NCBI RefSeq assembly: GCF_016757965.1
Contig: NZ_JAEKIW010000013.1
Location: 1 to 64,000, forward strand
From: Archaeoglobus neptunius
Lineage (GTDB): Archaea > Halobacteriota > Archaeoglobi > Archaeoglobales > Archaeoglobaceae
DNA length: 64,000 nt
Direction: 5' to 3'
In this document: positions 1-64,000 of the stretch, piece by piece
Numbering within the stretch: position 1 is the first letter of the stretch
Layout: every line of letters starts with the position of its first letter
Made by a program: the position numbers and the translations under genes
The notes under the pieces: generated by a model
Database searches by the model: none
What the model was told of the DNA's origin: nothing
What the model saw: only the letters and a program-made list of their open reading frames with translations

Positions 1-1831
1 CCTGCTCGCGGACAGCTAACGTGGCCCTCGTGGACGGTGCGTAGCCTACATCCGGGAGGCCACCCGCCCCTCTCGAAACAATTGCACTCGACCCTCTTGG
101 AAATGCACTCGAGGGAGGTAGTGGCGCACTCCCCACTGACTGAATTTGTGCCCTGCTAAGAACATTCGATGTTACCGTCGTGGTAGTCGTGCCGACGCCC
201 CCTGCTCCGCCTACGCTACCATTCGTCACTCGCACCGTACCAGCTCCGGCCCTACCGGCGACACTCGCAGTGGCACCTGCGGCGACACCCACGGCGGCAG
301 AACTGCCAGATAACATCGCCGCTCTGCCAACGGCTCGTGCACCCAATCCCGCGAGCATGGGGGCACCACCGACGATGTTTCCGGAGATCATTATCCCAAT
401 CAACCACGGAAAGAGCCCCGATACGATGGGAGCCGATAGCATGTACGCAACTAATCCGGCGATATCCGAATTTTTGAGACTGTTCGTGATCATTGCTAAG
501 CCTATTGCAGTAATTGGTCCGGCGAGTAAGAGCCCACTGAGGAGAGTCAGGTAGTGTCCGACTACCCTCTTAAACGCGGGGTGTAGGTAGGACACGAGCA
601 AAATCGGTGACGCGACGATCATACTGTAGATAATCCAGTACCTCAACATGCCCATTATTAGCGTGATCAAACAGGCGACTACTGCAAATGCTGCGAGGTC
701 TGCGAACCCCGGCGTGAAGTACCCGATTACCATTCCTAACGTAGCAAGTCCTGCCAAACCGCCGTACACCCATCCGAGGTCGATCTGCGAAGCTGAAATG
801 CTCGTGATCGAGTTGAGAACCCCCGCCGAGATGTTGTATATGTACGGAGCCAACACCATTAGAATGACCACGACTATCGCGTCTTTCAGAGCAACGACGA
901 TTTCCTTACCGGGGTCCTCTCCGTGCATCGCCGAATACGCAAAGCGGAGAAGCAGGTACACACCCAGAACGCCCATCGCAATCGTCGTAACTGATTTGTA
1001 CCACTGATAGTACATGTTGTCGTCCGAAATCCTGAAATAAGGCGCGTAGTAGAGCATTTGTATTGGCGTGTTTATCATCCCTCCGAGCGACGAAAACAAT
1101 GTGTTCTGCACGAAATCCACTATTGCCCCGAATGGGAAAGGCAAAGAGTATCCTGGACTCACACCAACTCCCGCGTACCCCACACCCGTAATTCCGTCTC
1201 CGTCCGTAACCGTAGCCACGACGGCGTACGATCCCTCCGATTCGTACGTGTGCGTGACCTCTATAGAATTGCTGCTCGAAGAGTACTGTTCGACCACTCC
1301 ATCCCCGTAGTCTATGACGAACTCGTAGGGAGGTTTGGGGCTGTCGGCAATAACTTTGAACGTGGCAGTGTCTCCCGGTTTGATGTAGCTGTCTTTCGTC
1401 GTGATGTAAACGATGTATCCCTGCCCAGACCACATATCGCTCCCCGAACCAGCCATGTCGGCGAGAGTTGAGAACAGGGAGATAGAGACGATGCACAACA
1501 CAGTGGCAAAAAGCTGCCACTTCCCCTCTTCTATCTTACCAAGACTAAAGTATATAACAGACGCGACAAAAGATACCCCCGCTATCGCGTAGATCATCCA
1601 CTCTTCCGGGAAAAGGCTAGTGTCCACCGTACCGACTAACTGTTTTACAGCGTCCCACCCGGACACGGCCAAAATTAAAGCAATGAGTGATGCCAAGTAC
1701 GCTCGCTTGTAGTTTTCGTTGCCCATAGCCCTGTAGATGGTCGCCAAAATGAAGAGCCCTATCGCCATGGCCGCCCCAGCGTAAAGCCCCCAGCTAAATA
1801 TCGTCTCCACGAAGGTCTGTGCGTCCATCAT
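1..1831 (-). CDS. Polytopic membrane protein with an extracytoplasmic PKD domain, C-terminus beyond the window
   Basis: An open frame of 610 codons runs from ATG 1831 to the left edge without a stop, so the gene is partial. The first ~125 residues hold about four hydrophobic segments. A PKD-type beta domain follows at about residues 140-225 (motif DYGDG and a closing HTYESEGSY). Six or more further hydrophobic segments come next, then an Ala/Gly/Ser/Thr-rich tail. The start overlaps the stop of the upstream HTH gene (ATGA), behind a purine-rich SD (ggggagag), which implies translational coupling. Beside a HerA/VirD4-like ATPase, a role as membrane channel component of a DNA-transfer apparatus (VirB6/TrbL-like in role, not shown by homology) is inferred. 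The PKD domain suggests contact with the S-layer or a partner cell. Confidence 0.75.
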   Translation of the reverse strand, partial: MMDAQTFVETIFSWGLYAGAAMAIGLFILATIYRAMGNENYKRAYLASLIALILAVSGWDAVKQLVGTVDTSLFPEEWMIYAIAGVSFVASVIYFSLGKIEEGKWQLFATVLCIVSISLFSTLADMAGSGSDMWSGQGYIVYITTKDSYIKPGDTATFKVIADSPKPPYEFVIDYGDGVVEQYSSSSNSIEVTHTYESEGSYAVVATVTDGDGITGVGYAGVGVSPGYSLPFPFGAIVDFVQNTLFSSLGGMINTPIQMLYYAPYFRISDDNMYYQWYKSVTTIAMGVLGVYLLLRFAYSAMHGEDPGKEIVVALKDAIVVVILMVLAPYIYNISAGVLNSITSISASQIDLGWVYGGLAGLATLGMVIGYFTPGFADLAAFAVVACLITLIMGMLRYWIIYSMIVASPILLVSYLHPAFKRVVGHYLTLLSGLLLAGPITAIGLAMITNSLKNSDIAGLVAYMLSAPIVSGLFPWLIGIMISGNIVGGAPMLAGLGARAVGRAAMLSGSSAAVGVAAGATASVAGRAGAGTVRVTNGSVGGAGGVGTTTTTVTSNVLSRAQIQSVGSAPLPPSSAFPRGSSAIVSRGAGGLPDVGYAPSTRATLAVREQ

Positions 1832-2034
1832 TCGTCTCTCCCCCCACTAAGTATCCTCTCTATTTCCTCGGCAGGGATACGCCTGTGGTTGTTTGGAAGG
1901 CGTATGCACTTCACTAACCCTTTATTACACCACCTACGTAAAGTGTGAACCGAAACGTTGAGGATCTCACTCGCCTCTTTCATTCTGTATAGTCTAACGT
2001 CTTTCTTCGTTGAGTCGTTACCGTCACTCACCAT
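1828..2034 (-). CDS. Small MerR/excisionase-type helix-turn-helix protein
   Basis: A 68-residue protein. After a short charged N-terminus it has the typical excisionase/MerR layout: MKEASEILNVSVHTLRRWCN, then a basic wing (NNHRRIPAEEIERIL). This family binds DNA as a regulator or as a directionality factor for recombinases. ATG 2034 is preferred to GTG 2037 because a TATA-like box at 2058-2067 lies about 26 nt upstream, as for a leaderless transcript. The stop overlaps the start of the membrane-protein gene by 4 nt, so the two form an operon. It lies divergent to the HerA-like ATPase gene and probably controls the shared promoter. The four 26-bp palindromes beyond that ATPase gene are possible targets, but that link is inference. 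Confidence 0.75.
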   Translation of the reverse strand: MVSDGNDSTKKDVRLYRMKEASEILNVSVHTLRRWCNKGLVKCIRLPNNHRRIPAEEIERILSGGRDE

Positions 2035-2057
2035 CACCGATACAATACTGCGAAAAA

Positions 2058-2067
2058 CTATAAAAGG
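2058..2067. promoter_or_regulatory. Shared TATA-like box between divergent genes
   Basis: The sequence ctataaaagg reads as a TATA box on both strands (ccttttatag in reverse). It lies about 26 nt from the ATG at 2034 on the minus strand and about 27 nt from the ATG at 2089 on the plus strand. One box could therefore serve two leaderless divergent transcripts. Confidence 0.5.
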
Positions 2068-2088
2068 ATATTCGGAGTTATATACCCG

Positions 2089-5000
2089 ATGGGGACAGTT
2101 AGGATTACGTCGCCACTCGAAAAAACAGAGCTCGCACCCCAGATTGTGTCGAGCAAAGGAAAACCCCTAAATTTGAACATCAGACAAAAGTGGTACGAGG
2201 TTACTCCAATTATCGATCACAAACTCACGGTAGATAGGTCCCTCCCGCCAAAATTTACGTTCCTCTACCTCAAGCAAGACGACCAAATAAAGACCTACGT
2301 GTCTGCCGATGTGCCACTCTCCACTTTAAAGTACTTCGGTAACCCGAAGCTCAAGTATCCTCTGCTCTTCGACAGATCTCAGCTCACCGACGAAGACGTA
2401 GCGTACATGAAAGCCACAGGGAACGACATATACGTCAAAACGAAGATTTACGGAAAAGAGGCGGCTCTTAAGAGAATATTTGCTAAGGAATTCCTTGACT
2501 TCGACTTTGCCGTTCACGACATCATGGGGACGCTCGACACCGCTCCGGACAATGTTGCCGTTTTAGTCAGCGTCTCAAACGATCCAAGGCTGGTTTACCT
2601 CATCCGCAGCAAGATAAAACACATCGGAGACAAAAACCCCCTCGACCCGCTTCTCAAATACCTGCAGAACGTGATAAAGGAAATTCCGTGTTTGGTAAGA
2701 GTCATGGTCCTCTCGGACGACAAGAAAAAAAGAGACCTCGTGGCAAACGACCTCACGACGAAGATAAACAAGAGAATAACTTGGAAAAAAATTTTCTTCG
2801 ACGACTGGTTGAAGGTTCTCGACAAAGTCAGACCACCAAAGCTAACGGCAAAAGACCTCCTCGTCGGTGGGATTATCGGACACACCAACCTGACTTCGAC
2901 GCAAAAGATCATCTCCTCGTGGCTCAGGATGCCAGATCCCAAGATCCACCCCGTCGAGTTTACCGCCGAGAGGAAGCTACCAACGCGCATTACTGTCAAG
3001 AAAACCGAAGACAGTTTTACAATCGGAAGGACCCCAGACGGTGCTGAGGTGTTTCTCACTCCTAAGATGTTGGAGAGACACCTTTACGTTATAGGTCAGA
3101 GTGGAAGCGGCAAGACGACCTTTCTCAAAACCCTCGTTCACGGACTGAATGAACAGAGACCTGGAGCGATAATTGTAATCGACCCACACGGCGATTTTGC
3201 GGAAGAGATCGCGAGAGAGATCCCAGACGCTATATACCTCCACCCTATCGATTCTCCTTTCGCTTTTAACCCTCTCGACTTACCACCTCACCTCGACAGG
3301 GACTTGGCAATAACTCTCGCCACTGATGCTCTCCTCGGTCTCTTCACCAATGTCTTCAAGTTACTGGAAAACGCAGTGAACGTTCGCTACCTGCTCAGAG
3401 TAGTACTGAGGTACCTTTACACTAAAACCGACTCTCCAACGCTGGGCATGATGTACAAGACGATCTTAATGCTCTATTCAGGAGCATTAAACCTCGAAAT
3501 AGAGGACGAAGAGTTCGAGAGGCAACTGAGAGTGTTGAGAGACATGCCAGAGCAGTCGTTCATCTCAGCTCTCGCGAGACTCGAGCCTTTTGCCAACGAC
3601 GCCGTCCTGAGAACCCTGACGAGTCAGACAACCATCCCATTTGACTCGTTTATCAAGAGGAAGAAGATAATAGCCATCAGCGTTCCCAAGGCCAAAGTGG
3701 GCGAGATAGTCTCATCCCTCCTGACTGCTACCATCCTACTCTACATTTGGTACTACGCAATCTCACGCCCCGTGAATCACAGGATTCCCATATACACGAT
3801 TATTGACGAGTTTCAGAACCTGCAGGGGCTCGCTACGGTAGAGACCATACTCAGCGAGGCGAGAAAGTACGGGCTGCACCTCGTACTGTCCCACCAGCAC
3901 ACGAAACAAATCGACGAGTCCCTCCTCCAGAGCATCCTCACCAACTGCGCCACGAAAGTAATTTTTCAGGTCGGGGGACTGGATGTCGAGGTACTCAAGA
4001 GACTGGATCCCAATTTCGAGAGGGACATCGAGAAACTCGTCTCTCACTTGAGAACGGGTGAGGCTGTAGTAAAGATTCCCGCGCCTCCCAACGAAGACTT
4101 GCCGCCGATCTTGGCGAAGATAGACAAGGTAGAAACGACACCTGCGAGAAGCGAAATATGTACGACCCTCTACGCGCCTTCAACGTCCAATCCGCCCAAG
4201 TTGGAGGAAGTGATATGCCCCGTCTTGAAGTACATTGAACCCCCCTTTTTCATAGCCCACAAGATTATGACGCTAATCGCCCAGCAAGGCCAGTTGTCGA
4301 CGGCGAGAATAAAGGCCCTCCTTCCAGTGGGCAGTAAACACGTCAACAAGGCAGTATACGCACTCCTCGAGAAAAACTACATCGAAAACGTTCCGGGCTC
4401 GAAAACGCCAGAGTTCTCAATTAAAAAAGACTTCTACAATCTGTTCTACCCTTCAGCTCCGTCAAAAGAGGGAAAAGAGCTGGTAGATCAGGCAATCAAT
4501 TACTACCTCGTGAGGGACAACAGCGTGAATCCGATAAAGCTGACGATCTCCGAAGACCGACCCGACATGGTAGTCATCCCGTTTAGAGGGATGAAGCTCG
4601 AGTATTCCAAGGCAATAGCCGTCGAGATAGAAGCCCACCCGAGGAAGGAGTTCGTCCTTAGAAATCTGACAAAGTCCTCTGTCAACGACTTCGCAGAGAT
4701 CCACATTTGGGTACACAGGAGCAACGTCAAACACGTAGCTCAGGCCCTAGAAGAGTACTACAACAACGAATCTGAGCCTAGACCCGTGACGGTTTTCCTC
4801 CTCGACGAAGTGACGGGAAAAATAACTCAGTTTGGAGGGAAGGAAGTGGTTAAGCTATTCTACGCCCCACCCTCTGAAACGTCAAAAGGCAAAAAAGAGA
4901 CACACGACGACCCCTATCAGCCTCGAGAAGTCGCCTCTCACTCTATTCCTCCTTCGCCTATTTCTCAAACAGAAAGGCAACAAGACGCATTAGTAAAGAA

Positions 5001-5667
5001 ACCAACGGCTCCAATAGTCTTCGACATTGAAGCAATGAAAGAACTATTGGGCGAGGACGAAGTAAATAAGCTCCTCGACAAATACAAGAACGTGCCCGGA
5101 GCGAAGATCGTTCGGGATGGTACGATAGTAGAGATTAGGTTTGAAGACTCCGGTACGAGTACACAGAAGCACGCCTCGGAAGTGGACGAGTGCAGAACGC
5201 CCACACAAACTTTCGAAAGTGCTCCATCTGACTCACGGCAACCTTCGATACCATCGCCCCTGCCGAGCGACGAGTTAGAATCCATCGAAGATGGTCCACA
5301 AGTCAGCGATCGAGAGACAAGCGCCCCCCCTCTCACAAAAACTGACGGTCCCGCGTACGAGAGGGAGGAGGATAGCACTACTGCCGACGTTTTACCAAAG
5401 AAAGACAAGCCCGAAAAGAAGAATGTGGATTTCTTCTTCATAGAGGACAAAGTGATCGTCCTACCTAACGGAGAGAAAGTAGCGCTGTTCGCGGCACAAG
5501 AAACCGTGGAGAAAGTAAAGAACATGCTTCGTGAGCCTGGAGTAAACTATGAACTGTTGCCCACCCGCGTCCCCGGTAAGGTATACGTCCTCGTTATATA
5601 CAAGGGGGACTTGTCGGTAGGTACTTACAGGTGTAAGAAACTCCCAGATGATTTCACCTTCTCGTAA
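2089..5667 (+). CDS. HerA/VirD4-like DNA-transfer ATPase with wHTH and nuclease-like C-terminal region
   Basis: A 1192-residue protein. The N-terminal ~310 residues are not recognised. A FtsK/HerA-fold ATPase core follows: Walker A GQSGSGKTT near residue 336, IDPHGDF just after, and Walker B IYTIIDEFQN near residue 568. These fit the VirD4/TraD/HerA group that pumps DNA in conjugation. At about residues 720-770 is a winged-helix segment, and at about 824-850 a PD...EIE pattern with a following RNLTKSS stretch that resembles a restriction-endonuclease-like fold. A low-complexity linker (about 930-1110) leads to a small C-terminal domain. The protein is longer than most coupling ATPases. The start is ATG 2089, 27 nt after a TATA-like box. 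With the membrane protein on the other strand it forms a likely transfer module; no relaxase was recognised. Confidence 0.85.
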   Translation: MGTVRITSPLEKTELAPQIVSSKGKPLNLNIRQKWYEVTPIIDHKLTVDRSLPPKFTFLYLKQDDQIKTYVSADVPLSTLKYFGNPKLKYPLLFDRSQLTDEDVAYMKATGNDIYVKTKIYGKEAALKRIFAKEFLDFDFAVHDIMGTLDTAPDNVAVLVSVSNDPRLVYLIRSKIKHIGDKNPLDPLLKYLQNVIKEIPCLVRVMVLSDDKKKRDLVANDLTTKINKRITWKKIFFDDWLKVLDKVRPPKLTAKDLLVGGIIGHTNLTSTQKIISSWLRMPDPKIHPVEFTAERKLPTRITVKKTEDSFTIGRTPDGAEVFLTPKMLERHLYVIGQSGSGKTTFLKTLVHGLNEQRPGAIIVIDPHGDFAEEIAREIPDAIYLHPIDSPFAFNPLDLPPHLDRDLAITLATDALLGLFTNVFKLLENAVNVRYLLRVVLRYLYTKTDSPTLGMMYKTILMLYSGALNLEIEDEEFERQLRVLRDMPEQSFISALARLEPFANDAVLRTLTSQTTIPFDSFIKRKKIIAISVPKAKVGEIVSSLLTATILLYIWYYAISRPVNHRIPIYTIIDEFQNLQGLATVETILSEARKYGLHLVLSHQHTKQIDESLLQSILTNCATKVIFQVGGLDVEVLKRLDPNFERDIEKLVSHLRTGEAVVKIPAPPNEDLPPILAKIDKVETTPARSEICTTLYAPSTSNPPKLEEVICPVLKYIEPPFFIAHKIMTLIAQQGQLSTARIKALLPVGSKHVNKAVYALLEKNYIENVPGSKTPEFSIKKDFYNLFYPSAPSKEGKELVDQAINYYLVRDNSVNPIKLTISEDRPDMVVIPFRGMKLEYSKAIAVEIEAHPRKEFVLRNLTKSSVNDFAEIHIWVHRSNVKHVAQALEEYYNNESEPRPVTVFLLDEVTGKITQFGGKEVVKLFYAPPSETSKGKKETHDDPYQPREVASHSIPPSPISQTERQQDALVKKPTAPIVFDIEAMKELLGEDEVNKLLDKYKNVPGAKIVRDGTIVEIRFEDSGTSTQKHASEVDECRTPTQTFESAPSDSRQPSIPSPLPSDELESIEDGPQVSDRETSAPPLTKTDGPAYEREEDSTTADVLPKKDKPEKKNVDFFFIEDKVIVLPNGEKVALFAAQETVEKVKNMLREPGVNYELLPTRVPGKVYVLVIYKGDLSVGTYRCKKLPDDFTFS

Positions 5668-5690
5668 AAACTTTTTTATTGAAAAAAACC
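5668..5690 (+). terminator. T-tract after the HerA-like gene
   Basis: The stop codon is followed at once by aaaaactttttt and a short A-rich run. Archaeal terminators are usually T-tracts, so this is the likely 3' end of the ATPase transcript. Confidence 0.45.
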
Positions 5691-5767
5691 ATATAGTCGA
5701 TTTTCGTCAATCACCCAGGCTCGTCGCAGAGAGTCAACTGAGGAATAAGCGTCCCCCCGACGCTCAA

Positions 5768-5948
5768 TATGTAATACTATAGCCCAACATAGTTACTGAT
5801 ATGTTACTCTATGGTATAACATAGTAAAAAACAGTTATCCAGCCTCTACACTCCCTATGTTACACTACGGCCTAACATAGTACTCTGCCCTAAAAACGAG
5901 GGCTTAGTTCGTAATTCGAACGTATGTTAGTCTATAGAATAACATAGT
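5768..5948. repeat. Four 26-bp interrupted palindromes
   Basis: All four copies start with TATGTTA (TATGTAA in copy 1) and end with AACATAGT. In copies 2-4 the arms are TATGTTA and TAACATA around a 10-nt centre that keeps CTA. Start-to-start spacing is 32, 56 and 67 bp. All share one orientation by their AGT end. Copies 2 and 4 are followed by the same aaaacagttatc tail. Such arrays are bound by dimeric regulators or replication initiators. Confidence 0.85.
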
Positions 5949-6041
5949 GAAAAACAGTTATCTGGCAGGTAAATCTACAACAACTTACGCAAAACCGAAA
6001 ACGAAAATACCCCCACAGACATAAGGTAACCCCAGTCTACC

Positions 6042-6059
6042 GTCGACCAAGTGGTCGAC
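6042..6059. repeat. Perfect 18-bp palindrome
   Basis: GTCGACCA, two bases AG, then TGGTCGAC. It lies 18 bp past the end of the minus-strand LSm-like gene, so it could be a terminator stem or a protein-binding site. Confidence 0.6.
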
Positions 6060-6076
6060 CTCGAGGAGAGGGCAAG

Positions 6077-6613
6077 TCACACCGAGACCACACTTATAGG
6101 TCGTACCTCTTCCTTACGACTCCTGTTTTTTACCTTGAGGTACACCTTCCTCTCGGAGTAAGCGGAGAGGTACACCAGGTGTTCGAGGGGGAGAGCGAGT
6201 ACCCCAAACTCGTCGAGTCCCAACCTGCCAACGACATCCCTGAGCACAACTGCCCCCTCAAAGACGGTCACGAACGTCCCGTCGAAAGTAACATCACCCA
6301 CACGAACGTGAACCCTTCGATTGACGACACTCTTCCAGTCAACCGAGCTGACGCCCCTCTCCTCCACACTGCGAACGACGATCTCCCTAACGTCGACCCC
6401 GTGAACGACGCTCTTCTCAACGGAGGCCAATCCCCTCACTTCTCCGCGGTTTAGTATGGCAAAGTCCGTCTCGACCAGAACGCTCTCGCGTAGGACACAA
6501 CAGTTCGAGAGGTAGAAGAAAGACGAGTCGTAGGAGGTAAGAACTCCGTAAATCCTCTCCCCCGTCTTTAGTATAGCCACCACTACCTTGTTGACAAAAG
6601 CCCTGTCGTACAC
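6077..6613 (-). CDS. Putative tandem LSm-like protein
   Basis: A 178-residue protein read from GTG 6613. Residues about 6-60 follow the LSm pattern: a VNKVVVAILKTGERIYGVL strand pair (Sm1), then SYDSSFFYLSN and a later DFAILNRGEV (Sm2-like). A second, weaker copy lies at about 105-170 (VVNRRVHVRVGDVTFDGTF, then HLVYLS). LSm proteins form rings that bind RNA; two in one chain would give pseudo-symmetric rings. GTG 6613 is chosen because a TATA box (agttatatgg on the minus strand) lies 26 nt upstream. The frame stays open to 6766, so a longer protein is possible. It is the only minus-strand gene at this edge of the plus-strand block. Confidence 0.5.
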   Translation of the reverse strand: MYDRAFVNKVVVAILKTGERIYGVLTSYDSSFFYLSNCCVLRESVLVETDFAILNRGEVRGLASVEKSVVHGVDVREIVVRSVEERGVSSVDWKSVVNRRVHVRVGDVTFDGTFVTVFEGAVVLRDVVGRLGLDEFGVLALPLEHLVYLSAYSERKVYLKVKNRSRKEEVRPISVVSV

Positions 6614-6775
6614 GGTCTCACTTTCGCCCAAAGACCATATAACTATTTTCGTGTTTTTACCCCACGTTCGTAGTTTTTCGCACGGGCGCGAGGTTGCAGA
6701 CGCGACAAAGGACCGAAGCCACGTCTCGACGCCAGGGCCGTCGAACTCCGGAGACCCGCAGGCCACCTCTCCCGC

Positions 6776-6795
6776 GTCCCCACCGAGGTGGTATC
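6776..6795 (+). promoter_or_regulatory. C-rich/SD element before the zinc-ribbon gene
   Basis: gtccccaccgaggtggtatc precedes GTG 6796. CCACC and GGTGG can pair around the GAGGTG Shine-Dalgarno, so the ribosome site sits inside a small hairpin. This is the leftmost clear copy of an element repeated throughout 6-35 kb. Confidence 0.55.
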
Positions 6796-6948
6796 GTGTA
6801 CCACGAGGTCACGTGTCTCTGCTGCGGTAAGAGGTTCAGAGTGGCGCTCAACTTTCCGGAAGACGCTCTCCGCGTGAGGTGTCATACCTGCACGGCCCCT
6901 TACAACTTGCTCTCCTTCTACCCGGCCGTAGTTTTCGCCAGAGAGTAG
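6796..6948 (+). CDS. Small zinc-ribbon protein (50 aa)
   Basis: Starts at GTG 6796 behind the SD GAGGTG. It holds two CxxC knuckles (CLCC near residue 6 and CHTC near residue 31) about 20 residues apart, typical of a single zinc ribbon. It is the first gene of the long plus-strand block. No function can be assigned beyond probable nucleic-acid or protein binding. The frame is open upstream, but that extension lacks an SD and has biased composition, so the short version is preferred. Confidence 0.6.
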   Translation: MYHEVTCLCCGKRFRVALNFPEDALRVRCHTCTAPYNLLSFYPAVVFARE

Positions 6949-6968
6949 ATCACGAAGAGGTGAGGGAG

Positions 6969-7250
6969 ATGGTCTCAGAGAACTGGATCGCGCTCGCCCT
7001 GAACCCGTCTAAAGCCATCGACGGCATACCAGACACAGTACTGATCAACCTCTCGAGGTACCTTCACGGAATGAACATGTCTCCGACTAAGGTCACGTGG
7101 AACGGGAAACGGATGGACTACGTGGTCGAGGCGGAGAACCACAGACTGAAAGCAAAAATCGCCATCAAACCGAACACATGGGAATTCAAAGTTATCGGAA
7201 TATACTGGTTGGAAGACGAACCCCCTCTCCCTACCGGAGGTGATGTGTAA
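6969..7250 (+). CDS. Hypothetical protein (93 aa)
   Basis: Read from ATG 6969 behind the SD-like gaggtgagggag. The product is mixed alpha/beta with no motif I recognise. It ends in an acidic, proline-rich tail (EDEPPLPTGGDV). The tail arises because the C-rich/SD element of the next gene overlaps the 3' end of this one. The next gene starts directly after its TAA. Confidence 0.6.
   Translation: MVSENWIALALNPSKAIDGIPDTVLINLSRYLHGMNMSPTKVTWNGKRMDYVVEAENHRLKAKIAIKPNTWEFKVIGIYWLEDEPPLPTGGDV
7232..7250 (+). promoter_or_regulatory. Repeated SD element (copy shared with 8767-8782)
   Basis: taccggaggtgatgtgtaa precedes ATG 7251. From CGGAGGTGA to GTGTAAATG this matches the site before ATG 8783 with one base difference. 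In the first case the segment also codes the end of the upstream gene; in the second it is non-coding. Conservation is therefore at nucleotide level. Confidence 0.6.
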
Positions 7251-8024
7251 ATGGAAATTATAACGCATGGAGGGTTTGCACACTCCGACGAGTTTCTGGC
7301 CGTGTCAGTAATTCTGACAAAGTTCCCAAGTGCAGTTGTACATAGAGTCAGCGAGGTTCCAGAGGACATTAATAATGCAATCGTCGTCGATATCGGCGGC
7401 AAACACGACGGTGAGAGGTTCTTCGACCACCACCACTCGGCTGAGCTTCCAGCTTCTCTGATATTAGTTCTGAGAAAATTCTTCCCAGAGATAGACATCG
7501 ACAACATCGACGAACTCCAGTGGGTCAGCGACTGGGACACGATGGGTCCGTTCAAGAGTCAGCAGAAGTGGAACGTTAGACTGCCGGAGTTCAGAGACCC
7601 CATCGCCGAGGTGATACTGAGATTATTCAGCGAGGCAAAGATCGTCAAACCAGGTGACTTGCTGCACGATATGCTCATAGCAATAGGCAGTAAGTTCATT
7701 GAACTCTTGAAAGAACAAACCGAGTTTCTGAAGAAGGCAAGGCACGCTGAAGTCTTCGAGGTCAAGGGTCTCAGGGTCGCCAGAGTGGACGACAACATAC
7801 CCATACGATTCGTCAAGAAAGTGCACCCAGATGTCGCCATCGTCATCCAACCCAACCAGCGCACTAAAGGCGCGTGGACCCTCACCAGAGTCGACGACCA
7901 TCCAAAAGTGGACTTCAACCGCATCAGGGACAGGGTTCCGGCGCACTTCGTGCACGCCACCGGCTTCATGGCCGTCGTGGATCCAGAACACATTGAAGAA
8001 GCGACACTCCACGCAGTTGAATAA
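7251..8024 (+). CDS. MYG1/GAMM1-like DHH-type metal-dependent nuclease
   Basis: 257 residues. The N-terminal GGFAHSDEFLA, then VVDIGGKHD and FFDHHHS, are the metal-binding motifs of the MYG1 branch of the DHH phosphoesterase superfamily. WVSDWDTMG gives a further acidic site. MYG1 homologues are 3'-5' RNA exonucleases in eukaryotes; archaeal and bacterial members are mostly uncharacterised. ATG 7251 follows the previous stop directly and has a strong GGAGGTGA SD. The length is shorter than eukaryotic MYG1 (about 350 aa or more). The next gene is RNase HI, so a nucleic-acid clean-up pair is plausible. Confidence 0.8.
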   Translation: MEIITHGGFAHSDEFLAVSVILTKFPSAVVHRVSEVPEDINNAIVVDIGGKHDGERFFDHHHSAELPASLILVLRKFFPEIDIDNIDELQWVSDWDTMGPFKSQQKWNVRLPEFRDPIAEVILRLFSEAKIVKPGDLLHDMLIAIGSKFIELLKEQTEFLKKARHAEVFEVKGLRVARVDDNIPIRFVKKVHPDVAIVIQPNQRTKGAWTLTRVDDHPKVDFNRIRDRVPAHFVHATGFMAVVDPEHIEEATLHAVE

Positions 8025-8064
8025 CTTCTCCCGTTATTTTTAATGGCCGAAGGGGGCGATAATC

Positions 8065-8604
8065 GTGTCGGTGTCGGTGTACTTCGACGGGCTCTGCGAG
8101 CCCCGGAATCCGGGCGGTGTAGGTGCATATGGTTTCGTCGTCTACATCGACAACCGCAAAGTCCACGAAGGCTACGGAGTTGTTGGCGAGGGTAAAGGAA
8201 TGTCCAACAACGTGGCAGAGTTTTCAGGGCTCGTAGCAGCACTGGAATGGCTACTGGAGAACGGGTACAGTGAGAGAATCGTCGTCAGGGGCGACAGTCA
8301 GCTCGTCATCAACCTGATGAACTGCACCTGGAGGGCGAAGGGAGGAATGTACTACCCGTACTACCTCAAAGCAATTGAGCTCGCGAAGAACTTTCAGAAC
8401 ATCACTTTTGAATGGGTCCCGAGGGAGCAGAACGAGGTGGCGGACAGGCTGAGCAGGGAGGCGTACGAGGAGTACTGCCGTGCCAAAGAAAAGAAAGTGA
8501 GGTACATGTCCAAACCAGCTCAGCGACTCAGGGAGACCTGCGAGGACGAGCAGGTGCGAGAACTTCGAGAAGTCGTGACAGCTCACGAGGAGGTCGTACG
8601 ATGA
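8065..8604 (+). CDS. rnhA: Ribonuclease HI
   Basis: 179 residues from GTG 8065. The catalytic acidic residues are visible: D in VYFDGLCEPRNPGG, E in NNVAEFSGLVAAL, D in VVRGDSQLVINL and D in NEVADRLSREA. RNase HI cuts the RNA strand of RNA:DNA hybrids, for example primers and R-loops. The core ends near residue 140; a charged ~40-residue extension follows. Mobile elements with their own primases often carry it. The stop overlaps ATG 8601 of the next small gene. Confidence 0.92.
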   Translation: MSVSVYFDGLCEPRNPGGVGAYGFVVYIDNRKVHEGYGVVGEGKGMSNNVAEFSGLVAALEWLLENGYSERIVVRGDSQLVINLMNCTWRAKGGMYYPYYLKAIELAKNFQNITFEWVPREQNEVADRLSREAYEEYCRAKEKKVRYMSKPAQRLRETCEDEQVRELREVVTAHEEVVR

Positions 8605-8732
8605 GTTACTTCTTACCGTGTGCGTTTTCGTGCGATCTGGCATCACCATACTGCTGGGAACTTCCAGAATGCCCGAGAAGACAGATACGAGACGAAAGAA
8701 ACCGCGGCGACACTCGAAGCGACACCCCGTGA
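8601..8732 (+). CDS. Small cysteine-containing protein (43 aa)
   Basis: ATG 8601 overlaps the RNase HI stop (ATGA). The 43 residues include four cysteines (PCAFSC, YCWELPEC) and an Arg-rich tail ending in TP. It may be a tiny zinc- or metal-binding protein. The end is again shaped by the C-rich element of the following gene. I do not recognise a family. Confidence 0.4.
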   Translation: MSYFLPCAFSCDLASPYCWELPECPRRQIRDERNRGDTRSDTP

Positions 8733-8782
8733 CAACTCCCTCGCCGACACCTCCCTCAACCCCAAACGGAGGTGACGTGTAA

Positions 8783-9118
8783 ATGAGTGAGTTCGTGTAC
8801 TACGACCTGATAGAGCTGCCGAGCGGCGGACACGTTCCAGTGCCAATTGCGCTGGAACTCGTCGGCGAGAAAGAAATAAGAAAAATCCCGGTAAGCAGAC
8901 GCAGAAGGGACGACAGGTTCTTCTACTGCCCCGAGTGCGACGAGCTCTCCTTCTTCAAGCACACGCCATGCGACCACTGCGACAGCCAAGAAGAAGGGGA
9001 CTGCGAGAACTGTCCAGAAATCAAGGAGCTGGAGCTACAGTACAGAGCGAAGGAGGTAGCGTTCGTCAACCTGATAAGGAAAAAACAATACCGCAAGCTT
9101 AGATACATCCGCGCCTGA
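8783..9118 (+). CDS. Zinc-finger protein (111 aa)
   Basis: ATG 8783 follows a strong SD (GGAGGTGA). Cysteines at FYCPECDE, PCDHCDS and CENCPE can form one or two zinc knuckles in the middle of the protein. The C-terminal third is basic (RKKQYRKLRYIRA) and may contact nucleic acid. It is the last plus-strand gene before a short minus-strand gene. No family was recognised. Confidence 0.65.
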   Translation: MSEFVYYDLIELPSGGHVPVPIALELVGEKEIRKIPVSRRRRDDRFFYCPECDELSFFKHTPCDHCDSQEEGDCENCPEIKELELQYRAKEVAFVNLIRKKQYRKLRYIRA

Positions 9119-9146
9119 GTCTCTCCACCTCTTCTGTTCCTGTCAC

Positions 9147-9404
9147 CTACACCGTCTCCTCGCACAACTTCCTGAGCCTGAACACCAAACTGTCTCCCTC
9201 CAACCTGACACTCACAACCCGATAACTCCCTTCGCCCAGCTTTTCAATCACATACCCCACGCACGACGCGAGCAACACCACCGGCAGCGTGTCGGGCACC
9301 GTTCCATAGAGGTCGTCGAGCATGTCCAGAGTCTGGGTGAAAATCTCCGGATCTGGATTTCGGGATAGAACTTCCTCCAGAGAGACTACGACTTCCTCGT
9401 ACAC
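9147..9404 (-). CDS. Hypothetical acidic protein (85 aa)
   Basis: Read from GTG 9404. A TATA box (acttatatcc on the minus strand, at 9424-9433) lies about 24 nt upstream, as for a leaderless gene. The N-terminal half is helical and acidic; the C-terminal half looks beta-rich. No motif recognised. It is divergent from the gene at 9489 and could regulate it, but nothing in the sequence shows DNA binding. Confidence 0.55.
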   Translation of the reverse strand: MYEEVVVSLEEVLSRNPDPEIFTQTLDMLDDLYGTVPDTLPVVLLASCVGYVIEKLGEGSYRVVSVRLEGDSLVFRLRKLCEETV

Positions 9405-9488
9405 GTCTCGTATACTCCCAAGAGGATATAAGTTTACCTCAGTGGCCGAAAAAGGAAAAACTTATAATATTATAAGTATATGATACTT
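9405..9488. promoter_or_regulatory. Divergent leaderless promoter region
   Basis: Minus-strand TATA at 9424-9433 serves GTG 9404. Plus-strand TATA aacttataatattataag (9459-9476) serves ATG 9489, 26 nt downstream of the box. The latter also contains an inverted repeat CTTATAATATTATAAG. Confidence 0.55.
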
Positions 9489-10295
9489 ATGCGACTCGAG
9501 AACTCCGAGTTGAGTTTGAAACCGTCGCCAGATCTTCTTTCCATTCTGGCGGAGAACTACGAAAAGCTAGCGGCAGCGGGCGTGGAGATAAAGCTCTCCC
9601 TGAGGTCCGACAAGTTCAAAGCCGTGAAGAGGGACGAAGAGGGTAAAGAGTACCTGGAGATAGACCCAGATCCCGCGCTGATAGACGCCTTCGAGAACCT
9701 CGCCCCCGCCTTCATGCTCACCTTCAGCATGGAAGTCGAGGACAACGTCACGAAGTACAGCGACGCGAGGGTGTACACGATAGAGTGCAAGCCCGTAAGG
9801 GCCAGATGCCCGTTTTGTGGACACGAGCAGGAGTACTACGCCTGCTACATACCTCACGCGTACCCGTACCGCTGTACGAACTGCAACGCCAGCGTCAGCT
9901 CGGAGATAGGAGACGAGGGCGACGTAACCGAGAGCCTACACTTCAGATTCGACACCGCGGACATCCACAGGGTGGGAGAGAAAACTCTAAGAGCGAGGGA
10001 CGAGAACGGAATGGACGTGGTGGCGACGCTCGTCCAGCGGGACGAGGGTACGGAAGACTTCGGGCTGTGGCTGATATTCCACCAGAGCAAGAGCGTAGAC
10101 GTGACGCCCGCAGACGTGACAAAACTCGTCACGGACAAGGAGCTGACGAAGGCGGGGGTCAAGCTGAGGTTCAACGGGGTAGAGGGTAAGGACTACGTGG
10201 TGAAGACGCCGAAGAAGGCGGGCACCTCTGCGGGGATATACGTCCCCGCCAGATGGATAGGTCGCGAGGTCCTGGCCCTCCTCACACACCGGTGA
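9489..10295 (+). CDS. Zinc-ribbon protein with DUF2080-like C-terminal module
   Basis: 268 residues from ATG 9489 (an in-frame ATG at 9480 sits too close to the TATA box). A CPFCGHEQ...CTNCNA ribbon lies near residues 100-130. The C-terminal stretch KKAGTSAGIYVPARWIGREV resembles the AbrB-like DUF2080 module seen in archaeal 'transposon-encoded' proteins. The ribbon context (CPFCG, a Tyr/Pro-rich spacer, then two Cys) is also found twice in the protein at 37505-39055, so these are relatives. A DNA-binding role is likely; the target is unknown. Confidence 0.6.
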   Translation: MRLENSELSLKPSPDLLSILAENYEKLAAAGVEIKLSLRSDKFKAVKRDEEGKEYLEIDPDPALIDAFENLAPAFMLTFSMEVEDNVTKYSDARVYTIECKPVRARCPFCGHEQEYYACYIPHAYPYRCTNCNASVSSEIGDEGDVTESLHFRFDTADIHRVGEKTLRARDENGMDVVATLVQRDEGTEDFGLWLIFHQSKSVDVTPADVTKLVTDKELTKAGVKLRFNGVEGKDYVVKTPKKAGTSAGIYVPARWIGREVLALLTHR

Positions 10296-10314
10296 GAGCG
10301 CCCACTCTCAAAAC

Positions 10315-10351
10315 TCTCCACTCGCTCTTTTTTTTACACTTTTTCGCGAGT
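10315..10351 (+). terminator. T-rich terminator with flanking inverted arms
   Basis: actcgc, then a run of eight T, acac, five T and gcgagt. The arms ACTCGC and GCGAGT can pair around the T-tracts. It follows the zinc-ribbon gene and precedes the RPA gene. Confidence 0.5.
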
Positions 10352-10365
10352 CCTCGGACAGCCAC

Positions 10366-10391
10366 CAACCCCCCACCGAGGTGATGAAAAA
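10366..10391 (+). promoter_or_regulatory. C-rich/SD element before the RPA gene
   Basis: accccccaccgaggtgatgaaaa (from about 10368) precedes ATG 10392. CACC pairs with GGTG around the SD. It is the same element as at 6776 and 11208. Confidence 0.55.
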
Positions 10392-11225
10392 ATGAGCTTG
10401 GATAAAGTCGTAAAACACGTCGTGAGCGTCGTCGGTGAGGAGTACGAGGAAAGAGTAAGAACGATCTTAAAAACGCTCATCGAAGAGTTCAGAATTCCAG
10501 AAAAGGAGGCCGCTGCGACAGTCATAAAGAAGTTCAAGGAAGAGGGCGTGCAGATAAAGGACGCCACGAAGAAGATCGCCGACATCGACGGTAGCGAGAC
10601 GAACGTCACGATCGTCGCCAAAGTCCTGAGTATCAGTAAAGGAAAGGGAAAGGCGAAGGCCTTCGCAAGGGTGGGAGACGACACGGGACACGCGAGGATG
10701 ATCCTGACCAGCAACGCAGAGGTAGAACTCGAAGCTGGCAAGGTGTACCGGTTCAAGAACGTCATGGTGAACGAGGACGGCAGCCTGCTCGTGACCAAGA
10801 ACACCACCGCGAGAGAACTGGAGGAGGACATCGAGGTCAAGCCGCTCACCATGATCGGCGTCGTCGTGAGCGTCGCCAAGAACAGCGGTCACGTGCTCCG
10901 CTGCCCAGAGTGCGGCACGCCCCTCAAGGGGGGCGCGTGCACAGAGCACGGAAAGGTAGAGGAGCCCGTCGAAAGGGTCGAGGCGAGAGTCGTCGTGGAC
11001 AACGGGAGAGTCGCGAGGAGGTTCACCCTCCTCCCGGAGCACATAGAAGCCCTCACGGGACTCACGCTCGAAAAGGCCAGAGAGATCAAGAACAAGTTCG
11101 ACAACGAAGCCGTGAGGCAAGTCATCATCGACTCCCTGATCGGCAAGTACGTCAGGGTGGAGTACCTGAACAGGGTCCCCCAGTCGATCGAGTTCACGAC
11201 CGAAATCCCCACCGAGGTGGTGTGA
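10392..11225 (+). CDS. RPA-type single-stranded-DNA-binding protein, copy 1
   Basis: 277 residues. An N-terminal helical region (about 1-60) is followed by an OB-fold (about 75-150: TNVTIVAKVLSIS to MVNEDGSLLVT). A zinc-binding OB domain comes next with CPECGTPLKGGACTEHG near residues 173-190, matching euryarchaeal RPA1/RPA41-type proteins. It coats ssDNA in replication and repair. The stop lies next to ATG 11226 of its partner. A paralogue lies at 34106-35101 with the same N-terminal pattern (PEKEA) and zinc motif. Confidence 0.88.
   Translation: MSLDKVVKHVVSVVGEEYEERVRTILKTLIEEFRIPEKEAAATVIKKFKEEGVQIKDATKKIADIDGSETNVTIVAKVLSISKGKGKAKAFARVGDDTGHARMILTSNAEVELEAGKVYRFKNVMVNEDGSLLVTKNTTARELEEDIEVKPLTMIGVVVSVAKNSGHVLRCPECGTPLKGGACTEHGKVEEPVERVEARVVVDNGRVARRFTLLPEHIEALTGLTLEKAREIKNKFDNEAVRQVIIDSLIGKYVRVEYLNRVPQSIEFTTEIPTEVV
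11208..11225 (+). promoter_or_regulatory. C-rich/SD element inside the RPA 3' end
   Basis: ccccaccgaggtggtgtga precedes ATG 11226. CCACC/GGTGG can pair over the SD. The same bases encode the last residues of RPA (PTEVV). Confidence 0.55.
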
Positions 11226-11717
11226 ATGATGCGGAGGATGCCCGCGAAGAGGACGTTCGCCGCAGAGATCTACTCTGTAAAGGAGGTCAACGATAGACTA
11301 GTCTCAGCAACAGGAAGAGCACTCAAGAGAGTGTTCGTCACGGGAGTCCTCGTCGACGTGACGGAGAGAAACGGCGTCGTTAAGGCCCAGATCTTCGACG
11401 GCACTGGCAAGCTGACGATCTTCTGCTCAAAGTATCAGCCAGAGGCCCTCGTAGCCCTAAAAAGCATCGACGCTCCAGCTTACGTCGCAGTAGTGGGTAG
11501 AATAAAGGCGGTCGACGGCAAAATCTTCGTCAGACCGGAGTTCGTCAACACGATAACCGCAAAGGAGCACGAACTCTGGCTCAGAGAGGCAATCTACGCC
11601 ACCGACAAGGCCCTATCCGCCGAGGTGGACCTGCCACACAGCGAGGAAGAGAGACAGAGAGTAGTCGACGCCCTCGAGAGAGCGAAGGCGAGGCTGCAGG
11701 AGCTCACAGCTTCCTAA
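11226..11717 (+). CDS. RPA-associated OB-fold protein (RPA small-subunit/RPAP type), copy 1
   Basis: 163 residues. It has the layout of archaeal RPA-associated proteins (COG3390-type): an R/K-rich start, an OB-fold (RVFVTGVLVDVTERNG to AYVAVVGRIK), then a helical C-terminus (LWLREAIYATDKA). It is co-transcribed with RPA copy 1 and presumably forms the heterodimer. The paralogue at 35107-35598 has exactly the same length. Confidence 0.8.
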   Translation: MMRRMPAKRTFAAEIYSVKEVNDRLVSATGRALKRVFVTGVLVDVTERNGVVKAQIFDGTGKLTIFCSKYQPEALVALKSIDAPAYVAVVGRIKAVDGKIFVRPEFVNTITAKEHELWLREAIYATDKALSAEVDLPHSEEERQRVVDALERAKARLQELTAS

Positions 11718-11720
11718 CTT

Positions 11721-11801
11721 TTGTATAAACGTTTAGACACTTAAACACACACACTTTTATACTTTCTCCCAACACCCCGCCTACCACTCCCGTGGGCAAG
11801 C
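11721..11801 (+). promoter_or_regulatory. Promoter with GTATAAAC/GTTTAGACA motif
   Basis: gtataaacgtttagacac then ttaaacacacacac, followed by a TATA-like cttttatac (11754-11762) 40 nt before ATG 11802. The GTATAAAC...TTAGACA motif recurs at the recombinase promoter (39905), in the 71-bp repeats (45941, 46707), and partly at parA (49859). Confidence 0.5.
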
Positions 11802-13289
11802 ATGACGGTCAGGCTGCTGCTCATCGGCGACGCAGGAACGGGCAAGACCTACTACCTGTACAACAAGGCGAAGGAGTTCGACGAGTGCGTCTTCGTCAGC
11901 CACACGAACGCGGCGATAAACGAGTTCAGGAGGAGGGACAGAGACAGGGCGATCGAGGCGAGGACCCTGCACTCCCTCTGCCTGTCCCTCGTCAGGAAAA
12001 GACACGGCGTAAAAGTGATGGACGACGAGGTCAGGGCGACCTTCTGCGAGAAGGTGGGGCTGCACTACGACCCCAACCCGTACGTACACTCTCCGGCAAA
12101 GGAGTTCTTCTCGCTCCACTCCCTGTACGTCAACCTGACGCGCCCACCACTCGACAGGTTCTGCGAGCACTACAAAGTCGACTACGAGAAGTTCAGTACC
12201 CTGCTCGCAGAGTACGAGAAGTTCAAGAGGGAAAGAGGGTACGTAGACTTCGAAGACATGCTAGAGCTGGCACTGCAGGCCGACGAGAAGATCCACACTC
12301 AGGCGGTGATAGTGGACGAGGCTCAGGACCTCTCACCACTGCAGTGGAAAGTGATCGACGCAATCTTCGAGGCGGACATCCTAATCGCAGCGGGGGACGA
12401 CATGCAGTCGATCTTCAGCTTTCAAGGGGCGAGGCCAGAACTCTTCCTGTCCTTCTCCAACAGGGTAAAAGTCCTGAAGAGGAACTACCGCATTCCAAAG
12501 AAACTGTGGGACTTCGCAGGACTGGTGATAAAGGAACAGCTCAGGAGGGAGAGGTCAAAGCCAGTAGACGAGAGCAAGGAGGGAACGCTGAGAGTCCTGA
12601 AACCCACGACGTTCGAGGAAGCGGTGAACTACGTCGCAGCTCACCGCTCGGGGCTCGTCGTCGTGAGGCACAACCGCTACTGTCTCCTGCTCGAGGAACT
12701 ATTCAAAAAGGCCGGAGTGAGAGTGAACCTCGTAAAGAGGGACGGATTCAACTGGAACGCCATAAACATCGACACCGTGCACGCGGTGAAAGGGATGGAG
12801 CACGAGAGAGTGTTCGTGCTGGACGCGGTGAGAAGAGCGTCCCACCCAGAGGAAGAAGACAGGATCTGGTACACCGCCCTGACGAGGGCAAAGAGGGAGC
12901 TGCACGTCGTACCAATTCTGGGCGAGACCAACTGGGTCACCTCCAAGCTACCGGAGGACGCCCTCGTTCAAGAACTCACATCGGACTGGCAAAAAGTTCC
13001 GCCCGCCCGCCACTCAAACGTGACCCTCACGATCACCGTGCACGCTCCCCCACACTCCTCCTCCCTCGTCGCCGCCAGCGCGGTCCTAGCTCCGCCCCCA
13101 GAGGTCACGGACCCCCTCGCCTCCACGGCCTGCACACCTCCCACAGTCACCGCGCGTGTCCACACCTCCACGTCCACGGAGGTGAGTGAGATCCCGAACG
13201 TCGCAGTTACTCCCACCCTGGATCCGCCGGAGAAAAAGAAAGAGAAGGGGATCCTGAAGTCGATACTCTCGATCTTCAGAAAGAGGTGA
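11802..13289 (+). CDS. UvrD/Rep-like superfamily 1 DNA helicase
   Basis: 495 residues. Walker A GDAGTGKT lies at residues 9-16, motif Ia-like VSHTNAA near 33-39, DEAQD (motif II) near 172, DDMQSIFSFQGAR (motif III/Q region) near 201, RNYRIPK (IV) near 228, TVHAVKGMEHERVFV (V) near 326 and WYTALTRAKRELHVV (VI) near 355. It unwinds DNA using ATP. It is shorter than bacterial UvrD (about 700 aa), lacking much of the insert domains. The last ~110 residues are a Thr/Pro/Ser-rich low-complexity tail with a basic end (LSIFRKR). It follows the RPA pair, so a shared replication or repair role is likely. Confidence 0.9.
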   Translation: MTVRLLLIGDAGTGKTYYLYNKAKEFDECVFVSHTNAAINEFRRRDRDRAIEARTLHSLCLSLVRKRHGVKVMDDEVRATFCEKVGLHYDPNPYVHSPAKEFFSLHSLYVNLTRPPLDRFCEHYKVDYEKFSTLLAEYEKFKRERGYVDFEDMLELALQADEKIHTQAVIVDEAQDLSPLQWKVIDAIFEADILIAAGDDMQSIFSFQGARPELFLSFSNRVKVLKRNYRIPKKLWDFAGLVIKEQLRRERSKPVDESKEGTLRVLKPTTFEEAVNYVAAHRSGLVVVRHNRYCLLLEELFKKAGVRVNLVKRDGFNWNAINIDTVHAVKGMEHERVFVLDAVRRASHPEEEDRIWYTALTRAKRELHVVPILGETNWVTSKLPEDALVQELTSDWQKVPPARHSNVTLTITVHAPPHSSSLVAASAVLAPPPEVTDPLASTACTPPTVTARVHTSTSTEVSEIPNVAVTPTLDPPEKKKEKGILKSILSIFRKR

Positions 13290-13316
13290 ACTCCAAAACG
13301 TTTTTCGCGTGGAGGG

Positions 13317-13466
13317 AAACACTTATATTCGTACGGGAGTAATACCAAACGCCAAACCCGGCGGGCGGTTGACTGTTTTCGAACGGTTAGGATACTTCCT
13401 CGTGAACCAACTAACGACTGTTCTCGTTCGTGACCCGGGTGGAACTAAAAAAAGGAGGTGGTGCAC
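13317..13466 (+). promoter_or_regulatory. TATA box and ~120-nt structured leader
   Basis: aaacacttatattcg is a strong archaeal TATA box. It is followed by a long leader before GTG 13467. The leader contains AAACCCGGCGGGCGGTTGA (13354-13372) and later cgtgacccgggtgg. A very similar stretch occurs in the leader at 31247-31272 and a shorter copy at 14503. The leader ends with the SD aaaggaggtgg. Confidence 0.5.
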
Positions 13467-13565
13467 GTGGAGTTCGAGAACGTGGTTTACGTCGTGGAGG
13501 AGGTAAACGAGTTTTACGGGGTGATAAGGGGTAGACTGCTACCCAAAGAGGTGTCCGAATGGTAG
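13467..13565 (+). CDS. Mini-protein (32 aa)
   Basis: GTG 13467 lies 5-6 nt after a very strong SD (AAAGGAGGTGG). The 32 codons give a Val/Glu-rich peptide (VEFENVVYVVEEVNEF...), and its stop overlaps ATG 13559 of the TSCPD gene. It may be a real tiny protein or a leader peptide coupling translation to the next gene. Confidence 0.5.
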   Translation: MEFENVVYVVEEVNEFYGVIRGRLLPKEVSEW

Positions 13566-14137
13566 AGACGGTAGGAGCCCAACCGAGGTACATCGTGCCA
13601 AGACCGAGACCGAGGGTCACGGTAGGAAGGACGATCGAAGTCAGCGTGGGGTGCGGAACTCTCTACGTCACGATAAACGAAGACGAACACGGAATAGCGG
13701 AAGTGTTCCTGAGACTGGGCAAGAGCGGCGGCTGCTCGGCCTCGCAGACTGAGGCCCTCGGTAAAATGATAAGTCTCGCTTTGAGGTGCGACGTGAATCC
13801 AGAGGAACTGATCAGAAGACTGAAAGGGATAAGGTGCCCGAACATCACCTGGCAGGACGGGGAGCAGATAACATCGTGTGCCGACGCGGTGGCAAAAACG
13901 CTGGAGAAGTACCTCAGGGGCGATTTTCACAAGGCCAAAGCAGGAGCAGACGCGAGCACACCACTAAACGAGTTTTTCGAAGTGAATGGAAACGGAAACA
14001 GGGGTGAAAGCGAAAACAAAAGTGAAATCGAAGAGAGAAGGTACGCACCACACGCGTGCCCCGACTGCGGGTCGACCATGCAACCGAGAGAGGGCTGCCT
14101 GGTGTGTGACGGTTGCGGTTACTCGAAGTGTGGGTGA
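13559..14137 (+). CDS. Stand-alone TSCPD-domain protein with zinc ribbon
   Basis: 192 residues. Residues about 25-125 match the TSCPD domain normally found at the C-terminus of class II (B12-dependent) ribonucleotide reductase: LYVTINEDEHGIAEVFL, GKSGGCSASQTEAL, then TSCADAVAKTLEKYL. A Gly/Asn/Glu linker follows, then a C-terminal ribbon CPDCGSTMQ...CLVCDGCGYSKC. No ribonucleotide reductase catalytic domain is in the window. It may modulate the host reductase or bind a nucleotide; this is inference. The start overlaps the mini-gene upstream, and a strong leader and promoter precede both. Confidence 0.75.
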   Translation: MVETVGAQPRYIVPRPRPRVTVGRTIEVSVGCGTLYVTINEDEHGIAEVFLRLGKSGGCSASQTEALGKMISLALRCDVNPEELIRRLKGIRCPNITWQDGEQITSCADAVAKTLEKYLRGDFHKAKAGADASTPLNEFFEVNGNGNRGESENKSEIEERRYAPHACPDCGSTMQPREGCLVCDGCGYSKCG

Positions 14138-14141
14138 CGGC

Positions 14142-14402
14142 ATGAGCGACAGACTGGTAATTCCGATGGGCCAAACGTGGAGCGGCACAGAGTACATCGA
14201 GATAACGAAGAGGGTCAGAAAAGGCGGCTACAGAGTCAGGGGCGTGAGGAAGACGTGGAGAGGACACAGGATCACACTATTTTCAGAAGAGGCGTGGGAC
14301 GCCGGAGAAGTCATAAGCAAAATACGGGCCAACCTGCTCCCAATCTTCGAGATTCCGGAGTCGGTAAAGGAAGAGATCAAAAACTTCTGCGAGAGAGCGT
14401 AA
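14142..14402 (+). CDS. Hypothetical basic protein (86 aa)
   Basis: ATG 14142 follows the TSCPD stop by 4 nt. The N-terminal part is basic and rich in Arg/Gly/Thr (TKRVRKGGYRVRGVRKTWRG); the C-terminal part is helical. No family recognised. Its tight spacing suggests co-function with the TSCPD protein. Two T-tracts follow (14416-14420, 14444-14452). Confidence 0.55.
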   Translation: MSDRLVIPMGQTWSGTEYIEITKRVRKGGYRVRGVRKTWRGHRITLFSEEAWDAGEVISKIRANLLPIFEIPESVKEEIKNFCERA

Positions 14403-14814
14403 TTTTTCTTGAACCTTTTTCTCGAGTCAACGGAATTTAGAAGCGTTTTTTTAGAAAAACCGCTCCACCGAGTTTTTTTTTGTCGGAGGGGCGGGTGAGG
14501 CCAAACCCGGCGGCGTGAGCGGTCGCCACTTCTTCACCCCTTCACTCTTAACCCCCGCCCCATGCTTTAGTAGAGACGGGAGAATATAAAGCTTTACGTC
14601 AAAACTGCAATTACAGGGAGGAGCCACAGGGCGCACAACGGAAGGAGGTGTCGGTCGGAACGTGCCACCAATCACCTACCTCTTCGGCCCCTCCCAACTA
14701 CCATTCCTTCACGGAAGTATATAAGCGTTGCTCCCCACACGCCCAGACGACACGAGAAACACTTATATTTGTTCGTGCGAATTGTCAATCGCACAACGGA
14801 AGGAGGTGTCGGAG
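14403..14814 (+). other. Regulatory interval: T-tracts, duplicated leader and 20-codon peptide
   Basis: About 410 bases without a normal gene. It holds T-tracts at 14416-14420, 14444-14452 and 14473-14482 (termination). A third copy of the AAACCCGGCGG leader motif sits at 14504-14514, and a TATA-like agaatataaag at 14580. The segment GCACAACGGAAGGAGGTGTC follows at 14633-14652, with a 20-codon frame from GTG 14663 to the TAA ending about 14725. A second promoter (aaacacttatatttg, 14757-14770) with a hairpin GTGCGA/TCGCAC (14775-14794) comes next, and the leader segment repeats at 14791-14810. Confidence 0.55.
14633..14812 (+). repeat. Duplicated 22-bp leader/SD segment
   Basis: GCACAACGGAAGGAGGTGTC plus GG occurs at 14633-14654 and 14791-14812, each followed within a few bases by GGAACGTG. 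Both contain a perfect AAGGAGGTG Shine-Dalgarno. The first copy leads into a 20-codon frame, the second into the gene at 14815. Confidence 0.75.
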
Positions 14815-14967
14815 GTGGAACGTGAAGTAGTTTTTGAAAGGGTTAGCTGTGCGAAGGCTCTCGTGGGAAGAGGCGACGCAATACTGGCGTTCGGGAAGAG
14901 ACTGCTCCCCGGACTGGTTGGAGAGGACATCCCAGGAGTGACGAGGAGGTGCGAGGCATGGTTCTAG
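14815..14967 (+). CDS. Small hypothetical protein (50 aa)
   Basis: GTG 14815 lies a few bases after the duplicated AGGAGGTG segment. The 50 residues contain two cysteines and no motif I recognise. The stop codon lies past the ATG of the next gene at 14958 (10-nt overlap), so translation is coupled. A dedicated TATA box (14757) starts this transcript. Confidence 0.5.
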   Translation: MEREVVFERVSCAKALVGRGDAILAFGKRLLPGLVGEDIPGVTRRCEAWF

Positions 14968-15866
14968 AAATCGTTAGAGAACTCGTAGAGCTCGAGGAAC
15001 AATATCCCAAGGTCAGACAAATAGAAAAAATGATGCAGCTAGAGAAACAAGCAACTCTCAACAGAACGCCCGTGGCAACAAGGGTGTCCGAGAAGGACAA
15101 GCAGTTCTACTACAACTGGAGGTCAGAGCTGCAGAATCTGTACTTGCTCGTAAAAGAAGCGTTAAGCTATAGCTCTCCAAACGAGAGAGCAATTATAGCA
15201 ACCCACCTAAAAAACACTGAGATCCCGGAACTACAAGCATTACTACTCGTCACCACTATAAAGCACACGTCCACAATGTACAACATCAAACACAAGTGCC
15301 AGATGTGCCAAGTATTCCACTGCGGTTACCCCCGCCGTAAGGTGGGCGAAGAAGCGAAGAAGAGCAAGGCTACGCCGAGACTGAAGTATAAAAACTACGA
15401 GAGAGTAATCATCGAAGGACACGGAATCATCCACGAACCCGTACTCCTGCCATGCGAGAGGACAGTGTGGTTAAAAATACCAGACGAGGAATACGGCAGA
15501 GAACTTCTATTGTGGGCAAACTCAGTACTACGCCGTACGCCAAACGTGGACGAAGCGATCGCAAAAATAAAAAGAAAAATAAACCAACCCGGAATAGGGT
15601 ACGGCGAGAAAAGACCATTCCTCATAGTGTACAAGGACATAAAAGGCCTAGAAGGTATAGCAAAAGTGAGGTTGCTAATACCCATAGACCCAAACGCATT
15701 CTGTCCGAGGATAAAAATACAAGCACAGGACGAGACACCACAAGACGAGGAACCTTTCGTCCCGGAACCTACGCCAGACCACTTCGCCAGCGACATCCTG
15801 TACGATCCAGATTCGGGGGACATCTTCCTGTCCCCGAAGCACGGATCGGAAGAAATAGCAGTATAA
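14958..15866 (+). CDS. Hypothetical protein with a CxxC/CH cluster (302 aa)
   Basis: ATG 14958 is chosen for its SD (gaggaggtg) 6 nt upstream. The N-terminal ~110 residues are helical and charged. A probable zinc site lies near residues 115-128 (HKCQMCQVFHCG). The C-terminal half is mixed alpha/beta (LLIPIDPNAFCPRIKI) and ends in an acidic, Asp/Pro-rich tail. Base use is slightly more AT-rich than the neighbours. No family recognised. Confidence 0.65.
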   Translation: MVLEIVRELVELEEQYPKVRQIEKMMQLEKQATLNRTPVATRVSEKDKQFYYNWRSELQNLYLLVKEALSYSSPNERAIIATHLKNTEIPELQALLLVTTIKHTSTMYNIKHKCQMCQVFHCGYPRRKVGEEAKKSKATPRLKYKNYERVIIEGHGIIHEPVLLPCERTVWLKIPDEEYGRELLLWANSVLRRTPNVDEAIAKIKRKINQPGIGYGEKRPFLIVYKDIKGLEGIAKVRLLIPIDPNAFCPRIKIQAQDETPQDEEPFVPEPTPDHFASDILYDPDSGDIFLSPKHGSEEIAV

Positions 15867-16040
15867 CGCGTTTTTCGTGTTTTTGTAGCCGTACAGGGTA
15901 AACCTCTTCGGGCACCCCCCATATTTTTGCCCGTCACCCCTTTTTTTCTTTCACCTCACCCAATTATACAAATCGCAGTGGTCAGTTCTTCTACCTAGAC
16001 GGAGCTGACACGAAGCGATCGCTCCTCCATCACCCCCGTG
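15867..16040 (+). terminator. Multiple T-tracts and short leader
   Basis: tttttcgtgttttt (15871-15884), atttttg (15922-15928) and a run of seven T (15941-15947) follow the previous gene and probably end its transcript. The rest up to ATG 16041 has a TATA-like attatac (15962) and the C-run catcacccccgtg. Confidence 0.45.
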
Positions 16041-17270
16041 ATGAGTGTCGATGTCCTGATCGTGAATCATAACGAACTCGCCCGTGACATAGAGGACGCC
16101 TACGAGAGTGGTGAACCGCTGTTCGTTTGGGGTAGGACGGGGATTGGAAAGTCGTACACCATCCGGGAGACGGCAACAGCACTCGCGGCAAAGTACGACA
16201 GGAAGTTCACCACCAGCCTGTCGAAAATCGACGGGGAGCACTTCTTCCTCCTGGACAGGAGGCTAACCTACATGAACCCCACGGACATCCTCGGCGTCTT
16301 GTACAAGGACAACGGAGTGTCGAAGTGGCACTACCCGGACTGGCTGTGGAAGATCAGCAAGCAGAGGGAGGAAGAGGAGGGCATAGAGATCAGGGGCATA
16401 GTGGCTCTCGAGGAGCTCAACCTCGCTCCACCCCTCGTTCAGAACGCCGCTTACGAGCTCGTCCTCGACCACAGGGTGCAGGACCTCGAGATAGCAGAGG
16501 GAGTCGTGTTTGTAGCTGCCGGAAACGTCAACGAGGACAGGGCTTTCACCTACGAACTACCCGACCCCCTGAAGACGAGGTTCACTCACGTCGAGCTGGC
16601 GATACCAGTGTTCAAGCACCCCACCAAGAGAGAGGGGTGGTTCTACTGGGCAACTGAGAAAGGCGTGGACGGGAGGATTACAACCTTCCTGAGCTACAGA
16701 GAAGACATGCTCTTCAATTACATCGAGGACGCGAGGGTGTTCCCCACACCAAGAGGCTGGGAGAAGGCGTCGAAGCTCATGAAGGGCAAACCAGACGAAA
16801 CAGCTTGGAGGGCGGTAGCAAAGGCCTGCGGCACGTTTGCGGGAGAGCAGTTCAGGCAGTTCATGGAGCTGACGAGAAAGGTGAACATCGAGGAACTGCT
16901 GAACGACCCGAAGAAGTTCCTTGAGCTTGACGTGGCCAACAAGTTCGCGGCGATAGCGGCGATGACGAGTGCGTTCTCAAAAGTTCCAGAGCTGGGTGAA
17001 AAGCTACTGAAGTTCGCCGCCCACCTGTTCACGGGAATATACGACGGAAAGCTCAGAGAGTACCTGACCCTCCTCGAGGAGTACACATCGACGAGGGACG
17101 AGTCGACAGCGAGAGCCCTCAGGGAGATGAGAGGGAAGGAGAGACTGCCCGAGTTCGCCGTCCTCGTGCTGACGAACATGAAGGCCCACGACAGAGAGAT
17201 CACGCAGAAAGTCGTACAGGAGAGCGTGTACGGCAACGTGCTCGTGGATTTGCTACCGTTCTTTACATGA
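16041..17270 (+). CDS. MoxR-type AAA+ ATPase
   Basis: 409 residues. Walker A GRTGIGKS lies near residue 31 and a Walker B of the type VALEELNLA near 121. Sensor-like VVFVAAGNVNE and arginine-finger region DPLKTRFTHVEL follow. This is the MoxR/AAA_5 pattern, a chaperone-like ATPase that usually acts with a VWA protein. The C-terminal half is helical. The next gene encodes a HELLH/VWA protein, the usual partner. ATG 16041 is used; GTG 16038 is an equal alternative. Confidence 0.85.
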   Translation: MSVDVLIVNHNELARDIEDAYESGEPLFVWGRTGIGKSYTIRETATALAAKYDRKFTTSLSKIDGEHFFLLDRRLTYMNPTDILGVLYKDNGVSKWHYPDWLWKISKQREEEEGIEIRGIVALEELNLAPPLVQNAAYELVLDHRVQDLEIAEGVVFVAAGNVNEDRAFTYELPDPLKTRFTHVELAIPVFKHPTKREGWFYWATEKGVDGRITTFLSYREDMLFNYIEDARVFPTPRGWEKASKLMKGKPDETAWRAVAKACGTFAGEQFRQFMELTRKVNIEELLNDPKKFLELDVANKFAAIAAMTSAFSKVPELGEKLLKFAAHLFTGIYDGKLREYLTLLEEYTSTRDESTARALREMRGKERLPEFAVLVLTNMKAHDREITQKVVQESVYGNVLVDLLPFFT

Positions 17271-17307
17271 AGAACGGAGAAAAGTGGGAGACGGTAGAGG
17301 TGAAGTC

Positions 17308-18591
17308 ATGAAGTTGACACCCAGCGAGAGGGTGCAGAAGGCCAAGATTCGCCTGCTGAGAGAGCACCCGTTCTTCGGCTACTGCATAATGCAAATCCCG
17401 GTCGTGGCGAGTGACGAGCCCAAACCCGCCGGACCAAAGATAGTGTACAACCCTTCATTCGTGGAGAAACTCGACGACGACGAGCTCGTGGCAGTTCTGA
17501 CGCACGAACTGCTGCACTATCTCCTAGGGCACACAAAGAGGGCCAGGGAGTTCAAGAAGACAATGAGCGAGCACCTCAGCGACGACGAGAAAAAAGGATT
17601 CCACTTCAAGATGAACATCGCGGAGGACATAGTGATAAACGCCATCCTCGCGCTGAACGGATTCAGACTGCCGAAAACGAAATTGGTAAACGGAAAAACG
17701 GTCACGGTTAGACAGGGTTGCATAATTCCGGATGTACTCTCCTCCAACAGGACCCGCGTGCCCCTGACCGACTCCAGACGCACAGTCGTGGTAGAAGATC
17801 CTCACGCCAAAATGTGCGAGGAGGTCTTCTGGGAGATAAAAGACCTCGACTTCAGAGACGACGGGGACGAAAACGAGGAGTCGATGTACTTCAGCGACGA
17901 CACGACGGACGACGAGAGTAGCGGCGGCGATGGGAAAAGAGAGTGGCAAAGCGTGAAACCGGCAGACGAGCTTCTGACAGAGGCACTCAACTACTCCAAG
18001 GTGGCGGGAAAAACACCTGCGGGACTGGACAGGACTATAAAAGACTTGCAGAGGCCCGAGCTCGACCTGTTCTCGTTTCTGCGAAGATTTGTCGTGAAAG
18101 CGATCCCGTCAGACTACACATACCTCAGGCCGAGCAAGAGCAGCCCGCCGAACGTGTTCCTCCCGTCAGTGGAATACGGAGAGCACGCGAGGGGGGTAGT
18201 GGCAATAGACACATCTGCCTCGATGGAAGAGAGGTCCCTGAGCAAAGCCATCTCGGAAGTAGTAAAGATTGCGAGGGAGATGTCCGTCGAACTGTCGCTG
18301 GTCTACTGCGACGCGGAGGTTCAGGGAGTGGAGGACGTGCGGTCGGTCAAAGATGTACTGAAGGCGATGGGTAAAGCGAGGGGAGGGGGCGGGACGGACT
18401 TCAGGCCAGTATTCGAGTACGCAGAGAGAAAGAGGGCGAGCTTCGTGATATACTTCACGGACGGGTACGGGACTTTCCCGAGGAGGGCGAGAGTTCCGAC
18501 ACTGTGGGTCCTCACCGCCGACGGCGTTCCGGAGTCGACGATCCCGTTCGGGAAGGTAGTGAGGTTCAGAGAACACCGAATTGTGTCTTAG
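17308..18591 (+). CDS. VWA-like metallopeptidase protein (DUF2201-type), partner of the MoxR ATPase
   Basis: 427 residues. HELLHYLLGH near residue 65 is a zinc-peptidase motif. After an acidic linker, the C-terminal domain has a VWA MIDAS (AIDTSASM near residue 299), GGGGTDF and YFTDGYGTF. This order (metallopeptidase-like N-terminus, VWA C-terminus) is that of the DUF2201 family, which is encoded beside MoxR ATPases in many bacteria and phages. The pair probably remodels or inserts metal into a target. ATG 17308 has the SD tagaggtgaag and lies 37 nt after the ATPase stop. Confidence 0.85.
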   Translation: MKLTPSERVQKAKIRLLREHPFFGYCIMQIPVVASDEPKPAGPKIVYNPSFVEKLDDDELVAVLTHELLHYLLGHTKRAREFKKTMSEHLSDDEKKGFHFKMNIAEDIVINAILALNGFRLPKTKLVNGKTVTVRQGCIIPDVLSSNRTRVPLTDSRRTVVVEDPHAKMCEEVFWEIKDLDFRDDGDENEESMYFSDDTTDDESSGGDGKREWQSVKPADELLTEALNYSKVAGKTPAGLDRTIKDLQRPELDLFSFLRRFVVKAIPSDYTYLRPSKSSPPNVFLPSVEYGEHARGVVAIDTSASMEERSLSKAISEVVKIAREMSVELSLVYCDAEVQGVEDVRSVKDVLKAMGKARGGGGTDFRPVFEYAERKRASFVIYFTDGYGTFPRRARVPTLWVLTADGVPESTIPFGKVVRFREHRIVS

Positions 18592-18789
18592 TAGTGTAAG
18601 ACAAAAAAACACAAGTGTGTCTCGCTCGAGTGAGACATAACCCCACTGCGAGAGGGCTCGCACTTTAGTGCAGGGAGCAGCATCCCGCCGTGGAAGTGAC
18701 TCATTTTCTCACTGATGAGCACTTTTGCGGTGCTACCAGACAACCTGCCAACCCTGCCATCACCACCAGCCCCCCGGTGAGGTGATGGG
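18592..18789 (+). other. Intergenic stretch with stem-loops
   Basis: No gene seen. GTCTC...GAGAC (18619-18636, within gtgtctcgctcgagtgagac) and CTCA...TGAG pairs around 18699-18718 could form hairpins. It closes with the C-rich/SD element ccccccggtgaggtgatggg before ATG 18790. Confidence 0.45.
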
Positions 18790-19389
18790 ATGGGGTACAT
18801 GGTGGAGGTTAGGTCCCACGACATTTTCGTGCTCAACGACGAGAAAGTGAGGGAGACCATAGAGACCTTCGACATGGACCACATCTTCACAATCTCAGAC
18901 GAGCACCTCACGTTCAGAGAGTACACGTTCAAAATGCCCGCCAACCTGTACCTGTTCTTCGCGGCAATAGCAGACGCAGTAGAGGGTTTCGTAGAGTTTC
19001 AGGGAGAGGACGGCCCGATCTGGAAAGTAGACATAAAAGATGGGAGAGTAGCTGAGTACAGCGCCACAATCACCTTCGAGAAGTCGTACGAGACCGAGAA
19101 AGTGGACGTGGACTACAGCCCAATTGTCAACGAGAGGTATGTGGCGGCGTGGATTCACGAAGACGCCCTGCTCGCATACGATCTCGTCGAGGACGCGTGG
19201 TTTAAAGTGTGGCTGACGGGGTCAATCTCGGACGTCGAAACGGTAAAACAAATTCAAAGGGGAGAGGCACTGCCAGCGTACCACCTCTACGACCCCGCAC
19301 CCCACGAGCTCGCGACCTTTGCGAAGAAATTGGAAGAGGCCAACACAGACGTCTCTATCCTAAAGACGGTCACCGTGAGTTTACTGTGA
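18790..19389 (+). CDS. Hypothetical acidic beta-rich protein (199 aa)
   Basis: ATG 18790 follows the C-rich/SD element (GGTGAGGTGATGGG). The protein is rich in aromatic and acidic residues with alternating beta pattern. It has no cysteines and no motif I recognise. It opens a run of unrecognised genes (18790-25196) that read as one operon. A structural or accessory role in a complex is possible but not shown. Confidence 0.6.
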   Translation: MGYMVEVRSHDIFVLNDEKVRETIETFDMDHIFTISDEHLTFREYTFKMPANLYLFFAAIADAVEGFVEFQGEDGPIWKVDIKDGRVAEYSATITFEKSYETEKVDVDYSPIVNERYVAAWIHEDALLAYDLVEDAWFKVWLTGSISDVETVKQIQRGEALPAYHLYDPAPHELATFAKKLEEANTDVSILKTVTVSLL

Positions 19390-19398
19390 GGTGAGAAC

Positions 19399-19878
19399 GT
19401 GAAAAGAGACGAGTTCGTGAGAAAGCTGTACTTTGCATCAAATCCCACCATCATCCTAGCACAGAGCATGGAAGTCCCCCATTCCCTCGCGGAAAAAGTC
19501 AAACTGCACCGCCTGAACATCCTCGCCAGAGAGTTAGCAGGTGAGGACGTACCGGAGGAAGAAAAGGTGAGCGACGCGGAAGTCGTGGCCTTTCTGCACT
19601 CTGCATCGCTCATGGTACCGCTCGACGAGACCTTCGCGAACATCTTCGTCAACCTGACTCAAAAAGTGCTCGGAGTGAGAGTGAGAGAGCTCGAATACAG
19701 AGAGCTGACTGAGCAGGAGAAGTTCGAGCTAAAGCAACTCAAGAGAGAGATTTTGAAGAGGAGGGAGAGGAGGGAGAAAGAAAGGGCAAAACAGCTCAGG
19801 GAGACGTTCAGGGAAATTGCCAAAAAGCTGCCAAAGAAAATTGACGTCAGGCAGAGCACGCTGGAGGTGGTAGCGTGA
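19399..19878 (+). CDS. Hypothetical helical protein (159 aa)
   Basis: GTG 19399 sits 9 nt after the previous stop with SD gaggtgagaac. The C-terminal half is a strongly charged helix rich in Lys/Arg/Glu (KREILKRRERREKERAKQL), probably a coiled coil. No family recognised. The stop overlaps GTG 19875 of the next gene. Confidence 0.6.
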   Translation: MKRDEFVRKLYFASNPTIILAQSMEVPHSLAEKVKLHRLNILARELAGEDVPEEEKVSDAEVVAFLHSASLMVPLDETFANIFVNLTQKVLGVRVRELEYRELTEQEKFELKQLKREILKRRERREKERAKQLRETFREIAKKLPKKIDVRQSTLEVVA

Positions 19879-20036
19879 AAGAGCTGAAGATCGTAAACGA
19901 CAAGCTCGACGAGTGCCTCGAACTCATGCTCGACAGTCCGGCGGGAGACAAGATCGCCGAAGTCGTCAACGAGAGAGGCTGGCACTCGATGCTCAACGCT
20001 TCGACAGCGAAAAAGCTTGGACTACGACTTTTGTGA
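19875..20036 (+). CDS. Small hypothetical protein (53 aa)
   Basis: GTG 19875 overlaps the upstream stop (GTGA) and has the SD ctggaggtgg. The 53 residues are helical with one cysteine (KELKIVNDKLDECLELML). The reading is supported by the overlap pattern typical of this operon. Confidence 0.5.
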   Translation: MKELKIVNDKLDECLELMLDSPAGDKIAEVVNERGWHSMLNASTAKKLGLRLL

Positions 20037-20052
20037 AAAATGGAGGGACGAG

Positions 20053-20859
20053 ATGACAGATCTCCCCCCTCACCTGAGAACGTACTGCGAAACGGCAGAT
20101 CAGGTATACCAGATTCTCGTGAAATCCACGCTACTCGTCGATGTAGCCCTTTCTCAGTTGTGGCCTAAGGAGAGATACACAGCGAGCGAATACTACGACC
20201 TCCTCCACGAGATGAAAAAAGACATCCTGTCCGAGATCACCGGTAAAATCCTCGAAAACTACAGTTACGTGTACTACTCCGACATGAAAGACGCACTCGA
20301 GAAGGCGCTCGCCAACGGAGACACGAGCTTCAGAGATTTTGCAGAAAAGGTCGTGCACACACTCGAACAGAGGGCAGACGAAATAGCCCTCAAAAATGTG
20401 CTCGAGAAGGCGAGAAACCTGCTACCCTTCTCGCAAGAACCAGAAGAGAAAATGAGACAGATACTTCACGGCAGAAAGCTGGTCCTCCAACACACGTACA
20501 ACTTCGAGAACAACATAGGCAAATACGACACCGTAGAGTCGCTGGCAGCTCTTCACAGGCTCGCGATAGTGGTCAGCAACAACTACCCTCCCTCAAAACC
20601 GATCCCTAGCAGTGTGGAGAACGCGTTCTGGATCCTGCACGAGATTACACCGAGAAGAAAGTACAGCTTCTCCGGAGTGATAAAAGACATCGTCTTCTTC
20701 AAGAACGGAAAGCTCCACGTCGCTCTTCTGAACGAGAAAGTAGCGAGAAAGGTGGCAGAAGCCCTCGTTTACGGCGTAGAATGGAGAGGCGGTAGAGCAG
20801 TGACACGCAAACAACCTCTGGAGAGCGTGACGAGATCACCACCCCCCACTCCCCGGTGA
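20053..20859 (+). CDS. Hypothetical helical protein (268 aa)
   Basis: ATG 20053 has the SD GGAGG at good distance; an in-frame TTG at 20017 is less likely. The product is mainly helical with Tyr-rich N-terminus. It ends in a Pro-rich tail (RSPPPTPR) created by the C-rich/SD element of the next gene. No motif recognised. Confidence 0.6.
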   Translation: MTDLPPHLRTYCETADQVYQILVKSTLLVDVALSQLWPKERYTASEYYDLLHEMKKDILSEITGKILENYSYVYYSDMKDALEKALANGDTSFRDFAEKVVHTLEQRADEIALKNVLEKARNLLPFSQEPEEKMRQILHGRKLVLQHTYNFENNIGKYDTVESLAALHRLAIVVSNNYPPSKPIPSSVENAFWILHEITPRRKYSFSGVIKDIVFFKNGKLHVALLNEKVARKVAEALVYGVEWRGGRAVTRKQPLESVTRSPPPTPR

Positions 20860-20870
20860 GGTGGTTTTTC
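20846..20870 (+). promoter_or_regulatory. C-rich/SD element before the 719-aa protein gene
   Basis: cactccccggtgaggtggtt lies before GTG 20871 and overlaps the upstream stop. ACC/GGT arms can pair across the SD. Confidence 0.5.
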
Positions 20871-23030
20871 GTGACGAGTAAACTGAAGTGGAAGTACGAC
20901 GTCACCACCTTCTCCGAGCTGGAAAAGTACCGCGTCAGCGCCAACTCCATTCTCAAAATTCTCGTATACGGGCTCACGGTCAGCGGTGCAGAGGAGGTGA
21001 GGATCACCCTCCGCGAAGGAAAGTACACGCTCGAGACACCCTACAGTCTCCCCCTCGACTGTGTGGAGACGTGGCTCGGATACAGAGAGGGCAAAGGACC
21101 TCTATATCCTCTCGAGTCCAACGAACTCGGAAAAATCTTTCTCGCAGAGGTCGCGAGGGGGGCCAAAATCAGAGTCGCAACTCCCCAGTACGTGGCCGTG
21201 ATAGACGGCGAGGGAGCGGCGATCACGGACACCGCGAACTCACATCCCAGCAAGACGAGCATCGAAATCCACAAACCAAACCTCTCCCCGTGGTGGGACT
21301 ACTCAAAGCTCAACGAGGGACTCAGGGAAGTGAAGGTCCCAACCACCGTAGAGATGTACACCGACAAAGAAATGAGGAAAAGAGAGTTTCCGTCAGAGGG
21401 CAAGAGTGGCAAAGTGATTTGGCAGAGCCAGGGAGTCACGATAGAGAAGTTCGAAGGATGTTCTCACGGCGATGTCGTCGTCAACGGCGTGTCCCTGTCC
21501 TTCAGTCCACTGCCCAGCAGGCTCGTCGCCAAGGTGGAAGGGCAGGTAGACGTCATAACGATCCACGGCGTGGAGGTGAGGCTGCCAAACATCGTGACGC
21601 CAGACTGCACAGACCTGAGAGCGCTATCCATCATCGCAGACGCGAAGGACATAATCGAAGAGTTGGAACTCTCGAAAGACTGGCTGAAGGAACTGACGCG
21701 GCTCACCGAGAGCAGGCTGACGCGCGTCAGGGAGACTTTAGACAGACTAACGCGAACCGTGAAGGAGAACCCCAAGTTCACTTCGATGGCAGAGGTGCTC
21801 GTTCCGCACTACGCAGAGATGCTCGAGGCGATCGAAATACTCCTCACGGAGGTCACGTACTACGGATACGCTAGAGAGAGATTGTCTCTCAGCAACGGCC
21901 GTGCACCGCTCGTCCACATCCTGAACGTGAACAACAACGGCTACGTCAGAAAGAGGCTCACTGCTCCAGAGTGCAGGGTACTGTCGACGGAGAAGAGAAC
22001 GGTAGTATATGTGGACGATCCAAGGCTGATCCGTTTTCTGGAAAAAATGGGTGTGAAAGAAGTCAGCGTACGAAAACCCAACCTCATAGCCACCTACGCC
22101 CCCAAATTCACCGGCCTAGAAAAGGCGAAATACTACGACCTCCACGGCCTCGCACACTTCGCCCTGACTACGAGAACACTCGTGGTGTACACGGACAAAA
22201 TAACGTCCCTGAAAGACGAGTCTTTCCCACCAACGGTGGTGATAATCAAGAGAAACAAAAAACTGAAAGAGCTGAAGGCGATTCTCGGCGAGCTCCTCGT
22301 AAGCTACGAAGACTACACGAAGATGACGAAAAAACTCACCCTGGTGACCGACGGGAAGAAAGTGTACACTCTCTCTGAACTCCCCGACTCAAAAAAATAC
22401 TACCTGATCTCTGACAACAGAACCGAACTGCTACCGTACCTGAACAAAATCGCGAGAGTTTACGCTGTGCTCCCGTTCTGTAACTGGCGAGGAATATCCA
22501 TCAAAACGTTCGTAGACCGAACGAAAGCCTGGTCGAAAGTAAGACACTTCTTAAACGAGGAGGCAGCAGACCTGCTTCGGATAATCATAAACTCGGAAAT
22601 AGCGCCAATACTCAACCCGTCCTACAAACACTTGGTAAGGCTACTCGAAGAGGTCAGCGGCATAGAGAAGGGCCTGTCGATTCGGGAGATAACAGAAGCA
22701 GAGAAAGAGAAGATAAGGAGTATAGCGGAGTCCGTAGGAATACTGAGGCTCGGTCAGGTGTCAGAAAAGTTGACGGGACTGGCAGAGACCACAAACGGTC
22801 TGCCAGTCATAAACCCCCTCCTCCCCCCTGAGATGATAGCCACATCGGAGAAGCTGAGGGACCTGCGCGACCTCCAGCTATACCTCAAGTACGAGGGGTC
22901 GGCGATCTTCGCTGGAATGGACCACTTAGCAAAAGACGTTGAGGCTCTGCCAGAAGATGTGAAGAAGGTCGTGAGCAAGTACACGAGAGATACGGCAAGA
23001 GCGAAGGAACTCGCTCTCTCTTTCCTGTAG
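20871..23030 (+). CDS. Large hypothetical protein (719 aa)
   Basis: GTG 20871 is placed 6 nt after GAGGTGG; the frame opens slightly upstream at 20856. The N-terminal ~240 residues are beta-rich, the region about 260-330 is helical with Thr/Arg-rich heptads, and the C-terminal third is helical. I see no Walker motif, zinc site or catalytic signature. The N-terminal ~120 residues vaguely recall a GHKL-like fold, but the diagnostic DxGxG motif is absent, so no call is made. Its size and place in a conserved-looking operon suggest a core component of the element. Confidence 0.7.
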   Translation: MTSKLKWKYDVTTFSELEKYRVSANSILKILVYGLTVSGAEEVRITLREGKYTLETPYSLPLDCVETWLGYREGKGPLYPLESNELGKIFLAEVARGAKIRVATPQYVAVIDGEGAAITDTANSHPSKTSIEIHKPNLSPWWDYSKLNEGLREVKVPTTVEMYTDKEMRKREFPSEGKSGKVIWQSQGVTIEKFEGCSHGDVVVNGVSLSFSPLPSRLVAKVEGQVDVITIHGVEVRLPNIVTPDCTDLRALSIIADAKDIIEELELSKDWLKELTRLTESRLTRVRETLDRLTRTVKENPKFTSMAEVLVPHYAEMLEAIEILLTEVTYYGYARERLSLSNGRAPLVHILNVNNNGYVRKRLTAPECRVLSTEKRTVVYVDDPRLIRFLEKMGVKEVSVRKPNLIATYAPKFTGLEKAKYYDLHGLAHFALTTRTLVVYTDKITSLKDESFPPTVVIIKRNKKLKELKAILGELLVSYEDYTKMTKKLTLVTDGKKVYTLSELPDSKKYYLISDNRTELLPYLNKIARVYAVLPFCNWRGISIKTFVDRTKAWSKVRHFLNEEAADLLRIIINSEIAPILNPSYKHLVRLLEEVSGIEKGLSIREITEAEKEKIRSIAESVGILRLGQVSEKLTGLAETTNGLPVINPLLPPEMIATSEKLRDLRDLQLYLKYEGSAIFAGMDHLAKDVEALPEDVKKVVSKYTRDTARAKELALSFL

Positions 23031-23043
23031 TCACCGGAGAGAG

Positions 23044-23224
23044 ATGTCTCACCTACACACGCAAATGTTCAACGAGGTCTCCCTCCAAGGCTTCGACGAG
23101 CTTCCCGTCGGTCGTCACCGTAGCTTTCGCAGCTCCAGACTACTTTTTGCTGCTGGACATGGACGACGGAGAGGCAATGCTGATTAACGGCCACAAAATT
23201 AAGAAGATAGACATTCTCGAGTAG
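23044..23224 (+). pseudogene. Possible small frameshifted gene
   Basis: ATG 23044 (SD accggagag) reads 47 codons to TAA 23185-23187, protein-like at first (MFNEVSLQGFDELPV). Protein-like sequence then continues in another frame (VVTVAFAAPDYFLLLDMDDG) to TAG 23222-23224. A single-base shift near 23115-23125 would join them into one ~60-aa protein. It may be a sequencing error, a decayed gene, or two tiny frames. Confidence 0.35.
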
Positions 23225-23323
23225 GCCCACCCCCGTTCTCACACATAGCCTACAAACTGAGCGCGAGAGCACGAGAGACTACAAAAGCCAGCGGATACCG
23301 AGCACCCTCCCATGTCCCCGGTG

Positions 23324-23593
23324 ATGAAGGTATCGAGAATGTCGTATAAGTGTAGAACCGACAGATCTACAATTGTCTACACCGTGGATTTCGAGATGGA
23401 AGACAGGGCTAGACCAGCACTACCAGTACCGCTCCCGCCAGCCAAAAATTCGGCGGTGAAATTCGGAGTAAGCGACGATCTGGTTGCAGCAAAGTCGAAG
23501 TCCTTCGAGGACTTTACGAAGGCCATCTGGCACTCGGTAAACAAGGTCAGAAAACAGCTCCACATCAAAAGAGGTGAAAAAAGTGAAAGTTGA
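23324..23593 (+). CDS. Hypothetical protein (89 aa) with N-terminal domain shared with the 33-aa protein at 27290
   Basis: ATG 23324 is preferred over ATG 23312 because the N-terminus MKVSRMSYKCRTDRSTIVYT aligns with MKVEVRRIVLECKIDRSTIA of the 33-aa protein at 27290. A Pro-rich linker and a basic helical C-terminus follow. No known family. The stop overlaps the next gene's start region by 11 nt. Confidence 0.55.
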   Translation: MKVSRMSYKCRTDRSTIVYTVDFEMEDRARPALPVPLPPAKNSAVKFGVSDDLVAAKSKSFEDFTKAIWHSVNKVRKQLHIKRGEKSES

Positions 23594-24227
23594 GGTCGGA
23601 GACACGGTGGGAGAGTTCAGGGTCGTCGCAATCGTGAAACGATTCGACGACGCATTCATCCTGGAGGACGAGCTAGGCTACTACCTCGTCGTGAAACAGG
23701 AGTCTCTCGAAAAAGTAGCCCGAAACGATACTACCACGAAAAACATACTGAGAGCGCACCAGAGAATCGAGCGTATCGTGAGCAACACCTTGTTCCTTTC
23801 CTCAGGCAAGACGTACAAGTTCTACTTCGTGACACAGGGCGAGGACGTGATCTCCAAGCTGAGGCATCACACTAGAAACGGTCTCTTGGAGGCGGCGATA
23901 AAACTCGACGAGGGGGCAGACCTCGGAGACCCAGAAGCGCTGGCAGACGTGGAGGAAGTGCTGTACTACAAAGAGTTTAGCAAGGAAGCAGGAGCGGGCG
24001 GACTCGCGTTCGGTCTCGGCTTTCCCGGCTTTGCAGTCGGGATGATGGTTGCCAAGACGACGAACGGCACCGTGAAAGTGATCTACGAGGAGGTGCGCAG
24101 TTACCCCGAGGGGTACACGGTCAAGCGAAAGGAAGTACCTCTCGCCCTCATAGACGTCATACGCAGCGACAAGTTCGACGAAGTGATCGATACCGTAAAG
24201 AGTTGCCTAAAAAGAGGTGAGGACTAA
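23583..24227 (+). CDS. Hypothetical protein with a glycine-rich hydrophobic segment (214 aa)
   Basis: GTG 23583 follows the SD gaggtg by 6 nt; GTG 23574 is the upstream alternative. The N-terminus starts as a beta barrel-like stretch (VEVGDTVGEFRVVAIVKRF). A Gly/Phe-rich hydrophobic segment lies at about residues 136-158 (GAGGLAFGLGFPGFAVGMMV) and might be a membrane helix. No family recognised. Its TAA overlaps the next ATG by one base. Confidence 0.6.
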   Translation: MKVEVGDTVGEFRVVAIVKRFDDAFILEDELGYYLVVKQESLEKVARNDTTTKNILRAHQRIERIVSNTLFLSSGKTYKFYFVTQGEDVISKLRHHTRNGLLEAAIKLDEGADLGDPEALADVEEVLYYKEFSKEAGAGGLAFGLGFPGFAVGMMVAKTTNGTVKVIYEEVRSYPEGYTVKRKEVPLALIDVIRSDKFDEVIDTVKSCLKRGED

Positions 24228-24736
24228 TGCCCGACGCGTACTTCTGCACGAATTGCTTCTTTTTCGGATACGCAAAGACGATGACGTACCAGAAAATCCG
24301 AGACGGCTTCGGCGACGATGAATACGCCACTGAAAGCGCCCCTCTCAAAATAGAGTGCCCCGAGTGCGGCGGGACTATCGTCGCAGTAGAGGTCGACGAC
24401 AGCACCTACGAGCTCATGCAAAAGATTGCCACACACCTCGAAAAAATGTACTTCGAAGGCGAAGATACGGAGAGCGAGTTCGAGTTCCACGACTACCCCC
24501 GCTACTCGAGAGTCCTCACGTACTTCGCCCTGAAGAACGGTAGAAATCCGAGAAAAGTAGACATCTCCCACTCGTGGGACGGACCGTTCATATACACTCC
24601 TATCGACGATGTGACGAACGACTTACTTTTGAGAAAGTTGACAGCGAAAAAACCACATGTCAAGGAGCTGGCAGAAGAACTACTGAAAGAGCCGTCCAGC
24701 TCTCAAGCCAACACCACTTCCCCCACGAGGTGCTGA
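24227..24736 (+). CDS. Two-knuckle zinc protein (169 aa)
   Basis: CTNC near residue 7 and CPECGG near residue 43 form a probable zinc ribbon. The rest is acidic and mixed alpha/beta, with a low-complexity end (SSSQANTTSPTRC) produced by the next gene's C-rich/SD element. No family recognised. The start overlaps the upstream stop (TAATG). Confidence 0.6.
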   Translation: MPDAYFCTNCFFFGYAKTMTYQKIRDGFGDDEYATESAPLKIECPECGGTIVAVEVDDSTYELMQKIATHLEKMYFEGEDTESEFEFHDYPRYSRVLTYFALKNGRNPRKVDISHSWDGPFIYTPIDDVTNDLLLRKLTAKKPHVKELAEELLKEPSSSQANTTSPTRC

Positions 24737-24737
24737 T
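24712..24737 (+). promoter_or_regulatory. C-rich/SD element
   Basis: cttcccccacgaggtgctgat precedes ATG 24738. CAC and GTG can pair around GAG. It overlaps the coding end of the upstream gene. Confidence 0.5.
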
Positions 24738-25196
24738 ATGTCCTCGGATAAGGACACAGAAGGGGAACCGACCAGCAGACCGAAGCTGGAAGACTCCCTC
24801 GAGACTGAGACGTGCTTCAACTGTGGCGAGAACGTCCCTTACGTCGTTTACGATGTCGACCACCACCGCCTCCCGGTAGCAGTGATATGGTTCGACGAAG
24901 GACACCCTGGTAGCAGATACGAACCACCAGAACCGGCCACTCTTTACGTCGAGTGCTTCAAGTGTTTTTCAGAGCGGTTCATAGTTGTACCTCGACTTTC
25001 CAAGATACACCACTGCCTCACTCCAAGTGAGGTTGCCAGAGCAATTGGAGAGCTAGAAGACGAGCTCAGGAGGGGCATCAAAAGGTTGCCAAGATACGGA
25101 AAGGAGTGCATGTGCTTCGAAAAACAGGTCCACGAGTTCGTCGAGGAAGAAGGGATCGCCAGAATCTGCCTAAACTGCGGAGGTTACGTACAGTAA
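24738..25196 (+). CDS. Multi-zinc-knuckle protein (152 aa)
   Basis: Three Cys pairs are visible: CFNCGE near residue 29, CFKC near 74 and CMCF...CLNCGG towards the C-terminus. They can form two zinc sites. The middle is helical (PSEVARAIGELEDELRRG). It follows another zinc protein in the same operon, so both may act in one complex. No family recognised. Confidence 0.6.
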   Translation: MSSDKDTEGEPTSRPKLEDSLETETCFNCGENVPYVVYDVDHHRLPVAVIWFDEGHPGSRYEPPEPATLYVECFKCFSERFIVVPRLSKIHHCLTPSEVARAIGELEDELRRGIKRLPRYGKECMCFEKQVHEFVEEEGIARICLNCGGYVQ

Positions 25197-25418
25197 ACTC
25201 ACAAAGCTAGAACACTAACGGTCTCTAGCTACAGCAGTCATAACGGTATTTTCACTGCAAACACAATGTTTTGACCGACCACGTAACCATTTTTTTCCAC
25301 AAGAAACAATAAAAGTAACGCGCTTCACGCACATCCACACACAAATTGAGGTGACAACGCAGACTTACTCTTCCACTTGCTCCTCTCTCCTGTCCCCACC
25401 GACGAGGAGGTGGTTGGT
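25197..25418 (+). other. Promoter-containing gap
   Basis: No gene seen. An A/T-rich stretch with acaataaaag (25306-25315) may be a TATA box for the following operon. The segment ends with ccaccgacgaggaggtggttgg, in which CCACC and GGTGG flank the SD. Confidence 0.4.
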
Positions 25419-25757
25419 ATGGGCATAAGTAAAATCCGCAACTACAAGCCACACAGAGGCGTCCCGATTAGCAGGGACCTGAGTGCGTACGGAAAGCAGG
25501 TATACCTCGGCAACGGGCAGGGCTGCGACACGTTCTGGTTCGGCAACATCGAAGAGGCCAGAAAGTTCATAGACGCCTTTTACGACAGGATAGACGTCCA
25601 CAAGAAAGGGCTGGGGCTGATACTCGAAGAGCTATGCAGGCGATGTCAGAACCACTACTCTCCCCACAGTAAAGAGTACAGGAAGTACAAGCCCTTCGCT
25701 TGCAGAAAGTTCAAGGAAGAGCTGACGACGAAAGCTCTTAAGGGCGTGCTACCATGA
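25419..25757 (+). CDS. Hypothetical protein (112 aa)
   Basis: ATG 25419 has the SD gaggaggtgg. An aromatic/basic N-terminus leads to a helical C-terminal region with a Cys pair (CRRCQNHYSPHS) that may bind metal. The stop overlaps ATG 25754 by 4 nt. The first part (DLSAYGKQVYLGNGQGCDTF) does not match a family I know. Confidence 0.55.
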   Translation: MGISKIRNYKPHRGVPISRDLSAYGKQVYLGNGQGCDTFWFGNIEEARKFIDAFYDRIDVHKKGLGLILEELCRRCQNHYSPHSKEYRKYKPFACRKFKEELTTKALKGVLP

Positions 25758-26209
25758 AGCAGGTAAAATTCTGCGATGGAGTAAGAAAATACACCCTAAC
25801 GGCCTACGACGGCGGCGTCTGTATTGCCACCGAGTGCACTTTCTCCGGCTCACATTCCGAAATATTCCTGCCAAAAGCCCACTTAAAGGAGGTTACACGC
25901 TTTCTGACAGACGCTACACTGGCCACGAAACTGAAAACTCACTACGAGAATGCGGAAAAAGACGCTCCCAGAAGCGGCGAGGTCTTCCCCGAAGTCATAA
26001 CCGCCCACGATTCTCTGCACGGAGTGAGTTTCGAAACCTTCGACGACTTGGAACTCGCCAAGACTTTCGCCGACTGCCTGAAAAAAAGCCTGAGCGAACG
26101 AGAGGTAGAGATATACACGCAAGTCGACGACGACAGAGGAGACAGAGTGTACGTAAGAGGACTACAGTGGGTAAACAGGACGGGAGTCTACGCCGTGGTC
26201 TGGAGATGA
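25754..26209 (+). CDS. Hypothetical protein (151 aa)
   Basis: ATG 25754 overlaps the previous gene (ATGA), so they are coupled. The protein is mixed alpha/beta with cysteines near residues 7, 23 and 28, and ends in an aromatic strand (VNRTGVYAVVWR). No motif recognised. It lies just upstream of the ArdC-like gene. Confidence 0.55.
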   Translation: MKQVKFCDGVRKYTLTAYDGGVCIATECTFSGSHSEIFLPKAHLKEVTRFLTDATLATKLKTHYENAEKDAPRSGEVFPEVITAHDSLHGVSFETFDDLELAKTFADCLKKSLSEREVEIYTQVDDDRGDRVYVRGLQWVNRTGVYAVVWR

Positions 26210-26225
26210 CGAGACCAGTCTCCAC

Positions 26226-26249
26226 CTCACCCCCCACGAGGTGGTGTCT
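26226..26249 (+). promoter_or_regulatory. C-rich/SD element before the ArdC-like gene
   Basis: caccccccacgaggtggtgt precedes ATG 26250. CACC/GGTG arms flank the SD. Confidence 0.55.
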
Positions 26250-27290
26250 ATGTCCGCCGATAGTGGAAACCGGTCAACCAAAAACTGTCAACTAACTGTT
26301 AACAGTAAACTAAAAACCAACAATGGTAAATCGAGGAGAGAGAAGGTCAGAAACGCGATAAACACAGTCCTCGACCTCATCGAGAGAGAGAAGCTGGAGT
26401 ACGTGGCCTTGGCGGTTTTCAGAGTGAACGGCAACAAGCCCTCGGACAACTGGAGTTTCTTCAACCGAATGCTCATGTTCGCCCACGGCACAACTGATGC
26501 AAGAGGATTCAGGCAGTGGCAGCAGGTTGGGAGGAGAGTGAAGAAGGGAGCGAAGGCGTTCCACATCCTCGTGCCAGTGTTCAAGAAGGTGCCAGTGAAG
26601 AGAAAGGAAGTGACGGAGAAAATAGAGGAGCTGAGGGAGGAGCACTGCAGGAAGAGGTGTGTCGTCGAGGGTTCAGAGGTACGAGGGCACTGCGGGCAGT
26701 GCTGGGTTGCAGATGAGATTCTAAAACTGAAAGAGGTAGAGGTATTTTACGTGGAGAAGCTCGTGAGATTCAAAGCGGCGCCGGTGTTCAGGAAGGAGGA
26801 CACGGAGGGCGAACCACTGGAAGAGGACAAACTGCAAGAACAACTGAAGATACCCTGCGAGTTTCATGAGATAGTGGAGGAGCTCGGGCTGAAAGTCAGG
26901 GCAACGCCATTCGACGGCAGGTACTACGGGTGGTATTCTCCACACCGCAAGGAGATTGTCCTCGCATCTCCAGACCTACTGGTGTTCCTGCACGAACTCG
27001 CTCACGCGGTGGACGACAAGCTGCACGAGCTGAATGGCAGTAAGGAAGAGAGGGAAGTGGTGGCGGAGCTGTCGGCAGCGGTGATAGCGTACCTGCTGGG
27101 ATACAAGGCGAACGTAAAGCACGTGAAGTACTACCTGCAGAACGTGAGTCCTCAGACGGTATACAGACTACTGAACAGGGTGGAGAGAGTGGTGGGATAC
27201 GTGGTGGAGAGGACGAGGAGAGACCATCACACGACAAACTTGAACGAGAGCGTGAGTGCCACCACACCGCCAGCCCGCGTGGTGGTGTGA
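26250..27290 (+). CDS. ArdC-like antirestriction protein with zinc metallopeptidase domain
   Basis: 346 residues from ATG 26250. After a Lys/Asn-rich start, residues about 50-120 follow the ArdC N-terminal ssDNA-binding domain (FNRMLMFAHG, GFRQWQQVGRRVKKGAKAFH). A Cys cluster (CRKRCVVEG...CGQCWV) is inserted near 135-155. The C-terminal part has a metallopeptidase motif FLHELAHAVDD near residue 246. ArdC proteins protect incoming plasmid DNA from restriction on conjugation. This fits a mobile element with a transfer ATPase. The tail (TTPPARVVV) overlaps the SD element of the next gene. Confidence 0.85.
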   Translation: MSADSGNRSTKNCQLTVNSKLKTNNGKSRREKVRNAINTVLDLIEREKLEYVALAVFRVNGNKPSDNWSFFNRMLMFAHGTTDARGFRQWQQVGRRVKKGAKAFHILVPVFKKVPVKRKEVTEKIEELREEHCRKRCVVEGSEVRGHCGQCWVADEILKLKEVEVFYVEKLVRFKAAPVFRKEDTEGEPLEEDKLQEQLKIPCEFHEIVEELGLKVRATPFDGRYYGWYSPHRKEIVLASPDLLVFLHELAHAVDDKLHELNGSKEEREVVAELSAAVIAYLLGYKANVKHVKYYLQNVSPQTVYRLLNRVERVVGYVVERTRRDHHTTNLNESVSATTPPARVVV

Positions 27291-27391
27291 TGAAGGTCGA
27301 AGTCCGCAGGATCGTGTTAGAGTGTAAAATCGACAGGAGCACCATAGCGTACTACATAGACCTACTGAACGAAAGCATACCACCGAGGTGA
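27290..27391 (+). CDS. Mini-protein (33 aa) related to the N-terminus of the 23324 gene product
   Basis: ATG 27290 overlaps the ArdC-like stop (TGATG). The 33 residues MKVEVRRIVLECKIDRSTIA... align with the first ~25 residues of the 89-aa protein at 23324. Shared features are MKV, a K/R-rich stretch, one Cys, and DRSTI. Such recurrence argues for a real tiny protein or domain. It ends in IPPR, overlapping the SD of the next gene. Confidence 0.5.
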   Translation: MKVEVRRIVLECKIDRSTIAYYIDLLNESIPPR

Positions 27392-27397
27392 GAACAC

Positions 27398-28231
27398 ATG
27401 AAAGTGAAAACGCGGGCGTTTGCAGAACAGAACATGTACCTCGTAACTATGCACCTACCAAGCGAGCGCAGAATATCGAAATCGCTACCAAAGTACATCG
27501 ACGAGTATCTGGCAGGAGGAGAGGAGATACGCCTAGTACGTGGCTACTTCCTCAACAAACTCCACAGGCTGAACGAGAAGGCGAGGACTGCAGCAACGAA
27601 GTACGGGGTAAGGGTAGACCCATCATGGTACCTGATGAGCGAGAGCGGCCTCAAAAAGTTCCTGAGAGATATCGACAGGGTGAGAGAAGAATACGACACA
27701 TACGAGCAGATGCTCAACGACTTTCTGATACACGGAAAGTTACCCAAAATAGATAACGAGAGAGTAAAGCTGTACCCAGAGTACACGGAGAGAGTAAAGG
27801 AGTACCTCGCAGAGAGAGAGACTGAAGTGAAGCCCATCAAGATAGTGGAAGGGATAACGGTAAACATCCTACCGCTGCGCATCGACGAGAGTACGATAGC
27901 GAGGGTCGCCGACGAGAAGCTGAAGGCCGAGATCAGAAAGACCGCAGAGGAGATAAGAAAAAAGGTTGAGAAAGATGTCGAGGAGAGACTGGAAAATCTC
28001 GCGAAGAAGTTCAAGAACTTCAAGAGAATATCCAACCTGCCGAGCGTGAGAAAAGCCGTAGCGGAAGAGGTAGAAAACGTCAAAACGATCTGTAGCGAAT
28101 ACGGAATCGATATCCCGAAAGACATGGAGTACAAGATGGACGCCATGCTCGAAAGGTTCTACGGCAAAGTAACCGACCAAATGAGTAACGCGAGGGCGAG
28201 AGCCCTCGTAAAGAAGCTCACCGCGAGGTGA
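27398..28231 (+). CDS. Hypothetical coiled-coil protein (277 aa)
   Basis: ATG 27398 has the SD gaggtgagaac. The N-terminal third has a Tyr/Leu-rich fold (YIDEYLAGGEEIRLVRGYFL). Residues about 170-215 form a long charged coiled coil (ADEKLKAEIRKTAEEIRKKV). No catalytic motif. It lies between the ArdC-like gene and the Ycf46-like AAA gene and may be an adaptor for that ATPase. Confidence 0.6.
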   Translation: MKVKTRAFAEQNMYLVTMHLPSERRISKSLPKYIDEYLAGGEEIRLVRGYFLNKLHRLNEKARTAATKYGVRVDPSWYLMSESGLKKFLRDIDRVREEYDTYEQMLNDFLIHGKLPKIDNERVKLYPEYTERVKEYLAERETEVKPIKIVEGITVNILPLRIDESTIARVADEKLKAEIRKTAEEIRKKVEKDVEERLENLAKKFKNFKRISNLPSVRKAVAEEVENVKTICSEYGIDIPKDMEYKMDAMLERFYGKVTDQMSNARARALVKKLTAR

Positions 28232-28285
28232 GTGGCGTGTGCATCGTCCACCACCTACTCCCCCTCCCCTACCGGAGGAGAGAAC

Positions 28286-29776
28286 ATGTGGACGAGAACG
28301 CTCCTGAGAAAGAGAAGCGCCCAGGTGAGCACGGTAGCGATCGTACCAAGCGACGACCCAAAAAGACTCGAACAACTCCTGAGAACCCTTGAAAGCGCAG
28401 GCTACAACACATCTCTCTGGAGCGTCCGTGGACTCTTCAGCGTCAAAAACGCCAAGAAGGACAGGGAGATCAGGTCAGAGTTCGGGGGTCCGATGGGTCT
28501 GGAAGAGGCTCTAAGATACGCGGACAGCACTTTCAGAAAGAGCGAGCACACGGCTCTCGTGATACTACCCGCAACGAGGAGCGACGTGCTCAACGCCTTC
28601 CTGAAGGACTGGGCCTTCGACTACGAGATATACGAGAGCGACTCGCTGGTAGTGGTGTTCGGATTCACGGAGCTGACCGAAGACGTGACGCGAAACGCCA
28701 TAGTGATCGACGTACCCCTGTCCACTGAGGAGGAGAGGCGGGCACTCTGCGAGGAGATAGCAAACGACCTCGGCGTCGAATGGGACGAGCAGACCGTGGC
28801 AGCCGGAGCAGGACTAACGCTACACGAATTCGAGGCGGCACTGGTGGAATCCGTAGCGATCCGCAGAAAAATCACCGCCTCGCACATCACGGCGGTCAAG
28901 GTGGAGGTCGCAAAGAAGACTCGACTCCTGGAAATCGAGGAACCAAAGTTCGGATTCGAGAGGGTCGGCGGGTACGACGAAATCAAACTTTTCCTAAAAC
29001 AGAACATCGTGAGGGTCTTCGAGGAGAGGGAGAGGGCGGAAACGCTGGCACTGAGACCACCGAGAGGTATACTCTTCTTCGGTCCCGGCGGTACGGGAAA
29101 GACGCTCTTCGCAAAAGCAATGGCAAGAGAGCTAAACCTGCCCTTTCTGAGGCTCAAAACCGAGAACATCGTCAGCAGGTGGTACGGAGAGACGGAGAGG
29201 TCGATGGCCAGGACCCTGAAGTTCGCGGAAGAGGTCGCACCGGCCGTGCTGTTCGTCGACGAGATCGACAGGTTCGGGAAAAGAGGACAGACGGGTGAAC
29301 ACGAGACGACGAGGAGAACCTTCTCGATACTGCTGGAGTGGCTGGGTGAGCAGGAGAGGAAGACGATAGTAGTCGCGGCAACGAACCGCCCACAGGATCT
29401 CGACGACGCCTTCGTGAGGGTCGGCAGGTTCGACTACATGATACCCGTGCTGCACCCAGACGCCGAGGCGAGGAAGAGCATACTGGAGGTGCACACGAGC
29501 GTCGCGAGGAAGGTACCGCTCGACGAGGACGTGGAGCTAACGGAGCTGGCAGAGAGGACGGAAGGTTTTAGCGGGGCAGAACTCGAGGAACTGGTGATAA
29601 GGGCCGCACGCGTGGCTTTCCGCAGAAATGCCGAGAAGGTCTGCTGGGACGACTTCGAGGAGGCGCTCGAAACGTTCAGGATAGACATGGCAGCGAGGGA
29701 GAGGCAGATCAAAGAGTACCGGCACCTCGCCAGCAGGTTCTGCAACGACCTGAGTCTGCTCAGAAACCAGCGATGA
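28286..29776 (+). CDS. Ycf46-like AAA+ ATPase
   Basis: 496 residues from ATG 28286 (SD ggaggagag). The N-terminal ~220 residues resemble the Ycf46 N-terminal region (W..RGLF, then an LVILPATRSDV...LKDW stretch). The AAA core has Walker A GPGGTGKT near residue 267, Walker B LFVDEIDRFGKR near 322, sensor 1 VVAATNRP and FSGAELEELVIRAAR (sensor 2). In bacteria and cyanobacteria Ycf46 is encoded beside DUF1257 (Ycf35) and DUF2997 proteins; similar small genes follow here. It probably remodels a protein complex; the substrate is unknown. The frame is open upstream to 28232, but the SD favours 28286. Confidence 0.8.
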   Translation: MWTRTLLRKRSAQVSTVAIVPSDDPKRLEQLLRTLESAGYNTSLWSVRGLFSVKNAKKDREIRSEFGGPMGLEEALRYADSTFRKSEHTALVILPATRSDVLNAFLKDWAFDYEIYESDSLVVVFGFTELTEDVTRNAIVIDVPLSTEEERRALCEEIANDLGVEWDEQTVAAGAGLTLHEFEAALVESVAIRRKITASHITAVKVEVAKKTRLLEIEEPKFGFERVGGYDEIKLFLKQNIVRVFEERERAETLALRPPRGILFFGPGGTGKTLFAKAMARELNLPFLRLKTENIVSRWYGETERSMARTLKFAEEVAPAVLFVDEIDRFGKRGQTGEHETTRRTFSILLEWLGEQERKTIVVAATNRPQDLDDAFVRVGRFDYMIPVLHPDAEARKSILEVHTSVARKVPLDEDVELTELAERTEGFSGAELEELVIRAARVAFRRNAEKVCWDDFEEALETFRIDMAARERQIKEYRHLASRFCNDLSLLRNQR

Positions 29777-29802
29777 CGCCACCCTTCCCCGGCGGTGGTA
29801 AC

Positions 29803-30501
29803 ATGATGTGGTCCGTCGAGAAAAACACCACGGTCCCGATCGGTTTCGAGTACAGCTACGACGGTCCCGACCGATTCAGACACGGAGAGCTGGTGGTGTA
29901 CACCTCCCTTCGCGAGAGAGAGTACAAAGACAGAACGTACCTCGTAGCAGGCAAAAAGGTGGCGTCCGTCGGAGAGAGAACGTACACCACGGCTCCGCTG
30001 GGGAGTTTAGTACACGTAAACATCTCCTACGGCAGCAGAAGGAGGACATACGCCGAGTACGAGGGGTGGTTCGTCGTGGAGTACGGTGAGCACGAAGAGG
30101 AGCACGGAAACTTCAGGATAAGAACTAAAAACCTACAGAAACTCGTAAAACCCGACAAAGAACAACTCGCCGAAGCCGAAGCGGAGATCATAAACCACGG
30201 AACGCTGCCAAGCAGGTACGACCCGGTAAGGACCATCTACTTCTTCGCCAGAAGGTTCGGCGACGTGAGAGTGAACACCACGAGAGCCGACAGCCTCGCT
30301 ACACAGATAGTCTTGGAACTCCTACGAAAGAGGCCAGAGATCATCGCAGAGCTCGGCTTCGACGTAAAAGAGGTCAGAAAAGCACTCGGCCACGCACCGA
30401 CGATATCTCCAAGGGTGAGAGCTTTGAAAAAAGCGATGGAGCGAGACGCCAGTAAACGACGACTCACTCCCACTATCCCCAGTGGAGGTGGTGAGAGGTG
30501 A
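29803..30501 (+). CDS. Hypothetical protein (232 aa) between Ycf46-like and DUF1257-like genes
   Basis: ATG 29803 (or 29806) follows the element ttccccggcggtggtaac. The N-terminal half is beta-rich and aromatic (ELVVYTSLREREYKDRTYLV), the C-terminal half helical. The tail RRLTPTIPSGGGER overlaps the SD element for the next gene. No family recognised. Its fixed place in this cassette suggests joint function. Confidence 0.6.
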   Translation: MMWSVEKNTTVPIGFEYSYDGPDRFRHGELVVYTSLREREYKDRTYLVAGKKVASVGERTYTTAPLGSLVHVNISYGSRRRTYAEYEGWFVVEYGEHEEEHGNFRIRTKNLQKLVKPDKEQLAEAEAEIINHGTLPSRYDPVRTIYFFARRFGDVRVNTTRADSLATQIVLELLRKRPEIIAELGFDVKEVRKALGHAPTISPRVRALKKAMERDASKRRLTPTIPSGGGER

Positions 30502-30824
30502 GCGTCGTCGTGTCAGCCAGCGTAAAAGTCCGAAACTGCACGCCGCAGATGCTGAAGGAGGCGGCAAAAATCCTGAAGCAGCGATACAGGGTCGAGGTTA
30601 CGGACAGAAACATCGTCGTCAACAACATAACCGTGTACGCGAGAGACGGAGAGATCGTGGCAACCGCCGACAGCGACTACGTGACGAGGAGCGAACTACA
30701 AAAGACGCTCGACATCGTGAGGGACGCCGTGGTGGCGTCAGAACTCGTGAAGGTCGCAAACGCAATTGGTAAGAGCGTAAGCGTGAGGATAGGCAGCGAG
30801 GGCATCGCACTCGACATCGAGTGA
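30498..30824 (+). CDS. DUF1257/Ycf35-like protein (108 aa)
   Basis: GTG 30498 overlaps the upstream stop. The layout matches Ycf35-type proteins: a first strand (SASVKVRNCTPQMLKEAAKIL) pairing a beta strand with 'L..A...L', a beta middle (VNNITVYARDGEIVATADSD), then a helix and a last strand (SVRIGSEGIALDIE). The call leans on context: an AAA of the Ycf46 type precedes it and a DUF2997-like protein follows. No enzyme activity is known for this family. Confidence 0.55.
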   Translation: MSVVVSASVKVRNCTPQMLKEAAKILKQRYRVEVTDRNIVVNNITVYARDGEIVATADSDYVTRSELQKTLDIVRDAVVASELVKVANAIGKSVSVRIGSEGIALDIE

Positions 30825-30834
30825 GGTGACGCCC

Positions 30835-31008
30835 GTGACCGTAAGGATTAGGATCCGGAACGGAAAGATCCACGCCGACTTCGCAGGCTACGCAGGTGAC
30901 AGCTGCGAGTTCGAAGCCAGAAAACTCCTGCAAGCCCTCTCGAAGTTCGAGGTCGCGGCACACGTCAGAAAGAAGGCGCGAGACGACGAGACAGAGGTGT
31001 CAGCGTGA
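30835..31008 (+). CDS. DUF2997-like small protein (57 aa)
   Basis: GTG 30835 has the SD gaggtgacgcc. VRIRIRNGKIHADFAGYAGD and then SCEFEARKLLQALSKFEV follow the DUF2997 pattern: a beta hairpin with 'G..G..C' and a helix with 'L..LG/S'. DUF2997 genes accompany DUF1257 and AAA genes in bacteria and phages. The stop overlaps the next small gene (GTGA). Confidence 0.55.
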   Translation: MTVRIRIRNGKIHADFAGYAGDSCEFEARKLLQALSKFEVAAHVRKKARDDETEVSA

Positions 31009-31139
31009 TCAACGCCTACATCTCGAACGGAAAGCTGCTGCTCACCGCTCACGCGGAACGACTCGAGAACCTGCTCGACGAACTTGAGCGCGAAGACACC
31101 CTCGAAGTGACGACCGAACTCCGCAGCCCATGTGGGTAA
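31005..31139 (+). CDS. Mini-protein (44 aa)
   Basis: GTG 31005 overlaps the DUF2997-like stop. The start INAYISNGKLLLTAHAERLE resembles a shortened version of the DUF2997-like protein (strand, GK, strand, helix), so it may be a diverged duplicate. It ends with TAA at 31139, after which there is a promoter-containing gap. Confidence 0.45.
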   Translation: MINAYISNGKLLLTAHAERLENLLDELEREDTLEVTTELRSPCG

Positions 31140-31364
31140 GCCCCAGTCGGCCATGGCCCTGTAAGACTTAAAAAACTGTAATTACTTTTTTAAAAGCTAA
31201 AAAAATAGTAATCCTTTTATATCTCAAACCACCAGCTACTCTAACCGAACCCGGCGACGGCGGTTGACTGTTCTGCGTCAAAAACTGACTCCGCACACGA
31301 GATAAGTGCACCCTGTTCTCGCCGTGGCATCGTGACGGAGTTAACGACAGGAGGTGATTTAGAT
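31140..31364 (+). promoter_or_regulatory. TATA box and ~130-nt structured leader
   Basis: A/T-rich region with TATA box ccttttatatc (31212-31222), then a leader with GAACCCGGCGACGGCGGTTG (31247-31266) and ACTGTT. The leader at 13354 carries nearly the same stretch. It ends with AGGAGGTGATTT before ATG 31365. No gene fits inside it. Confidence 0.5.
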
Positions 31365-31526
31365 ATGGGTAACCTGTTCATCCCTCTCAAGACCATCTCA
31401 AAACTGAAAAGTGAGAACATCCCCCCGCAGATAGTACTGCCCACCCTGGCCCTCAAACACCCGCCGAACGTCTACGCCTCCAGGCTCTACAACGACACCA
31501 GCACCCCGGCGAGGTGTCAAAAATGA
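31365..31526 (+). CDS. Small hypothetical protein (53 aa)
   Basis: ATG 31365 lies about 8 nt after AGGAGGTG. The peptide (MGNLFIPLKTISKLKSENIP...) ends TSTPARCQK; that end is again the C-rich/SD element of the next gene. The stop TGA overlaps ATG 31523 of TFB. It may be a translational leader for TFB. Confidence 0.5.
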   Translation: MGNLFIPLKTISKLKSENIPPQIVLPTLALKHPPNVYASRLYNDTSTPARCQK

Positions 31527-32494
31527 TGGAAACGGAGCGGGAGAGAGTGATCGAAATTGAAAGGAACACCGAAACAGAAACCGTTCCAGACATGTGTCCA
31601 GAGTGCGGCGGTTCTAGGCTGATAATGGACTTCAGGAGGGGCGAGAAGTACTGCCAAGACTGCGGTCTCGTCGTGGACGAGATGTACATCGACCCGGGAC
31701 CCGAGTGGTCATTCTACGAGTCCGCACACATCAGGAGAGTGAGGACCGGCCCGGCGATCAGTCACGCACTCCACGACAGGGGACTCTCCACGGAGATCGG
31801 ATACAGCAACAAAGACGGTACCGGCAAAAGACTCGACGAGAACGCAAAGGCACTGGCCACGAGAATCAGGAACGCCCACAAGAAACAGAAAATACGCGGT
31901 TCGGCAGACAGAAACCTCGTCGCAGCCATGACCGAAATAGACAGGCTGGTGTCTTCCCTCGGCCTCCCTCCGAGCATAAAAGAGAGAGCCGCCACGATAT
32001 ACAAAAAAGCGTGGACACTGAAACTGACGAAAGGCAGACACTGTGACGCCCTCGCAGCGGCGTCGGTGTACGCGGCGGTGAGAGAGGCCGGCCTACCAAG
32101 GACGCTCAACGAAGTGGTGAAACTCTCCCACGCCAAGAAGAGGAACATCGGCAGAGCCTACAGGGCAATCGTACGGGAGCTCAACATAAACGCCAACCCG
32201 ACCGACCCGTGGGACCTCGTCAGGAGGTACTCCTTCGCCCTAGAGCTAGACACCAAGACGAGAGACGAGGCAGAGAGACTCCTAGGCGAGGTGATAGAAA
32301 ACAACCTGTCGACGGGCAGAGACCCACGGAGTCTGGTCGCGGCGGTGATATACATAGCGTCCCACCTGACGAAGAACGCGAGAACCCAGAGAGAGATCGC
32401 CGAGAAGGTAGGAGTGACCGAGGTAACCATCAGAAACCGCTACAAGGAGATAATCGACAAACTGAACATGAACCTGCTACTCTACTCCCGATGA
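31523..32494 (+). CDS. tfb: Transcription initiation factor B (TFB/TFIIB)
   Basis: 323 residues. The zinc ribbon is CPECGGSRLIMDFRRGEKYC then CQDCG-type spacing (Cys near 25, 28, 45, 48). A B-reader/B-linker follows (PEWSFYES...RRVRTGPA), then two cyclin repeats and a C-terminal HTH (TQREIAEKVGVTEVTIRNRY) for BRE recognition. TFB recruits RNA polymerase to TBP-bound TATA boxes. ATG 31523 is placed after the SD GAGGTG. An element-encoded TFB may redirect host polymerase to the element's own leaderless promoters. Confidence 0.95.
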   Translation: MMETERERVIEIERNTETETVPDMCPECGGSRLIMDFRRGEKYCQDCGLVVDEMYIDPGPEWSFYESAHIRRVRTGPAISHALHDRGLSTEIGYSNKDGTGKRLDENAKALATRIRNAHKKQKIRGSADRNLVAAMTEIDRLVSSLGLPPSIKERAATIYKKAWTLKLTKGRHCDALAAASVYAAVREAGLPRTLNEVVKLSHAKKRNIGRAYRAIVRELNINANPTDPWDLVRRYSFALELDTKTRDEAERLLGEVIENNLSTGRDPRSLVAAVIYIASHLTKNARTQREIAEKVGVTEVTIRNRYKEIIDKLNMNLLLYSR

Positions 32495-32502
32495 GGGGTA
32501 GC

Positions 32503-32961
32503 ATGAAGCTGACCATCATCCGCGACCCCTTCGTGGTCGCCGAAGTCCTGGGCGAACTCAAAATCAACCTCCGCAAACGAATAGACACGACCTACCTTCA
32601 GAGTCTCTTCTACCTGTTCGCCGATCGACTGGAGCTCAACTACGTGTTCAAGATCAAAAACGACGTCGTGTTCTCGAAAGCACTGGAAGAAGACCTCAAA
32701 CTCCTCAGGGCCATCGGAACCAGCCTGCTACCCCGAAAACTCGTCGACAGCACCACGACGAACGCCATCAAGACGTCAGCAGAACACTTCACCGAAGCGG
32801 AACTCACCACGCTCGCAAAAATTAAGGCAGAGATGGACGGCATCGCTCCCAATTACCTCACCAGAAGGAGAGAAAGCCTCGAAAAGTGGTACCAGTTCTG
32901 CAGCAGGATCGGTGACCAGAACGTCAGAACACCCCTCGCGGAGACACCGATCCCCCGGTGA
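32503..32961 (+). CDS. Hypothetical helical protein (152 aa)
   Basis: ATG 32503 has the SD GAGGGG; ATG 32491 overlapping the TFB stop is in frame and possible. The product is helical with no cysteines, ending AETPIPR through overlap with the next gene's SD element. It sits between TFB and the primase; no family recognised. Confidence 0.55.
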   Translation: MKLTIIRDPFVVAEVLGELKINLRKRIDTTYLQSLFYLFADRLELNYVFKIKNDVVFSKALEEDLKLLRAIGTSLLPRKLVDSTTTNAIKTSAEHFTEAELTTLAKIKAEMDGIAPNYLTRRRESLEKWYQFCSRIGDQNVRTPLAETPIPR

Positions 32962-32971
32962 GGTGTCAAAC
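32947..32971 (+). promoter_or_regulatory. C-rich/SD hairpin before the primase gene
   Basis: caccgatcccccggtgaggtg lies before GTG 32972. CACCG pairs with CGGTG around ATCCCC, giving one of the clearest stem-loops of this element family, with the SD GAGGTG at its 3' side. Confidence 0.6.
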
Positions 32972-34084
32972 GTGTCAAACGTGAGTGAAGACGTCCTCTC
33001 CGTGATGGAGGTGTTCACGCACGACAGGTTCCCGAGGGAAGTGGGGAAAAAACTCCCAAGAGGTTTCGTGAGAAACCTCTACGTCACGAACGTCGAAGAA
33101 CTGACGTCCTTCGCGCTGGAAAACGAACAAAACGCGAAAGACCGCTTCGTCACGGTTTACAGCTTCGACGGCAGTTTCGAGAACGGAAGGATGTGGGACA
33201 GGGACGCCGCAATCATCGACCGGCTCTTCATAGACATCGACAGCGACGACCTACGCGTTTCGCTCGCCGAAACGAAGAAACTCGTAAGGAAGCTCCTGAA
33301 CACCTCCATCGTCCCTCTGGTCATGTTCAGCGGCGCAAAGGGGTTCCACGTGCACATCACGTTCGAACCGGTGAAGCTGAAAATACCTTCATCACTGAAA
33401 AGGTTCGGAGCACACGTCGTAGCCAAGTACTCCCTGCAGCACGCAGACCCCTCGGTCTTCGAGAGGGCCAGACTGTGCAGGCTCCCACACACGATCAACT
33501 CCAAAACCAACCTGAAGACGGTGCTGGTACACCCGAAGAAGCTGCTGAGCATGACCGTGGAGGAAGTGATAAGGCAGTCGAAGGCAAACGTCTCCGAGTT
33601 CGAAGAGCCGAACTACGCAGACTGGGACTACGACCTCACGGTCATAGACGAGCTCGCCGCAGAAGAACTGGAGCAGGGGGGGAACGCAACGAACGGTCCA
33701 GTCCAAGTTTCGGGCTCCCCACCCACGGACGAGGCAACCACGAAATACGGCGAGACGAGCCCGTTCTTCAGAAGAAAGAGAATCGCAGAGTACATCCTCG
33801 CAATGCAACAGTACGGACAACTGACCCGAGATCCCGCCATCGCAAGAATACACTCCAGATCAGAGTACTACAAAGAACACAGAAACCCGGGAGGACTGGA
33901 GCACATCGCGAGGGTGTACCTCGTCAACCTGCTCATCGAGGAGGGGTACAGCGACGAGGAGATACACGCAATCTTCCGGTTCGCCAGCGACTACAACTAC
34001 GATACCACCCAGAGGTTCATCGACTACAACAGACGCAGGAAGATTGCGACGACGGTCAGAACGCCGGTCCCTCAGCCCGCATAG
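32972..34084 (+). CDS. Archaeo-eukaryotic primase (PriS-like), copy 1
   Basis: 370 residues from GTG 32972 (GTG 32963 and 32981 are in frame). The primase core shows the metal pair LFIDIDSD near residue 86, SGAKGFHVHI near 120 and LCRLPHTINSK near 170, the motifs of AEP primases. The C-terminal third is helical (EHIARVYLVNLLIEEGYSDEE repeats the pattern of copy 2, ending YNRRR). It makes primers for DNA replication. The copy at 59679-60755 is a diverged paralogue with the same domain order. Confidence 0.88.
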   Translation: MSNVSEDVLSVMEVFTHDRFPREVGKKLPRGFVRNLYVTNVEELTSFALENEQNAKDRFVTVYSFDGSFENGRMWDRDAAIIDRLFIDIDSDDLRVSLAETKKLVRKLLNTSIVPLVMFSGAKGFHVHITFEPVKLKIPSSLKRFGAHVVAKYSLQHADPSVFERARLCRLPHTINSKTNLKTVLVHPKKLLSMTVEEVIRQSKANVSEFEEPNYADWDYDLTVIDELAAEELEQGGNATNGPVQVSGSPPTDEATTKYGETSPFFRRKRIAEYILAMQQYGQLTRDPAIARIHSRSEYYKEHRNPGGLEHIARVYLVNLLIEEGYSDEEIHAIFRFASDYNYDTTQRFIDYNRRRKIATTVRTPVPQPA

Positions 34085-34105
34085 CCCCGGTGAGGTGAGC
34101 AGATC
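34081..34105 (+). promoter_or_regulatory. C-rich/SD element before RPA copy 2
   Basis: atagccccggtgaggtgagc precedes ATG 34106. It shares CCCCGGTGAGGTG with the sites at 18770 and 20853. Confidence 0.5.
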
Positions 34106-35101
34106 ATGAAAGAAAGAATAGAAAGTATCGCCAGAGAAATGTGTAAGAAGTACGAGGTAAACGAGGAGGAGGTCAAATCCAAACTGACCCTGCTCATCGC
34201 GGAGTACAAAGTCCCAGAGAAAGAAGCGGTAAAGGCAATAGTCAACCAGATCCTGAAGGACAGAGAAACGAGCGTCAAACCGATCGACACAAAACTGGAC
34301 GGCCTCGAAACTCTGCACGAGGGCGAGCTCGCCAACGTCACGGTAAGAGTGGTCAAAGTGTACGAAGGTGACGGTAGGAGACCATCAGCGGCACTCGTCG
34401 GTGACGAGACCGGAATGTGCAGGGTGGTCTGGTGGTCCAGAAACAACAAAGTTTCACTCGAGAACAACAAATGTTACAGAATTGAGGGAGCGAGGGTCGT
34501 CGAGTTCAGAGGGCGAAAAGAGCTCCAGATACTCGAGACGACGAACACGGAAGAAGTGGACGTGAAGATAAAACTACCGGACAACAAAACGGAGTTCACG
34601 GGAGTGATCGTCGACACCTCCAGAAACAGCGGACTCATCCCCACATGCCCCAAGTGCGGAAGGCACGCCCCGAAAAAGAGCTGTCCCGAGCACGGCAAAA
34701 TTAAGCCTACCATCACGTACAAAGTCAGACTCACACTCGACGACGGGGAGAGGTGCATCAGCGCACTGTTCAACGACGAGCTCGTCGAGAAACTCACCGG
34801 AATAAGCAAAAAGGAGGCGCTTCAGATGGCAAAAGCGGAGCTGAACCTCGACGTGGTGAGGGAGAGGATAGACGAAGCCCTGTTCGGGAAATACATCACC
34901 GTAAAAGGCAGGAAGATAAGGGACACGATACTCGTCGACGAGTTCGAGTTCGTCAAGGACGAACCCACAGAGACGCAGGAGTACGAGATAGAAGAAGAGG
35001 TGATCGACTTCACGGACCTCCTGAACGACACCGACTCCCCGACCGACGAACTAATCAGCATTCTCGAGGACGAAGAGAAACAAATCACAGAGGAGAGGTG
35101 A
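34106..35101 (+). CDS. RPA-type single-stranded-DNA-binding protein, copy 2
   Basis: 331 residues. The N-terminal helical part keeps the pattern of copy 1 (YKVPEKEAVKAIV versus FRIPEKEAAATVI). An OB-fold follows (about 70-150), then the zinc site CPKCGRHAPKKSCPEHG near 175. A further acidic tail of about 50 residues (TQEYEIEEEVIDFTDLL) is absent from copy 1; acidic RPA tails often bind partner proteins. It is followed by its small partner, as in copy 1. Confidence 0.88.
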   Translation: MKERIESIAREMCKKYEVNEEEVKSKLTLLIAEYKVPEKEAVKAIVNQILKDRETSVKPIDTKLDGLETLHEGELANVTVRVVKVYEGDGRRPSAALVGDETGMCRVVWWSRNNKVSLENNKCYRIEGARVVEFRGRKELQILETTNTEEVDVKIKLPDNKTEFTGVIVDTSRNSGLIPTCPKCGRHAPKKSCPEHGKIKPTITYKVRLTLDDGERCISALFNDELVEKLTGISKKEALQMAKAELNLDVVRERIDEALFGKYITVKGRKIRDTILVDEFEFVKDEPTETQEYEIEEEVIDFTDLLNDTDSPTDELISILEDEEKQITEER

Positions 35102-35106
35102 CAAAA

Positions 35107-35598
35107 ATGCCGAAGAGACAAACCGCAAAGAGGCTGTTCATAACAGAGATCCTCAACACCCACGAACAGGTCGAAAAGGACGGGACGAAGTTCGCAATTA
35201 CGCCCCTGGGGGACGAAGTGAACAGGGTGTTCCTCGTGGCAACGATCCTCGAGTGCCGCGACAACGGAGAAACGATAAGACTGAGACTCGCGGATCCGAC
35301 AGGAGGAATGTCCGTCTGGATCTCGAACAAAACACCGGAGCTCCAACAAAAAGCGGCCGAACTCGCAGAAGAGTTCAGCCTCGTAGCGATAAGCGGAAAA
35401 CTCAGAGTCGTAAACGAGACCTTCACCACGGTCCGCGTTGAAAAGATAGGAAAAGCGGACGAGACGACGAGAAGATTATGGGTCAGGGACGCCGTGAGGA
35501 GGGTCAAGAAACTCCTGAACAACGCAAAGGACGAAAACTTCGCAAAAAGAATGGAAGAACACGTAAGAGAGATCGAGATGGCCGAGCAAACGGCATAA
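35107..35598 (+). CDS. RPA-associated OB-fold protein, copy 2
   Basis: 163 residues, the same length as copy 1 at 11226. It has the same layout: basic start (MPKRQTAKRLF), OB-fold (VFLVATILECRDNGE to SLVAISGKLR), and a helical end with LWVRDAVRRVKKLL matching LWLREAIYATDKA. It presumably pairs with the RPA encoded just upstream. It is the last gene of the plus-strand block. Confidence 0.8.
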   Translation: MPKRQTAKRLFITEILNTHEQVEKDGTKFAITPLGDEVNRVFLVATILECRDNGETIRLRLADPTGGMSVWISNKTPELQQKAAELAEEFSLVAISGKLRVVNETFTTVRVEKIGKADETTRRLWVRDAVRRVKKLLNNAKDENFAKRMEEHVREIEMAEQTA

Positions 35599-35611
35599 GG
35601 TCTTCTCAACC

Positions 35612-35640
35612 ACTCCACGGTTGTTTTTTTTGTTTATCAT
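35612..35640 (+). terminator. T-tract ending the central block
   Basis: ccacggttg then eight T, g and ttt (35621-35635), 20-30 nt after the RPA partner stop and between convergent genes. Confidence 0.6.
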
Positions 35641-35659
35641 CTCGCCGAGGTGTGTCTCT

Positions 35660-36379
35660 CTACCGTTTCGAGTACCACCTACGCACGCACGAGTAATTCA
35701 CGTACGCCGCCCTCGCCGGCAACCAGGCAAAGAGGAGTCCGAGAACCTTGTAACCGTGAATAGGATAAAACCAGGCCACGAGTGTCGTGGCAACGGCACC
35801 TAAAGCCACTGTGGCGACGAGCCTGAGTTTTGCGAGCCTTCTCTTCCTCTTACTAACGTTCTCAGGTGGATCAGGTGTCAACACTGAGTTAAGGACGAAA
35901 GCCGTAACGTAACAGGCCTTCTTCATTATACCCTCCAACGTGTAACTCATCTCCGCATTGTCGATGACCCAATCTACTCTACTCCAGTCGTTCGTAGAGT
36001 CCACCAATCCATCGTGGATCTGAGGATCGGCAATAGGTTCGAAGGAGAACTCCAGTTCTTTCTTGTAGTGTCTGCCTCCAAGATGCAACACGAGGCCGCC
36101 AAAGCTCCTGTCCTGCAAGTAGTGGATAGCCCTACCAGCATTGTAGCCCGCGCTGTAAAGTTCTCCCTTCCTGTTACACTCCCTCGCCCTGGCAACGTAC
36201 TTCCTTATGGCGTTCTTGGAGTAGTCGTGGTGGCCGAGGGGGTCGAGGGGCGTCTCATTAAAAGGGTCGAGTATACCGTCCTCGAGCCCCGCAAGAAACT
36301 CCTGCGGCAGGTTGGCGCCACACTGAACCATATTCTGCACGACCGCCAGCGTAATCCGAAGGTGGTCGTCCGGCTCCAC
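35660..36379 (-). CDS. Membrane-anchored P1-nuclease/phospholipase-C-fold protein
   Basis: 239 residues from GTG 36379, which lies 26 nt after a minus-strand TATA box (tacttatatg, 36402-36411), so it is leaderless. Residues about 10-150 fit the zinc-dependent phospholipase C / S1-P1 nuclease helical fold: HHDYSKNAI, AGYNAGRAIHYLQD, HDGL with spaced His/Asp ligands. Two membrane segments lie in the C-terminal third (VATVALGAVATTLVAWF, then VLGLLFAWLP), with a basic cytoplasmic end. It may cleave phosphoester bonds at the membrane; substrate unknown. Confidence 0.6.
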   Translation of the reverse strand: MEPDDHLRITLAVVQNMVQCGANLPQEFLAGLEDGILDPFNETPLDPLGHHDYSKNAIRKYVARARECNRKGELYSAGYNAGRAIHYLQDRSFGGLVLHLGGRHYKKELEFSFEPIADPQIHDGLVDSTNDWSRVDWVIDNAEMSYTLEGIMKKACYVTAFVLNSVLTPDPPENVSKRKRRLAKLRLVATVALGAVATTLVAWFYPIHGYKVLGLLFAWLPARAAYVNYSCVRRWYSKR

Positions 36380-36465
36380 GTTTTTCTCTTCGACTCTTTC
36401 ACATATAAGTATTGTGAACTGGATCGCGGCCGAACCAGAGGCGGCAACTCACCTCTTCCCCGTAC

Positions 36466-37368
36466 TCATCGAATTTTCTCCGTCTCTTCCCACGCATCGT
36501 CTAACAGCTCAAGAACCCCTACTATCTTCCCCACTTGCTCCTTTACGACGGCGTCCCACTCCGGCGAGAGCTTAAGTTCACCTGTCAGGACGATGGCGGT
36601 CAGAGGGTTCCTTATCCCGTCTATCAGCCTGACGATTTTCTCCAAATTTTTATTTAGCTGCCCCTGAATCTCCACTAGCCTGACTGCAAAAGATACGTCC
36701 TGTGCGAGTGCATCCAGCAGCTTTCTCTCCTTCTCCGACAGCACCCGCGCCGCGTGGATCTCAATGTACCCTATCTCCCTGCCACCCACCACCAGCGGCA
36801 GCCTCACGACATCGCCAGAATTGTCCGGCTCCCCTGCCGAGTGTCTCACACCCCTTATACACACTTCCACACACCTAAAGTCATCCACGGCCAGTAGAGT
36901 CTCCCCAACACCCTTTACAATTTCTCCCACGGACGGAGCCCTCAGAATCACCCTCCCCACATCCTTGATGGTCTCACACAGCCGTTGCGTCCAGACTTCA
37001 GAAGAGATGTCGACGGCCACGACGAGACACTTAACCTCATCTCCCTCTCGAAGAGGACAGTAGACCGTGTGAAAGTGAATGTGGTCCCTACTCTCCCTCA
37101 CCGCAATTGATTCTCCCCCCTCAATTGCACGCGTTATTCTGCCCATCCTCTCCTGGGCGACACTCTCGTCAAACAGCTCGAAGACTGACTTTCCAATCGG
37201 GTTGGTACCTATCTTCGCTACCGCCGCCGGATTGGCGTCTTCAACCGTCCCGTCTGCACGGACGACGAGGATGGAAACTGGCGCGTTCTCGAAGATGGCT
37301 GTGTACCTCCTCACGACGGTGTTCACCGCCTTCAAGAACGTGCGGAGTTCGTCTTCCAGTTTAACCAC
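36466..37368 (-). CDS. PAS-GAF sensor protein with degenerate dimerisation domain, no kinase domain
   Basis: 300 residues from GTG 37368. A PAS domain covers about residues 20-125 (YTAIFENAPVSILVVRADGT, DANPAAVAKIG). A GAF domain follows at about 135-235 (VGEIVKGVGETLLAVDDFRC to LPLVVGGREIGYIEIHA). The final ~60 residues look like a DHp helix pair (KIVRLIDGIRNPLTAI), but the usual phospho-acceptor His is not present and the HATPase domain is missing. The protein therefore cannot work as a classical histidine kinase. It may sense a ligand and signal by dimerisation. A 14-codon leader frame ends one base before its start. Confidence 0.75.
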   Translation of the reverse strand: MVKLEDELRTFLKAVNTVVRRYTAIFENAPVSILVVRADGTVEDANPAAVAKIGTNPIGKSVFELFDESVAQERMGRITRAIEGGESIAVRESRDHIHFHTVYCPLREGDEVKCLVVAVDISSEVWTQRLCETIKDVGRVILRAPSVGEIVKGVGETLLAVDDFRCVEVCIRGVRHSAGEPDNSGDVVRLPLVVGGREIGYIEIHAARVLSEKERKLLDALAQDVSFAVRLVEIQGQLNKNLEKIVRLIDGIRNPLTAIVLTGELKLSPEWDAVVKEQVGKIVGVLELLDDAWEETEKIR

Positions 37369-37369
37369 C

Positions 37370-37414
37370 TCACCTACGAGAGCGTCTCAGCCACGCAGAA
37401 CTTACCTTCGACAT
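37370..37414 (-). CDS. Leader mini-frame before the sensor gene (14 aa)
   Basis: ATG 37414 lies 24 nt after a minus-strand TATA box (gacttatatgg, 37433-37443), the position expected for a leaderless start. The 14 codons (MSKVSSAWLRRSRR) end in TGA at 37370-37372, one base before the sensor's GTG 37368. Reinitiation or coupling is suggested. It could be chance. Confidence 0.35.
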   Translation of the reverse strand: MSKVSSAWLRRSRR

Positions 37415-37469
37415 GTACTTATGAACCTCCTTTCCATATAAGTCCTCCTCTCAACGGTGGCCCTAGCGG

Positions 37470-37504
37470 CAACGCTAATATATTCACGCGTCCGGAAAAA
37501 GATC
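37470..37504 (+). promoter_or_regulatory. Leaderless promoter
   Basis: gctaatatattc (37474-37485) is a TATA box 24 nt before ATG 37505, divergent from the sensor promoter at 37433-37443. Confidence 0.5.
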
Positions 37505-39055
37505 ATGGGAAAGCTGCTGCTCTCCAACAACGCCGACGAGGTTCTCATAAACTTCCTAAGGGACAGAGACAAGATCTTCAGGAAGCTGGGAGTAAGGATT
37601 CTCGAAGACGGCAGACCGGCAAAAACAGATGAAATCTATGTGGGCAGTAAAATCGAGCTGGAGTCCCCAAACTTCAGAAACGCCCCAGACGTATCGCGGG
37701 TAGTAATGGAGCTCACCCCCGACATGAGGTCGGAGTTTTTCTACCTACTGCCAAAACTCAGACCCTTCGTTTCCTACGAGTACACTCCCTTAGGCTCGCA
37801 CCTCTGGCTCCACGCTGAAGAGAAAATTGAGCGTGTTCGCCTAACTTGCCCGTTCTGCGGAGCGGAAGGAGAGTACGCACTCTCACAGTCCGGGGTGATC
37901 TATCCCGACATCTGCGAGTGCGGAGTCAACGTGTCTGTCGATGTGTCTGACGGACTGAACTTCTCGGTTACCGGGATAGCAGACTTTGGCGTAAGAGGGA
38001 AGAGAGTAAAAGCAGGAGTTGTAGAGTACTCAGCCGCTAAACTGGAAGGCGTTCCGAAGAGTTTCGAAGAGAGACTCATCGACGTGCTCCATACGCCCGA
38101 GGCGGGGACAGATGGGCCGCTCACATTGCCGGCAAAGGGCGACAGCCCGCTCCATACGGGTGCTCTTACCGGAAAAACACCGGAGAACTGCCACCTCAAC
38201 TACCCCGACGATTCCCTCTACGATGGGGCAGTTTACTTCACCAAAAGAGAGAAACCGCTCCATCGAGAGTTGTGTGTCGTCTTTTACAGAAAAAACTTCG
38301 ACAAAGAGAGACTCCTCATTGCGGAATCCGCTTCTCCTCTAATAGTGAGCAAAATCAAGGCAGTTTTCCACAGGCTGAAAGACTCCCAACTCTCCGTCCT
38401 GGTTGACGGTAAAGAGGTCGAAGACCCTTCGAATCTCGTACCGGGGGTAGCTATCGAGATTGCGTCAGAACTGTTCATCCCGCAGGGAGAAAAGATGGTG
38501 CTGCCCGTACAACTCGGTGATCTTCCCCCAGACAGCCCCTTCTTTCTCCTCGACCCACTCCTCGACATTTCCATTACCGACGACGGATTTATAACATTAG
38601 AACCTGCAGAACTACATGAAGCGACCCTGAAATGTCCGTTTTGTGGAGAAGAAGAGACGTATCTTCTTTCCAGCCAGAGCGATGAGACGTATCCTTCCAC
38701 GTGTGACTGTGGAGCCATGGTGTCGGCAGTCGATTTCGTGCCTTTACCAGAAATCAACGAGGAGAGCCTTGAAAAGTTCCTGAACAGAGTGGTGGAGAAA
38801 ACAGAATACGGCGAAGCTCTCTCACCTGTAGAGGAGAGCATACTGTCACAGCTCGATAAAGGCTACATAGTCGAAAAGAGAACGGTCGAAGGTGTGGAGT
38901 GGATAAAAGTCAAAAAACTCACCGAGAGGGCGAGGGGAGTACCATATCCGTGCCTCAACTCCATCGTCGTACCCACGACCGTGTGGTTGACAGACCTGGG
39001 CCACTGCTGGATAGCCTTCGAGAAAGACGACGTGGAATACGTCACCCCACCCTAA
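37505..39055 (+). CDS. Internally duplicated zinc-ribbon protein (516 aa)
   Basis: ATG 37505 sits 24 nt after a TATA box. The protein carries the same unit twice: a charged N-terminal part, then a ribbon of the type CPFCGAEGEYALSQSG...CECG near residue 118, and CPFCGEEETYLLSSQS...CDCG near residue 378. The ribbon context matches the 268-aa protein at 9489. Between the units is a beta-rich region. A role in binding nucleic acid or protein is likely from the ribbons, not shown. The paralogy suggests a family spread within this element. Confidence 0.65.
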   Translation: MGKLLLSNNADEVLINFLRDRDKIFRKLGVRILEDGRPAKTDEIYVGSKIELESPNFRNAPDVSRVVMELTPDMRSEFFYLLPKLRPFVSYEYTPLGSHLWLHAEEKIERVRLTCPFCGAEGEYALSQSGVIYPDICECGVNVSVDVSDGLNFSVTGIADFGVRGKRVKAGVVEYSAAKLEGVPKSFEERLIDVLHTPEAGTDGPLTLPAKGDSPLHTGALTGKTPENCHLNYPDDSLYDGAVYFTKREKPLHRELCVVFYRKNFDKERLLIAESASPLIVSKIKAVFHRLKDSQLSVLVDGKEVEDPSNLVPGVAIEIASELFIPQGEKMVLPVQLGDLPPDSPFFLLDPLLDISITDDGFITLEPAELHEATLKCPFCGEEETYLLSSQSDETYPSTCDCGAMVSAVDFVPLPEINEESLEKFLNRVVEKTEYGEALSPVEESILSQLDKGYIVEKRTVEGVEWIKVKKLTERARGVPYPCLNSIVVPTTVWLTDLGHCWIAFEKDDVEYVTPP

Positions 39056-39057
39056 TC

Positions 39058-39066
39058 CTTTTTTCT
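39058..39066 (+). terminator. T-tract
   Basis: cctttttt directly after the stop of the duplicated zinc-ribbon gene. Confidence 0.4.
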
Positions 39067-39127
39067 CCCGAAGTCGGAGACGGTGAGAAAGTACTTTTAT
39101 AAGAAGCCGTGATATGTAAGGTACGAG

Positions 39128-39379
39128 ATGAAAGAGGTCATTAGCGCGTCCGAGTTGGAAGAGTACATTTACTGCCCCGTGGCGTGGTACATGCACAGAA
39201 GCGGCGTGACGCCAAAATCCACGAACATCGGTAGGGGGATACTACACCACGGAGAAGAACAGAGAAAAATTCTGAAGGCTCGCCGAAACCTCGAATCCGC
39301 AAAAAAAGTGTACTACGCCGGCGTGGCCCTTCTCGTACTCGCCCTAATCTTTCTGCTGGTGCGACTATGGACTACCTGA
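39128..39379 (+). CDS. N-terminal half of a split Cas4-like membrane nuclease
   Basis: 83 residues. The start ISASELEEYIYCPVAWYMHR with its single Cys, and HHGEEQRK, match the N-terminus of Cas4/DUF83-type RecB-family nucleases. It ends with a membrane segment (AGVALLVLALIFLLV). The nuclease core lies in the next frame, which overlaps by 13 nt. Together they resemble archaeal Cas4-like proteins with a membrane hairpin between the Cys region and the core. It may be a genuine split gene, a frameshifted one or a sequencing error. Confidence 0.6.
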   Translation: MKEVISASELEEYIYCPVAWYMHRSGVTPKSTNIGRGILHHGEEQRKILKARRNLESAKKVYYAGVALLVLALIFLLVRLWTT

Positions 39380-39918
39380 TCGTCCTAGCCACCGTCGGAG
39401 GAGTACTACTAATTGCATACGCCCACCACCTGAAAAAATCTGCCGAGAACAGTAGCACTGCCAACATTGTGTACATGGATCTTTCGAAGTTCGTCGTCAG
39501 AAAAAGCGGCGTAGGCGGTTTACCCAGCGATGTCCTCTTCTCACGCAAGCTAATGCTCAAGGGTAAACCCGACAGAATTGTCCTAGAAAAGGGACACTAC
39601 GTCCCGGTCGAACTGAAGAGTTCCAAAAGACCGGCGAGCCCGTACCCCGGACACGTCATGCAACTCGCGGCGTACTGTGCACTAATCGAAGAGGTGACCG
39701 GAAGGAGAGTTCCACACGGCTACATCCAATACGCGGACGGGGAACCATTTAAGATACTCTTCGACGAACGCCTGAAAACAGAACTGATAAACACACTCGA
39801 CGAGATGAGACTGGCTCTAAGAACTGGAAACGTCAGGCCCACGAGGAACAAGAGAAAGTGCGAGAACTGCTCGATGGCTTATCGTTGTCCAACATCGCGT
39901 AAGCGTATAAACACCTAA
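39367..39918 (+). CDS. C-terminal half of a split Cas4-like nuclease
   Basis: 183 residues from ATG 39367. It starts with a membrane segment (LIVLATVGGVLLIAYA). The PD-(D/E)xK core is visible as GKPDRIVLEKGHYVPVELKS (D and ExK), then HVMQLAAYCALIEE (QxxxY motif). The C-terminal Cys set is CENCSMAYRC, which with the N-terminal Cys in the other frame would bind an Fe-S cluster. Cas4-like enzymes are 5'-3' nucleases. No cas1/cas2 is present. Confidence 0.75.
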   Translation: MDYLIVLATVGGVLLIAYAHHLKKSAENSSTANIVYMDLSKFVVRKSGVGGLPSDVLFSRKLMLKGKPDRIVLEKGHYVPVELKSSKRPASPYPGHVMQLAAYCALIEEVTGRRVPHGYIQYADGEPFKILFDERLKTELINTLDEMRLALRTGNVRPTRNKRKCENCSMAYRCPTSRKRINT

Positions 39919-40003
39919 CTGTATATACACTTAGACAGATGAGTGTACAAACAGGGAAGTCGACCACGTAACACACTTTTACTTTTCGAGTAGATTTCAA
40001 GTG
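39905..40003 (+). promoter_or_regulatory. Recombinase promoter with GTATAAAC/TTAGACAG motif
   Basis: gtataaacacctaact then gtatatacacttagacagatg resembles the 11721 and 45941 sites. A poor TATA (acttttactttt, 39975) precedes ATG 40004. Confidence 0.45.
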
Positions 40004-40900
40004 ATGCTCCCAGAACTCGATAACTGGTACCTCTACCTCAAACACCGCTCCCCCTCCACGGCGAGGACGTACCTTCGCGCACTGAACAGGTTCTGCAGCG
40101 AGTGTCGCGTAACTCCCAGAGAGCTGCTCACCATGGATGACAGCGATGTCGTGTCCCTCCTCACGGACTTCGTCAATAGAAACGGGGGTAAGGAAGGCAG
40201 CATCCGCCCCGTAGTTTTCGCCGTGAAGAACTGGTTGAAGTTCAACGGCAGGCCCGTTTACGCCAGGATCCGGACTCGCGATAACGAGACCACTCCAACG
40301 AGAGAGATTGTTAAAAAAGTACTCGCCGCCGCTCCCACCAGGACGAAAGTGATACTCTCCCTGATGGCATTTTCCGGACTCGCGATAACGTCAATCTGCA
40401 ATGTCGACGGTACAGATGGATTGAGGCTCGGCGACATCCCAGATCTCGACATAGAAAGAACGAGGTTCGAGAGGGTTCCGGCACAGATCGTCGTGAGAGA
40501 CGAGCTCAGCAAAAGAGGAGAGTACACAACATTCGCAAGTCGACAAACGTGCGGCTACATCCTGTCTTACCTCCGGATCAGAAAGAGCGACGGAGAAGCG
40601 CTAAACGAGAGTTCCCCCCTCGTAGTGAAGCGGAAAAGAAGGTTCGTCAATGCCGCATACGCCAGTAAGCTCGCGTCTGACGCCATAAGACTCGCAGGTT
40701 TCACCTTCCCCCCAAACGCCCTCCGCCACTACTTTGAGTCGCAGTTACTAAGAGCGGTGAGTTCGCGCCTCGTCCCGAGAGAGTACGGCTCATGTTGGAT
40801 GGGACACGAGAAGATGGATTTGTCCTTTGACGTCATCGAAGACATGAGGAGCAAGTTCGACTACATGGCCAGGCTGTACCTCGAAACCGCACAAAGTTGA
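40004..40900 (+). CDS. Tyrosine-recombinase homologue lacking catalytic residues
   Basis: 298 residues from ATG 40004 (GTG 40001 in frame). It aligns end to end with the recombinase at 44453: N-terminal SAM-like domain (LKHRSPSTARTYLRALNRFC versus LRSHSLTTAKVYSNALDRFC) and a C-terminal catalytic-type domain. The active-site Arg of box I (AYAGVRPEVIGN in the other) is replaced (AFSGLAITSICN). The segment with the nucleophilic Tyr (VYTTNKN) is absent; MGHEKMDLSFDVIEDM runs straight on. LRHYFES and MGH are kept. It probably still binds DNA and could act as accessory, decoy or regulator of the active paralogue. Confidence 0.8.
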   Translation: MLPELDNWYLYLKHRSPSTARTYLRALNRFCSECRVTPRELLTMDDSDVVSLLTDFVNRNGGKEGSIRPVVFAVKNWLKFNGRPVYARIRTRDNETTPTREIVKKVLAAAPTRTKVILSLMAFSGLAITSICNVDGTDGLRLGDIPDLDIERTRFERVPAQIVVRDELSKRGEYTTFASRQTCGYILSYLRIRKSDGEALNESSPLVVKRKRRFVNAAYASKLASDAIRLAGFTFPPNALRHYFESQLLRAVSSRLVPREYGSCWMGHEKMDLSFDVIEDMRSKFDYMARLYLETAQS

Positions 40901-40960
40901 CCCCACCCTTACGGTATCCTGCCCAAGCTTCTCTCCGCGAGACACCAGCGTTCGTCGGAA

Positions 40961-41007
40961 AGGTTTATTTACTCACACGGTGATAGTAAACTATCACGGT
41001 GATAGTA
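40961..41007 (+). promoter_or_regulatory. TATA box with overlapping palindrome and direct repeats
   Basis: aggtttatttac (TATA, 40961-40972), then CACGGTGATAGTA twice (40976-40988 and 40995-41007) around the palindrome TGATAGTAAACTATCA (40981-40996). It is a typical operator for a repressed gene. Confidence 0.65.
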
Positions 41008-41032
41008 TGTACTTCGACCCGAGGACCTCAGG

Positions 41033-41632
41033 GTGATCCTGAGCGGGTCGGAGGTGGGACTACTCTACGACTTTTTAGGAACGAACGACGCGCGTGCCCC
41101 CCTCTACGGCAGGTACTTCCACGAGATAAAGCTGAACAGGTTCAGCCACTCGGAGAGCGTGGCCTTTCTGACGAAAGGTTTCGAGCAAGTGAACATGGAG
41201 GTGCAGAGAGAGGTGATCGAGTACGCCGTGGAGAGGTTGGACGGGGTAGTCGGCTGGCTCGTGAACTTCGGCTGGAAGAGCGTGCAGACCGGAGAGGCGA
41301 CGACGAAGTCAGTCGACGAAGTACTGGAAGAGGCGGGGGAGCTCGCACTGGACGAGTTCAAGTCGTTCCTCGAAAAACACGCTCCCGCAGACCGGAGACT
41401 CGCCGAGGTCGCAAAGGCCATCGCGAGCGGAAAGAACAGGTGGTCGGACATAAAGAGAGCTCTGGAAAGGAGCGAGAGGAGAGAGATACCCGACATGTCC
41501 TTGTCGAGACTCCTCAACACCCTCCTCAAGGCCACCTACATCGAGAAAACAGTGGAGGGGAGAAACGTTCAGTACAGGATCGTGGATCCAGTACTGGAGC
41601 ACGCTCTCAGACGAGAAGACTTCCACGCGTAG
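41033..41632 (+). pseudogene. C-terminal fragment of an archaeal P-loop ATPase (PF01637-like)
   Basis: 199 residues starting at GTG 41033: ILSGSEVGLLYDFL, APLYGRYFHEIKL and RFSHSESVAFLTKGF are typical of the region after the Walker motifs in the archaeal ATPase family. The C-terminal part is a winged-helix/DUF234-like region. The N-terminal P-loop half is missing. Upstream, ATG 41007 with protein-like MYFDPRT stops at once in another frame. The intact operator and promoter sit directly before the fragment, so an internal deletion removed about the first half. Confidence 0.7.
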
Positions 41633-41793
41633 TCACGGAAGTCCGCCACCTCTTCAGACACACCTGACTCCGTCGTCCGCAATCTGGCTTTTCCTTGGAA
41701 CAGTTGAAGTGACTGAAACCACGAAAAATGGAAACGAAGAGAACCCACGTCGGGGAGGGACTTAATTTTTCGATTTTATATTACTACTTCTTT

Positions 41794-41823
41794 CTTTCAA
41801 TCCCAACTGGGAGGACTTGACGT
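41794..41823 (-). CRISPR. Solitary CRISPR-like repeat downstream of cas6
   Basis: Read on the minus strand, the segment ends with TCCCAGTTGGGATTGAAAG. It has a TCCC-AGTT-GGGA stem-loop followed by ATTGAAAG, the classic 8-nt 5' tag of archaeal type I/III crRNAs. It lies 20 nt after the cas6 stop and on the same strand, so it would be on the cas6 transcript. No second copy was found, so this is not an array. Confidence 0.5.
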
Positions 41824-41842
41824 CATTCCTTGACCTTCTCCC

Positions 41843-42586
41843 TTATAAACTTTTCCGACCGGCCCGGTCGACGACGCGCTTGACCATCCCGAAGCCCATG
41901 CTGTTGCGTCTGCCGAACCCCACCTGGTACCCCAGCCTGATCAGCTCCTCGTCCCCCTCCACCTCGAAGTACATCTCGACGCACCTGTGCATCGCGTTGC
42001 CGACCCTCTTCAGCTTCCTCTTGGGCTCCCTGAGCGGCGTTATCCTCTCCACGCACCCGTCGGGATCCCTACCGTACAGTGCCCTGTACTTGTTCTCGAG
42101 GTTCCTCGAGACCAGCTCCACGAACCCCTCGTCCTCCGGCGTCAGCCACACCTCCCTGCCCCCCGCGGTGTACGAGACGATCACGGGGCTGAGGGTGTAG
42201 AACCGCTCCCTCCTCCCGATCCTCTCCGGCTCACGCACCACGTACACCTGCAAAACCGGCAACCTCGCCCTTCCGACCACGACCTCCCCCGCCTCCAGAA
42301 CTCCCCTCACGAAGTTGACGAACACGTCCTCCCTGGCGGTGGAGAACTGCAGGTGCGCCATGTCGCCCAGCACCTCCATGCGGTCGCCCCTGACCCTGAA
42401 CCTCCTCCCCGGTATCATCAACTGACTGAAGGTGTACAGCTTGTACCTCCCGCTCCCGTGCAGTCTGGAGCTCCACTCCCCGTCGACCCTCTCGAAGGTG
42501 CGGTATATCCACGAGGCGAGCAGGTACTGGTGGTCCATCGGTATCACGGTCCCCGGAACCACGGAGAGCTCGACGTCGACCCTCAT
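41843..42586 (-). CDS. cas6: Orphan Cas6-like CRISPR RNA endonuclease
   Basis: 247 residues from ATG 42586 (SD ggtggtggtggg); the longer frame upstream is spurious. The family features are PMDHQYLLASWIYR with a candidate catalytic His near residue 19, a central FSTAREDVFVNFVRGVLE, a beta middle (LTPVI-like SPVIV) and the C-terminal Gly-rich loop GFGRRNSMGFGMV. Cas6 cuts CRISPR repeats to make crRNAs. No other cas gene and no array is in the window. A solitary repeat lies just downstream. It may process host crRNAs or act in CRISPR interference by the element. Confidence 0.85.
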   Translation of the reverse strand: MRVDVELSVVPGTVIPMDHQYLLASWIYRTFERVDGEWSSRLHGSGRYKLYTFSQLMIPGRRFRVRGDRMEVLGDMAHLQFSTAREDVFVNFVRGVLEAGEVVVGRARLPVLQVYVVREPERIGRRERFYTLSPVIVSYTAGGREVWLTPEDEGFVELVSRNLENKYRALYGRDPDGCVERITPLREPKRKLKRVGNAMHRCVEMYFEVEGDEELIRLGYQVGFGRRNSMGFGMVKRVVDRAGRKSL

Positions 42587-42600
42587 CCCACCACCACCGG

Positions 42601-42942
42601 TCACGGCAACTCCCTCAGCTCGTGAAACTCCTTCAGCAACCTCAGCTCCTCGTTGATCTCCCTGACGATCCTTTTGATGTTCTTTCTCTTCCTCTCGAGC
42701 CTGTGCCTCATCACCCTGACGTAGTCCTTCCAGTCGCCCCTCTTCGTCCATTTTTCTCTAAACTCTTCGAGAGACATCTCCCCCTTCCTGACTTTCTGAT
42801 AGTCGTCGTAAACTCCACTCTCGCCCTTCTTAGACCCCCACTTTGCGTAGAATTCGAGCAGCTCCATTTCACCATCTACCACCTTCAACCAGTCCTCGAT
42901 GAACTCCCTCTCCTTCATAGTAAGGATCCAACACTTTCTCAT
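42601..42942 (-). CDS. Hypothetical charged helical protein upstream of cas6 (113 aa)
   Basis: ATG 42942 lies 27 nt after a minus-strand TATA box (atttataaac, 42965-42974), so it is leaderless; ATG 42918 is an alternative. The protein is helical and very rich in Lys/Arg/Glu (RLERKRKNIKRIVREINEEL). It ends 14 nt before cas6, so the two are one operon. A small helical partner of an orphan cas6 could be an anti-CRISPR or a Cas6 co-factor; no homologue recognised. Confidence 0.6.
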   Translation of the reverse strand: MRKCWILTMKEREFIEDWLKVVDGEMELLEFYAKWGSKKGESGVYDDYQKVRKGEMSLEEFREKWTKRGDWKDYVRVMRHRLERKRKNIKRIVREINEELRLLKEFHELRELP

Positions 42943-43018
42943 TAGATAATGTATTTCAGGACAGTTTATAAATTACAACTATTTGTAATAGTGATTTTGA
43001 GTGAATTATAATTGAGTG

Positions 43019-43351
43019 CTATATGCTATGACGCCCGAGATTCTTATCATCCCATCCAGCCTTTTTCAACCCTTCCAAAATCTTTCTGTGAAGCACAGGT
43101 GTCAGCGTTTTATCGACAATGAACCTCACGACATCGTCAGGAGTGTAGTAGGCACCTTTCATTTTTTGTTCGTTCGTCCCGGTTCCCGAGATGAAGTTGA
43201 TGGTCTTCTCGAATATATATCCCAAAATATCTGGATTGATACTATCGCTATTACTACCGCTAAGTGTGAAGGTATACCTCTCGATAATGTTGTCTATAAC
43301 CAGAAAAAGACCGTCGTTCTCCACGTAATAACTCCTCTCATTTTTTAACAT
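43019..43351 (-). pseudogene. Fragment of an N6-adenine DNA methyltransferase
   Basis: 110 residues. DILGYIFEKTIN, then KGAYYTPDDVVRFIVDKTL, match the region just before the SAM-binding motif in type IIG/Eco57I-type and related methylases. The frame stops before the DPACGSG and NPPY motifs would appear. The start also lacks the usual N-terminal region. It is a remnant, more A/T-rich than its neighbours, and marks loss of a restriction-modification gene. Confidence 0.65.
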
Positions 43352-43444
43352 GTGCTCCCCTATTTCGACCCGCTTTTTCTTTTATTTTCTTCTTTTGTTT
43401 ACCCATTCACGACACCTTTGGAAACATCGAATTTCCAACCGACC

Positions 43445-43867
43445 TCACACGAGCTCCACCCGTTTCTCGTACTTCGTGCCCTTCAACGTCTTACAGAGCT
43501 CTCTATCCAGCGTGATGAGTTTTGCCTCCAGTTCGACTGCGAGAGCAAGAAAGAGAGCGTCGTAGACCGTCACACCGCAACTGATTGCGAGGTCAAAGGC
43601 CGCACTCAGAACCTTTTTTGCGTCGACGACCTCGCAGACTCCATCAACGAAGTCGATAGCCTTTTCTAAAGCTCGTCTAACGAGAGCTGCATCTTCTCCG
43701 TAAATCCTAACCCTCTTCCACGCAGCGTTGGCAACCTCTGAATAAATCTGGCTAACGGTGTATCGCTCAGGAAATCTCATAACGACTTCCTCAGCCCTCT
43801 CGGACGCGTCCTCTCTAAAAAACAAGGCAACCACAACGCTTGAGTCGAGAACGGCTTTACCGTCCAT
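43445..43867 (-). CDS. vapC: VapC-type PIN-domain toxin
   Basis: 140 residues. The PIN acidic residues are D in AVLDSSVVVALFF, E in YSEVANAAWK, D in VYDALFLALA and D in LITLDREL. VapC toxins are RNases that cut tRNA or rRNA. The start overlaps the upstream antitoxin by 11 nt, as usual for vapBC. Such pairs stabilise mobile elements. Confidence 0.9.
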   Translation of the reverse strand: MDGKAVLDSSVVVALFFREDASERAEEVVMRFPERYTVSQIYSEVANAAWKRVRIYGEDAALVRRALEKAIDFVDGVCEVVDAKKVLSAAFDLAISCGVTVYDALFLALAVELEAKLITLDRELCKTLKGTKYEKRVELV

Positions 43868-44078
43868 CTCTATCCTCCCTGATCAGCTTCGCAGCAGAAA
43901 CGCTGCTTTTCATCCTGTTTCTCAACTCTCTCCCTTCCATAAGCAACTTCTTCGCATATTCATCCCGCACTCTCCTCTCAATGAATCGCCTTATTTCATC
44001 CTGCCAGTTGACGTCGACACCCTCCATCATCTTCTTGATCTCCTCGGGTATTCTCACACTATATACGACTTTCGTCAT
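43857..44078 (-). CDS. vapB: VapB-type antitoxin
   Basis: 73 residues from ATG 44078, 27 nt after a minus-strand TATA (tttatttacgg, 44099-44109). The N-terminus (VVYSVRIPEEIKKMMEG) is a ribbon-helix-helix/AbrB-like strand and helix, followed by a charged helix (RRFIERRVRDEYAKKLL) that would wrap VapC. It represses its own promoter in known systems. Confidence 0.8.
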   Translation of the reverse strand: MTKVVYSVRIPEEIKKMMEGVDVNWQDEIRRFIERRVRDEYAKKLLMEGRELRNRMKSSVSAAKLIREDRDGR

Positions 44079-44081
44079 CAA

Positions 44082-44452
44082 CCTTAGTTGTCTCTTACCG
44101 TAAATAAACGTTTCTCCACTTTCTCACCTACTCCACGGAGCTTCAGCCATCAATTCCAGTTCTCAACACATCCATGAGTTTGGTAGCCCCTTTTGGGTTC
44201 GTTCATCCAATTGCGCGAGCGAGAGGGGGTTCACAGATGTGGCGATCCTTGCAGTTGCGGAAAAACATGGAAAACTTGCCACATACGATAAGAGACCCAG
44301 ATGAAAACATAAGCCAAGAGCCGAGTTCCGAACCTTTTTACATCCGTTACAAATTTTTGTAATACGTTTTCCAGATTTTCAAGTACGGAATAGGGTAATT
44401 TACCAGACACTACTATCGGGAAAACTTAAATACGGTCGAGGAGAGTGTCTGC
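44082..44452. other. Gap between vapBC and recombinase, promoter only
   Basis: About 370 bases. It contains the leaderless vapB promoter at its left end and, at its right end, a TATA box aaaacttaaatac (44421-44433) 25 nt before ATG 44453. No gene, repeat or tRNA was seen between them. Confidence 0.5.
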
Positions 44453-45499
44453 ATGGACCTTGAGAGGTGGGTGTTCTCCCTGAGGTCCCACAGTTTAACC
44501 ACGGCGAAGGTGTACTCCAACGCCCTCGACAGGTTCTGCGAGTTCGCGTCGATCACTCCCCGGGAGGTGGTCGAGGATGTCGAGAGGACGGAGAGGGCGC
44601 TCGTGGAGTTCGTGAAGCGACACCCTGCCAGCAGTGCGAGAGCAGTATACTACGCGGTGAGGAGCTGGCTGAGGTTCAACGGGGTCGAGATGAAACTGAA
44701 ACTGAGGTTCGACGTCGAGAGCAGGGTGGCTAGGGAGGAGGCGGTTCCCAAGCCGGAGGACGTGAAGAAGCTCATCGACTACGCCCCGCTCAAGACGAAA
44801 GTGGTGATAGCGCTGATGGCCTACGCGGGCGTGAGGCCGGAGGTCATAGGCAACCACGACGGCAGCAACGGTTTGAGGGTGGAGGACCTGCCGGAACTGT
44901 CTCTCTATCCCGACCCGAAGTTCCTCGTCACACCCGCGAGGGTGGTGGTGAGGCCGTCGCTGAGCAAGGCGAGGCACCAGTACTTCACGTTCCTCAACGA
45001 CCGCGCGTGCGAGGTGGTGGAGAGGTACCTGAAGAAGAGGGGAAACGTCGAACCTGCAGAACCACTCGTGGAGGGTAAGAACGGCGAATTTCTGAAGACG
45101 GGGTCTATAAGCACGGCCGTCAGGAGGGTGATACGGCTCTGCGGGTTCGAGTTCAGGCCCTACGCCCTGCGACACTTCTTCGACACGTACATGCTCATGG
45201 CGGAGGGTGCGAGGATAATCCCGAGGGACTACAGGGTGTTCTGGATGGGTCACAGGGGGGACATCGAAGCAGTCTACACGACCAACAAGAACAAACTTCC
45301 CCCCGAGCTTGTGGAGGACATGAGGAGTAAGTACGAGAGGGCCAGCGAACTGCTCCTGCAGGAAAGGGGGAGGGAAAGGGAGGAGGCAGAACCAACGCAG
45401 AAGGTCGTGAGCTGCGAGGAAGTGGACGGGTACCTCGAGAGAGGCTGGGTCTACGTCACGACGCTGCCGAACGGGAAGGTCATCGTGAAGCGACCCTGA
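44453..45499 (+). CDS. Tyrosine recombinase/integrase, probably active
   Basis: 348 residues. N-terminal SAM-like domain about 1-90 (LTTAKVYSNALDRFCEF). Catalytic residues: Arg in LMAYAGVRPEVIGN, Lys in RPSLSKARHQYFTF, Arg in YALRHFFDTYM (the first box-II His is Tyr here), His in FWMGHRGD and Tyr in EAVYTTNKNKL. This layout resembles archaeal XerA/SSV-type integrases. It is leaderless (TATA at 44421). The ~45-residue C-terminal extension is acidic with a beta end. It probably integrates the element or resolves multimers. Paralogue: the inactive protein at 40004. Confidence 0.88.
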   Translation: MDLERWVFSLRSHSLTTAKVYSNALDRFCEFASITPREVVEDVERTERALVEFVKRHPASSARAVYYAVRSWLRFNGVEMKLKLRFDVESRVAREEAVPKPEDVKKLIDYAPLKTKVVIALMAYAGVRPEVIGNHDGSNGLRVEDLPELSLYPDPKFLVTPARVVVRPSLSKARHQYFTFLNDRACEVVERYLKKRGNVEPAEPLVEGKNGEFLKTGSISTAVRRVIRLCGFEFRPYALRHFFDTYMLMAEGARIIPRDYRVFWMGHRGDIEAVYTTNKNKLPPELVEDMRSKYERASELLLQERGREREEAEPTQKVVSCEEVDGYLERGWVYVTTLPNGKVIVKRP

Positions 45500-45515
45500 T
45501 CTGGAGCAAAGCTTG

Positions 45516-45812
45516 CTATTCTACGACCTCGAAAAAAGCCCTGAGAACATTTGTAATCCTCCTCCCCCTGTCCGTAAGCCGGTACATATCTTGACTTTTC
45601 TCCACGATAGCAAGCTCTTGCAGAGCCCTCAAACGTTTGCTCAAAGCACTCGGATTCAGTCGGGATTCGAACACTAACTGAGAGAACCTGCGAGGCCCCT
45701 TTTCAAGACTCCGAAGTACGTCACTCACACCGCTTCTACCTAGAACCTTCAGAACCCCCTGGACCTCCGGATCCCCAAAGAAGGGTTTCGCGTCAAGTGA
45801 ACATTTCCTCAT
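45516..45812 (-). CDS. Winged-helix transcriptional regulator (HxlR/ArsR-like)
   Basis: 98 residues from ATG 45812 (SD ggggtgg). VLRSLEKGPRRFSQLVFES, then NPSALSKRLRALQELAIV and YRLTDRGRRITNVL are the helix-turn-helix and wing of a small wHTH regulator. It is related to the 129-aa protein at 54411 (same RFTELVFE/NPRMLNKHLKAL pattern). It lies beside the recombinase and the origin region and may control either. Confidence 0.8.
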   Translation of the reverse strand: MRKCSLDAKPFFGDPEVQGVLKVLGRSGVSDVLRSLEKGPRRFSQLVFESRLNPSALSKRLRALQELAIVEKSQDMYRLTDRGRRITNVLRAFFEVVE

Positions 45813-45940
45813 CTCCACCCCCTCTCTCCAAGTTTTTAGAGGGCGAGAGTGAAGTATCTACTACCAACAGGGAAAAAAACATTTCTGACTCTCGTGACAA
45901 CACAATTCATCCCAACCAAAAAGACTCCCGACCTGTATTT

Positions 45941-46011
45941 GTGTATAAACACATAAACGCTTAAACACCAAGACGTTTAGACAGACACACACCCCTCATT
46001 TCCAGTCGAGA
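45941..46011. repeat. 71-bp perfect direct repeat, copy A
   Basis: Starts GTGTATAAACACATAAACGC, contains GACGTTTAGACAGACACAC and ends with the box CCCCTCATTTCCAGTCGAGA. Identical to 46707-46777. The two copies flank the gene at 46107-46634. Confidence 0.9.
45989..46010 (-). repeat. ORB-like origin box 1
   Basis: On the minus strand CTCGACTGGAAATGAGGGGT, close to the archaeal ORB consensus (TCCA.TGGAAAC.AAGGGGT). Orc1/Cdc6 binds such boxes. Confidence 0.65.
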
Positions 46012-46106
46012 CCCGGGAGAGCGTGCACCCTCACAAACGACACAGAGACACCACGAATCCTCATGTAAGGCGTGCCGACTGTAAATAACGAGAGCGAAAA
46101 CACACG

Positions 46107-46634
46107 CTATATTATGAGGTACGCACAACCACCAAGCTCGTATCGCCCGTCAGGCGGCCCAGCCCCATACGGGAAGAAGGCACCGTTTGTAGCATCGAAG
46201 ACGAAAACCTCACCGTCGTAACTCACGAGAACATTGAACGTGTGCGGGGAGACATTATTGCAGTTATACACAATCCCGACCGCGGTCACACCGCGTTCCG
46301 AGGCAAAAGCCTTAAACGCGATAGCGTAGTCGTCACAGTCGTACAGATCTTCTCTGTACTCCTTCTTGGTCGACAAAAAGGCCGCCGCCAATTTAGACAG
46401 GTTCGCCACATCCGTAGTTGCATACTTCCTATCGAGAAGGCCGTAATTTTTGGGGACGATCTCGCTCACGAGTTTTTCAACCGCTCCACTCGTGAGTGTG
46501 TGGACGGGAAAATTAGGAGGTGGCGTAGATACTGTTTGAAGAGGGTGATACGTAGCCTCGTAGACCGCCAGTGCTGCGCCGACCGCCACAGCGTACACGA
46601 GTGGAAAGAATAGTACGACATCCCTCTTTCTCAT
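46107..46634 (-). CDS. Membrane-anchored transglutaminase-like protein
   Basis: 175 residues. An N-terminal membrane anchor (VVLFFPLVYAVAVGAALAVY) is followed by an extracytoplasmic domain. Cys in DLYDCDDYAIAFKAFASERG, His in SPHTFNVLVSYDG and Asp in VFVFDATNGAFF form a transglutaminase-like Cys-His-Asp triad, a fold shared by proteases that act on peptides outside the cell. It lies between the two 71-bp repeats. It might process surface proteins; substrate unknown. Confidence 0.65.
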   Translation of the reverse strand: MRKRDVVLFFPLVYAVAVGAALAVYEATYHPLQTVSTPPPNFPVHTLTSGAVEKLVSEIVPKNYGLLDRKYATTDVANLSKLAAAFLSTKKEYREDLYDCDDYAIAFKAFASERGVTAVGIVYNCNNVSPHTFNVLVSYDGEVFVFDATNGAFFPYGAGPPDGRYELGGCAYLII

Positions 46635-46681
46635 AACCTTTCCTTAACCGATTTTATTTTAAAAGTGTTCATGCAAAAACA

Positions 46682-46703
46682 CGACCCCTCGTTTCCAGTC
46701 GAG
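46682..46703 (-). repeat. ORB-like origin box 2
   Basis: Minus strand CTCGACTGGAAACGAGGGGTC; the GGAAACGAGGGGT core is nearer the general ORB consensus than the other boxes. Confidence 0.65.
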
Positions 46704-46706
46704 GGA

Positions 46707-46777
46707 GTGTATAAACACATAAACGCTTAAACACCAAGACGTTTAGACAGACACACACCCCTCATTTCCAGTCGAGA
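46707..46777. repeat. 71-bp perfect direct repeat, copy B
   Basis: Identical to 45941-46011. Its last 22 bases (46755-46776) form ORB-like box 3. Confidence 0.9.
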
Positions 46778-46881
46778 ACGGTGCGAGGACGGGAGGAGTG
46801 CATTCGACAAGAAATGAGGGGTTGCAGTGGAAATGTAGGAAATGAGGTTAGACTTATATACGACCGCAATAAATATCGACT

Positions 46882-48141
46882 ATGGGTGACGATGGCTACA
46901 ACTTCATGAAAAAACTGCTGAAAAGTGAATCCATTCTCATGAGAAGACCTGAGGTGTTCCTCGAAAGCTACATCCCTCCACGTATTCTCGGTAGAGACAG
47001 ACAACTCGAAGAACTGGCGTTCTACCTGAAATACGTCACGAGGGGTGTGCAACACCCACACATCATCATCCACGGTAGACCGGGCGTGGGAAAGTCCGTA
47101 GTCGTCCGATACGCACTCAAAGGCGTGAGCGAGTTTCTCGACCGTGAAGTTTCGGACACGTCCTACAAATACTCGTACGTCCTGTGTCGAGACCACCGTT
47201 CAGAGGGAAAAATTCTGGAGAAAATAATAGGAGACATTACCGGTGAGGAGGTCAGTTTCGTCGGGCACAGCATCAGCAAACACTACAAAGAGCTGAAAAA
47301 CGCCGTCGAAGAGTTTGGGGGGACGGTAACAATAGTCCTCGACGAGGCTAACCTGATGACGCGACCGAACGATGTGCTGTATAACCTATCCAGGTTTTCG
47401 GTGGACAGGGGGGGCATCTCCATCATATGTATAACCAACTCCGCGACGTTTTTGGACAACCTGGAGTCGTCCGTTCTTTCCAGTTTATCCCCCGCAAGGA
47501 TCGTTTTTCCGTCGTACACGTCACCCGAACTGGAGTTGATACTCAAGGACAGGGCCAGGGAGGGACTCTACCCGGACGTCCTCGAAGACGGCGTGATCCA
47601 GTACTGCGCCGCCGTAGGGGCTCACGAGGACGGAGATGCGAGGAGGGCAATTGCCCTCCTGAAGCTCGCCGTCATGATCGCCGAAAGGGAGAAAAGCGAC
47701 ATCGTCACCGTTGAACACGCGAAGAAAGCCCTAAAAGAACTTGAGAAAGACGTTATCGGACAAACGGTGATAAAACTACCCCCCCACGAAAAGATCGTTT
47801 TACTGTCCATAGCGAGCCTCTCGAAAGTTCTCTCGGAGGTATACGGCCAAAAAGACGTGAAGGTTACGACCGGACAAATCTACGGTATGTACCAGAGTAT
47901 CTGCAGGAGTATTGGCGTGTCCCCACTCACCTTGAGGAGGGTGGGAGATTTCATCAGGACGTTGAGCGAGCTCGAACTCATCGACACCGTGAAGGTTCAC
48001 AGAGGTAGATACGGTCTGACGAGAACCGTCGTGTTGGGAGGCAAACCAGAATACTACATCCAGACGATACTCGAAGACCAGAGATTCAGTTTTCTGACGA
48101 TAGACGAACTTCACAACATGGCCGCCAACTTCAGGAAGTGA
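46882..48141 (+). CDS. orc1/cdc6: Orc1/Cdc6 replication initiator
   Basis: 419 residues. Walker A GRPGVGKS near residue 67, Walker B VLDEANLM near 153, sensor 1 ICITNSATF near 178 and sensor-2-type GDARRAIALLK near 253 form the AAA+ core. A winged-helix domain follows (VTTGQIYGMYQSICRSIG, then LRRVGDFIRTLSELELI). It binds ORB boxes and loads MCM. ATG 46882 is leaderless, about 26 nt after TATA 46851. The flanking ORB-like boxes point inward from both sides of the gene. Confidence 0.92.
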   Translation: MGDDGYNFMKKLLKSESILMRRPEVFLESYIPPRILGRDRQLEELAFYLKYVTRGVQHPHIIIHGRPGVGKSVVVRYALKGVSEFLDREVSDTSYKYSYVLCRDHRSEGKILEKIIGDITGEEVSFVGHSISKHYKELKNAVEEFGGTVTIVLDEANLMTRPNDVLYNLSRFSVDRGGISIICITNSATFLDNLESSVLSSLSPARIVFPSYTSPELELILKDRAREGLYPDVLEDGVIQYCAAVGAHEDGDARRAIALLKLAVMIAEREKSDIVTVEHAKKALKELEKDVIGQTVIKLPPHEKIVLLSIASLSKVLSEVYGQKDVKVTTGQIYGMYQSICRSIGVSPLTLRRVGDFIRTLSELELIDTVKVHRGRYGLTRTVVLGGKPEYYIQTILEDQRFSFLTIDELHNMAANFRK

Positions 48142-48430
48142 TCCTCAAGCTCTCCTCGAGGAGTTCCTTAAGAACCTTAGCGTCGAAGAGGAGCGTGTAC
48201 GTTCTGCTCGTTCTACCTCTCATTTTCAATATGTCCATGTCCACGAGCGTTCTCAAGGCTTTTTTGGCCTTTTCCATCGTGATGTCTTCGTTGAAGACGT
48301 TCATGTACTCGCTGACGATTTTCGGAACCTTCTGACTGGACTCACCTTCGAGGTTGAGCTTCGCTACCACATAGAGGACCTTCTTTGAACTGGGATCAAG
48401 CGATCTGATGATTACATCGTAGACATCCAT
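48131..48430 (-). CDS. Winged-helix protein (99 aa), convergent with orc1/cdc6
   Basis: The product has a wHTH-like layout (SSKKVLYVVAKL, a central NVFNEDITMEKAKKALRTLV, then ILKMRGRTSRTYTLLFDAKV), resembling a free-standing winged-helix domain of the Cdc6 type. The 3' end overlaps orc1/cdc6 by 11 nt on the other strand. It could regulate initiation. Its promoter lies in the A/T-rich gap to the right. Confidence 0.65.
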   Translation of the reverse strand: MDVYDVIIRSLDPSSKKVLYVVAKLNLEGESSQKVPKIVSEYMNVFNEDITMEKAKKALRTLVDMDILKMRGRTSRTYTLLFDAKVLKELLEESLRITS

Positions 48431-48547
48431 TGTTCGGAATGTTTACATAGGAATTGATAAGATTTTTTCTTCTCTGAACCTTCCTTATTTTGTAAATTGA
48501 AAAAAGGTAGCAAATAGCACACTTCCAAGATACATATCTTTCAGTTT
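48431..48547. other. A/T-rich stretch, possible unwinding element
   Basis: gataagattttttcttctc and ccttattttgtaaattgaaa make this the most A/T-rich stretch in the 46-50 kb locus; it lies beside an ORB-like box (48548). It also holds the promoter of the 99-aa gene. Confidence 0.4.
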
Positions 48548-48570
48548 CTCGACTGGAAATGAGGGGTGTG
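48548..48570 (+). repeat. ORB-like origin box 4
   Basis: CTCGACTGGAAATGAGGGGT plus GTG, followed by TCTCCCCCA; the G and C runs can pair. A GTGTGTCTAAATG motif follows at 48585. Nearly the same ~38 bp occur at 49913. Confidence 0.7.
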
Positions 48571-48714
48571 TCTCCCCCACCGAATGTGTGTCTAAATGTA
48601 TGTATGTATAAGCATTCTTACAATTAAGCGTACATACACTAAGAGTAAACAGCCCCGCTTAAAGTGTCAAATCACAAAAATTGAGAGTTTACAACAGATC
48701 GCTACGCCAAGGGA

Positions 48715-49062
48715 TCAGGGCAAAATTCTGGGAAACTTCCTCAACAAGAATTTTCTCGTGTCTTCGTCCCACTCTTCCCATTTTTCCTTGAACAGTTGGT
48801 TGACGAGGCCCTCCACTATCTGGGACATGTTTTCCTCCTCGACTATAGCAATTGCTGCGAGCCTGTCTCTCGCTACTGGGTCGAGAGTGAAACCTACGAG
48901 TTTCCTCTTCCTCTTCTGTTTGGGTCTCTTCTCCTCTCCTTCCACTCTTTCGGGAGGTTTTCTTGTTTCGGGGGCTTCAACTTTTGGCTTCTGGTCGATC
49001 AGGGAGGTGATCAGGTCAGCCTTCTTTTTCTTCACCTTCTCGTCAAGCTGCAGGTCACCCAC
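48715..49062 (-). CDS. Ribbon-helix-helix partition partner (ParB/SegB-like role)
   Basis: 115 residues. A basic, disordered N-terminal half (ERVEGEEKRPKQKRKRKLVG) leads to an RHH domain: strand RKLVGFTLDP, helix VARDRLAAIAIVEEENM and helix SQIVEGLVNQLFKEK. It follows parA by 4 nt in the same operon, as centromere-binding proteins do. Its binding sites may be the GTTTAGACA-type motifs; this is inference. Confidence 0.7.
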   Translation of the reverse strand: MGDLQLDEKVKKKKADLITSLIDQKPKVEAPETRKPPERVEGEEKRPKQKRKRKLVGFTLDPVARDRLAAIAIVEEENMSQIVEGLVNQLFKEKWEEWDEDTRKFLLRKFPRILP

Positions 49063-49066
49063 AGTA

Positions 49067-49855
49067 TCACCTCACGAGCTTTACGATGTCGCTGGCCACC
49101 TGTTCGTATATTTTCAGAGCCCTCTTCGCCGTTGTACTTTCGACATCGTAAAGCGTCTTTTTGTCCTCTATCATTTCTTCAAAGGCCGCACTTTCCGGGA
49201 CGGGAGGGTACACCCTAACGACATCCGAGAAGCTACTCAACCTCTCTAGGTTTTTCTGTGCAGACTTCAGGCGTTTCTGATACCTCACCGGCAGTATGCC
49301 TAGTATCTGCAGATTTCTGTTGAGTTTTTCTTTCACCTGCTCGATCGTGTCGAAGAGCATGAGGAGCCCCTGTACCGAGAGACCCTTCGTCTCCACCGGG
49401 ATCAGGATATAGTTTGCCGCAACCAACGCGTTCAGGGTCAGTATGCTGAGGGTAGGCTGGCAGTCTATGAGTACGACGTCGAAGGAATCTACATCTTCGA
49501 GAACAGACGAAAGTACAGATTCTCTCGCCAGGGCGTTAAGGAGGGTGATGTTCAACCTCTCCAGGTACGCGTTGGAAGGGGCCAGCATTATCTCCGCACC
49601 GCCGACGGTGATGGGTACAGTTATATCGGTGACCTTCGTCCTCTCTCCTTTCTGCGTGTAACTCTCAAGAACGTCGTCCATTCCCACCTCGACGGTGTCC
49701 GGGTCTATACCGAACGCGGACGTCAGGTGTGCCTGCGGGTCAAGGTCTATGGCCAGGACCTTCAACCCTTTTCGTCCGAGTATGTACGAGAGATGCAGGA
49801 CAGTAGTCGTTTTACCTGTTCCCCCCTTCTGATTCACACACGCGAGTTTAATCAT
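49067..49855 (-). CDS. parA: ParA/SegA-type partition ATPase
   Basis: 262 residues. Deviant Walker A QKGGTGKTTT near residue 9, Walker A' VLAIDLDPQAHLTS near 35, Walker B VVLIDCQPTLS near 130. It has no N-terminal HTH, so it is the short ParA type. It positions DNA copies for segregation. The start ATG 49855 is leaderless, with TATA at about 49876-49886. A 14-bp palindrome overlaps the start region. Confidence 0.92.
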   Translation of the reverse strand: MIKLACVNQKGGTGKTTTVLHLSYILGRKGLKVLAIDLDPQAHLTSAFGIDPDTVEVGMDDVLESYTQKGERTKVTDITVPITVGGAEIMLAPSNAYLERLNITLLNALARESVLSSVLEDVDSFDVVLIDCQPTLSILTLNALVAANYILIPVETKGLSVQGLLMLFDTIEQVKEKLNRNLQILGILPVRYQKRLKSAQKNLERLSSFSDVVRVYPPVPESAAFEEMIEDKKTLYDVESTTAKRALKIYEQVASDIVKLVR

Positions 49856-49858
49856 ATT

Positions 49859-49872
49859 AGTGTTTAGACACT
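49859..49872. promoter_or_regulatory. Palindromic operator at the parA start
   Basis: AGTGT TTAG ACACT lies between the parA TATA box and ATG 49855. It carries the GTTTAGACA core seen at the other dispersed sites, so autoregulation by the partition proteins is suggested. Confidence 0.55.
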
Positions 49873-49912
49873 TTTAAATATAAATACTTATAGCTTCATA
49901 CCCGTCCCGGGT

Positions 49913-49935
49913 CTCGACTGGAAATGAGGGGTGTG
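49913..49935 (+). repeat. ORB-like origin box 5
   Basis: CTCGACTGGAAATGAGGGGT plus GTG, then TGTCCCCCAACGA. It matches box 4 including the trailing C run. Confidence 0.7.
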
Positions 49936-49992
49936 TGTCCCCCAACGAGGAGACAGCAACAAAGGATATTAATAATTCAGCGGACTAAACCC

Positions 49993-50751
49993 ATGTCAAA
50001 GATGTACGAAGGGGTCAAAACGTGGAACCCCATTGTGGGCTGCGAGTTCGACTGTAAGTACTGTATCCCCAGTTTTCGCAGACAGGCTAAGAGAAGACGG
50101 CCGTGGTGTGAGTTGTGTTACAGTTACAAACCTCACTTCCACCCGGAAAGACTCAAGAGACTCCCAAATTCTCGAAGAATTTTTGTGTGTGCCTACGGTG
50201 ACATTGCTTGGGCCGAGTATCAATGGGTGAAAACCGTTTTCGAGGTGATTGAAAAACATCCAGACAGAGACTTCTACATCCAGTCAAAAAATCCGTCCGT
50301 CTTCGTCATCTTAGAGAGCGAATTCGAAATACCCGACAATGTCGTACTCGGCACGACAGTTGAAACGGACCTATCCACCTTCGTTCACGAGAAGTACCCC
50401 ACCTACCACGACATCTCCAACGCCCCCCTTCCGGAGGATCGCATAACGGCCATGAAGTTGCTGAAACATCACCGGAAGTACATAACGATAGAGCCAATTC
50501 TGGATTTCAGTACTCCGTCTCACTTTGCGAGGCTCATAAAGTCCGTGGAGCCGGAGTTCATTTACGTAGGGTACGACAACCACAACTGCAGACTGCCGGA
50601 ACCGCCCCTGACGAAAACACTAGACCTACTCGAAAGACTGGACTTCACAGAGGTGAGGTTAAAGACCATAAGAAAAGCCCGGTTCACCACAGAAGAACGT
50701 CTCGACACAGTTTCATGCACCTTTCCGACTGAGGTGCATGAAAATGGGTGA
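49993..50751 (+). CDS. Radical SAM protein of the DUF5131 (phage Gp37-like) group
   Basis: 252 residues from ATG 49993; the frame is open upstream, but that part runs through ORB box 5. The Fe-S motif CEFDCKYC lies near residue 17, preceded by WNPIVG, typical of DUF5131 (TWNPxxGC). Further motifs: FVCAYGDIAWAEY, TTVETDL and ITIEPILDF. Members are phage- and plasmid-borne radical SAM enzymes of unknown substrate. A Cys/Arg-rich stretch (RRPWCELCYSY) could bind a further metal. The start of an operon of small zinc proteins follows. Confidence 0.8.
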   Translation: MSKMYEGVKTWNPIVGCEFDCKYCIPSFRRQAKRRRPWCELCYSYKPHFHPERLKRLPNSRRIFVCAYGDIAWAEYQWVKTVFEVIEKHPDRDFYIQSKNPSVFVILESEFEIPDNVVLGTTVETDLSTFVHEKYPTYHDISNAPLPEDRITAMKLLKHHRKYITIEPILDFSTPSHFARLIKSVEPEFIYVGYDNHNCRLPEPPLTKTLDLLERLDFTEVRLKTIRKARFTTEERLDTVSCTFPTEVHENG

Positions 50752-50959
50752 AGAAGGTGAGAAAACCGATACGGTGGAGATAGAACTCGAGAAACTGAGG
50801 CTCATATCGGAGTACTACGGGTTCCCACTCGCCGTCTTCTTCGCACCCCTCGAAACTCTCAGAGAGAAGATGGACGGAAAAGCCCGCCTAGAAGAGCTGA
50901 AGGCGACTATAGACAGGCTCGAAAGGATAAAGGAAGAGTTAGCAGACATTCTGAGGTGA
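50738..50959 (+). CDS. Hypothetical coiled-coil protein (73 aa)
   Basis: ATG 50738 (or 50744, better spaced from GAGGTG) overlaps the radical SAM gene. A short N-terminal part is followed by a charged helix (RLEELKATIDRLERIKEELA). No family recognised. Confidence 0.55.
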   Translation: MKMGEEGEKTDTVEIELEKLRLISEYYGFPLAVFFAPLETLREKMDGKARLEELKATIDRLERIKEELADILR

Positions 50960-50965
50960 CAATCC

Positions 50966-51307
50966 ATGCTGGTGTACACGGGCGAAAAGGACGTCACGGC
51001 CAAGGAGTACACCTGCCAGTGCTGTGGCACCAAGGTGTACGTGACGGAGGGGGAGCCGACATACTGTCCGATGTGCACGAAAGAAACCGCAACAGTACTG
51101 GGGGCAGTGAACGGCGACCTGAACAGGATGGCAAAAATAACCGTGAACACTCTGAGGGCCTACCAGCACACGGTGGAAAACCTGCTGACTTTGATCAGGA
51201 CGATCTCTGAAGACAACATAGGATTCGTCAAAAAGGAGGCTGAGAGAATAATACGTGAACTAAAAGAAGACATCAAAGACCTCAAACGAGGTGCTGAGCA
51301 ATGGTGA
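50966..51307 (+). CDS. Zinc-ribbon plus coiled-coil protein (113 aa)
   Basis: ATG 50966 has the SD gaggtgac. CQCCGTKVYVTEGEPTYCPMC near residues 17-37 forms a rubredoxin-like ribbon. A long helix follows (EAERIIRELKEDIKDLKRG). It overlaps the next gene by 7 nt. An adaptor role is likely. Confidence 0.65.
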   Translation: MLVYTGEKDVTAKEYTCQCCGTKVYVTEGEPTYCPMCTKETATVLGAVNGDLNRMAKITVNTLRAYQHTVENLLTLIRTISEDNIGFVKKEAERIIRELKEDIKDLKRGAEQW

Positions 51308-51456
51308 AATGCCCGAAATGTGGAGCGGAGATGATCAAAGGACACTCCATAAGGTACTATCAGAAGATTTTGAGAGACAAAGGTGGTGAGAGAATGAGAC
51401 GACTGCACGTCTGCCCCAAGTGCAGTCTCAGAAAGTACGAAGAGGACGCAAGGTGA
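51301..51456 (+). CDS. Mini zinc-ribbon protein (51 aa)
   Basis: MVKCPKCGAEMIKGH, then HVCPKCSLRKYEEDAR: two CPKC knuckles about 35 residues apart make a small zinc ribbon. The ATG overlaps the previous gene, with the SD gaggtg. Its conserved spacing supports a real gene. Confidence 0.65.
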   Translation: MVKCPKCGAEMIKGHSIRYYQKILRDKGGERMRRLHVCPKCSLRKYEEDAR

Positions 51457-51462
51457 AGAACC

Positions 51463-51663
51463 GTGCCGGTCACCCTGAAGTTCGCCGTGTACCAGTGCGA
51501 GTGCGGAGAGATATTCAAGAAGAGAGAAATGCTGCGGAAGCACTGCGAGAAGTGGCGTCACTCCCCTGACGAGGAGTACACGGTCACCGTGAGTGTCTCG
51601 AGGGATCGCAGAAGCGTCGAGTACGAACTGACTAGGGGAAAGGCCGAGAACGGTTACCTCTAG
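51463..51663 (+). CDS. Small C2H2-like finger protein (66 aa)
   Basis: GTG 51463. CECGEIFKKREMLRKHCEKW plus RH gives a Cx1-2C...H...H pattern like a classical C2H2 finger near residues 12-34. A beta-rich end follows (YTVTVSVSRDRRSVEYEL). It follows another small zinc gene by 6 nt. Confidence 0.6.
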   Translation: MPVTLKFAVYQCECGEIFKKREMLRKHCEKWRHSPDEEYTVTVSVSRDRRSVEYELTRGKAENGYL

Positions 51664-51674
51664 GGGGCGTCTTT

Positions 51675-52085
51675 ATGGTCGCGATAAGCTTTTCAACGTT
51701 CAGGGACAAGCTGCTGAGCGGGGAGAAAGACCAGACGATCCGCCCCTACTCGGAGAACAGGTACCACCTGCTGAAGGTCAGGAGAAAAAGAATTCAGGTG
51801 TACTGGAAGCAGAGGACGAAGGAGTGCGAGAAGCTGTTCGAGGCAGAGCCGACGGAGGTGTTCACGGTTTTTCTAGATCCAGACAGCCACTGCATCTACC
51901 GCTACGACGACCACGTGGGAAAGACGTGGATACCAGTGGAGGAGCAGGAGGAAATCGTGAGGAGGGACGGATTCAGGGACGTCGAGGAGTTCTTCGAGTT
52001 CTTCACGCGAATGTACGGAGAAGAGTACCTCTGGGACAACATCTTCATGGTCATCCGGTTCAGAAAGCTGGACGGCGGGAGGTGA
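51675..52085 (+). CDS. ASCH-domain-like protein
   Basis: 136 residues. ISFSTFRDKLLSGEKDQTIR near the start matches the ASCH pattern (F...f...i..G.K..TiR), followed by a beta barrel with VYWKQRTKECEKLFEAEPTE and a late FMVIRFRKL strand. ASCH folds bind RNA or act on modified nucleosides. It is part of the radical SAM/zinc operon. Confidence 0.7.
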   Translation: MVAISFSTFRDKLLSGEKDQTIRPYSENRYHLLKVRRKRIQVYWKQRTKECEKLFEAEPTEVFTVFLDPDSHCIYRYDDHVGKTWIPVEEQEEIVRRDGFRDVEEFFEFFTRMYGEEYLWDNIFMVIRFRKLDGGR

Positions 52086-52090
52086 CGAAG

Positions 52091-52855
52091 GTGACGGCGG
52101 TCGACGATTTGGAGAGGCACTACGAACTCCTCCACGACGAGAGGAACAGCCTCCTCTACTGGTACCCGAAGGTGAAGGACGTCGCACCGACACCCAGATC
52201 GGTGTGGCTGGAGATAGACGTGGACCTGCAGTGGCTCGAAGTGGGCGTCCCGGAAAGTATAGTAAACAAACTGAAGAGGCTCGCAGCGAGGCTCGACCCC
52301 TCACCGTACCCACTGTTCATGCGGACGGACGTGTACAGCGGAAAGCACGACTACGTGGACACGTGCTACGTCGGGTCGGAGGAGGACGTGAGACCGAACC
52401 TCTACAACCTGATCGCGGACTCATTCCTGAAGGACCTGTTCACGAGGGCAGTCGTCCTGAGGGAGTTCGTCGAGCTCGACTGGAGGTTCAGGGCGTTTTC
52501 CGGTAAGCTCCCCATAGCCCCCGAGGTGAGGGTGATGGTGAGGGACGGAGAGGTGGAGAGGTGGTTCTTCTACTGGCCGGAAGACGCCATCCTGCTCCCG
52601 GACAGGCCAGACTGGAGAAAACTGCTCGCGGAGATGAGGAGAACCGCCGAAAGAGAGAGGGAGCGTTTCCTGAGCGTGGCCAGAGAGGTGGCCACGGAGT
52701 TCGACGACTACTGGAGCGTGGACTTCGCGAGAACGAGAGACGGCCGGTGGATCCTGATAGACATGGCCCTCGGAGAGGTGTCCTGGAGACCCGAACTCAC
52801 CGGGAACTACACCGAAACTGTTCCAGACCTGAAAGAAACGCTCGATCTCCCCTGA
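52091..52855 (+). CDS. ATP-grasp-like protein
   Basis: 254 residues from GTG 52091 (SD gggaggtgacgaag). The C-terminal half has the ATP-grasp look: VLREFVELDWRFRAFSGKLP, VRVMVRDGEVERWFFYWPED, then YWSVDFARTRDGRWILIDMA with the Asp/Asp of the metal site. The family joins a carboxylate to an amine or thiol using ATP, or in phages modifies nucleic acids or proteins. The acceptor is unknown. Together with radical SAM and ASCH neighbours it may belong to a modification pathway. Confidence 0.6.
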   Translation: MTAVDDLERHYELLHDERNSLLYWYPKVKDVAPTPRSVWLEIDVDLQWLEVGVPESIVNKLKRLAARLDPSPYPLFMRTDVYSGKHDYVDTCYVGSEEDVRPNLYNLIADSFLKDLFTRAVVLREFVELDWRFRAFSGKLPIAPEVRVMVRDGEVERWFFYWPEDAILLPDRPDWRKLLAEMRRTAERERERFLSVAREVATEFDDYWSVDFARTRDGRWILIDMALGEVSWRPELTGNYTETVPDLKETLDLP

Positions 52856-52893
52856 CACCACTCCTATAGTTTTCCGAAAGAGGAGGCGTATAT

Positions 52894-54330
52894 ATGGAGA
52901 GGGAGAACGAGACCGTCGCAGAGAAGGTGGACAGGATAATCGAGGAACTCCGGAGTCTTAAGGACCTCCTCGAGGCCGACCACGGACCTGTCGTACCGTT
53001 CGACGGTGAAGAGTTCAGGGCCTTCCTGAGAAAGCCCTACCTCCTGCTGCCCAAGTCCAGAGACGAGTACTACGTGATCGTTCCGAGGTTCGTCGACTTC
53101 CACGTCGGCTGGCTGGAGAGGCAGACCGAGAGCTACAACGTCTTCGTTATCAACCGCTACACCGCGTGGCTCACCGAGCTGCCGGAGGACCTCAAGCTGT
53201 TCGAGGAACCGCCCCACGCCACAGTAGACGGCAGATACCTCGTCACGGACGACATCGACCACTTCTGGAGGAGGTACAGACGGCACCTCTCGAGGAGGGA
53301 AGGAGACAGGATAAGGATCAAGAGGGGACACGAGTTCGAGCTGATCGCGTCTCTGATCGAGGACGGGATCCTGCCGTTCAAACCACAACCGGTGGACGGG
53401 GAAGACCTCAGGGAATGGGAAGGCATCACACTCAGAGGCTACCAGAGGAGGGCGTGGGAAGAGTTCCTGAGGAGGGGTTCGGTGGGGATCTTCTGGCCAC
53501 CCGGCGCCGGCAAGTCCTACTTCGGGGTTTACATCCTCGCGAGGGTTAGAGGCAAAAAGCTCGTAGTCGTGCCGACCCGCACGCTGAAGGAGCAGTGGGA
53601 ACGCAGGGTGCGGGAGACGATACCGGAGTACGAGGAGGAGGTGGACGTGATGACCTACGCCTCGTTCCACAGGGCGGCCAGAAGGGAGTACGTACTGGTC
53701 ATCTTCGACGAGGTACACCACCTCCCAGCACCGACGTACGTCCGGCTCTCCACACTGAAGAGAAAGTACACCGTCGGGCTGTCCGCGTCTCCCTACAGGG
53801 AGGACGGCAAGGAGGCCTACATCTTCGCCCTCACCGGATTCCCCGTCGGGATGGACTGGTCGGAGTTCGTCGAGAGGGGCGTGATCTCAAAACCGGTGTT
53901 CAGGGTGAAGGTGGTGAGGAACGAGAGGGAGAAGCTGAAGGAACTCGAGAAACTCGTAGGAGAGGGGAAGAGAACGATAATCTTCTGCGACTACATCTCC
54001 CTCGGGAAGAAGATAGCGAAGAGACTTAACGTACCTTTCGTGTACTCCCGGACGAGGAGGAGGATGGAGACGATAACCTCGAACAGGGTGGTCGTACTCT
54101 CCAGAGTTGGAGACGAGGGGATAAGCCTGCCAGACATGGAGAGAGTCGTGGAGGTTGCCTTTCTGGGCAGGTCGAGGAGACAGCAGACGCAGAGGTTCGG
54201 GAGACTGCTGCACTCCACCAGGAGCGTCGACCACATCCTCCTGATGACCGAGGAGGAGTTCGGGAAGTTCTACCCTCGCGTGTACGCGGTCGAAGAAAAA
54301 GGGTTCAAGGTTGTTGTTGAGAGACGTTAA
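52894..54330 (+). CDS. XPB/Rad25-like superfamily 2 helicase
   Basis: 478 residues. An N-terminal ~165-residue region precedes the helicase core: Q-like LRGYQRRAWEEFL, Walker A FWPPGAGKS near residue 202, VVPTRTLKEQW (Ia), FDEVHH (II) near 271, GLSASPYRED (III), VVVLSRVGDEGISLPD (V) and QQTQRFGRLLHS (VI). DEVHH fits XPB-like proteins. It translocates on duplex DNA. Archaeal viruses and plasmids carry similar forms. ATG 52894 has the SD agaggagg. Confidence 0.88.
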   Translation: MERENETVAEKVDRIIEELRSLKDLLEADHGPVVPFDGEEFRAFLRKPYLLLPKSRDEYYVIVPRFVDFHVGWLERQTESYNVFVINRYTAWLTELPEDLKLFEEPPHATVDGRYLVTDDIDHFWRRYRRHLSRREGDRIRIKRGHEFELIASLIEDGILPFKPQPVDGEDLREWEGITLRGYQRRAWEEFLRRGSVGIFWPPGAGKSYFGVYILARVRGKKLVVVPTRTLKEQWERRVRETIPEYEEEVDVMTYASFHRAARREYVLVIFDEVHHLPAPTYVRLSTLKRKYTVGLSASPYREDGKEAYIFALTGFPVGMDWSEFVERGVISKPVFRVKVVRNEREKLKELEKLVGEGKRTIIFCDYISLGKKIAKRLNVPFVYSRTRRRMETITSNRVVVLSRVGDEGISLPDMERVVEVAFLGRSRRQQTQRFGRLLHSTRSVDHILLMTEEEFGKFYPRVYAVEEKGFKVVVERR

Positions 54331-54410
54331 CTCAAAACTCCGATCAAAGAGAAACACTTATCTGCCCAATCACACACTTCTAGACACACTTAACCCCTTT
54401 CCGGGAGGAC

Positions 54411-54800
54411 ATGGCCGGCAAGGTTATTATCCAAAGTACAAAGAAGTGCCACACGGTGATGTCCGTGTCTGCTAAGAGAACGTCTCTTAACGAAAAATCA
54501 GAGAAACTACAAAAACTTTTGAAGGTTGTCTCCCGTAATGGCCTACGCGACGTCCTTTACACCCTACACAGGCATCCTTACCGCTTTACAGAACTCGTAT
54601 TCGAGACGAAGATAAACCCCAGAATGTTAAACAAGCACTTAAAAGCCCTAATAGACTTGAACTTGGTCGTAAAAGATACCGACGAGTACATTCTGACAGA
54701 AAACGGAAAGAAGCTAATCAAAATCCTGGAACAAATACAATACATTTTTCCAAAAAAAGAAGGTAGACATACCCCACCGCGAAGGGAGCCATTACACTGA
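54411..54800 (+). CDS. Winged-helix transcriptional regulator, paralogue of the 45516 protein
   Basis: 129 residues. After a basic N-terminus, VVSRNGLRDVLYTLHRHPYR, FTELVFETKINPRMLNKHLK and EYILTENGKKLIKILEQI form a wHTH with the same pattern as the protein at 45516-45812. It ends in a basic tail. A CTAGACACAC motif lies upstream at 54382. It immediately precedes the TerY-P-like operon and is its likely regulator. Confidence 0.8.
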   Translation: MAGKVIIQSTKKCHTVMSVSAKRTSLNEKSEKLQKLLKVVSRNGLRDVLYTLHRHPYRFTELVFETKINPRMLNKHLKALIDLNLVVKDTDEYILTENGKKLIKILEQIQYIFPKKEGRHTPPRREPLH

Positions 54801-54827
54801 TAAAGAAACCCGCCACATATAACAAAG

Positions 54828-55352
54828 ATGAGGGCCAGGTTTAAAGGCAAACATAGTGGAACCCACTCAAACATCGATCGCGACAGGGTGACCCAAAACA
54901 TCCCACCAGAAAGAGTGATATGGAGGAAGAGAGTGACCTCCCGCTATTTATGGACAACCGTAATAGTCTTCGGCGCATTAATGATTCCTCCTCTCTCTCT
55001 ACGAAGTCATACCTTCATCGTCCCAGCTCTCGCTGGAATATCTATCGCCCTAATAACTGCCGTACTGGTGTACTACGGCTCCACAGAGTACGGGATCACA
55101 AACTACCGCGTCTACGCCCGATACGGGATCTTCAGTCGCAAAATCTACGAAGGATACCTCGACAAGATAGCGGGCGTGGAAGTTAGGCAGTCCTTCTTAG
55201 ACCGGCTCGTGGGAGTGGGGGACGTCATAATAACTCTACACGGTTCTGACAGTCGTATAGAATTCAGAAGCGTAGATTCTCCAAACGAAGTGAAAGACAT
55301 AATAAATGATGCGGTGTATAAAAACAGGACACTCTGGGCAAAGGAGGTGTGA
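54828..55352 (+). CDS. bPH2-type membrane protein
   Basis: 174 residues. Two membrane helices (LWTTVIVFGALMIPPL, then IVPALAGISIALITAVLVYY) are followed by a PH-like domain: TEYGITNYRVYARYGIFSRK, IYEGYLDKIAGVEVRQSFLD and GVGDVIITLHG. This is the bacterial PH-2 (YdbS/YdbT) layout. It anchors assemblies to the membrane. The SD of the next gene (AGGAGGT) lies inside its 3' end, so it is co-transcribed with the vWA gene. Confidence 0.75.
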   Translation: MRARFKGKHSGTHSNIDRDRVTQNIPPERVIWRKRVTSRYLWTTVIVFGALMIPPLSLRSHTFIVPALAGISIALITAVLVYYGSTEYGITNYRVYARYGIFSRKIYEGYLDKIAGVEVRQSFLDRLVGVGDVIITLHGSDSRIEFRSVDSPNEVKDIINDAVYKNRTLWAKEV

Positions 55353-55354
55353 TC

Positions 55355-56029
55355 GTGCTCGAAGAAGAGTTCGAAATTGAAGAATTTGCGAACAACCCTT
55401 CTCCCAGACTACCAATAGCACTCGTCCTCGATACGAGCGCTTCGATGAGTGGCGAGCCGATTGAAGAGCTAAACGAAGCCCTGAAGCTCTTCGTCGACGA
55501 GATATACAACGACGAGATTGCCCGCCACTCCGCGGAGATATGCGTAATCACGTTCGGGGGGTTGGTGAGAGTAGTCCAAGACTTCACCACTGTAGACAGA
55601 ATAGAGCTCGAAGAACTCATCGCCGACGGAAACACGCCTATGGGGTCTGCCGTACTTGTCGCACTCGAAAGGCTGGAAGAGAGAAAGAACCTTTACAAAG
55701 AACTCGGAATAGACTACTACCAACCGTGGCTCGTCCTGATGACCGACGGCATGCCTACCGACTCCATTACGGGGGCGGCGGCGAGAGTCCAGGAACTCCT
55801 CGACCAAAAAAGACTCGTCGTATTCCCAATCGCCATAGGCCCCAACGCATCCATTTCAGTATTGGAAAAGTTCACCACGCCTAACAGAAGGCCTCTCAGA
55901 ATGAAAGAACACGGATTCAAGGAGTTTTTCATGTGGCTCAGTAAGAGCGTGGCAAGTGCGTCGAGATCCGTTCCAGGTGAGGGGTTCAAACTCGCAGACG
56001 GCCTCGAAGGGTGGGCGAAGATAGATTGA
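55355..56029 (+). CDS. TerY-like vWA-domain protein
   Basis: 224 residues from GTG 55355, 6 nt after AGGAGGT (GTG 55349 overlaps the SD spacing and is less likely). The MIDAS is visible: LVLDTSASMSG near residue 26, the Thr in DGNTPMGSA near 90 and LMTDGMPTDS near 127. This is the TerY/YfbK-type layout of a compact vWA domain. In TerY-P triads the vWA protein is the phospho-regulated effector. The PP2C gene follows 4 nt after the stop. Confidence 0.85.
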   Translation: MLEEEFEIEEFANNPSPRLPIALVLDTSASMSGEPIEELNEALKLFVDEIYNDEIARHSAEICVITFGGLVRVVQDFTTVDRIELEELIADGNTPMGSAVLVALERLEERKNLYKELGIDYYQPWLVLMTDGMPTDSITGAAARVQELLDQKRLVVFPIAIGPNASISVLEKFTTPNRRPLRMKEHGFKEFFMWLSKSVASASRSVPGEGFKLADGLEGWAKID

Positions 56030-56033
56030 GTCA

Positions 56034-56747
56034 ATGAAGGTCACGACATTCACATTCACATTTACGGGATACCTCCACGCAAAGAACGGAGAGCCGTGTC
56101 AGGATTTCTGCACACACAGGTCTATGGACTGCTGCACGGCGATAGCGCTTGCGGACGGAGCGGGAAGTGCAAACCTGTCTCACATAGGGGCCAAAATATC
56201 AGCCACGACCTTCGTCGGGTACTTCGTGGCCAACCCGGAGAGGATTTTTGAAAGCAAGGACCACTTCGTCGAGAGGCTCAAGAAAAATCTGGAGAACAAC
56301 GCAAGAAAGAGAGACATCAGCGTCTCAGCTCTCTCGTCGACTCTCGTAGGAGCGGTCAATTACCGCGACAGCCTTTTCCTGCTACACATAGGAGACGGTA
56401 AGGCAATCCTTTTAAGTGACGAGGGAGCGGAAATACTATCGAAAGGCGTGAAAGGGGAGTTCTCCAACGAGACGTACTTCACCACGTCAAGAGACCCCCA
56501 GATAAAAGTCGTCAGAACTGAACTAAGTCCACCGTTCTCCGTCGTCCTCATGAGCGATGGAGCGAGCACGCTCTTTTTCGACGATAAAGAGGATGTCCCT
56601 GCCCCCATACTACACCGCGTAATCTCGATGATGGGCAGACACACGACGGTAGAAATCAGGAGCAAACTCAGGAGGGCAATAAAATCTCTACCCCCACACA
56701 GGAGGTACGACGATGTATCTCTCGCCATCCTAAAGAGATGGAGGTAA
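56034..56747 (+). CDS. PP2C-type protein phosphatase
   Basis: 237 residues. The metal-binding motifs are IALADGAGSANLSHIGA near 37, LLHIGDGKAILL near 118, VLMSDGAS near 165 and the final YDDVSLAIL near 228. A GEPCQDFC start is as in PP2C 'xxQD' motifs. It would dephosphorylate Ser/Thr in the vWA or kinase partner. It lies between vWA and kinase genes, the order of the TerY-P triad. Confidence 0.88.
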   Translation: MKVTTFTFTFTGYLHAKNGEPCQDFCTHRSMDCCTAIALADGAGSANLSHIGAKISATTFVGYFVANPERIFESKDHFVERLKKNLENNARKRDISVSALSSTLVGAVNYRDSLFLLHIGDGKAILLSDEGAEILSKGVKGEFSNETYFTTSRDPQIKVVRTELSPPFSVVLMSDGASTLFFDDKEDVPAPILHRVISMMGRHTTVEIRSKLRRAIKSLPPHRRYDDVSLAILKRWR

Positions 56748-56751
56748 AAGT

Positions 56752-58650
56752 GTGACCTTTCTAACGGACTCTGACCTAATAGACTTAGCTAAGGAGTATC
56801 TATTCGTAGCGGACCTCTCCGCCATAAACCAAGAAGGGTCCGAGCAGTTTTTTGAAAGGCTACTGTCTGCGATAGCCAACCACTCCACTCTGGTGGTGGG
56901 GCAGGAGGTGCTGGAAAGTGTAAAGAGTAACGAGAAAATTGGCATCCTCAGGATGTTCAATGACGCCAACGCTCTCCGCGTCGAGCACGGAGACACCGTC
57001 GAAATACTGAGGAGATTGAGCAGAAAAAAGGTGGCGCTCATCACCAGCGACAACGGCATCGGCAAAGTACCAAAAAACGTGAAAGTCATCTGCATCATGA
57101 AAGATGGAGATGTCTCACTTTGCAGTACAAAGTCGGGACCGTTCAGCCCGATCAACTACCCGACCTCCTCTCTCGTGGGGGAGGAATATCCCGTCCCTCC
57201 TCAGACCCCACTGGAAATCGACGAAGTTCCAAAAGAAGGTGACATCGTGTTTCTATCCAACGGAGAAAGAGTCAGGCTCGTCGAGACGATTTCGTCAGGC
57301 GGTGAAGGGACGGTCTACCAAACGGACGTTCCGAACCTCGTCGCGAAGATATACCGAAAGGAGAGGATCACCGCCGACCTGAAGGAAAAGGTCTCCGTCA
57401 TGGTCAAGCTGAGAGAGTTTCTTCACGTTGACAAAAGTGACTTCTCGATCGTGTGGCCCAAAGCACTCGTGTTCAACTCGAAAAAGGAATTTGTAGGCTA
57501 CGTAATGTCCAGAGCAGACGGTACGCCACTACAAAAAATATGCAACTCTTCGACGCTCTTGCGAAAGTACCGACACGTAAAAAGAAGCGATTTAGTGAAA
57601 ATAGCCATCAACACGCTGAAAGCCCTCGACCACCTCTACTCCTACCGGGTCTTAATGGGCGACGTGAACCAACTTAACATCCTCGTGGACGAAAAGTTGA
57701 AGGTGTATCTCATCGACACGGACAGCTACCAGATTGGCCCGTTCGTCTGCAAAGTTGGAAAACCCGAGTTCTCTCACCCCGACTGGATAGGATCTAAGTA
57801 CGAGGACAACCCGCGTTCTCCGAGGTCAGAAGGGTTCGCTCTTGCCATCCTAGTATTCATGATCCTCCTCCCAGGAAAACACCCTTTTTCCAAGATCGGG
57901 GGGGAAGGCGTTATAGACAACATCAAACAAAGGTTCTTTCCGTACGCCGTGAGGGGAACTGACGTGTCTTCTTACGAGAGGGCTCCTGCCGGCTACTGGA
58001 GGTACATCTGGAGTCACACGCCCCCCAAAGTCAAAGAGATCCTGCACGACATACTGGTCGGGGAAAGAGAACCCCTCACCTACGAAGAGCTGAGAGCAAC
58101 GGTCAACGAACTCATATACTACCTCGAAAAGTACCGGTCGGAGATCCTGAGTGGTAAGAGAACGGACGACGTCTTTCCGACGTATTACTTCATTCCCGAC
58201 TACATCCCCAAGAAGAAGCTTATCTGTCCCAGATGTAAGAAAACTTTTGAAATCTCTCTCGAAACGTACGAAAAACTCTCGAAGAGTGCAAACACCCTGA
58301 CGTGTCACTACTGCCACACAATTGAGAAAGTAAGCAGAGAAATCAACAGGAAGAAAAGGAAAAAGGCTGTCGTGAAACTACAGGTGGGAAAAGTGTCACA
58401 AACGACACAGAGACACCCCAAAACACGACGAAAAGCGACCCACTCCCGCCTCACACCACCAGCTCAAAAAGTACCTACTATCGTAGTTAGGCAACACACA
58501 CCCGAGAGGAGCACGAAAAAGGTAGCCCTCCTCGCAGTTGCCGGCGCGGTAACGACGATACTCGGTGTTGGGGTAAACTCTCTCGTCGTCCAGGTAGTTG
58601 GCCTCACCTCTCTTGCAGTAGGGCTTACAGCCCTCCTGAGAAAGAATTGA
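56752..58650 (+). CDS. PIN-like/Ser-Thr kinase/zinc-ribbon/membrane fusion
   Basis: 632 residues from GTG 56752. Residues about 1-125 resemble a PIN-type nuclease fold (FVADLSAIN, then LVVGQEVLESV and ALITSDNGIG). The kinase domain spans about 170-460: Gly loop SSGGEGTVY, Lys in LVAKIYRKE, catalytic MGDVNQLNILV (the HRD His is changed) and LIDTDSYQIG in place of DFG. A zinc ribbon (CPRCKKTF...CHYC) lies near 492-520, a basic Pro-rich linker follows, and two membrane helices end the protein (VALLAVAGAVTTILGV, LVVQVVGLTSLAVGL). Kinase plus zinc ribbon is the TerY-P triad type. The PIN-like start and the membrane end are unusual. Confidence 0.85.
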   Translation: MTFLTDSDLIDLAKEYLFVADLSAINQEGSEQFFERLLSAIANHSTLVVGQEVLESVKSNEKIGILRMFNDANALRVEHGDTVEILRRLSRKKVALITSDNGIGKVPKNVKVICIMKDGDVSLCSTKSGPFSPINYPTSSLVGEEYPVPPQTPLEIDEVPKEGDIVFLSNGERVRLVETISSGGEGTVYQTDVPNLVAKIYRKERITADLKEKVSVMVKLREFLHVDKSDFSIVWPKALVFNSKKEFVGYVMSRADGTPLQKICNSSTLLRKYRHVKRSDLVKIAINTLKALDHLYSYRVLMGDVNQLNILVDEKLKVYLIDTDSYQIGPFVCKVGKPEFSHPDWIGSKYEDNPRSPRSEGFALAILVFMILLPGKHPFSKIGGEGVIDNIKQRFFPYAVRGTDVSSYERAPAGYWRYIWSHTPPKVKEILHDILVGEREPLTYEELRATVNELIYYLEKYRSEILSGKRTDDVFPTYYFIPDYIPKKKLICPRCKKTFEISLETYEKLSKSANTLTCHYCHTIEKVSREINRKKRKKAVVKLQVGKVSQTTQRHPKTRRKATHSRLTPPAQKVPTIVVRQHTPERSTKKVALLAVAGAVTTILGVGVNSLVVQVVGLTSLAVGLTALLRKN

Positions 58651-58749
58651 CGTTTGGCCTCCACTTACCAGACAAAAAGGTCAATGTCTGGCTCTTAAAG
58701 CGACAAAACTACACAAACATATATATTCTTTTTTAATGGAGTACAGAAC

Positions 58750-59166
58750 ATGGAACTCAACTCCGACAAGGACTTCTACATTGTAGATATAACTAACAAG
58801 GAGAAGAACCCAGAGCCCCAAAACCTGAAGAAGACCTCCATTTCTTCATATCTCCGCAGACTGAAGATTATGAGACTATGGAGATACACGAGAAGAACTC
58901 TCGCCCTCTTCATTGCCCTCGTCATTGCGTGGGGCTTCTACACAAAGCCAACTGACAGCATGTGGACGAACGAGTACTGGTTCGGAGGCACAACGACGGT
59001 GGGAGTGGTTGGGGGGCTCTTCGCAATTTTGGCGGCACAGAAAAAGGAATCGGCAAAACTCTTCCTGGTGGCAGCGGCAATGCTTTACGCCTTGTTTAAC
59101 ATCTACCCCCCCTTAGCAAAACTCGTAGAAGACGTATTTCTAACGCTAAATCAGTACCTCCCGTGA
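58750..59166 (+). CDS. Small integral membrane protein (138 aa)
   Basis: After a charged N-terminal ~45 residues there are three hydrophobic segments (LALFIALVIAWGFY; TTVGVVGGLFAILAA; LFLVAAAMLYALFNIY). TATA-like catatatattc lies about 28 nt before ATG 58750. No family recognised. It may work with the preceding membrane-bound kinase operon or stand alone. Confidence 0.65.
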   Translation: MELNSDKDFYIVDITNKEKNPEPQNLKKTSISSYLRRLKIMRLWRYTRRTLALFIALVIAWGFYTKPTDSMWTNEYWFGGTTTVGVVGGLFAILAAQKKESAKLFLVAAAMLYALFNIYPPLAKLVEDVFLTLNQYLP

Positions 59167-59189
59167 TCTACACAAACATACGCACCCCG

Positions 59190-59214
59190 ACCTTGAAGAC
59201 TACAACTTCAAGGT
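59190..59214. terminator. Perfect 9-bp hairpin between convergent genes
   Basis: ACCTTGAAG, seven-base loop, CTTCAAGGT; outer CCCG and CGGG can extend the stem after a bulge. It lies between the ends of convergent genes at 59166 and 59316, so it may stop transcription from both sides or be an RNA element. Confidence 0.5.
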
Positions 59215-59315
59215 AGATCGGGAAGTAGGGAGGACGACAAGTATTTACAAAGCCCCCCTGAACGAGACGAGTAGGGCCCAAGTATACGCAACAGATGTAG
59301 AGCGAGGCGAGCGTT

Positions 59316-59678
59316 TCACCCAGTGATCACTTCGCCAATACTGAGGGGAACATCCCTCAACTTCTTCCCGACGATTGCTTTGGCGACTTTACCTGCCTCG
59401 CTCTCGTTAAGTGCAACGACCTTAACGGATGTTTCGACACACACCATCGACATTCCGGGGGTGAAGAGCACGGCGTCGAGACCCCTCCCACAGGTGCAAC
59501 TAACCCTGCACACCTCCAACCTTTTGTCGCTCAACCTCTTTCCGACCTCGTGAATTGCGATGTTAACTGCGTCTTTCGGCGTACGAGCATTTCGGACTAT
59601 CCACGGAATTATGACCCTGACGACGTATATGTTCCCTCTCTTCTTAGCTCTCCTAACAGTATTGGTACCAATATCCAT
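59316..59678 (-). CDS. UPF0212/DUF555-like protein
   Basis: 120 residues. The family pattern is clear: VRVIIPWIVRNARTPKDAVN, AIHEVGKRLS, a central CRVSCTCGRGLDAVLF (Cys site), and AKAIVGKKLRDVPLSIGEV at the end. UPF0212 is an archaeal family of unknown function. Its ATG directly follows the primase stop (TGAATG), so it is coupled to primase copy 2. Confidence 0.8.
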   Translation of the reverse strand: MDIGTNTVRRAKKRGNIYVVRVIIPWIVRNARTPKDAVNIAIHEVGKRLSDKRLEVCRVSCTCGRGLDAVLFTPGMSMVCVETSVKVVALNESEAGKVAKAIVGKKLRDVPLSIGEVITG

Positions 59679-60755
59679 TCAACCACCCTCTATTCGAGAT
59701 TGCTCCAATCTCCTCCGGTTGTAGTCGATGAAGTACTGGGTCTTCTCTCTCTTGTAATCTTTCGCGTAAGAGAATATCTCGTGAATCTCCTCGTCGCTGT
59801 AGCCCTCCTCTAACAGCATGAACACGAGGTGAACTCTTGCTATGTGCTCTATCGCTCCTCTCTTACTCTCCTCGGGCATGCTCGCTACATACTCGGACTT
59901 TGAGTGGATTTTCACTATTCGCGGGTCGGCGCTCAACACACCGTGCTCTTTCAGCACGCTAACGTAGTGTTCTATCCTCTTCTTCCACCTACCTTTTGCC
60001 GGTTTAACTTTCCGCTGCTTTTTTCTCTGCCCAGCTTCCCGTTCTAACTCTTCAAGCATCACAGAAACGTACTCGAACGCCTCCCTGAAGTACCCGCTCT
60101 CCTCGTAGTGGGGCAGGTCGTACTTCCCACTCTTTACGAATCTTATCACATCATCGTACGTCATGTTCTTCAGCCGTTTGGGTGAGATGGGCGTACAGTA
60201 AAGTTTCGACTTCGAGTTGAGCGTGAAAGGAAGTCTCGAGAGTCTCGCAATCTCCGCAACGTTGAGGTCCGCCGTCTTGAGTTCGAGCAACTCGACGAGC
60301 GTAACCGCAACCCGCTTCAGCACATCTTTCGGCCTTTGCAGCTTGACCGGTTCGAAAATTACGTAAACGTGGAAGCCTTTAGAGCCGGAAAAATAGACAA
60401 GTGGCTCCACGGAGCGCGACTCCAGAAAATCCAGAACCTTCAACACATCCTTGAAGGCGAGTTTTGGGCTCTCTTTCGAGTCGAAGTCCATGAAGAGGGC
60501 GTCGATCACTACCCTGTCACGGGGCCACATCACCCCCATCTCGGGGAGGGGGGCGTCGAAAGAGTACACGGAGGCAAAGCAGTTCACGAAGTCGAAGAAC
60601 TCGATATAGTTGTAGAGGTCACCCAAATCGGAGACATACATGTTTCTGGAAAAGCGTCGTCCACTCTCGGACATGTTCGCAAACTCCCGGGGATACCTGC
60701 GCCGGCAGTGCACATCCAAGGCACACTTCACGTCCTCACCTGAAGGGCGTTTCAC
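59679..60755 (-). CDS. Archaeo-eukaryotic primase (PriS-like), copy 2
   Basis: 358 residues from GTG 60755, leaderless (TATA catataaaa on the minus strand, 60776-60784). Motifs parallel copy 1: LFMDFDSKE near 86, FSGSKGFHVYVIFEPVKL near 118, LSRLPFTLNSKSKL near 170. The C-terminal helical domain also matches (AIEHIARVHLVFMLLEEGYS, then YFIDYNRRR). It makes primers for replication. Why one element keeps two diverged primases is open; strand or stage specialisation is possible. Confidence 0.88.
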   Translation of the reverse strand: MKRPSGEDVKCALDVHCRRRYPREFANMSESGRRFSRNMYVSDLGDLYNYIEFFDFVNCFASVYSFDAPLPEMGVMWPRDRVVIDALFMDFDSKESPKLAFKDVLKVLDFLESRSVEPLVYFSGSKGFHVYVIFEPVKLQRPKDVLKRVAVTLVELLELKTADLNVAEIARLSRLPFTLNSKSKLYCTPISPKRLKNMTYDDVIRFVKSGKYDLPHYEESGYFREAFEYVSVMLEELEREAGQRKKQRKVKPAKGRWKKRIEHYVSVLKEHGVLSADPRIVKIHSKSEYVASMPEESKRGAIEHIARVHLVFMLLEEGYSDEEIHEIFSYAKDYKREKTQYFIDYNRRRLEQSRIEGG

Positions 60756-60775
60756 GGTTACCTATAAGTTCAGTT

Positions 60776-60910
60776 TTTTATATGAATATAGCGGTTTATG
60801 CAACATTTTACTATATATTCGCCCTCCAATTGGCGGAAGTACGGTCTCAAATGAATAAACTCGATAATAACCACGGCAACACTTATATCTGTTTCGTAGT
60901 ATATTGACAC
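60776..60910. promoter_or_regulatory. Divergent promoters with CCAATTGG palindrome
   Basis: Minus-strand TATA (60776-60784) drives primase copy 2. A plus-strand TATA aacacttatatct (60879-60890) lies 27 nt before ATG 60911. Between them gccctccaattggcgga (60820-60836) carries the CCAATTGG palindrome, a possible operator. Confidence 0.55.
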
Positions 60911-63900
60911 ATGTTGGATCCCATAAACTCTGGCGAGGGACGCAAAATCGACATAGCAGCGCTGACACTAATTTTACTTTTAACGGTACCATATCTCTCT
61001 ATTGTACCGGCGCACGCAGCATCAATTGTGAGCGACTACATATGGCCTGGTGGAAAAGTAATTGTACATGCCTACGATGATTACTTCGCATATCCTTACC
61101 TCGACAGGTCATACATGGAAATTCTTGGAACGAAGTATTCTTTGCATGACCAAGCAATATGTCCTAATTACGGACCTACGCCGCACTATGTCTATGCAGT
61201 AGCCCCAACCAATATAGGGCCAGAAGGAACTACTGTTCACGTAAAAGCCGCGATATACGTATCGTGTGGCGATTGCGTCCCATCGTGGTATTACGCCGAA
61301 AAAGATCTCGTATATCCAACACAACAACCACCGACATTTAGCCTTAGCAAACTTTCAGGTAATGTTGGCGACTCCGTTACTATACATGTAGGGGGCGGTC
61401 CGCTTTATCCTAAGTCATATACAGTCACATACAGTTTCGGTTCTATTGTCCTCAAAACCACCTCCTTTAGCCCCAATGACTTAGGCACCTTCACCACAAC
61501 ATGTTATACGCATCCATCGGGCACTTCCTACACGTTCACGGTCCCTACACTCCCACAAGGTACTTACACCGTAAAAGCGACAGTAAGTGGGCTGGCTGAT
61601 TACCTCCCAACTGAGTACACTGTCGGCCAGTTTGAGATATTTCCCAAACTGTACTCGGCAAGCAAGAACACCTCCACCCAAGAAGTTGGCCTCCCCATCT
61701 CCATCTCCTTCACAGGAAAAGGATATGCCGCAAACACGGCATACCAAGTTAAGGTCAAAATAGGATCCCTGTATGCCACTGTTTCCCCTACAACTGTAAC
61801 CTCAAATGGAGCAGGCGTAATCTCAGGAACTGTAACTGCAATAGTTCCACACGGTCTTTCTGCAGGGTCAAAATCTGTAACACTGTACATTGGGTCTAAA
61901 AGTATAAACGTGGGCACTCTTACTGTGAAACAAGGTATCAGTTCCGCGACATTTACGCCGACCAACGCTAATGTAGGGTCAACCATCGTCGTGAAATTCA
62001 GCGGTTCAGCTTACGCTGCAAACACTCAGTACTCACCCACTCTTACTATAGACGGGGTGGGAGTATCCCTTTCTCCTTCCAAGGTGCAGACGGATTCAAA
62101 CGGACAGTTCAACAATGCACAGTTCTCCTTTACGATACCGAACATACCTGGCGGCTCGAAAGAAGTAAAACTGACGGTGGGTACCTCAACGCGAATAATT
62201 GGCTACCTGAACGTTGTACCACTCATAACTACTGCTACGATGGACAAGACGAGTGGAAAAGTTGGTTCGACATTCACTATTACGGCAAGTGGTAACGGCT
62301 TTCCCACTACGACTCAACCAGTCTCAGTAAAAATAGGAGGGATTAAAGCGACAGTCTCTCCAAATAGTGTATCTCCCAGCACAAGTGGTGACTTCAACAA
62401 CAAGATGTTCACCGTCACAGTACCAGATGTCCCCTACGGTACCCACCAAGTGCAGTTGACTATAGGTTCCACTTCGACGGTTGTCGGCTCGTATACTATA
62501 CAATCAAGTCTATCTGCATCGATAGACAAAACAAGAGCAACATACGGCGAAACGGTCAAAGTTACGCTCAACGGAAACGGGCTACCAAACTCTCAGCTAA
62601 ACGTCATAGTCAAGGTTGGCGACAATCAAGTAACACCTTCTCCCCAACAAGTGACACCCACAAACGGCAAAATAAATACTCAGGTCTCGTTTACGGTCCC
62701 AACCCTCCCTCTTGACAACTATCCTGTAACCGTCACTCTGAGTTCTGGTTCGTTCAGCATCACGGCAAACGCAGGGACTCTTACGCTACAGGGAGTCGAC
62801 CTACACGTAAGCTCCGCCACCGTCACATCCACCCCGCTTGTAGGCAAGCAGACTTCGATATCCTTCACCGTTCAAAACAGCGGCAATCTACCAGCGTCGA
62901 ACGTAAAGGTGAACGTCCTCGCAAACGAAAACGTAATTGGAACCACCTACGTTACACTTTCGGCCTACGGGTCAACACAAGCCGAAGTCCCCTGGACTCC
63001 AAATGCTCCCGGACAAACTGAAATTAGAATTGTTGTAGATCCAGACAACAGCGTAGCGGAGCTCTACGAAAACAACAACGAGTTCAGCACATACGTAATA
63101 GTGAAGCACATCAACCTCGCGATTCAGAGTGTAGACGCACCGAGTCAGGTGCTACTCAACCACCAGTACACGTTTAAAGTTACTATCGCCAACACAGGAG
63201 ATTACCCAAGCGAGTCTTTCACCGTGGCGTTCAAGGAGAACGGGGTGACAACACAGTCTTCCCAAGTGACGAATGTGGACCCATCGAGCACGGTGATCTC
63301 GACCTTCACATGGACCCCCACAAACATCGGGACAACGACAATTGAAATCGTCGTAGATTCAGCAAACATGATCGCAGAAAGCAACGAATCTGACAATTCA
63401 TACAAAGTATCCTACAGTATACTGGCTCCAGAATTAAAAATCGAGAATGTGGACATTCCGGAATTAGTCTATGGTGCAGAGACTACTATAAAGGTGAGGG
63501 TGTCCAACTCTGGGAACATGCAGGCAGACACCGACATCACGATCCTCGAAGGGAACTCGGTGGCATCGACGAGCGTCGCGTCCATCTCGGCGGGAGAAAC
63601 AAGTACCGTAAACCTCACGTACACCCCCGATGTTTACGGCTCGTTCCAGCTAACCGTCTGCGTAGACTACAACAACGCGTTCTCGGAACCTAACGAGGAC
63701 GACAACTGCTACACAACCACTGTCACCACCAAAGCACCAAACCTGAAAGCGTCCCTAGACGTGCCTTCCAGCGTGGAGATGAAGGAAGGAGGCGTGCCAG
63801 TCAACATCACCATCACTAACGACGGGAACTACAACGCAGGCGCGTTCACGGTGCTGATAGACTACTCCTACGGTTCGGAAGTCAGAAGAATCAGCTCCCT

Positions 63901-64000
63901 CGCCCCACAGGAGTCGGTCAGCATTCAGACGAACCTCGACCTACCGGTGGGCTACCACACCATAACGGTAACCGTAGACGCCTCGGACGAAGTCAAAGAA
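60911..64000 (+). CDS. Very large secreted surface protein with CARDB-type repeats, C-terminus beyond the window
   Basis: 1030 codons are open to the right edge. A Sec signal peptide is visible (about residues 14-37: IAALTLILLLTVPYLSIVPA, then HAA). About four repeats of a ~95-residue Ig-like unit follow ('GSTxTVxxSGxGxxxxT...Vxxxxxxx.SPxxV...FTVPxxPxG'). From about residue 635 on come CARDB-type repeats ('V.V.NSGN..A..V.V.V......V.......L..G......W.P...G.....I.VD....V.E.NE.NN.Y'). These are adhesion or stalk domains on archaeal cell surfaces. It is leaderless. It could coat the cell, mediate mating contact or exclude rivals. Confidence 0.85.
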   Translation, partial: MLDPINSGEGRKIDIAALTLILLLTVPYLSIVPAHAASIVSDYIWPGGKVIVHAYDDYFAYPYLDRSYMEILGTKYSLHDQAICPNYGPTPHYVYAVAPTNIGPEGTTVHVKAAIYVSCGDCVPSWYYAEKDLVYPTQQPPTFSLSKLSGNVGDSVTIHVGGGPLYPKSYTVTYSFGSIVLKTTSFSPNDLGTFTTTCYTHPSGTSYTFTVPTLPQGTYTVKATVSGLADYLPTEYTVGQFEIFPKLYSASKNTSTQEVGLPISISFTGKGYAANTAYQVKVKIGSLYATVSPTTVTSNGAGVISGTVTAIVPHGLSAGSKSVTLYIGSKSINVGTLTVKQGISSATFTPTNANVGSTIVVKFSGSAYAANTQYSPTLTIDGVGVSLSPSKVQTDSNGQFNNAQFSFTIPNIPGGSKEVKLTVGTSTRIIGYLNVVPLITTATMDKTSGKVGSTFTITASGNGFPTTTQPVSVKIGGIKATVSPNSVSPSTSGDFNNKMFTVTVPDVPYGTHQVQLTIGSTSTVVGSYTIQSSLSASIDKTRATYGETVKVTLNGNGLPNSQLNVIVKVGDNQVTPSPQQVTPTNGKINTQVSFTVPTLPLDNYPVTVTLSSGSFSITANAGTLTLQGVDLHVSSATVTSTPLVGKQTSISFTVQNSGNLPASNVKVNVLANENVIGTTYVTLSAYGSTQAEVPWTPNAPGQTEIRIVVDPDNSVAELYENNNEFSTYVIVKHINLAIQSVDAPSQVLLNHQYTFKVTIANTGDYPSESFTVAFKENGVTTQSSQVTNVDPSSTVISTFTWTPTNIGTTTIEIVVDSANMIAESNESDNSYKVSYSILAPELKIENVDIPELVYGAETTIKVRVSNSGNMQADTDITILEGNSVASTSVASISAGETSTVNLTYTPDVYGSFQLTVCVDYNNAFSEPNEDDNCYTTTVTTKAPNLKASLDVPSSVEMKEGGVPVNITITNDGNYNAGAFTVLIDYSYGSEVRRISSLAPQESVSIQTNLDLPVGYHTITVTVDASDEVKE

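Follow-up and report, generated by a model that had tools for sequence, protein, structure and literature searches.

RNA anti-CRISPRs (Racr) derive from solitary repeat units (SRUs) of phages and plasmids (PMC10651486). The published SRUs are near-identical to known repeats (at least 90%, SRUFinder), show no cas association, and use the host Cas6; RacrIF1 owes its activity to RNA upstream of the cut, the handle being dispensable (PMC10651486). Across the literature compared, solitary-repeat anti-CRISPRs depend on host Cas proteins and a copied host repeat. In S. solfataricus, the RNA ncRNA60 contains a single repeat-like motif close to cas6-3/sso1422 and is cut by that Cas6; the cut yields a crRNA-like handle, and the product is abundant in the CSM complex, its function being unknown in the source (PMC4041471).

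The analyzed stretch of 64,000 nucleotides (the window) comprises positions 1-64,000 of contig NZ_JAEKIW010000013.1, from an Archaeoglobi genome of 2.1 Mb in 32 contigs. The whole contig has 73,125 bp, and both ends are identical over 127 bp; therefore, it is a circular molecule of ~72,998 bp. This plasmid encodes a Cdc6/Orc1-type initiator, and ParA-, VirB4-, VirD4-, and primase-like genes were assigned by reading only; the VirB4-like gene has a counterpart in genome G010 at 61-63% identity. We call the 73-kb molecule, putatively, a conjugative-type plasmid. Long near-identical repeats with the core TCTCGACTGGAAATGAGGGGTGTGT, in both orientations (45941-46021, 46707-46787, 48547-48583, and 49912-49948), surround the Cdc6 and ParA genes and are likely origin-recognition boxes or partition sites. 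A predicted surface protein of 1638 aa (60911-65827, plus strand), with many repeated CARDB-like domains by reading, is possibly an adhesin of the transfer apparatus. The segment of interest contains the following features:

42966..42972, minus strand: TATA box TTTATAA upstream of the 113-aa gene; predicted operon promoter
42601..42942, minus strand: gene for a 113-aa charged helical protein, the first of a two-gene operon, 14 nt upstream of cas6
41843..42586, minus strand: cas6, 247 aa, intact; catalytic residues Y28, H43, K49
41843..41855, minus strand: BRE/TATA-like element, GGAAAAG then TTTATAA, overlapping the cas6 stop codon
41794..41823, minus strand: solitary CRISPR-like repeat, 30 nt, ACGTCAAGTCCTCCCAGTTGGGATTGAAAG, 19 nt past the cas6 stop codon
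41729..41793, minus strand: pseudo-spacer or tail, 64 nt, beginning AAAGAAGTAGTAATATAAAATCG, which follows the handle and runs up to ATTTTT

Like the Racr loci, the cassette has a single intergenic CRISPR-like repeat on a mobile element, without another repeat within about 100 bp. A promoter-like element (the predicted BRE/TATA, 23 nt before the repeat) immediately precedes it, and the host has CRISPR systems with the same handle. Unlike them, the repeat matches the host repeat at 17/30 positions and stays below 90% identity to the host and ten class repeats compared, and the element supplies Cas6, the gene of which ends 19 nt upstream. As both near-identity and freedom from cas association are lacking, the cassette was not classed as a Racr, although it may work like one. 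The likeness to ncRNA60 concerns architecture only, a repeat-like motif next to cas6 with a crRNA-like handle. However, ncRNA60 is chromosomal in a full CRISPR host, with a slightly different handle and no stem, whereas our repeat is plasmid-borne, with an exact handle and a stem. The best explanation, put forward with a little less than even confidence, is a plasmid-borne, self-sufficient decoy cassette directed against the host CRISPR.

The sequence-only reading had described a full orphan cas6 on a mobile element, and this was borne out, as the gene is intact, lies on a circular plasmid, and is the only cas gene recognized there. The profile search gave 125.6 bits against TIGR01877 (cut-off 58.65), and PF01881 and PF21350, the Pfam Cas6 N- and C-terminal domains, were above their cut-offs. 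The catalytic role of the Tyr, His, and Lys residues of Cas6 is established. Y28, H43, and K49 align with Y31, H46, and K52 of P. furiosus Cas6 (3i4h/3pkm; phmmer alignment, also made to 5yi6) and are invariant in the alignment of the plasmid protein with its chromosomal relatives; the glycine-loop residues are preserved along with them. With the AlphaFold2 model (pLDDT 90.3), archaeal Cas6 structures ranked first in Foldseek (5yi6, E 4.6e-24; 3ufc, TM 0.87). The predicted fold of the protein is that of archaeal Cas6, and its predicted active site is intact.

The plasmid Cas6 shares 42-44% identity with each of the two Cas6 proteins encoded on the host chromosome. The nearest relative found anywhere is chromosomal and at most 50% identical, and no close relative was retrieved from genome contigs, IMG/VR, plasmids, or phages. 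In a tree of 46 class Cas6 sequences, it branched basal to one chromosomal clade with modest support and on a long branch. On the viral contig IMGVR_UViG_3300006483_000012, a cas6 relative (31%) lies downstream of Csc2- and Csc1-like genes; by reading, the virus would have a partial set of the type I-D kind, and the contig showed no repeat. A very divergent enzyme with an intact active site could also matter by itself, competing for or mis-processing host pre-crRNA or supplying Cas6-less strains, with the repeat incidental. We consider this very improbable, since it leaves unexplained an adjoining cognate-looking repeat with its own promoter-like element.

The repeat ends in TGGG followed by ATTGAAAG, the 8-nt handle, and Cas6 is predicted to cut between 41802 and 41801, which would leave that handle. 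RNA folding gave a 4-bp stem (U-A plus three C-G) just before ATTGAAAG, at the expected cut site; the placement is comparable to that in Sulfolobus repeats, which have a 3-bp stem and an 8-nt handle. The hairpin reported earlier is confirmed in its placement, but the stem is not more stable than in shuffled sequence (z -0.9), and a 100-nt fold was likewise no better than shuffles. The evidence for the repeat therefore lies in its position and sequence rather than in stability. Rfam gave no match.

The host has two arrays, of 45 and about 87 repeats, with the repeat GTTGAAATCAGACCAARGTGGGATTGAAAG in small variants. Its chromosome encodes cas1, cas6 (two Cas6 proteins), and other cas genes, the latter assigned by reading and pairwise similarity and not by profiles. 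The solitary repeat and the host array repeats share the 12-mer TGGGATTGAAAG at their 3' ends. The handle within it is the same in nearly all Archaeoglobi repeats examined, and the earlier description of a solitary 30-nt repeat with a standard 8-nt handle behind cas6 agrees with this result.

That the 12-nt identity is accidental appears scarcely credible. Comparable strings are indeed present within ribosomal and other genes across the class: the repeat-like matches with two mismatches outside arrays lie mostly within genes, such as a ribosomal-protein-like 'DGPVGIER' stretch, and one (G054) lies outside any listed ORF. However, none of these matches across the class adjoins cas6, whereas the plasmid repeat neighbors cas6, shares its strand, and has both the stem and the TATA box in register. 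Additionally, the 12-mer arose in only 3/20,000 randomized versions (first-order Markov) of the 213-nt intergenic stretch. Elsewhere in the window, the first-strand 11-mer CTTTCAATCCC is absent, even with one mismatch allowed. The exact 18-mer search of 85,000 species genomes returned five single matches in unrelated bacteria, and the 18-mer is absent from IMG/VR.

The similarity to the host arrays proposed for comparison is thus partial: the last 12 nt are identical, but the 5' 18 nt match at only 5/18 positions, which argues that the repeat was not copied from the host repeat. Ten chromosomal repeat variants of the class differ among themselves by 0-2 in the last 12 nt, and their first 18 nt agree with one another at a mean of 14.6/18 positions (minimum 12). 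Against these ten, the solitary repeat matches at 10-12 of the last 12 nt and at only 3-6 of the first 18 nt. In related systems, the handle contacts the effector, whereas the 5' part of the repeat contacts Cas6. By alignment, the solitary repeat deviates where Cas6 would bind and not in the handle. It is probably a divergent repeat paired with the plasmid's own Cas6.

The repeat had been placed on its own transcript, and a predicted promoter is consistent with this placement: the TATA centre precedes the repeat by 23 nt. Over the 73 kb, this strand has just two copies of TTTATAA, one at the cas6 stop codon and the other upstream of the operon. Transcription start sites can be predicted from the typical archaeal TATA-to-start spacing, and with the TATA centre at this distance, the small RNA is predicted to start at the repeat or 2-4 nt inside it. 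The T-run ATTTTT, 64 nt past the repeat, is a possible terminator. On the opposite strand, TTTATAT at 41775-41781 (plus strand) is directed into the repeat, and an antisense transcription start within the repeat is possible.

The position of the repeat, on the cas6 strand and 19 nt past its stop codon, would also suit autoregulation, in which Cas6 sets its own level by cutting the repeat, or staying bound to it, in the 3' UTR of the cas6 mRNA, the small RNA being a by-product. A separate TATA box for the repeat would then be needless, and we judge this account rather unlikely. Among 59 class genomes, the other close cas6 genes are chromosomal, most with further cas genes nearby, and the chromosomal cas6 genes examined have no adjoining solitary GG-ATTGAAAG tag. 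The exception is genome G047, where the related plasmid contig C13 (6.7 kb) carries at 1004-1703 an orphan, very divergent cas6, followed directly by an ArdC-like gene. Immediately before its start codon stands GGGGGATTGAAAG, and cutting there would remove the ribosome-binding site, a point in favor of autoregulation; however, the motif may be just the ribosome-binding site. It could be either that or a second case of an orphan cas6 with a repeat tail. In common with the plasmid, contig C13 has the ArdC-like gene (57% identity); it also has a gene related to that for the 113-aa protein. The plasmid's own ArdC-N antirestriction-like gene lies at 26241-27290 (plus strand), with PF08401 barely over the cut-off.

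The sequence after the handle bears on whether the cassette holds a guide. The correct handle followed by arbitrary sequence of spacer length would fit a one-spacer guide or regulator, a mini-array or a CreA- or CreR-like RNA, that directs host complexes to a promoter or a different mobile element; CreTA-type ectopic repeats are likewise degenerate (PMC9458426). However, no target beyond chance was found in the host genome or on the plasmid, there were no seed matches near the host cas loci or the cas6 cassette, and the first 20 nt have no exact match in IMG/VR. Mini-array repeats also normally equal those of the host. The apparent second degenerate repeat, AAGTCCCTCCC...GTGGG about 40 nt downstream, scored no better than 163/2,246 random windows and was rejected as not significant. 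As a result, we regard a one-spacer guide as improbable, and the mini-array suggested by the sequence-only reading was not supported.

Viral CRISPR mini-arrays (PMC11656645) resemble the cassette as minimal CRISPR components on mobile elements. Unlike them, the cassette has one repeat, which differs from the host repeat, with neither a second nor a partial repeat to enclose a spacer, and no targeted relative was found; the putative spacer had no match to a mobile element in IMG/VR (exact match of its first 20 nt), the own genome, or the plasmid. As in CreTA/CreR (PMC9458426), a degenerate ectopic repeat is predicted here to give a crRNA-like RNA for the host effector. Unlike in CreTA/CreR, no toxin gene was identified, a second pseudo-repeat is absent, and no nearby promoter shows a seed match.

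The small charged gene said to precede cas6 is indeed present, at 42942..42601. Homologues of the 113-aa protein at 48-60% identity occur in 7 other genomes and stand away from cas6, save on G047 contig C13, where the two are 3.4 kb apart. A role as cas or acr gene was considered and rejected, as the family occurs without cas6 and the protein has no PDB fold match. Archaeoglobi mobile elements carry this gene on its own, with no link to cas6.

The cassette lies in a region of broken genes. On one side, a truncated ATPase (41033-41632, plus strand) matches the MCM C-terminal wHTH domain as well as positions 143-316 of a PADLOC candidate model with 474 residues, and on the other side, there is an N6 DNA methylase fragment (43019-43351, minus strand). 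A VapBC-type toxin-antitoxin pair (43445-44081, minus strand) adjoins the cassette. Two tyrosine recombinases of one family (40001-40900 and 44453-45499, both plus strand) bracket the cas6 segment, and both show about 40-44% identity to one integrase on G010 contig C12.

Gene fragments on both sides make decay possible, and the cassette could be a remnant without present function, a cas6 and one repeat left from a former plasmid CRISPR-Cas locus. Plasmid orphan cas genes and arrays are often viewed as possible remnants (PMC9071438), and the Cas6 branch in the tree is long. The cassette resembles these plasmid orphan cas loci in having a cas gene without an array on a plasmid; however, those are largely type IV-B operons, whereas here cas6 alone stands with a single repeat. 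Against decay, cas6 is open across 247 codons with catalytic and glycine-loop residues retained, the cassette has a promoter-like element, and the GC3 of cas6 (0.92) is the highest among the plasmid genes compared. Furthermore, neither degenerate repeats nor remains of further cas genes were recognizable on the plasmid. A full array beyond the window, which would have spoken against the earlier interpretation, is excluded for the whole plasmid: the scan of the complete circle found no array and no second repeat copy. We consider a remnant unlikely, though it deserves some weight.

We return to the decoy cassette, for which we infer transcription, cleavage, loading, and inhibition in the following manner. 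The promoter at the cas6 end, plus read-through from the operon, would give a short RNA beginning with the divergent repeat. The plasmid's own Cas6 would cut this RNA at the base of the small stem, and the product would consist of ATTGAAAG and a non-targeting stretch of about 64 nt. The 8-nt handle is recognized by effector complexes of types I and III. As nearly all Archaeoglobi repeats share this handle, the product would occupy host complexes and load them with a guide of no use. In its Cas6-binding half, the repeat does not resemble the host repeats, and therefore the plasmid would bring a matching enzyme, independent of the recipient Cas6.

Several observations support the decoy cassette: the Cas6 active site is intact and the fold is predicted; the handle and the 3' side of the stem are identical to both host arrays; the repeat departs from the class repeats in its first 18 nt and not in its last 12; the TATA box, one of two on the strand, lies at the right distance; the host has two long arrays and chromosomal cas genes; and the sequence after the handle is without target. 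Precedents exist in the Racr RNAs (PMC10651486) and in ncRNA60 (PMC4041471).

Several points count against it, besides the broken genes nearby. The activity of RacrIF1 resides upstream of its cut, but the start predicted here leaves little RNA there; the handle-bearing downstream product is the likelier active agent in the plasmid cassette. The 399 Archaeoglobi spacers (host and class) match the plasmid no more than the control and so give no sign of CRISPR pressure on it. Finally, the cassette was found only once, and the related element in G010 is without cas6. Among the uses first proposed for the locus, a decoy crRNA fits best, whereas the use of host spacers gained no support.

More tentatively still, the cassette may represent a new form of RNA anti-CRISPR, a conjugative-type plasmid whose orthogonal pair of Cas6 and repeat yields handle-bearing decoy guides wherever the effector complexes of the recipient use ATTGAAAG, whatever Cas6 that recipient has. 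If so, an element that keeps just the handle recognized by the host would split the two halves of the repeat, one for Cas6 binding and the other for effector binding. This would explain how one decoy could work across hosts. It would also be a simple two-part system and would offer one reason why mobile elements carry orphan cas6 genes.
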